The position numbers and the translations under genes were made by a program. This document shows positions 1 through 42,742 of a DNA stretch of 42,742 nt, in pieces (positions within the stretch are counted from its first letter, which is position 1; each line of letters starts with the position of its first letter). The notes beneath the pieces are model-generated. The model made no database searches and had not been told where the DNA came from. It saw only the letters and a list, made by a program, of their open reading frames with translations. Source of the DNA: Gemmatimonadota bacterium (GTDB taxonomy: Bacteria > Gemmatimonadota > Gemmatimonadetes > Longimicrobiales > RSA9); assembly GCA_007126035.1 (NCBI GenBank), contig SLCC01000176.1, positions 1 through 42,742 on the forward strand, in the 5' to 3' direction.

Positions 1-53
1 AGCCAGCGTGGCGTACTACTAGATCTGGTGTCCGCTTGAGTTAAGTACATACC

Positions 54-84
54 CACTTCCCACCAACAGCAGCTGAGGGAAGTG
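54..84 (-). terminator. stem-loop after the GlsB-like gene
   Basis: A perfect 8-bp inverted repeat (CACTTCCC at 54-61, GGGAAGTG at 77-84) with a 15-nt loop lies 27 bases past the stop of the minus-strand gene that ends at 112. It could end that transcript. It lacks a clear U-tract, so it may instead act with Rho or protect the 3' end. Positions 1-53 show nothing I can name. Confidence 0.35.
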
Positions 85-111
85 AGGGCGGCGCGCTGAG
101 TCGCGTGGGTG

Positions 112-381
112 CTACGCAGCCTTCCGGGCGATCAGGTGGTACAGGAAGACGAATAGCAGGCCGCCCAGGACCGCGCCCAGCAGGCCGCCCAGACGGAGTG
201 GCGAGGGATCGTGGGTAACGTAGGCCGCGACGCCCAGCATCCCGCCGATGAAGGCGCCGGTGATGGCGAAGAACAGGCCGAGCCCCAGGGACGTGGCAGG
301 TCCCCGGTAGACCAGCCGGAGCAGGAAGGCGGCGCCGATGCCGAACGCCAGCCAGACCACGAAGCCGATGATGTACGTCAT
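112..381 (-). CDS. GlsB/YeaQ/YmgE-like small membrane protein
   Basis: This 89-residue protein is almost entirely hydrophobic, with about three predicted membrane helices (roughly residues 3-22, 30-53 and 63-84) joined by glycine-rich turns such as GAFIGGMLG and GGLLGAVLGG. That pattern matches the transglycosylase-associated GlsB/YeaQ/YmgE family of stress-related inner-membrane proteins, whose molecular role is unknown. The length fits the family (about 80-90 residues). The gene lies 67 bases downstream of the MFS gene on the same strand. A -10-like TATATC sits just ahead of the ATG, so it could also have its own nearly leaderless transcript. The family call is moderately sure; function is open. 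Confidence 0.6.
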   Translation of the reverse strand: MTYIIGFVVWLAFGIGAAFLLRLVYRGPATSLGLGLFFAITGAFIGGMLGVAAYVTHDPSPLRLGGLLGAVLGGLLFVFLYHLIARKAA

Positions 382-448
382 GGGCAGCGGATATACACTG
401 CCCCGGTGGCGGCCGCAAGCATGCGGGGTTTCCGTGCGCCGTGAAGTT

Positions 449-1693
449 TCAGGCGGCCACGTCGTCTGGCGGTGGTGTCCGAACCCGCGGCGGCCGGGAG
501 ATGGAGGGCTGGCGGAGCCACAGGGACATGATGGCGGCGATCAGGACCAGTGCCGCGCCCACGAAGAAGGGCGTGTTGATGTGGATGGCGCCGAAGAGGG
601 CGCCGGCCCAGATGGGGCCCAGGACCCGGCCGACTCCGCCCACCACTTGCTGGCCGCTCAGGATGGAGCCTTGCGAGTCCACGTCGGTCTCCAGCGAGAC
701 CAGGGTGACCAGAGACGGGAACGTCAGTCCGGCTGCCAGCGCCCAGAACGGTACCAGGACGTACATCAGCGCCGGGTCCTGGATCAGGGGTATGACGAAG
801 AGGGTGAGGGCGAGGGCCACGGTCCCCACCTGGACGATGCGCAGCTCTCCGGCCTGTCGCACCAACCAGCCGACCAGCAGGCCTCGGACGATGGCGGTGG
901 TTCCACCGGCCAGGGCGAACAGGATGCCCATGTCCATGGCCGTCATACCGAAGGCCCGGTCGCCGTAGAGGGCCAGCACCGCCGTCATGGCGGTGAAGGA
1001 CATGATGCAGAGGAAGTATACCGGCAGCAGGAGCGAGAACGGGTAGCTGGACAGCGTCCTCAGCCAGCTGCCCAGCGTTGCCGCCTGTGACACGCCGGCG
1101 CCGACGACGGGGGCGGCGCCCCGCTGCCTCGACTCGGGCAGGAAGAAGAGTGCAGCCACGCCGTTCGCCGCGCACAGCCCCGCCGCGATGAATCCCGGCA
1201 CGTGATAGCCGAACCCGCTGAAGTATCCGCCGATGGCCGGACCGAAGAGGATGCCCAGACCGGAGGCCGCGCCCAACAGGCTGAGCCCGTGGGCACGCCT
1301 GTCAGGAGCAGTCGAATCAGCGACGTATGCCTGCGCCACGGATATGGTACCGCCCGCGGCGCCGGCGGCGATACGGGAGATGAACAGCACCGCCAGGGAC
1401 TGGGCCAGGCCGAAGATCAGGTAGGAAACGGCAGAAGCGAAGAGGCTGGCAACGATGAACGGCCTGCGGCCCAGTCGGTCCGACAGCCGGCCCCAGACAG
1501 GCACGGCCATGAACTGCATGGCGGCAAAAGACGCGATGAGGAGCGTCACCTGGAGCGGCGTCGCCCCGAACTCCTCGGCGTAGAACGGGAGCAGAGGCAG
1601 GACGATACCGAACCCGACCATGTCCACCAGGACCGACAGGAACAGGATCGCCAGGCGCGACGAACTCCTATGGCCGGTCGGATCCTGCGCCAC
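449..1693 (-). CDS. MFS transporter, DHA1 (TetA-like) drug:proton antiporter type
   Basis: A 414-residue protein with 12 predicted membrane helices. The first helix (DMVGFGIVLPLLPFYAEE) is typical of the TetA/DHA1 group. Motif A is present between helices 2 and 3 as GRLSDRLGRRPF, and the antiporter motif C appears in helix 5 as GAASGLGILFGPAIGG. Both fit a proton-driven exporter of small molecules or drugs in the inner membrane. The substrate cannot be read from sequence, and DHA1 proteins range from tetracycline exporters to metabolite exporters. The start is GTG at 1693, with no strong Shine-Dalgarno sequence. It is divergent from the diguanylate cyclase gene, with only 109 bases between them. 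Confidence 0.85.
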   Translation of the reverse strand: MAQDPTGHRSSSRLAILFLSVLVDMVGFGIVLPLLPFYAEEFGATPLQVTLLIASFAAMQFMAVPVWGRLSDRLGRRPFIVASLFASAVSYLIFGLAQSLAVLFISRIAAGAAGGTISVAQAYVADSTAPDRRAHGLSLLGAASGLGILFGPAIGGYFSGFGYHVPGFIAAGLCAANGVAALFFLPESRQRGAAPVVGAGVSQAATLGSWLRTLSSYPFSLLLPVYFLCIMSFTAMTAVLALYGDRAFGMTAMDMGILFALAGGTTAIVRGLLVGWLVRQAGELRIVQVGTVALALTLFVIPLIQDPALMYVLVPFWALAAGLTFPSLVTLVSLETDVDSQGSILSGQQVVGGVGRVLGPIWAGALFGAIHINTPFFVGAALVLIAAIMSLWLRQPSISRPPRVRTPPPDDVAA

Positions 1694-1704
1694 GGGATGC
1701 TTGA

Positions 1705-1733
1705 GTTATGCCTGATCGGCAATTACGTTGCAA
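1705..1733 (-). promoter_or_regulatory. candidate sigma70-like promoter for the MFS gene
   Basis: On the minus strand, TTGCAA (1733-1728) is followed after exactly 17 bases by CATAAC (1710-1705). TTGCAA is its own reverse complement and is also the -35 of the plus-strand candidate. The predicted transcript would start only a few bases before the GTG at 1693. This is a pattern match only. Confidence 0.25.
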
Positions 1734-1756
1734 CTCTTGACCATTGGTGCTATTGA
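1728..1756 (+). promoter_or_regulatory. candidate sigma70-like promoter for the GGDEF gene
   Basis: TTGCAA at 1728-1733 and TATTGA at 1751-1756 are separated by 17 bases and lie 47 bases before the ATG at 1803. The spacing is ideal and the region is richer in A+T than the flanking genes. The -35 box is palindromic and shared with the opposite-strand candidate. Confidence 0.35.
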
Positions 1757-1802
1757 AGGCGCCGCCGCTCCCGGCCATTCAGGCCTGCATCACCCAACAT
1801 AA

Positions 1803-3287
1803 ATGCCGCGCGTACAGACAGAGACGCAACCGAGCCTCCAGGAGCGCTACCGCGTGCTCCTGGACATAGGCCGGGTCCTGGCCGGTACGCACGAGCCGGA
1901 TGAGCTGTATCAGACCATATACGAGCAGGCATCCCGGGTCATCGAGACCACGGGCTTCTATATCTCCCTCCACGACCCGGAGCAGGACCAGGGCACGGTC
2001 GTCTTCCTCGCCGACCGGGGACGGATCGAGAGGCCGGGGATAACGTACCGGGGCCCGGTCATCCGCGCTATCGAATCAGCCAGATCGAGCGCCTCTGCGC
2101 GACGGAAACGAAAGGCCGGTGCGGGCAAGGACGATGGCGCTGGGGAGATGAGGTCGGCCATCGCCGCATCGCTGATCTGGCAGGATCAGTTCCTGGGTGT
2201 GATCAGTGCCCAGAGCGAGACCGTGGATGCCTTCGACGCCTCGGACCTGGGCCTGCTGGTGTCCGTGGCCGACCTGGCCGCCGTGGCCATCTGTAACTCG
2301 CGGGCGATGCGCAGGCTGGATCGGCAGCGGGACGAGTACCAGCAGCTGGAGGAGATCGGCCGAGCCCTCTCCGCATCGCTCGACCTGGAGGAGGTCCTCC
2401 AGCGTGTGGTGAGCGTTACGCGGGAGCTGATGAGCGCCCAGGGCACCTCCGTGTGGCTGCTCCGCCCGGATGGCAAGGCGGAGGTGGCAAGCAGCGCTGG
2501 CGATCCGGCCGTGCCCGTGGGCACCTGCGTCGAGTTGCCCGAGTCGCTCAAGGAGCGTTTCGCCGATTTCCGTGATCCGGTCCTCCTGGACCGAGAAATG
2601 GCCGCCGAGCTCCTGCCGCCACAGCTCCTGGAGCTGTTCCCCGGCCAGTCGGTCATCTCCGTCCCGATGCTGGCCGAGAATGATCTGAGCGGCGTCCTGG
2701 TGGCCAGCCACGCCCAGCAACGCTCCTACGGGCGCCGGGAGGTCCGACTCCTGGAGCGGCTGGCAGTTCGTGCCGCCATCGCCGTCGCCAATGCCAGGCT
2801 CCACGAGAAGGTCCGTCTGCTCTCCCTGACCGACCCCCTCACCGGCCTGCCGAACCGGCGCCAGATGGATATCTTCCTGGAGAAGGAGTTCGCCGCTGCG
2901 GTCCGCGGCCGGCCACTCAGCCTGGTCCTGTTCGATCTGGACGACTTCAAGCGATACAACGATACCGAAGGCCACCAGGTGGGCGACAGGATCCTCAAGC
3001 GCTTCGCCGAAGTACTGACCGAACACACCCGCGCCATGAACCTGGTGGCCCGCTACGGCGGAGACGAGTTCGTCGTCATCCTGTCAGACACTTCCGGCGC
3101 GGGGGCCAGCGCCCATGCCGAACGGGTCATCGACAACGTGCGCCAGGACGCCGCCATGAACGGCATAGGCGCCAGCGCCGGCATCGCCACCTACGAGACG
3201 GACATGGTCGATCCGGACGACCTCATCAGGGCTGCCGACGAGGACCTCTACCGGGCGAAGGCGAAGCGAGCTCGACGGGCTGGATGA
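1803..3287 (+). CDS. GAF-GAF-GGDEF diguanylate cyclase
   Basis: A soluble 494-residue protein with two GAF-type sensor domains (about 10-165 and 185-335), linked by a short coiled segment rich in Gln/Glu/Arg, and a C-terminal GGDEF domain (about 345-490). The active-site motif is intact (G419-G-D-E-F423, in ARYGGDEFVVIL), as is the upstream DxLTGLPNRR helix, so it should make cyclic di-GMP from two GTP. The product-inhibition I-site, normally RxxD five residues before GGDEF, reads R410-A-M-N413 here, so feedback inhibition may be weak. There are no membrane segments, so the GAF domains probably sense a cytoplasmic ligand or redox state. No c-di-GMP effector or EAL domain is in the window. I see no clear ribosome site before the ATG. 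Confidence 0.9.
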   Translation: MPRVQTETQPSLQERYRVLLDIGRVLAGTHEPDELYQTIYEQASRVIETTGFYISLHDPEQDQGTVVFLADRGRIERPGITYRGPVIRAIESARSSASARRKRKAGAGKDDGAGEMRSAIAASLIWQDQFLGVISAQSETVDAFDASDLGLLVSVADLAAVAICNSRAMRRLDRQRDEYQQLEEIGRALSASLDLEEVLQRVVSVTRELMSAQGTSVWLLRPDGKAEVASSAGDPAVPVGTCVELPESLKERFADFRDPVLLDREMAAELLPPQLLELFPGQSVISVPMLAENDLSGVLVASHAQQRSYGRREVRLLERLAVRAAIAVANARLHEKVRLLSLTDPLTGLPNRRQMDIFLEKEFAAAVRGRPLSLVLFDLDDFKRYNDTEGHQVGDRILKRFAEVLTEHTRAMNLVARYGGDEFVVILSDTSGAGASAHAERVIDNVRQDAAMNGIGASAGIATYETDMVDPDDLIRAADEDLYRAKAKRARRAG

Positions 3288-3312
3288 TTGTCCCATCCAG
3301 CCATGGCTTTCA

Positions 3313-3326
3313 GGCGCGGCCGCGCC
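3313..3326 (+). terminator. 14-nt GC palindrome after the GGDEF gene
   Basis: A perfect 14-base palindrome of G and C sits 25 bases after the GGDEF stop and is followed by AATCTT. It could form a short hairpin that ends the cyclase transcript. It lies just before the preferred ATG (3338) of the next gene and favours that start over the upstream ATG at 3284. Confidence 0.3.
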
Positions 3327-3337
3327 AATCTTACAGT

Positions 3338-3988
3338 ATGAACAACCTCGATATCCGGCCTACGGGAGTGCGGGAGTCCCGGCAAGCCTATCAATCCGGC
3401 AACCTGGAGCCGGAGCGGTTCCCGGGCGAGCTGGTGCTCCGGGACCTCCGGGCCGCCCGGTCGGGCCAGGACGCCGCTTGCATCCTGGCCCGCTACGCCG
3501 TCCTCCGGGCCTGGCTCGTGGGCTCGTCTCATGGCGCTGGGTGGGTGTCCGACGTCGCTGTGGACGAGATGTTCTTCACTCACGCCCGGTCGGGGGCCCA
3601 TGCCCTCCTGGACGCGACGCCCGCCGGGTGGGCGGAGCGCCCCTTCCTCCAGCACCTGCTCGAGTTGGCCGGGACCGATCCCACTGCTGGCCAGGTGGAT
3701 CCCGGTGCAGCCGGACCGCCGGCCACGCCCCCTGCGCCCTGGGACCTCCTGTCCCGGGCGATGACGCTTGCGGAAGAGGCCAAGCACCTGCATGGGGCGC
3801 TGGCACTGGGAGTGGCTGCCTGGACGGCCGCGCTCCACCACCGGCAGTTCGGTGCCGCGGCGGAGTCGGCAGAGCGGGTTGCGGGCCTGCTGGAGCGACG
3901 GGGTGACGGGAACCCGGCCCGACGCTGGCGGCGAGTGGCGGCGGGGCTGGCGAGTCGAGCGCCGCGGCCTGGCCATCCGTCCGGCTGA
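3338..3988 (+). CDS. unknown helical protein
   Basis: A 216-residue protein that I do not recognise. It is rich in Ala, Arg and Gly, without a signal peptide or membrane helix. The C-terminal half (about 140-195) is strongly helical with paired amphipathic segments (EEAKHLHGALALGVAAW, then FGAAAESAERVAGLLERR), reminiscent of a TPR-like helical hairpin. The middle is Pro/Gly-rich. An in-frame ATG at 3284 overlaps the cyclase stop (ATGA) and would add 18 residues. I prefer 3338 because the added residues look unlike a protein N-terminus and a GC hairpin lies between. Its stop overlaps the next gene's start as TGATG, so the two are probably co-translated. Confidence 0.55.
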   Translation: MNNLDIRPTGVRESRQAYQSGNLEPERFPGELVLRDLRAARSGQDAACILARYAVLRAWLVGSSHGAGWVSDVAVDEMFFTHARSGAHALLDATPAGWAERPFLQHLLELAGTDPTAGQVDPGAAGPPATPPAPWDLLSRAMTLAEEAKHLHGALALGVAAWTAALHHRQFGAAAESAERVAGLLERRGDGNPARRWRRVAAGLASRAPRPGHPSG

Positions 3989-4224
3989 TGCAGGCATTCA
4001 ATGCGAAGCAGCGTCGTGAGCTGGCCCGTATCGTCCGGGGCGGAGGTAGTCCAGCGTGCCCGGGGTGCGGTGAGGAGCTGGAGGCGCGGCCGGTGGCGCC
4101 ACCGCCGAGCGTGTCCTACGTGCGGCGTCGGGTCTGGCTGGTGTGTCCTCGCTGCAAGCGCACCGCCACCGTCGAGCTCAGAGGGGGCGAGCCACCATCA
4201 GGCCGTCCTGGCCGTCGATCCTGA
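3988..4224 (+). CDS. small zinc-ribbon protein
   Basis: A 78-residue protein with two CPxC knuckles, C24-P-G-C27 and C53-P-R-C56, about 26 residues apart: the layout of a single zinc ribbon. The N-terminal part is basic and the C-terminus is Pro/Arg/Gly-rich. A role in nucleic-acid or protein binding is possible but not shown. It starts one base inside the stop of the preceding gene (TGATG). Its last 47 bases overlap the 3' end of the convergent DUF1460 gene, so its C-terminal tail is constrained by that gene and may be fortuitous. Confidence 0.55.
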   Translation: MQAFNAKQRRELARIVRGGGSPACPGCGEELEARPVAPPPSVSYVRRRVWLVCPRCKRTATVELRGGEPPSGRPGRRS

Positions 4225-5182
4225 GTATGCGCTGGGCCAGCGGCAGCTCGCTGATCTCCAGGGAGCGGCCCACCAGGGGCGCGTGCATCAGGTGTAGCCG
4301 GCCGTCGATCCAGATGGCGAATCCGGTATGGGCGATGTCGAGCCCCCGGACGGTGCTGGTGGTGGCGATCACGTCGCCGTTCCGGATCCCGTCGGCCACC
4401 GCACCGATCTCCCGCTGGGGGATGGCGTGACGGGGGCGAGCTGAAAGGCGCTCCTCTACGGCCCTCATCTCCTCGACGAATGCCGGCTCCTCGACCAGCT
4501 TTGGATAGAGCTCGGCGTTGCTGGACATGAAGTTGACCGGCTCCACCACCTGCCGGCCGCCGAGCTCCCGGGTCATGTCGCGGACCAGGCCCATGTCCTG
4601 GTTGTCGGCGATCCAGTCGCTGAAGTAGTGGAGCCGGCTGGGATAGCCGTTCAGCCGGCCCTGCCGGTAACGGATCAGCCTCAGCTCCTCGGTGAAGTCG
4701 GCGAAGCTGTCGCGGCCGTCTCGGATCATCCGGGCCAGCGCCAGCACGCTTTCCACGTAGGTCACGCAGTCGAACTCCCGCAGGTTGACCACGACCCGCT
4801 CGGCCCCAGGCAGCTCCAGCGTCTGGGGCGTGTACGGCCAGCCCACGAACGGCCGTCCCACCTGCACCACGATCTCGCCGATGGATAGTGTGTCGAGCCG
4901 CCGGGCAGCCGCCCGGTCCATGACCTCCCGGAAGATCTCCAGGTCGCGGGGGGTATACACTACCTCCCGGGCCACCCGCGCATCCGTTGGCGCCTCGCTG
5001 GGTCCGTTGGGCGCGGCGGGCCCGCCCACGACGCCGGTCCGGGGACCCACCTCCTCCAGCGCTTCCGTCTCCACGGGCGGCACGCCTCGCTCTGCCGGGT
5101 CCAGCACCCGGCGGGAGATGAACCACCCCAGCAAGAACAGGAGGATGATGATGGCGATTGCGATTACATGTCTCGTTCCCAT
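4178..5182 (-). CDS. DUF1460 NlpC/P60-fold amidase-like cell-wall protein
   Basis: A 334-residue protein with an N-terminal membrane anchor (about 5-24, IAIAIIILLFLLGWFI), a Pro/Glu-rich spacer, and a DUF1460 domain (about 70-330). DUF1460 is an N-acetylmuramoyl-L-alanine amidase-like family of the NlpC/P60 fold. The expected catalytic cysteine is C139 in the family context REFDCVTYVES, and the likely partner is H285 in LDIAHTGFAIW. It should cut or trim peptidoglycan peptides on the outer face of the inner membrane. A Shine-Dalgarno-like AGGA lies six bases before the ATG. It is the last gene of the minus-strand run and starts 8 bases after the esterase stop. Its 3' end overlaps the opposing zinc-ribbon gene. 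Confidence 0.8.
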   Translation of the reverse strand: MGTRHVIAIAIIILLFLLGWFISRRVLDPAERGVPPVETEALEEVGPRTGVVGGPAAPNGPSEAPTDARVAREVVYTPRDLEIFREVMDRAAARRLDTLSIGEIVVQVGRPFVGWPYTPQTLELPGAERVVVNLREFDCVTYVESVLALARMIRDGRDSFADFTEELRLIRYRQGRLNGYPSRLHYFSDWIADNQDMGLVRDMTRELGGRQVVEPVNFMSSNAELYPKLVEEPAFVEEMRAVEERLSARPRHAIPQREIGAVADGIRNGDVIATTSTVRGLDIAHTGFAIWIDGRLHLMHAPLVGRSLEISELPLAQRILRIDGQDGLMVARPL

Positions 5183-5190
5183 GGTCGTTC

Positions 5191-5850
5191 CTACGCTTCC
5201 GAGACCACTCGTTCGAGCCAGGCCACGGCGTCCCTTATCTCATCCGGGGATATGGCGTGGCCGATGGGGTAGTCGCGCGCTTCCAGGTCGGCGCCCGCGT
5301 CGACCAGTGAGCCGCGGCCTCGTCGGGCCAGCTGGTGGGGGATGGCCGGGTCGTGGAGGCCATGGCCCCAGAAGAAGGAGGTGCCACGTACGTTGGCCGG
5401 GGTGACCGATACGTCCGGGTGACGGGGCAGGAATCCGCTGAAGTTGAGCACTCCTGCCACGCTGCCCGGCCGGCGCAGGGCCCAGCCCATGCTCATGGTT
5501 CCGCCCTGGGAGAACCCGCCCAGGACGACCGGTCCAGGCTGGTAGCCCAGGCGGGTGGGCAGGTCGTCGAGGATACCGTCCACTATCTTCTGCGCGGACC
5601 GGAACGTCTCCACCCCGGGCCGGTCATCGCCCTCGTAGCGGTACCAGGCCCGGCCGGGACCGTAACCCCACTCGGCAGCCGCGAACGGGGCCTTCGGCAG
5701 GATCAATGTGTAACCGTCGGGCAACCACCTCCGCAGGCTGACCAGGTCGGACGGGTCTGCGCCCCGCCCGTGCATCAGGATCACCACGGGTGCGCCATCG
5801 GTCACATGCGCCGGGTCCAGGACCCGCGCCTCGGCATGTCCAGTCGTCAT
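5191..5850 (-). CDS. phospholipase/carboxylesterase family alpha/beta hydrolase
   Basis: A compact 219-residue alpha/beta hydrolase of the Abhydrolase_2 (carboxylesterase) type. The nucleophile elbow is GGFSQGG with S114. The acid is D167 (HGLHDPAIP) and the base H198 (YPIGHAIS), giving a complete triad. An HGRGADPSDL segment near residue 27 forms the oxyanion region. There is no signal peptide, so it is probably cytoplasmic and acts on acyl esters; the natural substrate is unknown. Its ATG overlaps the stop of the L,D-transpeptidase gene as ATGA, which implies translational coupling. Confidence 0.85.
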   Translation of the reverse strand: MTTGHAEARVLDPAHVTDGAPVVILMHGRGADPSDLVSLRRWLPDGYTLILPKAPFAAAEWGYGPGRAWYRYEGDDRPGVETFRSAQKIVDGILDDLPTRLGYQPGPVVLGGFSQGGTMSMGWALRRPGSVAGVLNFSGFLPRHPDVSVTPANVRGTSFFWGHGLHDPAIPHQLARRGRGSLVDAGADLEARDYPIGHAISPDEIRDAVAWLERVVSEA

Positions 5851-7151
5851 CGATCTGCTCCTTCATGCCACCCTCCGCGCCCACCGGCTCCGCCCTCGTC
5901 GACGGCCCGGTCTCCGTCGACGTGAAGGAATTCGACCACGGTCCCTTCAGGGACGCGGCGACCGAGGAACGCCGCGTCCCAGTTGGTCAAGCGCACGCAG
6001 CCCGCGGACGTGGCGTATCCTATGGTTTCCGGGGCCCGCGTACCGTGGATACCGTAATGCGGCTTGGATAGTGCCATCCAGACCACGCCCACATCGTTGT
6101 TGGGGCCGGCGGGGATGATGGCGTCCTCGTCGTCCGGGTCAACGTCGGGGAGCAGGTCTGGCTGGTAGTGCCACTCGGGGTGGAAGGTGACGGACTCCAC
6201 CACGTGCTCGCCTTCCGGCGACGGCGAATAGTCGGTGCCCAGGGTGGAAGGGAAGTGGTACAGGATGTTCCCTGCCCCGTCCAGCGCATGGAGGTAGTGA
6301 CCGCCCACGGAGATCCGGATCCGCCGCACGTCGTTGTCGGCGCTGTGGGCGCCCTCGGGAAGATCGTCCAGGTGGAAGCGCTGCACTGCCGGGACATAGA
6401 GCATCTCACCGGCGGCCACCACGTTCAGGTCCACGCCCGGGTTCAACTGCTCGAGGAGCTCCGGTGAGCTGTGGAACACTTCACCCAGCTTCTCACGGAG
6501 GGACTCGTAGCACAGGCAGTCCAGCTCGGCCCGCTCGTAGATGTCGTCCGGGACGGAGACGAATGGACCGGCCACGTCACGATCGGTGAGCCGGTGGTGC
6601 CGTACCTGCTCGGCGCCCCCGCGGCGCATGAGGGTGTCCAAAGTGGCCCGGTCCACCTCCCCGGTGGCGGGCAGATCGTTGGTCTGCTGGAACCAGTAGA
6701 CCGCCTTCTCCGTATTCTTGCCCCAGAACCCGTCGATGATCCCCGGTGAGAAGCGGGCCTGGTTCAGGAGGATCTGTATCTTCGCCACCGACGGCCCCTG
6801 CACATCCCCGGACAGGGGCAGCGCCGGCTCGGCGTTGATCCGTTCCCCACTGATCTCATCCCACGATTCGTCGTCGGCTGCGTTTGCGGGCCGGCGGCGG
6901 TCCGCCGGTGACCCTTCACCGTCCCGGTCGACCCACCGTCGCCAGGAATCGTCGAGCCGACCGGCCTCCAGCTCCTCGGGAGACAGCTCGGCCCGGCCGC
7001 TGGCGATGGCTGTGGCCAGGTCCTCCCGCTCCTGAGCCGTTAGCGCGGGCTCAGCGGTGGCATCGGGCGGCGCGTCGCGGTCGCCCGGCTCACAGGCCAT
7101 GGTCCAGAAAACGCTCGCCACGACGAGCATCCACGCTCTGGTCATCTTCAC
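5847..7151 (-). CDS. L,D-transpeptidase (YkuD) with peptidoglycan-binding domain
   Basis: A 434-residue exported protein. The N-terminus is hydrophobic (about 5-18) and followed by Cys20, a possible but non-ideal lipobox (TMAC). Next come an acidic low-complexity region, a peptidoglycan-binding domain (about 125-185, with IQILLNQARFSPGIIDGFWG), a LysM-like segment (about 205-255), and a YkuD catalytic domain (about 265-415). The catalytic signature is intact: H369 in YGIHGTRAPETIG and C385 in TSAGCVRLTNWD, 16 residues apart. It should form 3-3 cross-links or attach proteins to peptidoglycan in the periplasm. The start is GTG at 7151, or ATG at 7145; the GTG touches the end of a 9-bp hairpin that may control translation. 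Confidence 0.9.
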   Translation of the reverse strand: MKMTRAWMLVVASVFWTMACEPGDRDAPPDATAEPALTAQEREDLATAIASGRAELSPEELEAGRLDDSWRRWVDRDGEGSPADRRRPANAADDESWDEISGERINAEPALPLSGDVQGPSVAKIQILLNQARFSPGIIDGFWGKNTEKAVYWFQQTNDLPATGEVDRATLDTLMRRGGAEQVRHHRLTDRDVAGPFVSVPDDIYERAELDCLCYESLREKLGEVFHSSPELLEQLNPGVDLNVVAAGEMLYVPAVQRFHLDDLPEGAHSADNDVRRIRISVGGHYLHALDGAGNILYHFPSTLGTDYSPSPEGEHVVESVTFHPEWHYQPDLLPDVDPDDEDAIIPAGPNNDVGVVWMALSKPHYGIHGTRAPETIGYATSAGCVRLTNWDAAFLGRRVPEGTVVEFLHVDGDRAVDEGGAGGRGGWHEGADR

Positions 7152-7178
7152 GTCCCGTCGAAGTGATCAACGGGACGT
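7150..7178 (-). promoter_or_regulatory. inverted repeat at the L,D-transpeptidase start
   Basis: A perfect 9-bp inverted repeat (ACGTCCCGT at 7150-7158, ACGGGACGT at 7170-7178) with an 11-nt loop ends at the GTG start of the transpeptidase gene. In RNA it would lock the initiation region; in DNA it could be an operator. A second, 6-bp stem (7180-7185 with 7191-7196) lies next to it. There is no U-tract, so a simple terminator for the S41 gene is less likely. Confidence 0.4.
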
Positions 7179-7215
7179 AACGGGCGCAATGCCCGTGCCC
7201 GATCGCTGCCGCCGA

Positions 7216-8796
7216 CTACCTGTCCTGGGCGATGCTGGACACGTACAGGAGCAAGCCGTCCTGCTCGAGCCCGCCTTCCCGGATGACCTCCAGGCCGCGG
7301 AGCAGGGGGCGATCGTGGCCCAGGTCCCGGATCATGGCGTAGGCCTCACCGAAGGCCATGCGCCCGATGCGGTCCGCCAGGATACGGTCCACGTACCGGG
7401 AGCCGGCGTCGTAGATCTCACGGTCCAGCCCCACGCCCTCCTCTGCGAGCCGGCTGTAGACCTCGTCGCGCCACTCCTGGGTGACGACGAAGCCGCGCTC
7501 CACCTGGTCCTTCAACTCAGTGGCGTAGTCGGAGATCAGGGTGTGGAACTCCGGCGAATACGGCAGGAGCGCCCTGACCAGGGCCTCGGCAGCCTCGTCC
7601 AGCCGCACAGGCTCCACCGCCAGGTCAGGCGTGATGCCGCCGCCGCCATAGACCAGGCGGCCTCCCACGGATCGGTAAGTCGGCCGATCGTCGCGACCGG
7701 TGGCGAAGTGGACGGAGTCGTCCACCTCCACCAGTCGTCCCGCGAGCATGGTCCGCTCCCGGTGGATGCTCCGCCCGCTGGGCGTGTACCACTTCCCGGT
7801 GGTCAGCTTCAGGACGTAGTCGCCCTCGACCCTGTACGCGGTCTGGACCAGTCCCTTCCCGAAGGAGGTGCTGCCCACCACCACCGCCCGGTCGTGGTCC
7901 TGAAGCGCACCCGCCACGATCTCCGCCGCCGAGGCAGAGGCCCCATCCACGAGCACGACCACCGGCAGGTCAGGGGCCAGGGGCTGCCGCTCGTTGACGT
8001 ACCGGATGTCCTCGCCGCCCCGTTCCCACTGCCGGGCCACGGGCGCACCCAGTGGCAGGAACAAGCCTGCTATACGCACCGCCTGGTCCAGCATGCCGCC
8101 GCTGTTGCCGCGCAGGTCCAGGATCACCGAAGTGGCTCCGCTCGCCGACAGCTCCCCCAGGGCCGCTGTCACCTCGGCGGCGGCGGTCTCGTTGAACTGG
8201 AGCAGTGGGATGTAGCCCACATTGTCGGTGATCGGCGTGGAGAAGGGGACGGCAGGGATCCGCACCACCGCCCTGGTCATCCGCACCATGATGGGTTGAG
8301 GCACGCCGTGGCGCCGGAACCGGACCTCCACGATGCTGCCGGGCCTTCCCTTGAGCGTGTTGGCCACCCGCTCCAGAGGCCAGCCCTCCACCGGGTCGCC
8401 ATCGATGGTCAGGACCCGATCGCCCTCTGCGACGCCGCGGCGCTCGGCCGGTGTGTTGGGGAAGACGCGCCTCACCACGGGCAGGCCCTGGTGCGACTCG
8501 ATCATCATGCCTACCCCGCCGTAGTGGCCCTCGTAGGTGGCGGTGAAATCCTCCATGTCCTCGGGGCTGTAGAGCTCGGCGTACGGGTCGCCGAGCTGGG
8601 AGACCAGACCCTCCGCGGCACGCTCGTAGACCGCCGATATGTCCAGGGAGTCGATGTAGCGGGTGGAGATGATGGTCACCACATCCCGGAACAGCCCAGG
8701 CCCCGACATGGTCGCCCGGTCCGGCAGGATGAACCCGCCCATTACGAAGGTGATCGCCAGTGCGGCCGCGAAACCTGCCCTGCGCGCGTTGTGCAT
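7216..8796 (-). CDS. S41 C-terminal processing protease with PDZ domain
   Basis: A 526-residue protease of the CtpA/Prc family. An N-terminal membrane anchor or uncleaved signal (about 8-26) is followed by a helical segment, a PDZ domain (about 90-175, with GVGMMIESHQGLPVVRRV and the NTPAERRGVAEGD turn), and the S41 core. The Ser-Lys dyad is intact: S289 in VDGASASAAEI and K314 in GSTSFGKGLVQT, 25 residues apart as expected. The C-terminal 150 residues are helical. In known systems such proteases act in the periplasm on peptidoglycan enzymes or on proteins with exposed C-termini. Here it lies directly upstream of an L,D-transpeptidase and a DUF1460 hydrolase, which makes cell-wall enzymes good candidate substrates. 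Confidence 0.92.
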   Translation of the reverse strand: MHNARRAGFAAALAITFVMGGFILPDRATMSGPGLFRDVVTIISTRYIDSLDISAVYERAAEGLVSQLGDPYAELYSPEDMEDFTATYEGHYGGVGMMIESHQGLPVVRRVFPNTPAERRGVAEGDRVLTIDGDPVEGWPLERVANTLKGRPGSIVEVRFRRHGVPQPIMVRMTRAVVRIPAVPFSTPITDNVGYIPLLQFNETAAAEVTAALGELSASGATSVILDLRGNSGGMLDQAVRIAGLFLPLGAPVARQWERGGEDIRYVNERQPLAPDLPVVVLVDGASASAAEIVAGALQDHDRAVVVGSTSFGKGLVQTAYRVEGDYVLKLTTGKWYTPSGRSIHRERTMLAGRLVEVDDSVHFATGRDDRPTYRSVGGRLVYGGGGITPDLAVEPVRLDEAAEALVRALLPYSPEFHTLISDYATELKDQVERGFVVTQEWRDEVYSRLAEEGVGLDREIYDAGSRYVDRILADRIGRMAFGEAYAMIRDLGHDRPLLRGLEVIREGGLEQDGLLLYVSSIAQDR

Positions 8797-8883
8797 ACGT
8801 CCCCGTGTCCGGAAAGAGCGGCTGAAGCCCCTACTGATACTCTCGTGGGCCAGGGGCGTTCCGGCGGGCCGCGCACGCGCGCT

Positions 8884-9930
8884 CTAGTCCAGCGTGGCCA
8901 GCTCGATGTTGCGGATGTGCTCGCCGTACTGGCGCTTGTAGAAGACCTTGCGCTCGACGGCGTCGATCACGGGCGTGCCGAAGTCGCGGCCCTGGAGCCG
9001 GCCGGCGCTGTTCAGGCCACCGGCGCTGATGGTGTTGATCTCCACCAGCTTGTCACCGACGATGTCGAGGCCGGCGAAGAAGATGCCATCCTTGATCAGC
9101 TTGGGCCCCACGATGGCGGCAAGGCGGAGCATCTGGTCATCGACGTCTGGGACCTCCGGCCGACCGCCAGCAGTCATGTTGCTGCGGAAGTCGCCCTCAC
9201 CGACCAGCCGCTTGATGGCGGCGTACTTGCCGTCCACCTCCAGGGCCTTCCCGTTCACCATGAAAAGGCGGGTATCACCTTCCAGGGCGGCGGGCAGGAA
9301 CTCCTGGGCCACTATGTAGCCACCGCGGCTCACCGTCTCCACTATCTGGCGCATGTTGCTGGCGTCCTCGCCCACCAGAAAGACATCAGAGCCGCCATAG
9401 CCACTGAGGGGCTTGACCACGATGCGCCGGCCGTGGGCTTCGTGGAACTCACGGATGCGGTCGTAGCTGCGGGTGACGATCGCCCTGGGCCGGACATCCT
9501 CGGGGAACTGCTGGAAATACATCTTGTCGATGGCCCAGGAGAGGCTGTACGGGTGGTTCAGCACGACCACGCCGTGCTCCAGGGCCGCCTGGCCGAAGAG
9601 GATGCCGGCGTGCTGCGCCCACGCGTTCTCGTGGACCTCTTCCGATGGGTTGTAACGGAGCCAGATGACGTCCAGGTCGTCGGTCGATATGACGCGGCGG
9701 GGTGCCTCCCGGCCCTGGACCGCCTGGAGGAACCCGTGCTGGGACTCCACCTCGGCGCCGGGACCGGCCCGGGCGGTGGCGCCCACCCTGCCGTCCTCGA
9801 AGTACTCCAGCTCCCGGACGCCCGCCATGAAGACGTCGTGGCCCCGGCGGCATGCCGCGGTGGCGATGACAGTGGTGGCGGCCGTTGGGACCTCGGTGTC
9901 CACGTTGTTGACGACGAGCAGAATGCGCAT
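8884..9930 (-). CDS. GshB-like ATP-grasp ligase coupled to DUF1704 peptidase
   Basis: A 348-residue ATP-grasp enzyme resembling prokaryotic glutathione synthase. The N-terminal Rossmann-like domain starts MRILLVVNNVDTEVPT. The ATP-binding part contains RIVVKPLSGYGGSDVFLV, the RLFMVNGK strand, and the metal/ATP motif GLDIVGDKLVEINTISAGG near residue 295, comparable to the DVIG...EIN segment of GshB. It should form an amide bond using ATP; the substrates are unknown. There is no gamma-glutamylcysteine ligase nearby, which argues against plain glutathione synthesis. I place the start at the ATG at 9930: one base separates it from the stop of the DUF1704 gene (TGACATG) and there is no separate ribosome site, so the two are translationally coupled. 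Confidence 0.8.
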   Translation of the reverse strand: MRILLVVNNVDTEVPTAATTVIATAACRRGHDVFMAGVRELEYFEDGRVGATARAGPGAEVESQHGFLQAVQGREAPRRVISTDDLDVIWLRYNPSEEVHENAWAQHAGILFGQAALEHGVVVLNHPYSLSWAIDKMYFQQFPEDVRPRAIVTRSYDRIREFHEAHGRRIVVKPLSGYGGSDVFLVGEDASNMRQIVETVSRGGYIVAQEFLPAALEGDTRLFMVNGKALEVDGKYAAIKRLVGEGDFRSNMTAGGRPEVPDVDDQMLRLAAIVGPKLIKDGIFFAGLDIVGDKLVEINTISAGGLNSAGRLQGRDFGTPVIDAVERKVFYKRQYGEHIRNIELATLD

Positions 9931-9931
9931 G

Positions 9932-11767
9932 TCAGGCGGTGCCCAGGGGCGAGGAGACCATGGCGTGCAGGGGCAGCCCATCCCTGATGGCGGCCAGACG
10001 GTCCCGGGCTTCCGGCCGGTCCATGAACCTGGGCATGAGGGGCGTGGGCCGCAGGACGCCTCGTTCCCGGAATTCCTGCATCACGTCCAGGTGGCGGGCG
10101 GCGATCTTGCCCACGTACATGGGCTCCAGGTCGCCGCCGTCGCGGATGTGCTCGACCACGCCGAGCAGCCCCCGCAGGTAGATCATGTCACGGGTGAAGC
10201 CGCCGGACTCGTGGGCCCGGGTAGCGATACCGAACGCGGTGTACGCGTCGAAATCGTGCTCCCGGTGGAGCTGCCGGAACGTCTCGACGAACTCGGCGCC
10301 CTCCATCACGCCGTGGACCGCCAAGACCCGTCCGGCCAGCAGCCGCACCCGGTGCGCGTCCAGCCCGCCCACCAGGTACTCGGCCAGCACACCCAGCCCC
10401 TCCTGTAGCTCGTCGTAGGACGCGAAGCCGCGCGACAGCTGGAGGAACGGCTGGGCTGCGCCATTGACGAAGGTGAGGACGTGGGTGCCCACCTCGTGCT
10501 GGATCATCGCCTCCACCCTCTCCGGGGCCAGGGCCAGACCTTCCCCGATCAGCAGTTTGCCGGACGAGACCATGAGGCCCACCAGGTCGGGGCGGATCTG
10601 TGACTCGGAGCTGAAGGCCGGGTACTGGCGCCGGTAGTGCTCGAACTCCTCCTCCGCACGCGCAGCGAAGTCCCGGGCCCCCACCCGCGGACCGCGATCC
10701 GACGCCGCCGGGACCGGGATCTCCGCCAGGACCTCCAGCGCCCGTTCCAGGAGACCGGCCCGCAGATGGCCGAAAAGCCGGATGCTGCCCTGGAGGAAGC
10801 CCGGCGAATTGCGGTCGGCGAGCAGGGTGATCTGCCGGTCCAGCTCCTCCCGCTTGTCCCGCAGCAGCCGCCACGAGGCCGGATCCTCCACGTCCTCGAG
10901 ACGGACTGCGTACAGCCGCCGCTTCAGCAGGTCCGGGTCCATGGGCAGGAGACGGTAGCGGAAGTCCGGCGCCCGCTCGTAGCCGCTGTCCCGGAACCGC
11001 TCCCACGCCGCGTCGGCGTTCACGGGAGAGACCAGGAGCAGGGAGTCGAACGAGCCGTCGATGGCCGCCAGCTCACGGTCCGCCTCCCAGACGGCGTCGC
11101 CCAGGGTGCGCCGGCCCAGGGCTCGATAGCTGGCCAGCTCGGTGCCCGACTGGACCTTGACGAATTCGAACAGGGCGCGACGCAGCACCTCGGAGAGACC
11201 GTGGGCCAGACTCCGCAGGAAGACCGGGTACACGTCGCCCGTCTCCGGGTCCCGGTAGCTGCTGGGCACCTCCAGCCCAAGCAGCAGGCAACCCAGCCGG
11301 TGACTCTCGGAGATCGTCAGGAGCGGCTCGCTCTCCGGAGGGTGACGACGCTCGCCCACCTCCAGGTCGACGCGTGCGCCACGTCGCTTCACCTCCAGGG
11401 CCGAGAGCCCCTCCATAAGAGCAGTGACCGTTGCCTTGCCGGGACCGTCCGGGGCCAGGACCCGGAATCGGCTGTCGCCGCTCCAGAGCTCCACCACCAG
11501 GAACGCGCCGTGCTCCCGCGACCCGGCCTCCACCACCGAGCGGACCACGGCTCTGACCCGATCAGGGTCGGCCTCCGGGTTCACAGCCAGGTAGGAGGCC
11601 TCACCCCGCACCAGGTGCGACAACGGATCATCAGGCTCTCGCTCCCGCACCACCAGGAGGAAGGGTCGGGCGGCGTCCAGGACCAGCGTGCCCCAGGACA
11701 GCTCCTCGTCCAGGGACTGACCGCGGGCGAAAGCCTCTGCAACCTCCGCAGCCGGCACCGGAGTCAA
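9932..11767 (-). CDS. DUF1704 (QEGLA-motif) zinc peptidase, MATCAP-like
   Basis: A 611-residue protein. The C-terminal half is a DUF1704 domain, the family annotated as flavohemoglobin expression-modulating QEGLA-motif proteins and later found in the eukaryotic MATCAP tyrosine carboxypeptidases. The zinc site is intact: H424-E-x-x-x-H429 (HEVGTH), with the third ligand E456 in the signature motif, here QEGLG. The N-terminal 330 residues are less conserved and include a possible regulatory domain. It probably removes a C-terminal residue from a peptide or protein in the cytoplasm (inference from MATCAP). The start is TTG at 11767, overlapping the upstream stop as TTGA; the ligase gene follows after one base. 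Its bacterial substrate is not known. Confidence 0.85.
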   Translation of the reverse strand: MTPVPAAEVAEAFARGQSLDEELSWGTLVLDAARPFLLVVREREPDDPLSHLVRGEASYLAVNPEADPDRVRAVVRSVVEAGSREHGAFLVVELWSGDSRFRVLAPDGPGKATVTALMEGLSALEVKRRGARVDLEVGERRHPPESEPLLTISESHRLGCLLLGLEVPSSYRDPETGDVYPVFLRSLAHGLSEVLRRALFEFVKVQSGTELASYRALGRRTLGDAVWEADRELAAIDGSFDSLLLVSPVNADAAWERFRDSGYERAPDFRYRLLPMDPDLLKRRLYAVRLEDVEDPASWRLLRDKREELDRQITLLADRNSPGFLQGSIRLFGHLRAGLLERALEVLAEIPVPAASDRGPRVGARDFAARAEEEFEHYRRQYPAFSSESQIRPDLVGLMVSSGKLLIGEGLALAPERVEAMIQHEVGTHVLTFVNGAAQPFLQLSRGFASYDELQEGLGVLAEYLVGGLDAHRVRLLAGRVLAVHGVMEGAEFVETFRQLHREHDFDAYTAFGIATRAHESGGFTRDMIYLRGLLGVVEHIRDGGDLEPMYVGKIAARHLDVMQEFRERGVLRPTPLMPRFMDRPEARDRLAAIRDGLPLHAMVSSPLGTA

Positions 11768-12024
11768 TGGTGACGGAGGGCGTTGATGAGCTCGTCCTTG
11801 CTCATGTTCGACCGACCCTCGATCCCCACTTCTTTGGCCTTGTCGTAGAGGTCCTGCCTGCTCCAGTCCTCGTAGCGGCTCACCTTGCCACCCTTCCTGC
11901 CCGCCGACGAGCGGGACCCTACGTTGGCGATCCTCGCCGCCTTCTCCTTGCTCATCCCCTCACGTCGAAGCGCCTCGTACTGACGGTCATCCTTGACGCT
12001 GGGACCATGATCCTTCCGTGGCAT
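11764..12024 (-). CDS. small Rho-N/SAP-like basic protein
   Basis: An 86-residue, highly charged protein starting MPRKDHGPSVKDDRQYE. It has two parts: an N-terminal helical region with REGMSKEKAARIAN and a basic GRKGGK turn, and a C-terminal Rho-termination-factor-N-like segment (about 48-84: YEDWSRQDLYDKAKEVGI, then MSKDELINALRHH), a small helical module that can bind nucleic acid or mediate contacts. The start at 12024 is favoured over an upstream in-frame ATG because GGAGGAG lies 4-5 bases before it. The stop overlaps the TTG start of the DUF1704 gene by four bases. Similar small proteins are usually annotated as stress or plasmid-stabilisation-like; their function is unknown. Confidence 0.75.
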   Translation of the reverse strand: MPRKDHGPSVKDDRQYEALRREGMSKEKAARIANVGSRSSAGRKGGKVSRYEDWSRQDLYDKAKEVGIEGRSNMSKDELINALRHH

Positions 12025-12128
12025 GTGCTCCTCCTGGCTTCCTCCTCCTGACTTCCTCATCCTGGCTTCCAGCAGGTTGCCGGCTGACCGCAGGCGTTGT
12101 GGTGCAAAGCGTGTTCCGGCAGCCCGCG

Positions 12129-13019
12129 TCAGCGCCCGGTGGGCGAGAACACCTGCCCGGTGTAGTACCGGCCGTCATCGGAGGCGAGGAACACGTAGGT
12201 GGGAGCGATCTCCGCAGGCTGAGCGGGCCGCTTCCAGAGCGTGTTGTCACCGAATCGTCCCACGTGGTCCGGTTCCAGGGTGGCGGGTATGAGGGGTGTC
12301 CAGACGGGTCCTGGCGCCACGCAGTTGACGCGGACCTCGTGGTCCGCCAGGGCCAGGCCGAGGGACCGGGTGAAGGCGTGGATGGCGCCTTTCGTGGCGG
12401 CATAGTCCACCAGGGTGGGGTGGCCGTGGCTACCGGCGACGGAGCCGGTGTTGATGATGACACCACCCGGCCCCAGGTGTCGCAGGGCGGCCCGGGCAAC
12501 ATGTATATACGCCAGGATGTTGGTGCGGAACGTCCGCTCCACCTGCTGGGTCGAGAGGTCGGTGAAGTGGGCCTCCCTCTGGTAGGCGGCGTTATTGACC
12601 AGGATATCCAGGCCGCCCAAGGCTTCGGCAGCCCAGTCCACCACCTGCCGGCAGGCGTCGGGCTCCGAGAGGTCTGCTGCCCGGGTCTGCGCGGTCTGGC
12701 CGGCGTCGCGGATCAGGCGAGCCGTGGCCTCGGCGTCATCGTGCTCGTCGTAGTAGGTGATGGCGACATCGGCGCCTTCTCGCGCGAAGGCGATAGCCAC
12801 GGCCCGGCCGATGCCGCTATCTCCGCCGGTAATGAGCGCGCGGCGCCCGCTCAGCTTGCCTGAGCCCTGATACCTCGTTTCGCCGTGGTCGGCGGCCGGG
12901 GTCATACGGTCCTCGCGCCCCGGCCACTCCTGCTGTTGGGCCGGGCGGCTGCCCTGGTCGTCGGCCGTATCCCGCCGCGGGTCCTCCGGCTGGCTCAGCC
13001 CATGGTGCCGGTCGGCCAC
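12129..13019 (-). CDS. SDR-family oxidoreductase (YghA-like)
   Basis: A short-chain dehydrogenase of about 296 residues. The cofactor motif GGDSGIGRA follows the family lead-in GETRYQGSGKLSGRRALIT. The catalytic residues S193, Y206 and K210 are present (GSVAG, YAATK), and there is an NNAA strand. The product probably reduces aldehydes or ketones with NAD(P)H; homologues are often linked to stress or sporulation-like coats. YghA-type proteins carry about 40 residues before the Rossmann fold, with MTPAADHGE as a family landmark, so I extend the start to GTG at 13019. The conservative alternative is the ATG at 12905. The longer form overlaps the 92-residue gene by 25 bases. Confidence 0.85.
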   Translation of the reverse strand: MADRHHGLSQPEDPRRDTADDQGSRPAQQQEWPGREDRMTPAADHGETRYQGSGKLSGRRALITGGDSGIGRAVAIAFAREGADVAITYYDEHDDAEATARLIRDAGQTAQTRAADLSEPDACRQVVDWAAEALGGLDILVNNAAYQREAHFTDLSTQQVERTFRTNILAYIHVARAALRHLGPGGVIINTGSVAGSHGHPTLVDYAATKGAIHAFTRSLGLALADHEVRVNCVAPGPVWTPLIPATLEPDHVGRFGDNTLWKRPAQPAEIAPTYVFLASDDGRYYTGQVFSPTGR

Positions 13020-13273
13020 GTCTCGGGCTCCGCTGCGGCGACTGCGCTCTGGCTCCTGCTCACACCTACCAGCCGGACTCCAGGCCGCTCCTCGGGCCCG
13101 CGCCACCAGTAGAAGACCTCCTCCTCGTCGTCCACCCTGAAATCGATCCGGCCGCCATCTATGTCCACGCTCACGCTGCTCCCGTCGTAGCGCCGGACGC
13201 CGGCGGGGCCGTCACCGTCTGACACCGCCAGAGTGTATCGCCCCGGCTCGAGCTGCACGTAGATTCCGCCCAT
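12995..13273 (-). CDS. unknown 92-residue beta-rich protein
   Basis: I do not recognise this small protein. The first 65 residues alternate hydrophobic and charged residues in a beta-strand pattern (IYVQLEPGRYTLAV, VSVDIDGGRIDFRV) and are acidic. The tail is Ser/Ala/Glu-rich and overlaps the SDR start. The start at 13273 is supported by a strong Shine-Dalgarno sequence, GGGAGGG, eight bases upstream. It is the first gene of the long minus-strand run and is divergent from the trehalose synthase gene. No signal peptide is visible. Confidence 0.5.
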   Translation of the reverse strand: MGGIYVQLEPGRYTLAVSDGDGPAGVRRYDGSSVSVDIDGGRIDFRVDDEEEVFYWWRGPEERPGVRLVGVSRSQSAVAAAEPETWPTGTMG

Positions 13274-13494
13274 CGGTTCTGCCCTCCCGGGCGCGTTGCG
13301 GGGGCCCGATCCGTTCTGCGCCAGCCCCTCACCCGTACGCGTGTGGAAGACGCAATCGGGATGCCATGTGGGGCGGAATGTCATACCTTGTCACGCTGGG
13401 CGTCACGGTCAGATGCCAGTCATGCGCGCACGGTTCGTGCGCCGGGCGGGCGGCGCCGGGAAGACGAGGAGCACGGGAGCAAAAGGATGAGGAT

Positions 13495-15009
13495 ATGGTT
13501 GAGCCAGAAAACCCACATCGAAACGGGACCATGAGCGGGAACCTCGTGGAGATCCCGCCTCGCCCGTCGCTGACGGAGTACGAAGCGATCGCGCACCTTG
13601 CCCCTGCGGCCGAGGCGCTCCGGGCCCACGCCCGGGAGGTGGCGCCGCGGCTGGAGGGTCGCACGGTGTGGATGGTCAATTCCACAGCCCAGGGCGGGGG
13701 TGTGGCGGAGATGCTACCCACCATGGTCACGTTGCTGAACGAGCTGGGCGTGGACACGCGCTGGTTCGTGATCGAGAGCGATGAGGAGGCGTTCTTCCGG
13801 TTGACCAAGCGGATCCACAACCTGATCCACGGCGCGGGCGATCCGCTGATCGACGCTTCGGAGGAGCGGGCCACCTACGAGGAGGTCAACCGGGACAACG
13901 CCCGGACCCTGGGCCTCCTGCTTCGTGACGGCGACGTCCTGGTGGTGCACGATCCCCAGCCCATGCCTCTGGCGGGCTTCCTCCGCGAGCATTGCGACAT
14001 CCACACCGTCTGGCGGTGCCATATCGGGCTGGACGAGGAAAACGAGGCGACGCGCTCGGTATGGGACTTCCTCCAGCCTTACGCCCCGGATTACGAGCGG
14101 AGCGTATTCTCTGCTCCGGAGTATGTCCCGTCCTACTTCCAGGACCGGGCCCAGCTCATCTACCCGGCCATCGATCCGCTATCCAGGAAGAACCGTGAGC
14201 TGCACATCCATTCGCTCGTGGGCATCCTGGCCAACTCGGCGCTGACGGTGGTCCCGGGGCCGGTGGTCCAGCCGCCATACCAGCACGTTGCGCAGCGGCT
14301 CCAGGTGGACGGTAACTGGTCGCCCGCGGTGCTGCCGGCGGATATCGGCCTGTTGATCCGGCCCATCGTCACCCAGATCTCGCGCTGGGACCGGCTCAAG
14401 GGCTGGCTGCCGCTCATGGAAGGGTTCGTACAGCTGAAGGAGCGGCTGTACACCACGTACCGCTCCCGTCCGGCGCTCGAGCGTCGGCGCCTGGCTCAGG
14501 CTCGACTGGTGATGGCGGGTCCGGATCCCGCCTCGATCTCCGACGACCCGGAGGGGCTGGAGGTGATCGAGGAGCTGCGGGCCGCCTACGTGGCCCTGGA
14601 CGACGAGTTCAAGCACGACATAGCCATGATCGCGCTACCTATGCAGGACCCGGAGGCGAACGCCCTCATGGTGAACGCGATCCAGCGAGCGTCCACGGTG
14701 GTGGTCCAGAATTCGATCCGTGAAGGGTTCGGTCTCACGGTGACGGAAGCCATGTGGAAGCGGATCCCGGTGCTGAGCAACACCCGGGCGGTGGGCCCGC
14801 GGCAGCAGATGGTGCACGCCTGCGACGGCTGGTTGATAGACGATCCAGAGAGCCCGACACAGATAGCCGACGCCCTGGACTACCTGCTCAACGAGTCCCG
14901 TGAGCGGGCGGCCCTGGCCCGGACGGCCCAGAGGCGCGCCCACGACAATTTCATGACGTTCAGCCAGCTCCGGAGCTGGCTCGGTCTGCTCGAGGAGATC
15001 GTGACGTAG
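13495..15009 (+). CDS. treT: TreT-like trehalose synthase, GT4 family
   Basis: A 504-residue glycosyltransferase whose motifs closely follow archaeal TreT (trehalose from NDP-glucose and glucose): VNSTAQGGGVAEML, VVHDPQPMPLAGF, WRCHIGLD, IDPLSRKN, TQISRWDRLKGW, and the GT4 signature SIREGFGLTVTEAMWK with the catalytic glutamates. It is about 90 residues longer than archaeal TreT. One insert lies between SRKN and TQISRW (about residues 230-290), and another after the KGW motif. The enzyme is cytoplasmic; trehalose would serve as a compatible solute or carbon store. The start at 13495 has AAAGGA seven bases upstream; another ATG lies at 13531. Its final 50 bases overlap the 3' end of plsY on the other strand. 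Confidence 0.85.
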   Translation: MVEPENPHRNGTMSGNLVEIPPRPSLTEYEAIAHLAPAAEALRAHAREVAPRLEGRTVWMVNSTAQGGGVAEMLPTMVTLLNELGVDTRWFVIESDEEAFFRLTKRIHNLIHGAGDPLIDASEERATYEEVNRDNARTLGLLLRDGDVLVVHDPQPMPLAGFLREHCDIHTVWRCHIGLDEENEATRSVWDFLQPYAPDYERSVFSAPEYVPSYFQDRAQLIYPAIDPLSRKNRELHIHSLVGILANSALTVVPGPVVQPPYQHVAQRLQVDGNWSPAVLPADIGLLIRPIVTQISRWDRLKGWLPLMEGFVQLKERLYTTYRSRPALERRRLAQARLVMAGPDPASISDDPEGLEVIEELRAAYVALDDEFKHDIAMIALPMQDPEANALMVNAIQRASTVVVQNSIREGFGLTVTEAMWKRIPVLSNTRAVGPRQQMVHACDGWLIDDPESPTQIADALDYLLNESRERAALARTAQRRAHDNFMTFSQLRSWLGLLEEIVT

Positions 15010-15559
15010 CCTGTGCCCGGGGCACGGCATGGCGCGACAGCACCAGTCCGGCCACCAGCAGTAGTCCAACGCTGACAGGGTCCGCTCCACGCGTCGCCAG
15101 GGCGTAGACCGGGGCCGCCACCACGCCTGACAGGGCGCTTAGCACCCGTCGCCGGCTGGTGGCCAGCACGGTCAGCGCCACGACCGCTGCCACCAGGCCC
15201 GCCATCGGCGACAGCGTCACCCCGGCGCCGAAGGCCGTGGCCAGGCCCTTGCCGCCGCGGAAGCTGAGCTGGACCGGGTAGATGTGACCCGCCACCACCC
15301 CCACGGCGGCCGCGGCCGTCACCGCGTCGGTTGCGCCGACGGCCCTGGCCACGGCCACGGCCAGCACGCCCTTGAGCAGGTCCCCGACGAGGGCGACGAC
15401 GAAGCCCTGTCTCCCCAGCAGGCGTCCGGTATTGGTGGCGCCGGCTGTGCCACTGCCTTCAGAACGGAGATCGAGCCCGGTGCGGCCGCGGACCAGGTAG
15501 TACCCCGTATTGACGGAGCCCAGGGCGTAGGCCAGCACCAGAGCGGCGGCGATCAACAC
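14960..15559 (-). CDS. plsY: glycerol-3-phosphate acyltransferase PlsY
   Basis: A 199-residue integral membrane protein with about five helices. It has the PlsY motifs GSGTAGATNTGR (phosphate-binding loop, usually SGNIGATN), GHIYPVQLSFRGGKGLAT (the GHxFPxxxxFKGGKGxAT block), and a C-terminal membrane pair. It transfers an acyl group from acyl-phosphate to glycerol-3-phosphate, the first step of phospholipid synthesis. The start is GTG at 15559 and lies inside the end of the histidine kinase gene (7-base overlap), implying coupling. The C-terminal tail is long and Arg/Ser-rich, and overlaps the trehalose synthase gene tail to tail. No plsX is in the window. Confidence 0.88.
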   Translation of the reverse strand: MLIAAALVLAYALGSVNTGYYLVRGRTGLDLRSEGSGTAGATNTGRLLGRQGFVVALVGDLLKGVLAVAVARAVGATDAVTAAAAVGVVAGHIYPVQLSFRGGKGLATAFGAGVTLSPMAGLVAAVVALTVLATSRRRVLSALSGVVAAPVYALATRGADPVSVGLLLVAGLVLSRHAVPRAQATSRSPRADRASSGAG

Positions 15560-17655
15560 GAGTCAGCCATTGGCAGTCGCAGGCTGAACCGACTGCCTCC
15601 GCCCTCCTGGCTCTCGACCGTGATGTGGCCGCCCAGGAGCTTGGCGAAGCGATCGGAGATAGGCAGGCCCAGGCCGGCGCCGCCGCTCCTGCGCGTGGCA
15701 GACTGGTTGCCCTGCCAGAATGGCTCGAACAGGAACCGCTGCTCGTGCGGCGGTATACCCAGGCCCGTGTCGGAGACCTGGAAGACCACGTCCCCGTCCT
15801 CGCAGAAGACCCGTAGCTCCACGCTCCCCTCGTCGGTGAACTTCACCGCGTTGCCCAGCAGGTTCAGGAGGATCTGCCTGAGTTTGCGGGCGTCCGTCCT
15901 GATCCGGTCAGGTGCGTGATCGCGAACCACGCGGAACTCCAGGCTGTCGCCCTCGGCAAACGGGCCGATGATGGCTTCGATCTCGTCCAGGACCTGGGCC
16001 GTCTCCACGTCCGAACATTCCACCTCCTCCCGCTCCGCCTGGAGCCGCGCGAAGGTGAGGATCTCGTTGATCAGCTGGAGCAGGTGCTGTGCGGACAGGC
16101 CGATCCGGCGGACGTACGCCTCGGCGGGCTCCGGGATGGGCGCCGGCACGCCGTCCACGAGGAGCTCGCTGTAGCCGATGATGGCGTTGAGCGGGGTGCG
16201 CAGCTCGTGGCTCATGGTGGCCATGAAGTCGCTCTTCGCCTTGAGTGCGGCGGACAGCTCCCGCACCAGTTGGGCGTGATCGATAGCCACGGCCGCCCGG
16301 CGGGCCAGGTCTTCGACCAGCAGGACGTCTTCCTGGTCGTACCGACGGCCCGACTCGGCCTGGACGAAGGTCATGGCGCCCAGGACCCGCCCACGCACCG
16401 CCAGTGGCGCCACCACGTACGAACAGACTCCCAGCGACCGCAGGAGCGACAGGTGCTCATCGTCATGAGCGACCTCCTCCAGGACCTCGCTCGTCACCTT
16501 GCGAACCAACTCGGTCTGGCCGGTGCGGATCACCTTCGGGGAGCCACGGGGCGCCTCCGGGTCAGGCGAGTAGCGCTCGCCGAGCCGCTGGACCAGCGCC
16601 ACCTTGTCCGGGTCCTGGTGCTCGACGGCCAGTCGCGTAATCGTGCCGTCCTCGTCCACCAGGTCGACGACGACCCAGTCCGCGATCTCGGGGACCGCCA
16701 GGCGCGCCACGGTGACCAGCGTGATCTCGTAGTCCAGCGACGATGCCAGCTCGGCACTGGCCCCGGCCAGGAACGCCATCCGCCGCTCCGCCGCCTGGGC
16801 CGCCTCCCGGGCCGCCTGCTCCGCCGCCAGTCGCTGTGACCGGATAGCAGCGCGCCGGAACTCGGTGATGTCCTGGGCGGTGCCGGTGAGGCGGACGGCC
16901 CGGCCGTCCTCGTCCAACTCGACCCGGCCCCGGGCCTCGTGCCACCGCACCTCGTCCCCGGGCCGGATCACCCGGTGCCGGAACTTGAAGCTGTCGCCGG
17001 TCCGGAGCGCAGCCTGGACCTGGTCGTCCATCAGCTTCCTATCGGCAGGGTATACGTGTTCGAGCACGGCGGAGAAGTCCATTGGAGTGCCGATCTCGAT
17101 GCCCATGATCCGGTACATCTCGTCGGACCAGTGGATCTGGTCAGTGGACAGGTCCCAGACCCAGCTGCCCAGGCTGGCGATCCGCTGGGCGTCCGCAAGC
17201 TGTCGCTCCCGACTGGCCAGCTCCTCCTGGGTGCGACGCTGCTCCGTCACGTCCCGGAGAACCACGGTCATCACCGTGCCGCCGTCTGCATCGGTCTTGG
17301 CAATGGAGGCCTCGGCCGGGAACTCCTCGCCGTCGCTGCGCAGCGCCCTGATCTCGAGGCGCTCACCCATCTGCCGGGAGGTGATGGACGAGCGGGCGAA
17401 CCGCTCCACGTGGCACCGGTGCGCCTCACGGAAGCGCTCGGGCAGGAGGATGTTCAGTGGCCGGCCCAGGACCTGGGACGGGGCGTAGCGGAAGATCCGC
17501 TCCGCGCCGCGGTTGAAGAAGATGATGTTCTGGGCCTCATCGATTGAGATGATGGCCTCGGCCACTATGGCCAGGACGGACGAGAGATGACCCACGTCCT
17601 GCCCCGGCTCGAGCTTGCTCCGCTCCGCCGCTCCAGAATCTATTCGATCGTGCAT
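15553..17655 (-). CDS. PAS-PAS-GAF sensor histidine kinase
   Basis: A 700-residue soluble hybrid-sensor-like kinase without membrane segments. Domains in order: PAS (about 20-135, with FFNRGAERIFRY), a second PAS with PAC motif (about 160-275), a coiled linker, GAF (about 300-455), HisKA with phospho-acceptor H483 (MATMSHELRTPLNAIIGYSE), and HATPase_c with the N-box NLLGNAVKFT, DTGLGI and GGAGLGLPI motifs. All catalytic boxes are intact. It has no receiver domain, and no response regulator lies in the window, so its partner is unknown. The first PAS may bind a cofactor, and the GAF may sense a small molecule. The stop overlaps the plsY start. Confidence 0.9.
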   Translation of the reverse strand: MHDRIDSGAAERSKLEPGQDVGHLSSVLAIVAEAIISIDEAQNIIFFNRGAERIFRYAPSQVLGRPLNILLPERFREAHRCHVERFARSSITSRQMGERLEIRALRSDGEEFPAEASIAKTDADGGTVMTVVLRDVTEQRRTQEELASRERQLADAQRIASLGSWVWDLSTDQIHWSDEMYRIMGIEIGTPMDFSAVLEHVYPADRKLMDDQVQAALRTGDSFKFRHRVIRPGDEVRWHEARGRVELDEDGRAVRLTGTAQDITEFRRAAIRSQRLAAEQAAREAAQAAERRMAFLAGASAELASSLDYEITLVTVARLAVPEIADWVVVDLVDEDGTITRLAVEHQDPDKVALVQRLGERYSPDPEAPRGSPKVIRTGQTELVRKVTSEVLEEVAHDDEHLSLLRSLGVCSYVVAPLAVRGRVLGAMTFVQAESGRRYDQEDVLLVEDLARRAAVAIDHAQLVRELSAALKAKSDFMATMSHELRTPLNAIIGYSELLVDGVPAPIPEPAEAYVRRIGLSAQHLLQLINEILTFARLQAEREEVECSDVETAQVLDEIEAIIGPFAEGDSLEFRVVRDHAPDRIRTDARKLRQILLNLLGNAVKFTDEGSVELRVFCEDGDVVFQVSDTGLGIPPHEQRFLFEPFWQGNQSATRRSGGAGLGLPISDRFAKLLGGHITVESQEGGGSRFSLRLPMADSC

Positions 17656-17683
17656 GTGCAGCGACTGGCACCCCTGAGATGAA

Positions 17684-17720
17684 GGCGCGGGGGCGACCGA
17701 CCACCGGCCACCCCCGCGCC
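17684..17720 (-). terminator. strong GC stem-loop after an S9 peptidase gene
   Basis: A perfect 10-bp inverted repeat (GGCGCGGGGG at 17684-17693, CCCCCGCGCC at 17711-17720) with a 17-nt loop lies 30 bases past the stop of the S9 gene, between it and the histidine kinase start. A second 6-bp stem (GCGATC/GATCGC, 17721-17735) adjoins it. Only a weak T-rich stretch (TTCATCTC) follows on the minus strand. Confidence 0.45.
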
Positions 17721-17749
17721 GCGATCGTTGATCGCTCGAGCCCTGGACA

Positions 17750-19840
17750 CTAACGCCTCTGGTCCTGACCCGCAGCCGTCCGGGCCGGCGCGCCCGCCCC
17801 GGCCCGGTCCAGGTCCCGATCCGGCATCATGCCGTCGCCCTGGAGGAACGTGTCGAACCATTCGAGCATACGCAGATTGTAGTCCAACCGCGAGGCTGCG
17901 CGGATCGTGCCATGGCCCTCACCGGGGTAGAAGATCAGGCGCACCGGCACGTCGGGCCGCCGGACCACCAGGTGGCGGTACAGCTCCAGGGACTGGCCCG
18001 GGTGTACCCTGGTGTCTTCGGCGCCGTGCATGATCAGGAGCGGCGTCCGCGCCCGGTCCACGTGGTAGATGGGGCTGCGCTCCAGGTACTTCTGCCAGTT
18101 GTTGTTCTCCCACAGCCATTCACGGGAGTGGACCAGGTACAGCTCCATCGGGATGTCACTGGTGCCCCACTTGGAGATGTTGTTGCTGATCCCCACGTTC
18201 ATGACGCCCGCGGCGAACCGGTCCGAGTAGTAGGTGCTCATCCAGGCCGTGGCGTAGCCGCCGTATGAGCCGCCGGTCACGCCGATCCGGTCCTGGTCCG
18301 CGATCCCGACCTCGATGAGGTGGTCGACGCCGTCCACCACGTCGTCGAACTCCTTGCCGCCAGCGTCGCCCTGACTGCTCTTGATGAACTCGAGCCCGCG
18401 GCCCGTGCTGCCCCGGTAGTTGGGGTAGAAGACGGCGTAGCCCCGGCCCGCGGCCACCTGGCCTGGCAGGTTGTGGCCGGTGAGCCACCCGTTCAGGTAA
18501 TGGGCTTCGGGTCCGCCGTGGACCACGGTGATCAGCGGCACGCGCGTGCCCTCGACGTAGCCCACGGGCAGCATCAGGAGCCCTTCGATGTCGAACTGTC
18601 CGTCCCGGGCGGCGTACCGGACCACCCGCTGCTCGCCCAGGTCCACGTCCGCCAGCCACGGGTTACTGTCCGTGAGCCGCTGGAGCTGCCGGCGCCGGCC
18701 TTCCAGTGTGTAGATCTCGTTCGGGTGCCGCGGCGTGCTGGCCACGAACGCCACCTGCCCGTCGCCCGAGCGGGTGAAGCTGCTCATGGCCACGTCGTCC
18801 TCGCCCGCCAGCCGCTCCATCCGGGTGCCGTCAGGACGGATCCGGCCGAAGGCGCTGGCCGTGCTCTCGCTGGCGATGAAGTGGATCTCGTTGGCGCCGG
18901 TCCAGGCGATCTGCTCGAACTTGCCCTCGAAGTCGGGCAGGATGTTCACGGGCGTGCCGCCAGTGGCGTCGACGATCATGATCCTGCCGTCGATGGGATC
19001 GTGGATGTTGTGGCCCGCCACCAGCGCCAGCCGCTGGCCGTCCGGGCTCCACTCGATCTGGCCCAGCTTGCCGGCGTTGTCGATGTCCACCACCACCTGG
19101 AGCGTGTTGGCGTCCACCACCTTCACCGACTTGGCCATGTAGGAGTCGTCCACGCTGGGCGTGGGCGTCACGGCCACGGCGATCCTGTCGCCCCGGGGGC
19201 TCCAGGCCATCTCGTAGTACGAGCCCCGGTGCTGGAGCTCGCGCACCGCGCCCGCCGTCCGCACGTCCGCCACGTAGGCCATGCGCTGCGGTATGTTCTC
19301 CTCGAAGAAGTCGGGCCGGTACGGCAGCGGGGTGTCGGGCTGGGTCACCGCCTCGTTGGCCACGAACGCCACCCGTACGCCGTCAGGCGACCAGACATAC
19401 GAGAGCATGTGCCGGTCGAAGTCCACCAGCCGCTGGGGCGTGCCGCCGGTCACCGGCACCTCGTAGAGCCCGCGCGCCACGCCGGGCTCCGTCACGGCCA
19501 TGAACGTCACCGTGTTGTGGCCTGGCCGGAACGAAACGGCGGCGGCGCTGGAGATGGTGTGCAGGACCTGCGACGTGCCCGTGCGCCGGTCGAAGACGTG
19601 TAGCTGGGCCGTAGCCGGCACGTTCCGCTGGAACGGATCGGCAGGGACCAGGCGGGTGAAGGCGACGTAGCGGCCGTCATCGGAGATGGCCGCGCTGGTC
19701 ACTACCTCGGTCTGGGCCACCTGTAGCGGTGTGAGCCCCTGCTGGTCCTGTGCCACGGCCTCATGCGAGGCGAGGGCGAGCAGGACCAGTACGGGCAGCA
19801 CCGCCCGCCGGCCGACGGCAGCACGAAGAGATCTGTTCAT
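17750..19840 (-). CDS. secreted S9 prolyl-oligopeptidase-family peptidase (first copy)
   Basis: A 696-residue peptidase. The signal peptide (MNRSLRAAVGRRAVLPVLVL...) ends AVA before Gln-Asp-Gln, so the mature protein probably starts with Gln. Residues 40-430 form a WD40-like beta-propeller, with repeats such as WSPDGVRVAF and WSPDGQRLAL. Residues 440-690 form the alpha/beta-hydrolase domain with catalytic S525 (TGGSYGGYATAW), D609 (HGAEDTRVHPG) and H643 (PGEGHGT). It probably releases dipeptides or acyl-amino acids from peptides outside the cytoplasm. The start at 19840 follows a GAGGA ribosome site; a longer in-frame start lacks sense as a signal peptide. It follows a paralogue in tandem with a 144-base gap. 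Confidence 0.92.
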   Translation of the reverse strand: MNRSLRAAVGRRAVLPVLVLLALASHEAVAQDQQGLTPLQVAQTEVVTSAAISDDGRYVAFTRLVPADPFQRNVPATAQLHVFDRRTGTSQVLHTISSAAAVSFRPGHNTVTFMAVTEPGVARGLYEVPVTGGTPQRLVDFDRHMLSYVWSPDGVRVAFVANEAVTQPDTPLPYRPDFFEENIPQRMAYVADVRTAGAVRELQHRGSYYEMAWSPRGDRIAVAVTPTPSVDDSYMAKSVKVVDANTLQVVVDIDNAGKLGQIEWSPDGQRLALVAGHNIHDPIDGRIMIVDATGGTPVNILPDFEGKFEQIAWTGANEIHFIASESTASAFGRIRPDGTRMERLAGEDDVAMSSFTRSGDGQVAFVASTPRHPNEIYTLEGRRRQLQRLTDSNPWLADVDLGEQRVVRYAARDGQFDIEGLLMLPVGYVEGTRVPLITVVHGGPEAHYLNGWLTGHNLPGQVAAGRGYAVFYPNYRGSTGRGLEFIKSSQGDAGGKEFDDVVDGVDHLIEVGIADQDRIGVTGGSYGGYATAWMSTYYSDRFAAGVMNVGISNNISKWGTSDIPMELYLVHSREWLWENNNWQKYLERSPIYHVDRARTPLLIMHGAEDTRVHPGQSLELYRHLVVRRPDVPVRLIFYPGEGHGTIRAASRLDYNLRMLEWFDTFLQGDGMMPDRDLDRAGAGAPARTAAGQDQRR

Positions 19841-19984
19841 ATTGTCCTCGAAAGAGTCCGTGTCAACGGTCTTCGCCCTGGCTCGGGCAAACCGCAACCT
19901 GCTGTGCCGCAACCACATGGGCGCCAGGACAGTCCGGAATCTGGCCCGGATCGCCCTGGCGCGCAACTGCCGGTGGAGGAAGGA

Positions 19985-22072
19985 TCATCGGCCCCCGGGA
20001 GGCGCGTACTCCCCGATCCATTCCCTCACCTGTTCGTACCAGTATAGCGAGTTGTTCGGCTTCAGGATCCAGTGGTTCTCGTCCGGATAGTAGATGAGCC
20101 GCGAGTCGATGCCGCGGTGCTGGAGCGTGCGGAACAGCTCGAAGGCCTGCCCCACCGGGACCCGGTAGTCCAGCTGGCCATGGATGATGAGGGCCGGTGT
20201 GCGGAAGTCGCCGGCGAAGTAGTGAGGCGAGATCCGCTCGTAGATGTCGTGCTCCCAGTAGTCGCCGAACCGCTGGGTGTGGACGGCGAAGTCGGCGGCG
20301 AGCTGGGAGTACATGTTGTAGACCGGCGCGTGGATGACCAGGGCCTGGAACGGGTGCTCCTTGCCCAGGAGGATGCTGGACAGGTAGCCGCCGTAGCTGC
20401 CGCCGCCGGCCACCATCCGGTCGGCGTCGATCCACGGCTGGTCGGCGAACCACTGGGCGGCGAGCCTGGTGTCCTCGTAGGGCAGGGTCAGCCAGTCGGG
20501 GTTGATGGCGTCGGTGAAGTCCTGCCCGAAGCCCGACGACCCGTGGAAGTTGTGCCAGGCGGTGACGTAGCCCCAGGACGCGAAGGTCTGGGCGTTCCAG
20601 CGGAAGTGGAAGCCGTCGGTGATGCCGCTGTGGGGCCCGCCATGGATCAACAGGAACAGCGGGTACTGCTCGTTCGGGTCGAAGCCCGGCGGGTAGTGGA
20701 CCCACATCTGGATGGGCTGACCGTTGGCGCCGGTGTAGGTCACGGACTCGTAGGTGCCCAGCTCCACGCCGGCCAGGATGTCATCGTTGATGGTGTCGAT
20801 CCGACGGGTCTGTCCGTCGCGAGGGCTCACCACCACCAGCTGGGGCGGGTGGAGGAAGCTCTGGTTCAGCGCCACCAGCGTCCCGTCACGGGACACGTCC
20901 AGCGATGCGAAGTCCGTCTCGCCGGTCACGGCCCGGGGCGCGCCACGGTCCACGGGGATGTGGTACACCCGGCGGGTGCCGGCGTCGTCTATTGCGCCAT
21001 ATAGCCCCCGCCCGTCCGGCGCCCAGACCAGACCGTCGGCGGAGCGGTCCCACTCCGTGGTCACCTCGCGCCGGGTGTCGGTGGCGACGTCGTAGACCAC
21101 CAGCCGCCTGGTGTCGGCATAGAAGCCGGGGATCCGCTGACTCGTGTACGCCAGCCGCCGGCCGTCGGGGCTGAACAGGGGGTTGGCGTCGGGGGCGTCG
21201 TTGTCGGGCGTGATGTTCCGGGCCTGGGCGCTACCGGGCCGGACCAGGAACAGGTCCATCTTGGGGCTCACGTCATCGCGTCGGCTGTCTGCGCTGAAGA
21301 CGACGAGGGAGCCGTCGGGCGCCACGTCGTAGCTGCTCCGGCTCTGGCCGGAACGGGGCAGCTCCCAGCCCGTGGGCAGGGTGATGGGCTCGATGTCGCC
21401 ACCCGCCGCCGGGATCCGGTAGAGGTGGGCCTGGCGCGTCTCGTCCAGCCAGTGGTCCCACGAGCTGGTGGGCAGCTCGTTCCAGGTGTGGGCCGACTTG
21501 TGGCTCTTACGCCGCCGCTCCAGCTCTTGCTCCATCTCGTCCCACGACATCTCCGGGAAGACGCTGGAGATGAAGTAGATATGATCGCCCACCCAGGCGG
21601 GGGCGCTCACGCCCGTGGGTACCTCGGTGAGGCGCCGCGCCTCACCCGGCTCGGCCATGGGCAGCAGGTAGATCTGGCCCGCGTCGTCGCCCTCACGGCG
21701 AGTGACGAAGGCCAGGGTCCGGCCGTCAGGGCTGAAGAAGGCCTGGCCCGCCGCGGAGCCGTGCTGCGTCAGCGGCCGCTCCACCGACCCGTCGGTGGCG
21801 AAGAGCCAGAGGTCGGTGTGGCTCTTGTCGTCCTCCACCGTGTAGCGGGTCACCGGGGCCACCGCCCAGCGGCCGTCGGGCGAGACCACAGGGGCGCCGA
21901 CGCGCTGCATCTGCCAGAGGACCTCCGCGCTCAGGGTCCGGTCCGCCGACTGCCGGTCCGCCGTCGGCTGCCCGAGCTGGGCGGTGGCCGGCGAAGCCAC
22001 GAGGAAGAGGACCAGGGGGAGAGTAGCGAGGCTGCTAGCGGCCCGGCCGCGGGCCCACGGTCGCCTGATCAT
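19985..22072 (-). CDS. secreted S9 prolyl-oligopeptidase-family peptidase (second copy)
   Basis: A 695-residue paralogue of the neighbouring peptidase. The signal peptide ends SPATA before Gln-Leu-Gly-Gln. The beta-propeller region (about 50-430) has repeats such as VSPDGRWAVAPV, FSPDGRTLAFVT and WAPDGRGLYGAI. The hydrolase domain (about 440-690) has S559 (GGGSYGGYLSS), D635 (HGQLDYRVPVG) and H667 (YYPDENHWIL). The protein is probably periplasmic or outer-membrane associated and would share peptide scavenging with the first copy while differing in specificity. GGAG lies nine bases before the ATG. A candidate promoter lies at 22114-22142. Confidence 0.92.
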   Translation of the reverse strand: MIRRPWARGRAASSLATLPLVLFLVASPATAQLGQPTADRQSADRTLSAEVLWQMQRVGAPVVSPDGRWAVAPVTRYTVEDDKSHTDLWLFATDGSVERPLTQHGSAAGQAFFSPDGRTLAFVTRREGDDAGQIYLLPMAEPGEARRLTEVPTGVSAPAWVGDHIYFISSVFPEMSWDEMEQELERRRKSHKSAHTWNELPTSSWDHWLDETRQAHLYRIPAAGGDIEPITLPTGWELPRSGQSRSSYDVAPDGSLVVFSADSRRDDVSPKMDLFLVRPGSAQARNITPDNDAPDANPLFSPDGRRLAYTSQRIPGFYADTRRLVVYDVATDTRREVTTEWDRSADGLVWAPDGRGLYGAIDDAGTRRVYHIPVDRGAPRAVTGETDFASLDVSRDGTLVALNQSFLHPPQLVVVSPRDGQTRRIDTINDDILAGVELGTYESVTYTGANGQPIQMWVHYPPGFDPNEQYPLFLLIHGGPHSGITDGFHFRWNAQTFASWGYVTAWHNFHGSSGFGQDFTDAINPDWLTLPYEDTRLAAQWFADQPWIDADRMVAGGGSYGGYLSSILLGKEHPFQALVIHAPVYNMYSQLAADFAVHTQRFGDYWEHDIYERISPHYFAGDFRTPALIIHGQLDYRVPVGQAFELFRTLQHRGIDSRLIYYPDENHWILKPNNSLYWYEQVREWIGEYAPPGGR

Positions 22073-22113
22073 GACGGAATCTCCTGCTGAGAAGTCACTC
22101 GATAGTGAATGGA

Positions 22114-22142
22114 GGAATACCGGGAGCCGGAGGCAGGGTCAA
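22114..22142 (-). promoter_or_regulatory. candidate sigma70-like promoter for the S9 pair
   Basis: On the minus strand, TTGACC (22142-22137) and TATTCC (22119-22114) are 17 bases apart and lie about 40 bases upstream of the ATG at 22072. This is the best promoter-like match in the window and fits the start of the two-peptidase unit. Confidence 0.4.
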
Positions 22143-22169
22143 GGTTCTGGACCTGATGCATCCTCAGCC

Positions 22170-23099
22170 TCAGCTCGCCACCGGCTCGAGGCCGTAGTCC
22201 CTGGCCATCTCCAGCGCCGCGGCGAACTCACGGCTGGTGAGGCGGCGGTCGATGTCGCCGTACTTCTGCCGGCCGGCCGCCGTCCGCACCTTGCCCGCAG
22301 GACGGTACTGGTCCATGAGGTTGAGGTAGGTGCCCGGCCCCAGCTCAGTGGCCAGCCATTCCAGCACTCGCCGCGTCTCCTCCAGCATGCCGGGCATGAC
22401 CAGGTGCCGCACCAGCACCCCCTGTACGGCCAGGCCCCGCTCGTCCCGGACCAGGTCGCCCACCTGGCGGTGCATCTCCTTGATGGCGGCGGCGGCCGTC
22501 CGCGGATAGTCGTCCGCCTTGAGCAGGCGGCCCGCCGCCCCGGACGACAGGAGCTTCAGGTCCGGCATGTAGATGTCCACCACCCCGTCCAGCCAGGTCA
22601 GGGACTCCATGGCATCGTAGGCGCTGGTGTTGTAGACGATGGGCAGGTGTAGCCCGTCCTCCACGGCCAGCGCCAGGGCCTCCAGGACCTGCGGGACCAC
22701 GTGCTCCGGTGTGACCCAGTTGATGTTGTGACAGCCCCGCTCCTGCAGCGCCAGCATGAGGCCGGCCAGCCGCTCCGGCTCCATCCCGGGCTCCGCGTGA
22801 CCCGGACGCATGTCCTGGCTGATGTCGTGGTTCTGGCAGAACACGCACCGGAGGTTGCAATGCCCGAAGAAGATGGTCCCCGAGCCCGCCCACCCGCGCA
22901 GGCAGTCCTCCTCGCCGAAATGGGGGAACGCGCTGCTGACGACGGCGTAGCGCCCCGTCTTGCACGCCGACCACTTGCCGGCCAGACGGTCCACGGCGCA
23001 GTCCCGCGGACACAGTCGGCAGGAGGCCAGAGCCGCCACCGCCTCGTCCGCCCGCGCCCGCAGCTCCCCCTTCTCCAGCGCCAGATACCTCGCCTTCAT
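22170..23099 (-). CDS. PflX-type (COG1313) radical SAM protein
   Basis: A 309-residue radical SAM enzyme. The [4Fe-4S]/SAM motif is C81-N-L-R-C85-V-F-C88 (CxxxCxxC), followed by QNHDIS. N-terminal to it is an extra cysteine set (CRLCPRDC plus a later C in SACKTG) that may hold another cluster. The fold and motifs fit the PflX/COG1313 group, related to pyruvate-formate-lyase activases; no function has been shown for it. No glycyl-radical enzyme is adjacent. The start at 23099 is chosen because the preceding in-frame residues are unlike the family and a GAGG lies just upstream. The gene is divergent from ctaA. Confidence 0.8.
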   Translation of the reverse strand: MKARYLALEKGELRARADEAVAALASCRLCPRDCAVDRLAGKWSACKTGRYAVVSSAFPHFGEEDCLRGWAGSGTIFFGHCNLRCVFCQNHDISQDMRPGHAEPGMEPERLAGLMLALQERGCHNINWVTPEHVVPQVLEALALAVEDGLHLPIVYNTSAYDAMESLTWLDGVVDIYMPDLKLLSSGAAGRLLKADDYPRTAAAAIKEMHRQVGDLVRDERGLAVQGVLVRHLVMPGMLEETRRVLEWLATELGPGTYLNLMDQYRPAGKVRTAAGRQKYGDIDRRLTSREFAAALEMARDYGLEPVAS

Positions 23100-23281
23100 C
23101 CTGATCCCACCTCGGCTCAGCTGCCCCCGCATCCCCCTCACCACCGCTATCGGTCTCTGTCAGCAGCAAGTGTGGGTACCCATCATCTTTTCGGCCTCAG
23201 CGACTTGCCCGCTCCGGTAGGTACCCGTGGCGGAGTCTGCCGTTTCATCACCTCGCACTGCCCAAAGCCCCGCCGGTCGCT

Positions 23282-23287
23282 TATACT
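23282..23287 (+). promoter_or_regulatory. -10-like TATACT upstream of ctaA
   Basis: TATACT at 23282-23287 lies 75 bases before the ctaA ATG. The -35 position (TGCCCA at 23259-23264) matches poorly. The 5' leader can fold as CACCC/GGGTG near 23291-23308. The remaining divergent region (23100-23281) holds nothing else I can name. Confidence 0.3.
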
Positions 23288-23361
23288 TTCACCCTGTCCC
23301 CGGGGTGGGCCGGTCGGATCACCTGGCCGGCTCCACCGAGCGAGCCGAAGCGAAGAGTGCC

Positions 23362-24510
23362 ATGAACCGCACTACCAGCAACCCGTCCGCCACGGGCGCC
23401 GGCACCGGCGACTGGCGCCTCCAGGTCCCCGAATCCGCACGTGGCCGCATCCGGACCTGGCTCTGGAGCATAGCCGGCATGACGTTCCTGGTGCTGATCG
23501 TGGGCGGCATCACCCGCCTGACCCAGTCCGGTCTCTCCATCGTGGACTGGGACCCCGTGATGGGCGTTATCCCGCCGCTGAACGAGGCCCAGTGGCAGGA
23601 GGCGTTCGACCGTTATCGCCAGTTCCCGGAATACCAGCAGCTTCGCCGGGGGATGACCATGGGCGAGTTCCAGTTCATCTTCTTCTGGGAATGGTTCCAC
23701 CGTGTGGTGGCCAGGGCCATCGGCGTGGTCTTCCTGGTCCCGTTCCTCTTCTTCTGGCTCCGCGGCCACCTGACGCGGGCGATTACTGTCAGGGCGCTGG
23801 TCCTGTTCGGTCTGGGCGTGGCGCAGGGCATCATGGGCTGGCTGATGGTGGCCAGCGGCCTGGTGGACCGGCCCACGGTGAGCCATTACCGGCTGGCGGC
23901 CCACCTGTCCCTGGCCTTTGTCATCTTCGGCTACGCGGTGTGGCTGGCCCGTGAGTTGAAGACGGGTGAGACGAGGGTGGCGGTCCCGGTGGGTGCCAGG
24001 CCCATCATGCGACGGGGCCTGGCCGCCGTCGGGGTGCTCTTCGGGCTCCAGGTGGTGTGGGGCGCCTTCGTCGCCGGGCTGAAGGCCGGGGCGTACCACA
24101 ACACCTTCCCCCTGATGGAGGGGCGGCTCGTGCCGCCCACGCTGCTGTTCATGGAGCCGACGCTGGTCAACTTCGTCCAGAACCCCATCGCCGTGCAGTG
24201 GGTGCACAGGGTGCTGGGCACGATCCTGGGGCTGGCGGTACTGGCCTTCTTCTTCCAGGTCCTGCGGGCCGGGGCGGACGTGGTCTCGCGCAGGCTCAAC
24301 GTGGCGCTACTGGGGCTCATGGCGCTCCAGTACGTGCTGGGCGTCCTGACGCTGATCTACTTCGTGCCGGTCAGCCTGGGCGTGATCCACCAGGCCATGG
24401 CCATGGTCATCTTCGGCGTCTGGGTCTGGTGGGTGCACCACGTCCAGAAGGTGGCGGTGGAGGTGCGGCCGACCATCCAGGCCACTACTCGCGCGCAGGT
24501 CCCGGCCTGA
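23362..24510 (+). CDS. ctaA: heme A synthase (CtaA/COX15 family)
   Basis: A 382-residue membrane protein with eight predicted helices. The first follows the family block IVGGITRLTQSGLSIVDWDP. The four heme-ligand histidines are present: H113 (WEWFHRVVAR), H181 (RLAAHLSLAF), H282 (QWVHRVLG) and H343 (GVIHQAMAM). It oxidises the methyl group of heme O to give heme A for aa3-type cytochrome oxidase, so the organism should respire oxygen with a heme A oxidase. The type, with a long first loop and no CxxxC pair that I see, resembles the COX15-like group. Its oxidase partners are not nearby. The ATG at 23362 is chosen because upstream in-frame residues lack family features. Confidence 0.92.
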   Translation: MNRTTSNPSATGAGTGDWRLQVPESARGRIRTWLWSIAGMTFLVLIVGGITRLTQSGLSIVDWDPVMGVIPPLNEAQWQEAFDRYRQFPEYQQLRRGMTMGEFQFIFFWEWFHRVVARAIGVVFLVPFLFFWLRGHLTRAITVRALVLFGLGVAQGIMGWLMVASGLVDRPTVSHYRLAAHLSLAFVIFGYAVWLARELKTGETRVAVPVGARPIMRRGLAAVGVLFGLQVVWGAFVAGLKAGAYHNTFPLMEGRLVPPTLLFMEPTLVNFVQNPIAVQWVHRVLGTILGLAVLAFFFQVLRAGADVVSRRLNVALLGLMALQYVLGVLTLIYFVPVSLGVIHQAMAMVIFGVWVWWVHHVQKVAVEVRPTIQATTRAQVPA

Positions 24511-24544
24511 GACGGGAGGGCCGGGGTCGCGGGTCAGCTGGGGG

Positions 24545-25816
24545 TCAGGCGGGGTGCCGCATGGCCAGGACCTGATTCGCCGCCCGCACGCCCGCCTGCC
24601 ATGCGCCCTCCACCGTGCCGACGGACTCGCTGACGGCCTCGCCGGCCAGGAACAGGGTGCCGTCCACGGGCTCGGCGAGCACCGTTGGGGCCTCGGCCCC
24701 GCCCACCAGGGCGTGGGTATAGGCCCCACGAGTCATGGCGTCGCGGCCCCAGTCCCGGCAGGCGGCGCCCTCGATCTGGGAAGCCACCTCCCTGGCGGAG
24801 CGGCCGATCATGGTGGCGAGCTCGGCCACGGCGAGCTCCACCAGCTCCTTCCGCAGCAGCCCGCGCAGGCGGGCGGAGGCCGACCCTCCGGCCCAGGCCA
24901 CGAGCCGGGGCGCGTCACCCGGCCCGGTCCACCAGGTGGGGAAGGCTCCCATGGAGTGGAGGAACTTGGGCAGGTCGTGGTCCTTACGCAGGTCCAACCA
25001 GAAATCTCGGCGGAGCCGGAGCCCGACCTTCATCACGCCGCCCATCCGCAGCAGCGCCAGAGCCCGTCTGTGCCCGCGGGGGAGCGCGCTCTGCAGGAGC
25101 ACCCGGGCCAGAATGGCTGGCGGCAGTGTCAGGATCACACGTGGCGAAGTAACGGTGCCGGGTCCGTCCGGGCCCTCCAGACTCAGCCGCACGACCCCTT
25201 CGCCGCGGACCACCTGCCGCACGACGGTGCCGTAGCTGATCATTCCTTCAGGGAGCGGTCGGCTCAGGGTCGTGGGCAGCACGTCCAGCCCGCTGGCGAC
25301 CTGGACCTGGGCATCACCACCGCCCGCGCCTTCCGAGCCCTCCTCGATCCGCGTCACCCAGAGGGTGCTCACTGAACCGACTGGTGCGGCGTGATACTGC
25401 TCCACGTAGCGGGCGGCCATGGCCCTGGCGTCGGAGTCGCCGGAGGTAGCATGGAGGGCGGCGGCCAGGGGGAGGTCACCCTCCGCCGTCAGGTCTCCCG
25501 CCTCCCGCAGCACCCGGAGCGCCGGTCCGAAATCGACCGCCTCCAGCTCGCCGTGGTGCATGCGGCCATGGGTGACGGGCACAGGGCACAGGGTGGCACC
25601 GGCCGCCCGGATCTCCGCGGCGGCCGGACCATCGGCCTGGAGGAACTCGGCGCCCAGCTCCAGCGGCGGATCGCCGGCTCGGGTGCGGACCCGGCCGCCG
25701 GGCCGGTTGCGAGCCTCTAGCACCCGCACACCTGCGCCCGCCTCGTGGAGCTCTCGGGCCGCCACCAGGCCAGAGACACCGGCGCCTACCACTACCACAT
25801 CAGGAGAATTCATCAT
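24545..25816 (-). CDS. FAD-dependent amine oxidase family protein
   Basis: A flavoprotein of about 423 residues. The N-terminal dinucleotide fold is VVVGAGVSGLVAARELHEAG, followed by the FAD-binding LEARNRPGGRVRT block. The C-terminal FAD motif is FLAGEAVSESVGTVEGAWQAG, all as in monoamine oxidases and related flavin oxidases. The substrate is unknown: amines, polyamines, protoporphyrinogen-like or carotenoid precursors are all possible for the family. It starts at ATG 25816 (or the next ATG, 25813), 13 bases after the stop of the BadF-type kinase gene, with GAGG just upstream, so the two form one unit. It is convergent with ctaA. Confidence 0.85.
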   Translation of the reverse strand: MMNSPDVVVVGAGVSGLVAARELHEAGAGVRVLEARNRPGGRVRTRAGDPPLELGAEFLQADGPAAAEIRAAGATLCPVPVTHGRMHHGELEAVDFGPALRVLREAGDLTAEGDLPLAAALHATSGDSDARAMAARYVEQYHAAPVGSVSTLWVTRIEEGSEGAGGGDAQVQVASGLDVLPTTLSRPLPEGMISYGTVVRQVVRGEGVVRLSLEGPDGPGTVTSPRVILTLPPAILARVLLQSALPRGHRRALALLRMGGVMKVGLRLRRDFWLDLRKDHDLPKFLHSMGAFPTWWTGPGDAPRLVAWAGGSASARLRGLLRKELVELAVAELATMIGRSAREVASQIEGAACRDWGRDAMTRGAYTHALVGGAEAPTVLAEPVDGTLFLAGEAVSESVGTVEGAWQAGVRAANQVLAMRHPA

Positions 25817-25829
25817 GGCCTCGTCGTCG

Positions 25830-26753
25830 TCAGGATGCATGCCACACTGCTTCCAGTGCCCGCCTCGCCGCGCCTCGAACAGGCAAGACCATATCAGGGG
25901 CGACGCGGACGGGAGTATCTTCGAGCGCCCGCTCCAGCCGCGAACGGAGCGGTCCACCCACACCTACGAGCCCACCCGCCGCAGCCACCACGGGCGGCTC
26001 GGGCCACGGCTCCAGGGCCCGGCGGACCGCTTCCACCGTATCCGCCAGCTCCCGGGTCGCCTCGTCAGCCAGGCCGGCCGCCACGGCGTCGCCCGATTCG
26101 GCCGCCTCCAGGACCAGGGGCGCCAGCCCGGCCACTTCACTCTTGTCGGCACCCGCGGTCCAACGGATCAGGTCTGATGGATCGGAGAGGCCCAGCGTGG
26201 CGAGCAGCCGAGTGGTCAGCTCGGTAGCAGGCGCGCGACCGTCAGCGGATCGTGCCACAACCCTGAGGGCCGCCATGCCCAGGGCCCAGCCACCTCCCTC
26301 GTCGCCGAGGGGATCGCCCCAACCACCCGCACGGGCGGTGCGGCCGTCAGCGGACCGGCCCAGTGCCATCGATCCCGTACCGCCCAGCAGGAGGATACCG
26401 GAGCCAGTGCCGAACGCGTCGTGGAAGGCCACCTCGGCATCAGAGAGCACCTCCACCTCCCGCGCCACACCCATGGGCTCGATGGCGGCCCGGACAGCGG
26501 CGCTCACCGCCGGTCGACCCGCTCCGGCCAGCCCCGCCACCAGGCGAGTCACGGGGAGCGACGACCCCGCGGCCACAGCCACGTCGCCGACCAGCTTCGC
26601 GACGACCGCGGCTGCGTGCTGCACGGTGGTATCACGGACCAGGGCGTGCTGGCCCTCCGCCCTGCCCCGCTCCCGGCCGTCCAGGTCCAAGGCGATAGCC
26701 CTCGACCTGGTACCGCCGCCGTCGACGCCCACACAGATCTCCGCGCCACTCAT
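25830..26753 (-). CDS. BadF/BadG-family ATPase, N-acetylglucosamine kinase-like
   Basis: A 307-residue ASKHA-fold ATPase. Phosphate-1 loop: VGVDGGGTRSRAI. Second phosphate motif: LLGGTGSMALG. A connecting motif is GWGDPLGDEGGGWALG, typical of GlcNAc/glucosamine kinases and BadF ATPases. It lacks the cysteines expected of the iron-sulphur reductase activators, so sugar phosphorylation is more likely. Its neighbour is an FAD amine oxidase and not amino-sugar genes, so the substrate is not confirmed by context. It is divergent from the aldehyde dehydrogenase gene. Confidence 0.82.
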   Translation of the reverse strand: MSGAEICVGVDGGGTRSRAIALDLDGRERGRAEGQHALVRDTTVQHAAAVVAKLVGDVAVAAGSSLPVTRLVAGLAGAGRPAVSAAVRAAIEPMGVAREVEVLSDAEVAFHDAFGTGSGILLLGGTGSMALGRSADGRTARAGGWGDPLGDEGGGWALGMAALRVVARSADGRAPATELTTRLLATLGLSDPSDLIRWTAGADKSEVAGLAPLVLEAAESGDAVAAGLADEATRELADTVEAVRRALEPWPEPPVVAAAGGLVGVGGPLRSRLERALEDTPVRVAPDMVLPVRGAARRALEAVWHAS

Positions 26754-26861
26754 CGGTGCACAATACCCACACCCATGGCCCTACGGCCAGGTGGAGCCGC
26801 TCGCGGCCTGGTTCCAGGGGTGAAACGTTGCCAAGGATGGGGCAGGTGTTCTACTGTCAAG

Positions 26862-26867
26862 TATACT
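26862..26867 (+). promoter_or_regulatory. -10-like TATACT upstream of the aldehyde dehydrogenase
   Basis: TATACT at 26862-26867 lies 77 bases before the aldehyde dehydrogenase start. No -35 with good spacing is visible. The rest of the 190-base divergent gap (26754-26943) holds a short TGGCC/GGCCA stem and nothing else I recognise. Confidence 0.25.
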
Positions 26868-26943
26868 CCCACAGGAGGCCGGAATGGCGTGGACCGGTAG
26901 TTGTTCCCTCCTGATGTCGCCGCGCACGACGAGGTGACCAAGG

Positions 26944-28524
26944 ATGGCTGAGCCCCGACCGGACCCGCCGCGCAGCGTCACGCCCGAGCTGCTGCACAGG
27001 ATAGCCCGCCGCGGCGTGGGTCATGGACAGGACCGTGAGGAGATCCAGGTCATCTCCCCATTCACCGGGCACCCCTTCGGCACCGTGCCCGCCGCCACCC
27101 CCGACGACGTGGCGCTGGCCGCGGACCGTGCCAGGGCGGCGCAGAGAGAGTGGGCCCGCAGCTCGTTCCGACAGCGCGCCGCACCCCTGCTCCGGTTCCA
27201 CGACCTGCTCCTCGGTCGCCGCAACCAGATCATGGACCTCATCCAGTGGGAGACGGGGAAGGCCAGACGAGACGCGTTCGAGGAAGTGGCCGACACCGCC
27301 ATCGTCGCCCGCTACTACGCCGTCAACGCCCGCCGCCACCTGCGCGCCGAGCGGCGGCGAGGCGCCATACCCCTGGCCACCCGCACCACCGTGGTCCATC
27401 ACCCGGTGGGTCTCGTCGGGATCATCGCGCCGTGGAACTATCCGCTGGACATGACCATTACCGACGGCCTCCCGGCACTGATGGCCGGGAACGCCGTGCT
27501 CCTCAAGCCGGACCGCCAGACACCCTTCACCGCCCTCTGGGCCGTGGACCTCCTCTATGAGGCGGGGTTGCCCGAGGGCCTCTACCAGGTGGTCAACGGC
27601 CAGGGCTCCGTGCTGGGCGAACATATCATCGACGCCGTGGACTTCCTGGCCTTCACAGGTAGCACCGACACCGGGCGGGTCGTGGCCCGGCGGGCGGCGG
27701 AAAGGCTCATCGCCTTCTCCCTGGAGCTGGGCGGCAAGAACCCGGTAATCGTACTGGACGACGCCGACCTGGACCGGGCCGCCCGCGGAGTGGCGCGCGC
27801 CTGCTTCTCAATGGCCGGCCAGCTGTGCGTCGCCGCCGAGCGGGTGCTGGTCCACCAGGACGTGGCCCAGGACTTCAGCCACAGGCTGGTAGAGCGGGTG
27901 CGGTCAATGCGGCTGAAGCTGTCTCTGGACTGGGACGCGGACATGGGATCCATGATCTCCCGGCATCAGCTCGAGGCGGTCCAGGCACAGCTGGACGAGG
28001 CGGTCCGGCGAGGGGCACGGATCCTGGTGGGCGGGCGCCACCGCCCGGACATCGGACCGTTCGTCCTGGAGCCCACGGTGGTGGCCGACGTGCCGCCCGA
28101 CGTGGACCTGGCGGTCGAGGAGACGTTCGGGCCGGTGGTGGGTATCTACACGTTCCGCGACGACGACCAGGCCGTCAGCATCGCCAACGCCAGCCGCTAC
28201 GGCCTGAACGCCAGCATCTGGGGCGGAAACGAGCGGCGGGCCAGGGCCGTGGCGCGCCGGCTCCAGGTCGGCACCGCCAACATCAATGATGGCTACGCCG
28301 CCACCTGGGGCTCCGTCGACGCGCCCATGGGTGGGTTCAAGGACTCCGGCCTGGGCAGAAGGCACGGAAGGGAAGGCATCCTCAAGTACACCGAGACCCA
28401 GACCATCGCCCGCCAGAGATGGTTCGAGCTCGGGACCTCGGTCTGGATCTCGGCCCGCTGGTTCGCCCGCCTCGTCACATGGTGGCTCCGCCTGCTCCGC
28501 AGGGCGCCGGGAAGCCGGCGATAG
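26944..28524 (+). CDS. aldehyde dehydrogenase (succinate-semialdehyde dehydrogenase type)
   Basis: A 526-residue NAD(P)-dependent aldehyde dehydrogenase. The cofactor loop region has APWNYPLDMTITDGLPAL and LLKPDRQTP. The general base is E261 in LELGGKNPVIVLDDAD, the nucleophile C295 in GQLCVAAERVLV, and the late EETFGPVVGIYTF block is present. The sequence ends with a basic, Trp-rich tail (about 495-526) beyond the core, possibly a membrane-facing helix. The substrate is likely succinate semialdehyde or another medium aldehyde, but this is not certain. The start ATG follows GAGGTG. It is divergent from the BadF-type kinase gene. Confidence 0.88.
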   Translation: MAEPRPDPPRSVTPELLHRIARRGVGHGQDREEIQVISPFTGHPFGTVPAATPDDVALAADRARAAQREWARSSFRQRAAPLLRFHDLLLGRRNQIMDLIQWETGKARRDAFEEVADTAIVARYYAVNARRHLRAERRRGAIPLATRTTVVHHPVGLVGIIAPWNYPLDMTITDGLPALMAGNAVLLKPDRQTPFTALWAVDLLYEAGLPEGLYQVVNGQGSVLGEHIIDAVDFLAFTGSTDTGRVVARRAAERLIAFSLELGGKNPVIVLDDADLDRAARGVARACFSMAGQLCVAAERVLVHQDVAQDFSHRLVERVRSMRLKLSLDWDADMGSMISRHQLEAVQAQLDEAVRRGARILVGGRHRPDIGPFVLEPTVVADVPPDVDLAVEETFGPVVGIYTFRDDDQAVSIANASRYGLNASIWGGNERRARAVARRLQVGTANINDGYAATWGSVDAPMGGFKDSGLGRRHGREGILKYTETQTIARQRWFELGTSVWISARWFARLVTWWLRLLRRAPGSRR

Positions 28525-28654
28525 CGGAGCCCACGACCGACGCACCTTCTCTCGCTCAGGAGTGTATATCAGCGGGCGGTGTCGCTGACGCGATGTCACG
28601 GGATCCACCGGGCTCGGCAGGCGGCCCCAGGTCCTCTTCCTGGAGACTAAGGAT

Positions 28655-31444
28655 ATGGAGAGCAGGCGACGCAGGCTGGTACTATGGGCAGGGGCAATTG
28701 TCGTCGTACTCCTCGTGGTGCTGGCGACGGCGCCTCTCCTGTTCCGGGACCGGATCGAGTCCGGGCTGAAGGCGCGGATCTCGAGCGGCGTCGACGCGCA
28801 GGTGGACTGGAGCGGCGTCGGTGTGAGCCTGCTCCGCAGCTTCCCGAACCTGAACGTGCGGGTGCACGACCTGGTGGTCACAGGCGCCGGTGCGTTCCAC
28901 GGTGACTCCCTGGTCACGGTGGAGCGGTCCACGCTGGTGCTGGACGTGGTGAGCGTGATCCGGAGCCTGCGGAGCGACCACCCGGTGGTGGTGAGGTCGT
29001 TCGAGCTCCACTCGCCGGACCTGCGGCTGGTGGTACTGGAGGACGGCCTGGCCAACTGGGACATAGTGGCCGCCGCGGCTGAGGCGGACCCGGCGGACCC
29101 GGCCCGGGATTTCCGGCTCACCCTGAGCGCCTTCACTTTGCGGGACGGGAGCATCAGCCTGGACAACCGCCAGGCGGGTATACAGGCCTCGGTTCACGGT
29201 TTGCGCCAGTCCCTCCGTGGAGACGTCGGTAGCACCCGATTCTCGCTGGACACCGAGACTTCGGCGGACGCGGTCTCGGTGCAGTTCGCCGGGATCCCGT
29301 ACCTGAGCCGGGCCCGTCTCCATGTGCGGGCCGACCTGGACGTGGACACGGAGGCGGGGCGGGTCCAGATCCGGGAGAACCGGATCCGTCTGAACGACCT
29401 CCTGCTGGACCTGGCGGGCTCGGTGGCCATGGTCGATGACAAGATGGCCCTGGACCTGAGCTTCGCGGCGCCGGGCACCGAGTTCCGGGAGATCCTGTCC
29501 ATGGTCCCCGCCGTCTACGCCGGCGAGTTCGAGCACGTCCGGACGGCCGGGACCATGGCCATCGCGGGCTGGGTGCGGGGGGAGTACGGACCTTCCGATT
29601 TCCCTGCCCTGGCCATTGAGGCGACGGTGACGGACGGGAGCTTCCGCTATCCTGACCTCCCGCTCCCGGCCCGCGACATAGCCCTGGACCTGTCCGTCAC
29701 CAACCCGGGCGGCCACCTGGACCGCACCGTCCTGGATCTGCGGCGGTTCCACCTGGTGCTGGGTGACGACCCGGTACGCGGCTCCCTCCGCATGAGCACG
29801 CCCGTGTCGGACCCGGACGTCCGGGCCAGCCTGACGGGTCGGGTGGACCTGTCGGATCTGGGCCGCACCGTCAAGCTGGACGCGGTGGAGGAGCTGATGG
29901 GCATCGTAGTGGCCGACGCATCCGTCCAGGCCCGGATGTCGGACCTGGACGCCGGGCGCTACGACCGGATCGACGCCGACGGCACCATCGCCATCTCTGA
30001 CCTGACGCTCCGGGCCATCGATCTGCCCCACCCGCTGATGGTGGACGAGGCGCGCCTCCGCCTGACGCCCCAGCACGCGGAGCTGGCGGCGTTCCGTGGC
30101 CGGTTGGGGAGCAGCGACCTGGCCATGACCGGTCGCCTGGACAACCTCCTGGGCTTCGTGCTCCGGGACGAGGAGCTTCGTGGCGAGGCGAGTCTGACCA
30201 GCCGCCTCGTCGCCCTGGATGAATGGCGCTCCGAAGACGATATCGAGGCGATCCCGGTGCCACGCAACATCGACTTCGTCCTGGACGCCGTGATCGACCA
30301 GATCACGTTCGGCGACCTGGACATGCGTGACGCCCGGGGCGACCTGCGGGTCCGGAACCAACGGGTGACGCTCCAGGACTTCAGCCTGGCCATGCTGGGC
30401 GGGGGCATGACCCTGACGGGGTACTACGAGACCCTGGACCCGACCCGGCCCGCGTTCGACATGGACCTGCGCCTGGCGGACCTGGACGTGCCGGCTTTCG
30501 CCGGGCTCGGCCCGGTCCAGGCCTTCGCCCCGGTGGCCAGCTACGCGGTGGGCAATATCTCCGCGGAGCTCAGGCTGAACGGCGTCCTGGGCCCTGACCT
30601 GCTGCCCCAGCTCGAGGTGCTGTCGGGCCTGGGCTCGTTCCAGACCGTGGGCATCAGGCTCCAGGACTTCCCGCCGCTGGACCGCCTGGCCGACGCGCTA
30701 CAGATGTCCCAGCTCAACGACCCGGGCTTCGTGGACTTCGGCTCCACCCTGGTCATCCGGGACGGCCGGCTCCACGTGAGCCCGTTCACGGTCGCCGTCA
30801 GCGACATCGCCATGAACATCAGCGGCTCGAACGGACTGGACCAGTCCCTCGACTACAGGCTGGCGCTCGAGGTGCCTCGTTCGATGCTGGGCAGCGGTGC
30901 GGAGCGAGTTGTCACGAGCCTGATCTCCCAGGCCGGCCGTACTGGGGTGGAGCTGCGGCCCACGGACGTGATCACCCTCGGCGCGGCGCTCACCGGGTCA
31001 ATCATGAACCCGGCCATCGCCGTGGACTTCCGGGGCGTCGCCGCGTCGGCCGGCAGGGGAGTCGAGCAGGCGGTCCGCCAGGAGGCCGACCGGCGGGTCG
31101 AGGAGATGGAGCAACGGTTGGACGCGGCCGCCGAGGAGACCAGGCAACGGGCCCGGGAGGAAGCGGAGCGCATCATGGCCGAGGCCGAGCGGCGGGCTAC
31201 CGGCATCCGCAACGAGGCACAGCGGCTGGCCGAGGTGGTGCGACGAGAGGGGAACGAGCAGGCCGACGCCCTCCTGGGCCGGGCCACCACGCCCGCCGCC
31301 AGGCTTGCTGCCCGGCCGGCGGCTGATCGGCTCAGGCGGGAGGCGGAGGAGCGGGCGGACCGGATCATCCAGGAGGCGGACGAGCGGGCTGATGCACTGC
31401 TGGCGGAGGCACGGGTCAGGGCAGACCTGGCAACGGAGCCGTGA
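28655..31444 (+). CDS. AsmA-family protein with C-terminal coiled coil
   Basis: A 929-residue protein with an N-terminal membrane helix (about 7-29) and the AsmA N-terminal pattern LLRSFPNLNVRVHDLVV. Repeated beta-strand blocks run to about residue 790, including the AsmA C-terminal region (GLGSFQTVGIRLQDF, INISGSNGLDQSLDYRL-like). Such proteins bridge the inner and outer membrane and are linked to lipid transport. The last 130 residues (about 795-929) form a long Glu/Arg/Ala-rich coiled coil with REEAERIMAEAERRA and DERADALLAEARVRAD, unusual as an addition to the family. GGAG precedes the ATG. It is convergent with the AmrS gene, with 36 bases between stops. Confidence 0.82.
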   Translation: MESRRRRLVLWAGAIVVVLLVVLATAPLLFRDRIESGLKARISSGVDAQVDWSGVGVSLLRSFPNLNVRVHDLVVTGAGAFHGDSLVTVERSTLVLDVVSVIRSLRSDHPVVVRSFELHSPDLRLVVLEDGLANWDIVAAAAEADPADPARDFRLTLSAFTLRDGSISLDNRQAGIQASVHGLRQSLRGDVGSTRFSLDTETSADAVSVQFAGIPYLSRARLHVRADLDVDTEAGRVQIRENRIRLNDLLLDLAGSVAMVDDKMALDLSFAAPGTEFREILSMVPAVYAGEFEHVRTAGTMAIAGWVRGEYGPSDFPALAIEATVTDGSFRYPDLPLPARDIALDLSVTNPGGHLDRTVLDLRRFHLVLGDDPVRGSLRMSTPVSDPDVRASLTGRVDLSDLGRTVKLDAVEELMGIVVADASVQARMSDLDAGRYDRIDADGTIAISDLTLRAIDLPHPLMVDEARLRLTPQHAELAAFRGRLGSSDLAMTGRLDNLLGFVLRDEELRGEASLTSRLVALDEWRSEDDIEAIPVPRNIDFVLDAVIDQITFGDLDMRDARGDLRVRNQRVTLQDFSLAMLGGGMTLTGYYETLDPTRPAFDMDLRLADLDVPAFAGLGPVQAFAPVASYAVGNISAELRLNGVLGPDLLPQLEVLSGLGSFQTVGIRLQDFPPLDRLADALQMSQLNDPGFVDFGSTLVIRDGRLHVSPFTVAVSDIAMNISGSNGLDQSLDYRLALEVPRSMLGSGAERVVTSLISQAGRTGVELRPTDVITLGAALTGSIMNPAIAVDFRGVAASAGRGVEQAVRQEADRRVEEMEQRLDAAAEETRQRAREEAERIMAEAERRATGIRNEAQRLAEVVRREGNEQADALLGRATTPAARLAARPAADRLRREAEERADRIIQEADERADALLAEARVRADLATEP

Positions 31445-31480
31445 CGCGACCGGGAGCCTGGTGACCGGGGGCGGTGCCGG

Positions 31481-32581
31481 CTACTGGCCGGCCTTCTGCT
31501 CGCCGAGCCGGACCAGGCGTCGTCGCGAGCCCCACTGTCCCGGCCGCTCCTCGAACACGCCGGCCACCGGCACGCCGCAGTCCGGGCACGCCCCATCGCG
31601 CAGCCGCCAGGCGGTGAGCTGATAGCCGTCTCGCCCGATCAGCAGGGTCCCGCAGGGGTGGCAGCGCGTTTCGTGTCCCTCCGCATCCCGTACGTTCCCG
31701 GTGTACACGTAGCGAAGCCCGTTGGCCAGTGCTGTCCGTCGCGCGCGACGCAGAGTGGCCAGGGGCGTGGGCTCTCGGTCCAGCAGGCGGTAGTCGGGGT
31801 GGAACGCGGTGAAGTGGATCGGCACGTCGGGTCCCAGCTCCGCGGCGACCCAGGCGGTGAGCGCCTCCAGCTCGGAGGGCGAGTCGTTCTCTCCCGGGAT
31901 CAGGAGAGTGGTAAGCTCCAGCCAGACGTCTGTCTCGTGACGTATGTAGCGCAGCGTGTCAAGCACCGGCTCCAGGTGCGCCGTGCTCATCCGGCGGTAG
32001 AACCCCTGGCTGAAGGACTTCAGGTCCACGTTCGCCGCGTCCATGTGCCGGTAGAACTCCACCCTGGGCTCAGGCTCCACGTAACCCGCTGTCACCGCCA
32101 CGGTGCGGATCCCTCGCTCACGGCATGCTAGCGCCACGTCCACGGCATACTCGTGGAAGACGACGGGGTCGTTGTAGGTGAAGGCCACGCTCCGGCAACC
32201 CAGGCGGGCGGCCGCCGTTGCGATCGCTGCCGGCGTCGCCAGGTCAAGGAGCCGGTCCGTTTCCCTGGCCTTGGAGACGTGCCAGTTCTGGCAGAACCGG
32301 CACGTCAGGTTGCAGCCGGCAGTGCCGAACGAGAGGACGGCAGAGCCGGGAAGGAAATGGGAGAGGGGCTTCTTCTCTATGGGGTCGACGCAGAACCCGG
32401 TGGAGCGACCCCAGGTGAGCAAGGCTACCTGCCCGCCCACGTTCCCGCGCACGAAGCACAGCCCCCGCTGACCCCCGCGCAGGCGACATCGGCGAGGACA
32501 GAGGTCGCATTGGACCCGGCCATCCGGTAGGGAGCGCCAGTAGCGGGTCGGGTGGACGGCAACGTTTGCGAGATCACGCAT
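31481..32581 (-). CDS. amrS: AmrS-type radical SAM enzyme (AmmeMemoRadiSam system)
   Basis: A 366-residue radical SAM protein. The cluster motif is C90-N-L-T-C94-R-F-C97, then QNWHVSKARE. N-terminal CDLCPRRCRLRGGQRGLC and C-terminal CHPCG and CPDCG pairs are family hallmarks of the AmmeMemoRadiSam radical enzyme, which normally sits beside AMMECR1 and MEMO1 homologues. Neither partner lies in this window. The biochemical reaction of the system is not established. The start is ATG at 32581; the ribosome site is weak. FmdB-type and metalloprotease genes lie upstream on the same strand. Confidence 0.85.
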   Translation of the reverse strand: MRDLANVAVHPTRYWRSLPDGRVQCDLCPRRCRLRGGQRGLCFVRGNVGGQVALLTWGRSTGFCVDPIEKKPLSHFLPGSAVLSFGTAGCNLTCRFCQNWHVSKARETDRLLDLATPAAIATAAARLGCRSVAFTYNDPVVFHEYAVDVALACRERGIRTVAVTAGYVEPEPRVEFYRHMDAANVDLKSFSQGFYRRMSTAHLEPVLDTLRYIRHETDVWLELTTLLIPGENDSPSELEALTAWVAAELGPDVPIHFTAFHPDYRLLDREPTPLATLRRARRTALANGLRYVYTGNVRDAEGHETRCHPCGTLLIGRDGYQLTAWRLRDGACPDCGVPVAGVFEERPGQWGSRRRLVRLGEQKAGQ

Positions 32582-32634
32582 GCTGCGGAATTACGGTCGT
32601 TACATGCCGCCGGACCGGCGGCTCAACTCACCCT

Positions 32635-32877
32635 TCAGCCACCGCCCGGCCAGGCCCCCATGGAGCAGGCGCCTCCTGGACCACCACAGGCAGAGCCACC
32701 GGCGGGGCCGGCGCCAGCAGCACCGCTCCCACCCACAACGGCGGCAGCCGACATGGACAGCCCGGTCTCCTCACTCCCGCACTGGACGCAAGGTGGCCCG
32801 TCCGAGCGCTCACTCATCCTCCGTATCACTTCGAACCGGCTATCGCAGTCGCGGCACCGGTACTCGTAAAGTGGCAT
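32635..32877 (-). CDS. FmdB-type zinc-ribbon protein
   Basis: An 80-residue protein of the FmdB regulatory family: MPLYEYRCRDC start, with C8-x-x-C11 and C30-x-x-C33 forming the zinc ribbon, then a Gly/Ala-rich flexible tail. Family members were proposed as regulators of formamidase/acetamidase genes, but no such gene is nearby and the role is unproven. A -10-like TATACT lies about 30 bases before the ATG (32913-32908). It stops 54 bases before the AmrS start on the same strand. Confidence 0.8.
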   Translation of the reverse strand: MPLYEYRCRDCDSRFEVIRRMSERSDGPPCVQCGSEETGLSMSAAAVVGGSGAAGAGPAGGSACGGPGGACSMGAWPGGG

Positions 32878-32907
32878 CGCAGAACTCCCAGGTTTGATCT
32901 ACAGGGG

Positions 32908-32913
32908 AGTATA
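32908..32913 (-). promoter_or_regulatory. -10-like TATACT upstream of the FmdB-type gene
   Basis: On the minus strand TATACT spans 32913-32908, about 30 bases before the ATG at 32877. The matching -35 position (TACCTG) is weak and overlaps an arm of the hairpin at 32933-32963, so the hairpin could be an operator. Confidence 0.3.
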
Positions 32914-32932
32914 ACGCACCGCACTCGGGCCA

Positions 32933-32963
32933 GGTATCCCGTCTTCGAAGCAAACGGGATACC
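32933..32963 (-). terminator. 10-bp hairpin between metalloprotease and FmdB-type genes
   Basis: A perfect 10-bp inverted repeat (GGTATCCCGT at 32933-32942, ACGGGATACC at 32954-32963) with an 11-nt loop lies 26 bases after the metalloprotease stop. It may end that transcript. It could also be an operator of the FmdB-type promoter. It shares TCCCGT/ACGGGA half-sites with the repeat at 7150-7178. Confidence 0.45.
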
Positions 32964-32988
32964 CTGGTTTCCCCGAGCTGGCGGCGAG

Positions 32989-33984
32989 CTAGCGGCCGGT
33001 GTAGCCGCTGCGGGCCAGGACCTGGGCCACCGGCATCTCGAGGATCTCGTGCCAGGAGTCGGGGCCGTGCGTCGCCACGTATGCCTGCACCATCCGGAAC
33101 CCCAGGAAGTAGCCCGCGGCGCCGGGGCTGCCGGGGATGAGCTGGCGGCCGCGATGTGACACGAGGTCGGTGTCGGCCCGGTCCCTGGAGGCGAGTATGG
33201 ACTGCGCCGCCTCCCACAGCGCCTCTTCGTGCTCCAGCGCCCAGTCCCACTGTCGCTCGTTGAACGATACGGCCCATGCGGGGGTGCGCTGGCCGGCGGC
33301 GTGCACCCACGCCGCATAGCAGGCCAGGCCCTCGGCCAAGATGCGGTACAGCACGGTGCCACCATCTGGATCATCGACTTCCGCCACCTTGTGGACCTGG
33401 TGGGTGAGCTCATGGGGCAGGAGCCCGGCGATCTGCGCCGAGTCGGGAGGCATGTTGCTGAAATCGGCCAGCATGCGGCCATCGCCCAGGCCGCCCATGT
33501 TCGTCCAGCCCGGGCCGAACAGGATGTACCACCTGCCGGCGGGCCGGCGGCCGGTGGTGCTCTCCATCCATTCCACCGCATCCTCGAACTGTCGGTCCAG
33601 ATCCAGGGCGAGCAGGACCGGGAGTCGGTCATGAATGGGATGATCCGGGTCGAGCAGGGCCGGTGCCCACCGGCGGAACGCTGCCTCGTCGCCCAGGTAC
33701 CCGGCCCAGAACTCCGGGTACGGTGTGAAGACCTCCTCGACCAGGCGGGCCACGACCCGCTCCTCCGGCTGGCCCGCCTCGTCCAGCAGGATCCTGGCCT
33801 GGACCCGGTACAGGTTCACCAGGCGGAGGCTCCCTTCAGCCACGTCCACCTCTACGGGCAGCGACGCCAGCTCCGTCAGTCCGGGAATCGTCCCGGCGGT
33901 CGCGGTTGGTGCGGGTACCTCCTGTGCGTGCAGCGAGGGCGCACACCAGAGCAGCAGGGCGGCGACAGCCGCTATGATCCTCAT
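32989..33984 (-). CDS. secreted HExxH metalloprotease-like protein
   Basis: A 331-residue protein with a signal peptide (MRIIAAVAALLLWCAPSLHA before Gln), so the mature protein starts with Gln. The active-site motif is H191-E-L-T-H195 (LLPHELTHQVHK), and a likely third ligand is E218 in ILAEGLACYAAW, 23 residues later, as in gluzincin-like families such as DUF2268. I cannot name a closer family. It should be a periplasmic or outer-membrane zinc protein; the substrate is unknown. I choose ATG 33984 because AGGA lies nine bases before it; 33993 is the alternative. A 9-bp inverted repeat lies 55 bases upstream. Confidence 0.65.
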   Translation of the reverse strand: MRIIAAVAALLLWCAPSLHAQEVPAPTATAGTIPGLTELASLPVEVDVAEGSLRLVNLYRVQARILLDEAGQPEERVVARLVEEVFTPYPEFWAGYLGDEAAFRRWAPALLDPDHPIHDRLPVLLALDLDRQFEDAVEWMESTTGRRPAGRWYILFGPGWTNMGGLGDGRMLADFSNMPPDSAQIAGLLPHELTHQVHKVAEVDDPDGGTVLYRILAEGLACYAAWVHAAGQRTPAWAVSFNERQWDWALEHEEALWEAAQSILASRDRADTDLVSHRGRQLIPGSPGAAGYFLGFRMVQAYVATHGPDSWHEILEMPVAQVLARSGYTGR

Positions 33985-34038
33985 GAAGCTCATTCCTTTC
34001 CTGTGACATCAACTGGCGCCCGGGCCGGTGGTCCGGCC

Positions 34039-34067
34039 GCCACTGTCTCTGGCACTTTGACAGTGGC
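34039..34067 (-). promoter_or_regulatory. inverted repeat upstream of the metalloprotease gene
   Basis: A perfect 9-bp inverted repeat (GCCACTGTC at 34039-34047, GACAGTGGC at 34059-34067) with an 11-nt loop lies between the methyltransferase stop and the metalloprotease start. It could terminate the former or be an operator for the latter. The remaining 33994-34197 region shows no gene. Confidence 0.35.
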
Positions 34068-34174
34068 AAGGCACACAGGGTTGGGCGATGCTGCTTCCGG
34101 CACCTCAACAGCAGTCCGCGACGAGGCGAACCGACGGCTACCCGGTGGACCCCGGCCCGTGTGGTGCGCGCGGT

Positions 34175-34204
34175 ACCGTGGTCTACCCGACCGTGGTCTA
34201 CCCG
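34175..34204 (+). repeat. two tandem 15-bp repeats at the methyltransferase stop
   Basis: A 15-bp unit (ACCGTGGTCTACCCG) occurs twice in a row at 34175-34189 and 34190-34204. It includes the methyltransferase stop codon, so the duplication creates a second in-frame TAG just beyond the first. Confidence 0.7.
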
Positions 34205-35022
34205 GGTCGGTCACCTGCGGCCCGGTCGGCCGGGGCGGCGAGCGTCGGCACCCAGCGGAGCTGGTGGACCTCCCAGCGGGCCATGGGCGGGATGCCGTGC
34301 GTCCGGTACCGTGCCATGGCTTCAGCGGCAGGGATGATGGCAACACCCTGCGGGTCATGAAACTGGTAAGGGGGGCCGCCACGCTCCTCCTCGACCACAT
34401 AATCCTGGAGCTGGCGCAACAGAGTGGGCTCCTGCTCCAGGTCCAGCGGGACGAATGGCGTGCTCGCCACCACGCCGTCGTAGAGGAAGTGGGGGTAAGC
34501 GTCCAGCAGCCGGCTCATGCGCTCCGGGCCGTACGCCGACAGGGCCTGCATGAGCAGCATGCCTCCCGGGACGAGGAAGTCCGTCGCCCCGGCCAGGACG
34601 CGGTGGCGGAAGGTGAAGCCGTCGTCGCCCTCACTGGCTGGCGGGTTCGCGGTGATGAACCACACCCCGCTCCGGATCTCGTCCACCGCCCGCTGCCCTT
34701 CCGGGTCCAGCGGGCTGTAGCTATCAGCCAGGTAGAAAGCTGTCTTCGAGGCGACACCGCTGTCGCGGGCGTTCCGGCGGGCGACCAGGATATCGTCCTC
34801 CGAGATGTCGAGACCAACCACATGGCTCACGTCGGCGCTGAGCGCCGCGGCGATGGCAAGGGCACCGGTGCCACAACCCCAGTCGAGGCCCTGTCCCCTG
34901 AGAGCGCGGGCCGGGTCGGTTATGGCCTTCACCATGACCCTGGTGGCGGGCGACGGCGCGAAGGTGCCGGAGGGGTGTGCGATCCTGATCGAGCCGAAGC
35001 GGGTGTCGATTACGTCGTGCAT
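34198..35022 (-). CDS. class I SAM-dependent methyltransferase
   Basis: A 274-residue methyltransferase. Motif I is LDWGCGTGALAIAAAL, motif II GLDISEDDILVARRNA, and the NPP motif (ITANPPASEGDDG) resembles small-molecule, HemK/PrmC or RsmC-type enzymes that methylate amide or base nitrogen. The C-terminal domain has no match I recognise. The substrate is unknown. I choose the ATG at 35022; a GTG at 35067 would add 15 residues. It is divergent from the beta-barrel gene. Confidence 0.75.
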   Translation of the reverse strand: MHDVIDTRFGSIRIAHPSGTFAPSPATRVMVKAITDPARALRGQGLDWGCGTGALAIAAALSADVSHVVGLDISEDDILVARRNARDSGVASKTAFYLADSYSPLDPEGQRAVDEIRSGVWFITANPPASEGDDGFTFRHRVLAGATDFLVPGGMLLMQALSAYGPERMSRLLDAYPHFLYDGVVASTPFVPLDLEQEPTLLRQLQDYVVEEERGGPPYQFHDPQGVAIIPAAEAMARYRTHGIPPMARWEVHQLRWVPTLAAPADRAAGDRPG

Positions 35023-35177
35023 GTGCTCATCCGGCGGGGGAATGGTCCTTGCCTGCGTGAGGTGCACCGTCGAGCTGGTCCGGCACCGACGAAGCCGGCG
35101 GGGCGGCCGTGGGGCGCCCAGGTTCCGAGCTCGTACAAAGGGTCTCTGCTGTAGGCAGAAAGCGAGCAGATGGAAGG

Positions 35178-35753
35178 ATGAGAAGAGTTCAACCGCTGGT
35201 GTTCATGGTCGCAAGCCTGTTCCTGCTCGCGCAGCCTCTCGCGGGCCAGCGATTCCCGGCCTTCGGGGGCGGCGAGGTGCGGGCTGGCATCGTCCTCCCC
35301 GACGACGCCGAGCGAGCCGTCGGCATCGGCCTCGAAGTGGATCTGGGGCGCTTCCTGCCACTGACCCGCGTGTTCGTCGGCGGCCTTGGCTTCGATGCCG
35401 ATGTCGACCGACTGATCGGCGAACGGCAGGTTACGGGCGACATCGCGGTGCGGGGCGGTCGGGCCGGTATCCGGCTGGAGCCCCTGGGCACCCGCGCCTT
35501 TACCCCGTACTTCGCCGGCGCGCTCAACGTGTTCTCCGTCTCCGCGGATGCTGATCAACCCGGAGACCAGGACGACATTGAGGCCGTCTACGAGGGTACG
35601 TACCTGGGTCTGTCCGTGGCGGCGGGCGGCGTCTATCCGCTGGATGCCACCCGGCAGGTACTGGGGTTCGTGGAGCTGCGCCGCGCCTTCGTGAGCACCG
35701 TGGGCCACTGGGCCCTGGACGCGGGACTTCGCCTCAGGTTGCGTTCGCCGTAG
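35178..35753 (+). CDS. small outer-membrane beta-barrel-like protein
   Basis: A 191-residue protein with a signal peptide (MRRVQPLVFMVASLFLLAQPLAG before Gln). The mature part alternates hydrophobic and polar residues in about eight predicted strands (VFVGGLGFDADVDR, GRAGIRLEPLG, TYLGLSVAAGGVYPL), ending with a C-terminal aromatic-poor strand. An OmpW/OmpA-like eight-strand barrel is plausible; the exact family is not recognised. An AAGG sits immediately before the ATG. It is convergent with the creatininase-like gene, with a hairpin between them. Confidence 0.6.
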   Translation: MRRVQPLVFMVASLFLLAQPLAGQRFPAFGGGEVRAGIVLPDDAERAVGIGLEVDLGRFLPLTRVFVGGLGFDADVDRLIGERQVTGDIAVRGGRAGIRLEPLGTRAFTPYFAGALNVFSVSADADQPGDQDDIEAVYEGTYLGLSVAAGGVYPLDATRQVLGFVELRRAFVSTVGHWALDAGLRLRLRSP

Positions 35754-35774
35754 GCACAGGGCCCAACGGCGGCT

Positions 35775-35797
35775 GGTCGGGGCTGCCATGCCCGATC
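35775..35797 (+). terminator. hairpin between convergent genes
   Basis: GGTCGGG (35775-35781) and CCCGATC (35791-35797) form a 7-bp stem with one G-U wobble and a 9-nt loop, midway between two convergent stop codons (35753 and 35804). It could serve both directions, but no U-tract is visible on either strand. Confidence 0.3.
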
Positions 35798-35803
35798 CGG
35801 GAG

Positions 35804-36325
35804 CTACCGCCCACCGACGGCCGGCTCCGCCGCCATGGCCGAGCGGAATCGCTCGACCAGCAGGCGCGCCGTCTCGTTCAGGCACCGGCGGCCCAGCGAT
35901 TCCGACATTCCTCGCGCGTCGCCCAGGATCCCGTTGGGAGTGACCGCACCGATCCCGTCGCGGAAGACCCGCTCCAGCACCTCCGGCGTGAGGTCGCCCC
36001 GGTACCCGCCCTGTCGCGAGAGACTGACGCAGTAGTCGTAGCAGAGGGCCTTGAACGTATCCACCCGGAGACTCATGCTACCGGCGAACCGCATGTGGTG
36101 CTCGGAACAGCCCACCCTGATGGTCGGCGCCACCAGCGCGTTACCCAGTCGCCGCGCAACCTCCTCAGCCAGCCACACCCCGTGCTCCGCGTCCATGAAC
36201 AGGGGGAGGTGCGGGCCGTGCTGCTCGACGGCGCCACAGGCGACGACGGCGGTGGTCCGACCCTCGTCGATCGCCGCACGGACAGCGGGCGACGTCATTC
36301 GCTCCAGGAAGATCTCTTCGGACAT
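35804..36325 (-). pseudogene. creatininase-family protein with internal deletion
   Basis: The ORF of 173 residues is a creatininase-family protein but far shorter than the usual 240-260. The N-terminal part keeps the metal motif EQHGPHLP, the D in FMDAEHG, and GCSEHH. The C-terminal block GDLTPEVLERVFRDGIGAVTPNGILGDARGMS is the usual end of one creatininase subgroup. Between CVSLSRQG and GYRGDLTP the family normally has about 75-85 residues containing the (N/S)HGGN motif and a downstream HAG/ES motif, which supply further metal ligands. These are absent and the frame stays open, so this looks like an in-frame deletion with a likely loss of catalysis. An assembly error is possible. Confidence 0.7.
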
Positions 36326-36420
36326 TGCTCTCTCTGTCGATCCAGTTCTCGATTACCCGAACGCCCTGCCCGGCCCGGTCGGTGACGCCACGGGGCGCGG
36401 CGACGTCCCGTGAGTCGCTC

Positions 36421-37392
36421 TCACACGCCCAACCTGCCGTAGCTCCCGTAGAACACGACCCGGCCCACGAAACCCGCGCCCACGGCCGCGGCGAAGGCGA
36501 GCGCCGCCAGCGGCAGGCCGGCGGCGGGCGGAGCCCCGCCGGGCGTGATGATGAGCGTCGCCACGCCAGCTAAGAGCAGCGCGGTCACCAGCAAAACGCA
36601 TCGGAGGGTGCCCAGCCGGTTCGCCCCGCCATAGCCACGGACCAGACCACGATCGAGGCGAGTCACAGCAGCCCGTCGACGATTCCGCCACGCAGGCTCG
36701 AGCCACAGCTCCAGCGCCAGGGCGACCACCGCCACCAGCATGAGGACCCATACCGCTGACCAGACCGCGCTGGTCCCAGCCGGGACCAGGTCGCCCGGAA
36801 CGGCCTCAGCCGGAATACCCTCGCCCAACGTCGGCGGAACGGCCTCGGCCTCCGGCGTACGAGCCGCGGACGTCCCTGGCAACGCCGCCGTCCCCAGCGC
36901 CAACATGACCGCCGTCATCAGCGCCCCGGAAGAGACGGCGGTGAGGAAGAACGAGGCCGTGGTGAGCCTCGTGTCCCACGCGGGCACGGTGCGGAGGCGG
37001 TACACCCTGGCCATGCTGTAGACCAGCCCTACACCGATAGAAGAGACGACGAGTGCAAGGACCAGGCGGAGACCGGATGGACCGATGGCCAGTCCATGGG
37101 CCACTGCCAGGACGGACCAGCCAGCCACCAGGAGCAGGGCGAGAAGGACCTCGCGGCTCAGCCACGAGGTGCGGAGGCCCGCCAGCGCACGCCACGCCCT
37201 GGCGGGACTGCCCAGGTGCAGCAGGGAGGCGGCCAGCCCTCCGATCGCCAGCGCACCCACCGCCAGGAGCGGCAATCCGATCAGACCCTCGCCCGCGTCG
37301 CCCAACAGCCACCAGACGGCGGTGAGCGCCCAGAGCGTGCCCACCGCCGTCTGGGCGAGGAGAGTGAAAGCCACCATGGACCGCTCCCTCAT
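36421..37392 (-). CDS. dmsC: DmsC-type membrane anchor subunit
   Basis: A 323-residue membrane protein with about eight helices, beginning MRERSMVAFTLLAQTAVGTLW, as in DMSO reductase anchor subunits. Features of the family are SLLHLGSPARAWRAL and the RTSWLSREVLLA segment. A polar Pro/Ala/Glu-rich loop lies between helices 5 and 6 (about 178-210). It should oxidise quinol and pass electrons to the ferredoxin part of the DmsA-DmsB fusion. Its ATG overlaps the stop of that gene as ATGA, so production is coupled. Confidence 0.82.
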   Translation of the reverse strand: MRERSMVAFTLLAQTAVGTLWALTAVWWLLGDAGEGLIGLPLLAVGALAIGGLAASLLHLGSPARAWRALAGLRTSWLSREVLLALLLVAGWSVLAVAHGLAIGPSGLRLVLALVVSSIGVGLVYSMARVYRLRTVPAWDTRLTTASFFLTAVSSGALMTAVMLALGTAALPGTSAARTPEAEAVPPTLGEGIPAEAVPGDLVPAGTSAVWSAVWVLMLVAVVALALELWLEPAWRNRRRAAVTRLDRGLVRGYGGANRLGTLRCVLLVTALLLAGVATLIITPGGAPPAAGLPLAALAFAAAVGAGFVGRVVFYGSYGRLGV

Positions 37393-40300
37393 GGAGACGC
37401 CACCTCCTCCCGGTTGCCCACCCTGGCCGCGGCCTCTCCGTCCCGCCCCAGCGTGCCTGCCGGGACCGCCTGCCGGTGAGGCCTCATCACCAGCGACGGC
37501 CCGGTGAGCGCCGGGTCCGGCAGCGGCTGCACCGCGCCCGTCCGGCCATAGCGCTCTTCCAGCTCCTCCCGCAGACCGAAATCAAGCGCCCGGAGCGGGC
37601 AGGCCGACACGCAAGCTGGCACACCGCCACCATCCACATCATCAACACAGAACGTGCACTTGGTCATCCGACCGGCCGCCTCGTCGTACTGGGGCGCCCC
37701 GTACGGGCAGGCCCACTCGCAGTACCGGCACCCGATGCAGCGATCCGGCTCCAGCAGGACCAACCCGTCCTCCCGCTGCGTCATCGCCGCCGCAGGGCAC
37801 ACCTCCACGCAGATGGGCTGCTCGCAGTGGTTGCACGAGATCGAAAGGTTGTAGGCGACGACGTCGTTCAGCCAAGCCCCGTCCCGACGCTCCCAGCCAC
37901 CGCCCACCACCTCGTACACCCGGCGCCAGCGCACACCCGGCCCGAGACCGTGGCGGTCCTGACACGCCACCTGGCAAGCCTTGCACCCCGAGCAGGCCGC
38001 CGAATCCAGATGGAACGCCCAGCGGCGCGACGGGGCGGCGACGGCACCCGAGAGTTCATCCGCTAGCGTCCCGGCCCCGACGTGGGCTGGGGCGGAACTC
38101 GAGGGTTCATCTGCTGGCGTCCCGATCCCGACGCGGGCTGGGGCGGCGCCTCGAGCGGGCTGTTCAGGCGTAGTCCGATCCGACACCCTTCCTGGCACCC
38201 GCTCCACCTCGGCCGTGCAAGTGTGCTGGGCGGTCGCGAAGGCCAGGGGCGTCCAACGCTCTGAGGTGAGGACATTGATGGAGCCCCGGCGGTCAACGCC
38301 CTCCTCGTCAGGCGACCACCACGCGCCCTGGGGTATGTCGATCACACCGGGCATGATCCTGGGCGTGACCCGACAGGCCAGCGCCATCTCGCCCCGGTCG
38401 TTCCAGACCCGGACCAGGTCGCCGTCCTGGATGCCCCGGGCGGCGGCATCCAGGTCGTTGATGAAGACCCGCTGCGGGAACCCATCGGCCAGCCAGTCGT
38501 TGTTGTCGTGGGTCGAATGGACACGGGCCATGCTGTGGTGCCCGACGGCCTGGAGCGGGAAGGGTCCGTTGCCCGGGCTGCCACCGCGACCAGGCGGGGC
38601 CGATGGGGCGCCCGGGCTCTCCCACTCCTGGATGTACTTCGGCACCGCCGGCACCTCCGGGTTGGCCAGGTCGTGGAGCGCCTTCGAGAAGACCTCGATC
38701 CTGCCCGACGGGGTAAGCAGCGGGTGCGCCTCCGGGTCGGCCCTGAAGTCCGCCAGGGCCACGGCCGGCTGGGTGACCGGCCGGGAGTGGACGCCTCGGT
38801 TGGAGGCCTCGAACTCGTCGAGGGACGGGAGGTCGGGGAAGCGGGTCTCCCGGTACCTGTCCAGTGCCCATTCGACCCACCCCCGCTCGTCGCGGCCCTC
38901 CGTATACGCCTGGCCGATGCCCAGTCGCTCGGCCACGTTGGCGCAGATCCGGTAATCGCTCCGGCACTCCCCCGGTGGGTCCACCAGTGGCGGCATGAGG
39001 AGGACCTCGTCGCCGTACTTCCAGCCGTCCTCCAGGCCCCAGGTCTCGAACTGGGTGCAGGCCGGCAGGACCAGGTCCGCGAACCGGGCGGTAGGGGTCA
39101 GGAAGTGGTCCTGCACAGCGATGAACTCGACCCGCGCCTCGTCGGCCAGGATGCGGGCGGTGCGGTTGATGTTGGCGTGCTGGTTCACCAGGGCATTGGT
39201 CGCCACCGCCCATATCAGCTTGATGTCGCTGTCCAGGCGACGACCGACGTCGACTCCTCCCCCCGCCACCGCCGCCGCCGCGCTCTCGGACCCCTCGACG
39301 CCGTCAGGACCGTCGAAGAGCACACCATGCTCGCTGCCCAACTCCGTCCCCCTGAGCACCGCTTCCGTCCAGAGAAAGCAGGGGATGGCGGCGCCCACAG
39401 GATTCTCACCCACGGGGAAGACGTTCCAGAACGGGCCGCCGTCGGGCGCCTGGAGGGCCAGGCCACTGGCCCAGCCGCCAGGTACGCCCACGTTGCCGGT
39501 GAGGGCGGCCAGCGCCGCGCCGGCCCGGACCACCTGCTCGCCGTACGCCCTTCGCTGCATCCCGTAGCCCTGGTAAAGCACTCCCGGCTTCGTGGTGGCG
39601 TACTCACGGGCCAGTCGGACGATGCTCTCCCGGGGCACGCCGGTGATAGGCTCCGCCCAGGCCGGTGTCTTGGGTTGCCCGTCACGGGTCCCCAGCAGGT
39701 AGTCGCTCCAACTGTCCGCATCTTCACAGCCGGGAGGCATCTGGGTCCGGTCAACGCCCTGGCAGTGGGTGCGGACGAAGTCGGCGTCGTGGAGGCCCTC
39801 GGTCAGCATCACGTACGCCATAGCGCTCATCATGGCCACATCCGTACCCGGCCGGATCGGGACCCACTCGTCGGCCAGCGCCGCAGCGCTCATGCTCAAG
39901 CGCGGATCGATGCACACCACCCGGGCACCACGCTCCCGGGCCAGCTTCACGAAATACTCGCTGTTCGTGCCGTCCCGCATCTCCGCCGGGTTCCAGCCCC
40001 ACATCAGGATGAGCCTGGCGTTCAGCCAGTCCTGCCGCTGGTTGCCCGTCTGGGCCGTGCCGTAGACCGTGGGCGTGGCAACGTTGGTCGCACCCCAGGA
40101 ATAGCTGTTCCAGATCCCCAAACAGCCGCCATACAGGTTGAGCAGGCGACGCGCCGTCTGGGACCCGTTCGTCTGGTTGTAGCTGCCAGTGCCGTAAGGA
40201 ACAAAGAGGGCACCATTACCGTAGACCTCCCGGACACGACTTATCTCCCCCGCCAGCAGGTCGAGCGCCTCATCCCAATCGATCCGCTCGAACCGACCCT

Positions 40301-40538
40301 CGCCCCGCCGGCCCACCCGCCGGAGCGGGTGCATGAGCCGGTCCGCGTGGTACTGACGACGCAGATAGGCGCGCCCGCGCGTGCACGCCCTGAGCTGTGG
40401 GTCGGACACCTCGTCGGGGCGATCGTCCGTCTCCAACCGGACGATCACGCCGTCCTGGATGTGGGCGCGCAGCAGACAGCGGCCGCCGCAGTTGTGGGCA
40501 GGGCACCCAACGCGTACGATCCGGTCCGCCGGGCTCAC
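37389..40538 (-). CDS. dmsA: fused DmsA-DmsB molybdopterin oxidoreductase
   Basis: A 1049-residue fusion. Residues 1-790 are a molybdopterin oxidoreductase of the DmsA group: N-terminal cluster cysteines C12-PAHN-C17-GGR-C21 and a fourth in LRACTRGR, DWDEALD, LILMWGWNPAEMRDG, and a C-terminal dinucleotide-binding domain with QGAWWSPDEEG. A Pro/Ala linker (about 795-840) contains a 17-residue tandem repeat. Residues 840-1049 are a DmsB-like four-[4Fe-4S] ferredoxin (C849SGCKAC, CNHCEQPIC, CIGCRYCEWAC, CTFC...). It should reduce S- or N-oxides. There is no Tat signal, and an in-frame stop at 40583-40581 rules out a longer N-terminus. The start is GTG inside a 23-bp tandem repeat. Confidence 0.9.
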   Translation of the reverse strand: MSPADRIVRVGCPAHNCGGRCLLRAHIQDGVIVRLETDDRPDEVSDPQLRACTRGRAYLRRQYHADRLMHPLRRVGRRGEGRFERIDWDEALDLLAGEISRVREVYGNGALFVPYGTGSYNQTNGSQTARRLLNLYGGCLGIWNSYSWGATNVATPTVYGTAQTGNQRQDWLNARLILMWGWNPAEMRDGTNSEYFVKLARERGARVVCIDPRLSMSAAALADEWVPIRPGTDVAMMSAMAYVMLTEGLHDADFVRTHCQGVDRTQMPPGCEDADSWSDYLLGTRDGQPKTPAWAEPITGVPRESIVRLAREYATTKPGVLYQGYGMQRRAYGEQVVRAGAALAALTGNVGVPGGWASGLALQAPDGGPFWNVFPVGENPVGAAIPCFLWTEAVLRGTELGSEHGVLFDGPDGVEGSESAAAAVAGGGVDVGRRLDSDIKLIWAVATNALVNQHANINRTARILADEARVEFIAVQDHFLTPTARFADLVLPACTQFETWGLEDGWKYGDEVLLMPPLVDPPGECRSDYRICANVAERLGIGQAYTEGRDERGWVEWALDRYRETRFPDLPSLDEFEASNRGVHSRPVTQPAVALADFRADPEAHPLLTPSGRIEVFSKALHDLANPEVPAVPKYIQEWESPGAPSAPPGRGGSPGNGPFPLQAVGHHSMARVHSTHDNNDWLADGFPQRVFINDLDAAARGIQDGDLVRVWNDRGEMALACRVTPRIMPGVIDIPQGAWWSPDEEGVDRRGSINVLTSERWTPLAFATAQHTCTAEVERVPGRVSDRTTPEQPARGAAPARVGIGTPADEPSSSAPAHVGAGTLADELSGAVAAPSRRWAFHLDSAACSGCKACQVACQDRHGLGPGVRWRRVYEVVGGGWERRDGAWLNDVVAYNLSISCNHCEQPICVEVCPAAAMTQREDGLVLLEPDRCIGCRYCEWACPYGAPQYDEAAGRMTKCTFCVDDVDGGGVPACVSACPLRALDFGLREELEERYGRTGAVQPLPDPALTGPSLVMRPHRQAVPAGTLGRDGEAAARVGNREEVASP
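38050..38151 (-). repeat. 51-bp tandem repeat in the DmsA-DmsB linker
   Basis: Two 51-bp units (38050-38100, 38101-38151) lie in the linker of the fusion and differ at roughly one base in five. Each encodes 17 residues of the pattern APAxVGxGTxADExS. The unit is a multiple of three, so the frame is kept; the linker has grown by duplication. Confidence 0.85.
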
Positions 40539-40592
40539 CGTCGCACCTTGCCTGGGCTCACCGTCGCACCTTGCCTGGGCTCACCGTCGCAC
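40531..40592 (-). repeat. 23-bp tandem repeat carrying the DmsAB start codon
   Basis: A 23-bp unit occurs 2.7 times: 40531-40553, 40554-40576 and a partial copy 40577-40592. On the minus strand each full unit holds AAGG, a 7-base spacer and GTG. Only the GTG at 40538 is in frame with the reductase. The GTGs at 40584 and 40561 each open an 8-codon ORF whose TGA overlaps the next GTG by four bases (GTGA). Confidence 0.85.
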
Positions 40593-40780
40593 TCTGGTCA
40601 CGGGCGTCTTCACTTTGGCACAGCCTCGTAGCTCTCATGAGACCGACACGTTGCTCACGTATGATCAGGCCTTCTGCGGCGGCGGACAACCCCGGTCAGC
40701 GCGCGACGACGTTGCCGGAACGGCCCTTGCGCCCTACCACCGTCGAAGCCTGACACGAGAAATCCTGAGCGGAGGCATAT

Positions 40781-41029
40781 ATGAAGAGCCGCTGGTGGAC
40801 GACACTTATTATTCCTGCCGTCGTCTCTCTCGGCGCCTGTGAACCCCGGCCAGATCCGGCAGAAGACGTCACTCAACCAGACACGGTGTTCGACCCCGGC
40901 ATGCAAATCCCCGGCGCGCCAGGGACCATCACCAGGGACGTGGACAGGCGACCCGAGCCCCGGTTGCGACCCGACACGCCGCCTGAGATGCCGGAGACTC
41001 CCGATCCGGCACCCGACGAAAGGGACTGA
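40781..41029 (+). CDS. small Pro/Asp-rich lipoprotein
   Basis: An 82-residue protein with a lipoprotein signal: basic start, hydrophobic stretch, then LGAC with the lipid-bearing Cys20. The mature part is short, very rich in Pro, Asp, Glu and Arg, and probably unstructured. No function can be named. GGAGG lies five bases before the ATG. The FAD monooxygenase starts 21 bases after its stop, so the two may be co-transcribed. The region upstream (40593-40780) separates it from the divergent reductase and has no clear promoter. Confidence 0.7.
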   Translation: MKSRWWTTLIIPAVVSLGACEPRPDPAEDVTQPDTVFDPGMQIPGAPGTITRDVDRRPEPRLRPDTPPEMPETPDPAPDERD

Positions 41030-41050
41030 CCGGGCGGACCTGATCCAGTC

Positions 41051-42256
41051 ATGACCAGCGACCAGTCCGTACTGATCATCGGTGGCGGGATTGGTGGGCT
41101 CTCCGCCGCCCTGGCGCTGCGCCAGGTCGGCGTCAGGGCCCAGGTCTTTGAGCAGGCCGAGGCTCTGAAGGAAGTGGGTGCCGGAGTCAGCCTGTGGCCG
41201 AACGCCATGCGTGCCCTCGCGCAGCTGGGGCTGGCAGAGCCCGTCATGGCAGATCACCAGAGGCTCGAGCGTATCGTCATCCGACGCAGCGACGGGGCAC
41301 ACCTGCTCCGCCTCGATCAGCCCGGGCGCTACCCGGAGCCGGCAATCTGCGTCCACAGGGCCCACCTCCAGGGCGTGCTGGCTGACGCCCTCGCCACCGA
41401 TCGACTCCACCTGGGCCGCCGCCTGGTGAGTTTCCGTGACCATCAAGATCGCGTCGACGCAGAGTTCCACGACGGAACCGACGTCAGCGGATCCCTCCTC
41501 ATCGGCTGCGACGGAATCCGTTCCACCACTCGCGCCCGCCTCCACAGCCAGGCGCCACCCAGGTACCGGGGCTATCAGATATGGCGAGGTGTGAGTCCAC
41601 TCCAGCTCCCCCCCGAGCTGATGCACCAGTCAACCGAATGGTGGGGCGTCGGTCGGAGGTTCGGCATCCTCCCCGGCGAGCCCGGCCATGTCTTCTGGTA
41701 CGCCACGCAGAGCGTCGACGGCGGGCCCGAATTCAGGGAGGGCGCAGCGAGGCCCGCCCACAAATCTGCGCACGACACCCTGTCCGAACGACGCCGATCC
41801 GGCGAAACACCAGGATCCTTCAAACAGTGGCCGTTCCCCGTACCGGAGCTCTTGGCCGCGCCGTACCAGGGGGATCCGATCCTGACCGACGCGGAGGACC
41901 GGCCCGTCCCCCGATCCTGGGGACGAGGACTGGTCACGCTGCTGGGCGATGCCGCCCACCCCATGACGCCCAATATGGGCCAGGGTGCTTGCACGGCCAT
42001 CGAAGATGCCGTGGTCCTGGCACGATGCATCGCAGCCAGCGGGGTAACGCCCGCTGCTCTCCGCCGGTTCGAGCGCCTCCGCCAGCCGCGTACCCGCCGG
42101 ATCGTCCGCCAGTCGAACCGGATCGGGCGTCTGGGTCAACTGAACCGGCCCGCACTGGCCGCCATGAGGGATTCGGTCATACGACTAACGCCGCCCCCCC
42201 TACTGGGACCGCCCCAGCGCCGGGTGTACGGATACCGCGCTCCAGAAATCCGCTGA
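41051..42256 (+). CDS. FAD-dependent monooxygenase (UbiH/PHBH-type)
   Basis: A 401-residue class A flavoprotein monooxygenase. The N-terminal FAD motif is IIGGGIGGLSAALALRQVG, the DG motif GCDGIRSTTRARL, and the second FAD motif LLGDAAHPMTPNMGQGACTAIEDA. These define enzymes that hydroxylate an aromatic or similar ring with NAD(P)H and oxygen (salicylate hydroxylase, zeaxanthin epoxidase-like and ubiquinone hydroxylases). The substrate is unknown. The C-terminal 50 residues are basic and end in a Pro-rich stretch, perhaps for membrane contact. It follows the lipoprotein gene closely. Confidence 0.85.
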   Translation: MTSDQSVLIIGGGIGGLSAALALRQVGVRAQVFEQAEALKEVGAGVSLWPNAMRALAQLGLAEPVMADHQRLERIVIRRSDGAHLLRLDQPGRYPEPAICVHRAHLQGVLADALATDRLHLGRRLVSFRDHQDRVDAEFHDGTDVSGSLLIGCDGIRSTTRARLHSQAPPRYRGYQIWRGVSPLQLPPELMHQSTEWWGVGRRFGILPGEPGHVFWYATQSVDGGPEFREGAARPAHKSAHDTLSERRRSGETPGSFKQWPFPVPELLAAPYQGDPILTDAEDRPVPRSWGRGLVTLLGDAAHPMTPNMGQGACTAIEDAVVLARCIAASGVTPAALRRFERLRQPRTRRIVRQSNRIGRLGQLNRPALAAMRDSVIRLTPPPLLGPPQRRVYGYRAPEIR

Positions 42257-42619
42257 TTTGACACGAACGGGATCTGGTTCGGGGTGATGAACCGCGAGCC
42301 TGACGTTACGCGCGTGCCGTCCTCGGCCAAGCGGCGGTGGGCATGTTGCCGCTCAGGACATCGAAAGGCTGTGTTAGCAGGAATTGTGGGTTGAAGCTCA
42401 GCGTTGACCGCTCGGCCCCATGACATGCCCAGTTCCCAATGGCGTCGGGACTGACTCGTAGCTTACTCGCATCGCAGCCATCCAGATTGACGGCACTGCA
42501 AGCAGATCGAGGTAGGCCAGGTCTATGCGGGTCCCACCAAGGCAATGGCCAGCCGGTCAAGTCAATGTGCGCGCCACCCCGCGAGAGATGAAGACACCTT
42601 TCAAACAGTCCACCTGATC
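42257..42619 (+). other. no gene recognised (363 bases)
   Basis: I see no credible gene here. Base composition is lower in G+C than the genes to the left. Short open frames on the minus strand lack ribosome sites and protein-like composition. A weak CGAAC/GTTCG stem lies just after the monooxygenase stop (about 42264-42281). The region may be degraded mobile DNA next to the fragment at the right edge. Confidence 0.5.
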
Positions 42620-42742
42620 CTAGGGGAAGGCGCAGGCGATGAGGAGGTTGTTGGCCTCGGTGTCGCTGGTGCCGGCCCTGTCGCACATGGTCAGGAAGCG
42701 GTGCCAGACCAGGTAGTTGGGCAGGTAGCGAGTGGCCACGCC
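42620..42742 (-). CDS. C-terminal fragment, possible transposase
   Basis: A frame entering from the right edge ends with TAG at 42620-42622. The 40 visible residues start GVATRYLPNYLVWHRF and end IACAFP. The RYLPNYLxWxR pattern resembles the C-terminal end of some insertion-sequence transposases, where a chain of aromatic residues follows the catalytic domain, but I cannot assign a family. The N-terminal part lies outside the window. Confidence 0.4.
   Translation of the reverse strand, partial: GVATRYLPNYLVWHRFLTMCDRAGTSDTEANNLLIACAFP

Follow-up and report, generated by a model that had tools for sequence, protein, structure and literature searches.

MATCAP-family peptidases trim tubulin in animals, where MATCAP1 (TMCP1) is a tubulin carboxypeptidase whose catalytic glutamate is E281 (PMC10499314, PMC13269789). 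In Pseudomonas, the RimK/RimB (RimABK) system combines a RimK-type ATP-grasp ligase with a co-transcribed protease, and the two enzymes build and remove residues (PMC11957791, PMC7343187). The bacterial relatives of MATCAP have a database name that refers to flavohemoglobin, and a literature search, which left most subscription papers outside its reach, returned no demonstrated job for them. It found no functional paper on this DUF1704/QEGLA family and none that joins the family to a ligase and to N-formylglutamate-amidohydrolase-type enzymes (FGase). Within the same reach there was no account of the peptidase-ligase pair described below, although a prior description elsewhere is possible.

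Organization of the locus

The window, the whole stretch of 42,742 nucleotides analysed here, derives from a Gemmatimonadota bacterium. It contains three contiguous genes, all encoded on the minus strand, with the following features:

8884..9930, minus strand: GshB-like ATP-grasp ligase of the PRK12458-type clade, 348 aa (Pfam GSH-S_ATP, 4e-46; AF2 pLDDT 92.9)
9932..11767, minus strand: DUF1704/MATCAP-family zinc metallopeptidase, long form, 611 aa, TTG start (Pfam MATCAP, 2e-75; AF2 pLDDT 93.5)
11093..11767, minus strand: N-terminal domain of the peptidase (residues 1-225), M14/FGase-like fold without a conserved metal site (hhalign, Foldseek)
9986..11002, minus strand: MATCAP catalytic domain of the peptidase (residues 256-594; domain search)
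10481..10498, minus strand: zinc motif HEVGTH of the peptidase (residues 424-429; H424, E425 and H429 invariant in 43 relatives)
10400..10402, minus strand: candidate third zinc ligand of the peptidase, E456, in the QEGL motif (invariant)
11764..12024, minus strand: small DUF7218/Rho_N protein, a neighbour and not a conserved part of the module (Pfam, relatives' loci)

The open reading frame of the small protein extends from 11764 to 12060, with a likely start at 12024 (MPRKDHG...) and a C-terminus reading ...LRHH. The TTG start of the peptidase overlaps the stop codon of the small gene (TTGA), while peptidase and ligase are one base apart (TGAcATG), so the window's reading frames bear out the layout and junctions given in the preliminary description. 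The closest named locus found by similarity search is 67% identical.

The small protein matches DUF7218 (PF23855, 72 bits) and, weakly, Rho_N (PF07498, 29 bits). DUF7218 occurs in two of 31 relatives, both times at the window's locus, and the peptidase in seven, so that five of the seven peptidase-bearing relatives lack the small protein. It adjoins the pair in just one close relative; at one other locus it is 4 kb away. Its C-terminus, examined for conservation, is not kept, ending in HH, NH or NQ. These observations speak against the earlier proposal that the small protein is the substrate or recruiter of the enzymes; we reject it as a partner in the module and regard it as a local neighbour.

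The peptidase is a MATCAP-family metalloenzyme

The window peptidase matches PF08014 (MATCAP) at 254.5 bits, against a cut-off of 27. It also spans the full length of TIGR02421, the NCBI model named 'flavohemoglobin expression-modulating QEGLA motif protein', a family for which the literature searched gave no demonstrated function. Its score of 288.5 bits is below the NCBI cut-off of 338.65, and the gammaproteobacterial members of TIGR02421 differ further in having no adjoining ligase. The zinc site consists of HExxxH and a downstream glutamate; H424, E425, H429 and E456, at the positions originally assigned to them, are invariant across 43 diverse relatives. The best PDB match of the AF2 model is human MATCAP (7z5g/7z6s; Foldseek E 3e-9, prob 1.00, TM 0.67 by target), in support of the kinship to the human enzyme that had been suggested at the outset. 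The human MATCAP sequence scores alike against bacterial forms with and without a paired ligase (24-30 bits). By analogy with the human enzyme, we infer that the peptidase takes off a C-terminal residue.

The ligase is related to, but distinct from, glutathione synthase

The ligase matches GSH-S_ATP (PF02955) at 157 bits, with PRK12458 as its nearest model. Its ATP-grasp motifs, recognized previously, are intact: K136, K173, R221, R241, R249, D289, E297 and N299 are invariant and correspond to the catalytic residues of GshB. The best PDB match of the structural model (pLDDT 92.9) is likewise GshB (1gsa, TM 0.81/0.89), followed by RimK and ArgX/LysX. Fold and catalytic residues are thus the same as in GshB. 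The ligase differs, however, in that the TSPT(C/G) motif has become xSPGG, an insert contains an invariant W104, there is a C-terminal extension and a peptidase is its obligate neighbour. Trees of 105 and 50 proteins place the paired ligases in one clade (support 100) apart from canonical GshB (100), the separation being supported at 100/99 in one of them, and so put the ligase outside the true glutathione synthases, as the preliminary description had supposed. Scores against the GshB equivalogs are below cut-off (190.8 versus 272 for PRK05246; 178.3 versus 299 for TIGR01380). The protein also falls short of the RimK family (rimK_fam, 61 bits, cut-off 143), and its partner belongs to a zinc metallopeptidase family, in contrast to the retropepsin RimB that accompanies RimK.

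We consider it most improbable that the ligase simply serves this bacterium as its glutathione synthase, next to a peptidase that is there by chance or has no connection with it. 'Glutathione synthetase' is indeed the name of the nearest NCBI model, and the window genome has no other GshB while encoding, elsewhere, two YbdK-type relatives of glutamate-cysteine ligase. The preliminary description disfavoured a plain GshB role on the grounds that no glutathione gene is nearby; the conclusion stands, although, given these YbdK-type genes and the lack of another GshB, that observation lends it little weight by itself. The separate, fully supported clade and the sub-cut-off equivalog scores rule out plain GshB as the best reading. 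Rhizobia, moreover, have a canonical GshB besides: in Sinorhizobium sp. K101 and Shinella sp. PSBB067 it is on another replicon (L106 and L107 versus L112 and L113). A true GshB with an adjoining GCS2 ligase was found at a locus without MATCAP (L136), and in 595 sampled genomes an intact ligase of the clade never occurred without the peptidase. Twelve genomes of the similarity set, mostly Bacteroidota, contain no further GshB-like match above 100 bits, apart from one tandem copy and one copy of the second type described below. Many proteins labelled 'glutathione synthase' may therefore not make glutathione.

Peptidase and ligase are inherited as a unit

The sampled genomes comprised 200 Gemmatimonadota and 395 Bacteroidota, drawn without regard to similarity to the window. 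PF08014 was present in 7 of the 200 Gemmatimonadota genomes, and the clade ligase was intact in the same 7 and in none of the other 193. These ligases scored above 380 bits against the ligase profile and each lies directly downstream of the peptidase (one genome has two ligases); the next matches, at about 150 bits or less, were ordinary GshB-like proteins and one decayed copy. Among the Bacteroidota, 19 of 395 genomes contained PF08014, in 11 cases as long forms (frames of 611-691 aa). An adjoining clade ligase (425-560 bits) was found for all 11 and in none of the 384 other genomes; neither phylum draw is phylogenetically independent, but the distribution is patchy in both. The window presents the same order, with the clade ligase directly after a long peptidase.

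A wider tally of 103 peptidases comprised 80 loci fetched by similarity, the relatives and plasmids, leaving out one relative (G009) that also has the pair. The ligase is downstream within 3 kb of 97 of these peptidases and within 100 bp of 89. Those outside the 3-kb rule include stretch ends, a Planctomycetota locus (L063) and a solo form from Vibrio (L100). While the TTG start and TTGA overlap are peculiar to the window genome (in G009/L012, the closest relative, ∼95 bp separate the end of the small gene from the chosen peptidase start after it), the closeness of peptidase and ligase is kept more widely, with 50 of the 103 peptidases overlapping the ligase or lying no more than 10 bp from it. 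Peptidase and ligase distances are correlated (Mantel r 0.81, 0/2000 permutations). The 80 similarity loci represent 13 phyla: Gemmatimonadota, Bacteroidota, Balneolota, Ignavibacteriota, Planctomycetota, Verrucomicrobiota, Acidobacteriota, Chloroflexota, Calditrichota, Nitrospirota, Poribacteria, Actinomycetota and Pseudomonadota. The similarity loci came from an alignment query of the contigs; the window peptidase used as a single-sequence query had returned no matches.

These data show that peptidase and ligase are passed on together and stay side by side, usually in the company of a third, M14-fold amidohydrolase (see below). The dedicated pair predicted by the preliminary description thus extends beyond the source genome, in 7/7 Gemmatimonadota and 11/11 long-form Bacteroidota. 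The module is best read as mobile and horizontally spread.

Variant arrangements of the operon

A different GshB-like ligase (ligase II) is located 1-2 kb upstream of seven of the eight Bacteroidota peptidases that are not long forms. The gene order in this second arrangement is symporter, ligase II, in some cases a rhodanese and a small gene, FGase and a short MATCAP protein. Ligase II forms its own clade (100/99), and its association with short MATCAP proteins indicates that the combination of MATCAP and ligase recurs. One genome (G340/L134) has both arrangements in a single operon. A solo peptidase with no ligase beside it was found in one Bacteroidota genome (G408/L135), such that a GshB-like ligase adjoins or lies near the MATCAP-family gene in 18 of the 19 Bacteroidota genomes that have one; some gammaproteobacterial peptidases also lack an adjoining ligase. 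In the decayed copy (G156), positions 9-94 of FGase are joined directly to positions 177-347 of the ligase and the peptidase is gone, an indication that this genome lost the operon as a whole.

Tandem arrays contain two ligase and two peptidase subclades within one operon. That the ligases of such operons belong to distinct subclades suggests more than one ligation step. The arrays would also suit a one-way biosynthetic or salvage pathway, in which the ligase adds an amino acid as a protecting group or carrier, the resulting intermediate is altered and the peptidase later frees the product, the two reactions being sequential and not opposed. The LysX/LysW logic provides one model for such a scheme and the NAGGN operon, with its ATP-grasp enzyme and peptidase, another, and the deacylase-type third gene described below fits it. 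We nevertheless judge this explanation unlikely, as the flanking genes include no conserved enzyme for the intervening chemical step.

A third enzyme and its probable remnant in the window peptidase

Of the first 86 loci, 60 have an FGase (PF05013) gene immediately upstream of the peptidase; in a wider set there are 75 such loci. Every annotated rhizobial operon inspected has the FGase as well. In nine Bacteroidota loci its place is taken by an AstE/AspA-type deacylase; the two never occur together. The window has neither beside the pair: FGase is absent from the genome, and its AstE-family matches are weak and elsewhere. The third step is thus not universal.

Residues 1-225 of the window peptidase form a separate domain. 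Against a profile of the operonic FGase this domain gave 83% (E 8.7e-6) in hhalign, compared with less than 1% for reversed and unrelated controls, and its Foldseek matches, all with weak E values, include M14 carboxypeptidases and the FGase 2q7s (E 0.004-0.05), CCP5 and aspartoacylases. No histidine of the domain is invariant in 43 relatives, so a metal site is not expected. The domain looks like a metal-less remnant of an FGase-type enzyme. A recognizable FGase domain is fused to MATCAP in a Vibrio protein (L100) and in G267/L133. In the L133 fusion, which a ligase adjoins, the presumed metal residues (H, EE and DMHSYN) are intact, while in the Vibrio fusion the last histidine of the set is replaced with tyrosine. 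Such fusions tie the two activities together. Neither the third enzyme nor the metal-less domain was recognized in the preliminary description; together they favour a small substrate, an acyl-amino acid or a peptide, no less than they do a protein tail.

Genomic context

The flanking genes offer no pointer to the substrate, as no single chemistry gene recurs among the loci. Minor recurrent neighbours are amino-acid/SLC12 permeases, MscS channels and divalent-ion transporters, with MscS and SLC12-like genes at about ten loci each. A Na+:dicarboxylate symporter precedes the second-type operons, weak evidence given that these genomes may be close kin with shared synteny. Low salinity raises the Photobacterium damselae member of the family 27.5-fold (PMC10308900). 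A solo peptidase of Pseudoalteromonas lies near betaine genes, and an operon for a Na+/H+ antiporter is close to two of the plasmid operons. Taken together, and in counts that have no background control, the context gives a hint of an ionic or osmotic role.

Proposed function

All four enzyme families, that of the ligase and those of the three hydrolases, form or cleave amide bonds at the ends of amino acids or acidic peptides, and FGase, AstE and AspA act on small N-acyl-Glu/Asp compounds. We propose, with confidence and doubt in about equal measure, that the locus belongs to a module, spread by horizontal transfer, for making and trimming a molecule of peptide type, with the ligase and the MATCAP peptidase as its core. 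At the expense of ATP, the ligase would extend a small substrate by an amino acid at its carboxyl end, and the peptidase would strip the C-terminal residue; the substrate is most likely a peptide headed by an N-acyl group or by glutamate or aspartate. Where present, the third enzyme would release the N-acyl group or the leading amino acid. Synthesis and degradation encoded in one operon could allow the level of the product to be set quickly. In the window's branch, no third enzyme stands beside the pair and the peptidase appears to keep only a metal-less copy of its fold. A small substrate of N-acyl or glutamate type is preferred on two grounds: compounds of this kind are what the FGase and AstE families act on, and the product of GshB is a small peptide. 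The opposite direction of the ligase and peptidase reactions is inferred by analogy from fold alone.

A protein tail is also a possible substrate, because relatives in the MATCAP and RimK families act on tails and RimK/RimB constitutes a bacterial cycle. The ligase would then extend a cellular protein by further residues, at its C-terminus or on a side chain, and the peptidase, with FGase or AstE, remove them, as RimK/RimB do on ribosomal protein S6 and TTL, MATCAP and CCP on tubulin. The match of the catalytic domain to human MATCAP, the rank of RimK and the carrier-protein ligases ArgX/LysX directly after GshB among the matches of the ligase model, and the status of RimK/RimB as a proven bacterial add/remove pair (PMC11957791, PMC7343187) are consistent with such editing. 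In Vibrio europaeus, RimK adjoins an AstE-type hydrolase, and an ATP-grasp ligase, a MATCAP enzyme and an M14-fold hydrolase are the trio of folds used on tubulin. We regard editing of a protein as rather unlikely, however, since no protein gene, the small protein included, is conserved with the module, the third enzymes come from families that hydrolyse small acyl-amino acids, and the closest relative of the ligase in both sequence and fold is GshB, whose product is a small peptide. It is highly doubtful that in bacteria the trio writes and erases residues as a C-terminal code on the tail of a protein or carrier, and that it is ancestral to the set of folds that eukaryotes came to use on tubulin.

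The near-constant ATP-grasp neighbour in the sampled Bacteroidota and Gemmatimonadota, often joined by FGase, gives the bacterial MATCAP family a testable function. Laboratory rhizobia such as Sinorhizobium meliloti, with its operon on pSymB, contain the full three-gene module, which is open to direct testing.

Comparison with known systems

The RimABK system resembles the module in its coupling of an ATP-grasp ligase to a protease, but RimB is a retropepsin-like aspartic endopeptidase, RimK belongs to another ATP-grasp family and its substrate, RpsF, is known. The enzymes of the tubulin tail, tubulin tyrosine ligase, MATCAP (TMCP) and CCP, share with the module the combination of an ATP-grasp ligase, a MATCAP-family metallocarboxypeptidase and an M14-fold hydrolase, and the catalytic domain of the peptidase is common to both. 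In contrast to the tubulin enzymes, the bacterial ligase is GshB-like and not a TTL, the peptidase has an extra N-terminal FGase-like domain, there is no tubulin, and the genes are gathered in one operon.

Neighbours of the cluster

The surroundings of the peptidase-ligase cluster in the window include:

5847-8796, minus strand: S41 C-terminal processing peptidase and L,D-transpeptidase, after the ligase on the same strand
13366-15009, plus strand: trehalose-synthase-type glycosyltransferase (TreT), upstream of the cluster on the opposite strand

The order of ligase, S41 C-terminal processing peptidase and L,D-transpeptidase is also kept at the nearest relative's locus (G009/L012). In the second-type operons of L127-L132, L134 and L080 a Na+:dicarboxylate symporter gene (PF00375) precedes ligase II, an adjacency that may reflect synteny common to related genomes.

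Variant architectures

Nine loci (L030, L033, L034, L055, L061, L067, L082, L084 and L120) contain two or three ligases per operon, and some of these operons also encode up to three peptidases, which fall into distinct subclades. At L133:3136-5136 (genome G267) the FGase and MATCAP domains are naturally fused in one protein, in which the presumed metal residues of the FGase domain are intact; a GshB-like ligase is encoded directly upstream. L118:4040-4877 (genome G156) is a relic, in which the N-terminal part of the FGase runs straight into the C-terminal half of the ligase, the peptidase having been deleted.

Comparable gene pairs

In the window's own genome (L014:349-2184, C94), a gene for an acetyltransferase/ATP-grasp protein, a putative synthetase of the osmolyte N-acetylglutaminylglutamine (NAGGN), is followed by a peptidase-like gene. 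On a Vibrio europaeus plasmid (L111:252-1615), a RimK-annotated ligase gene and, directly after it, a gene of the succinylglutamate desuccinylase/aspartoacylase family constitute a ligase-hydrolase pair parallel to the module.
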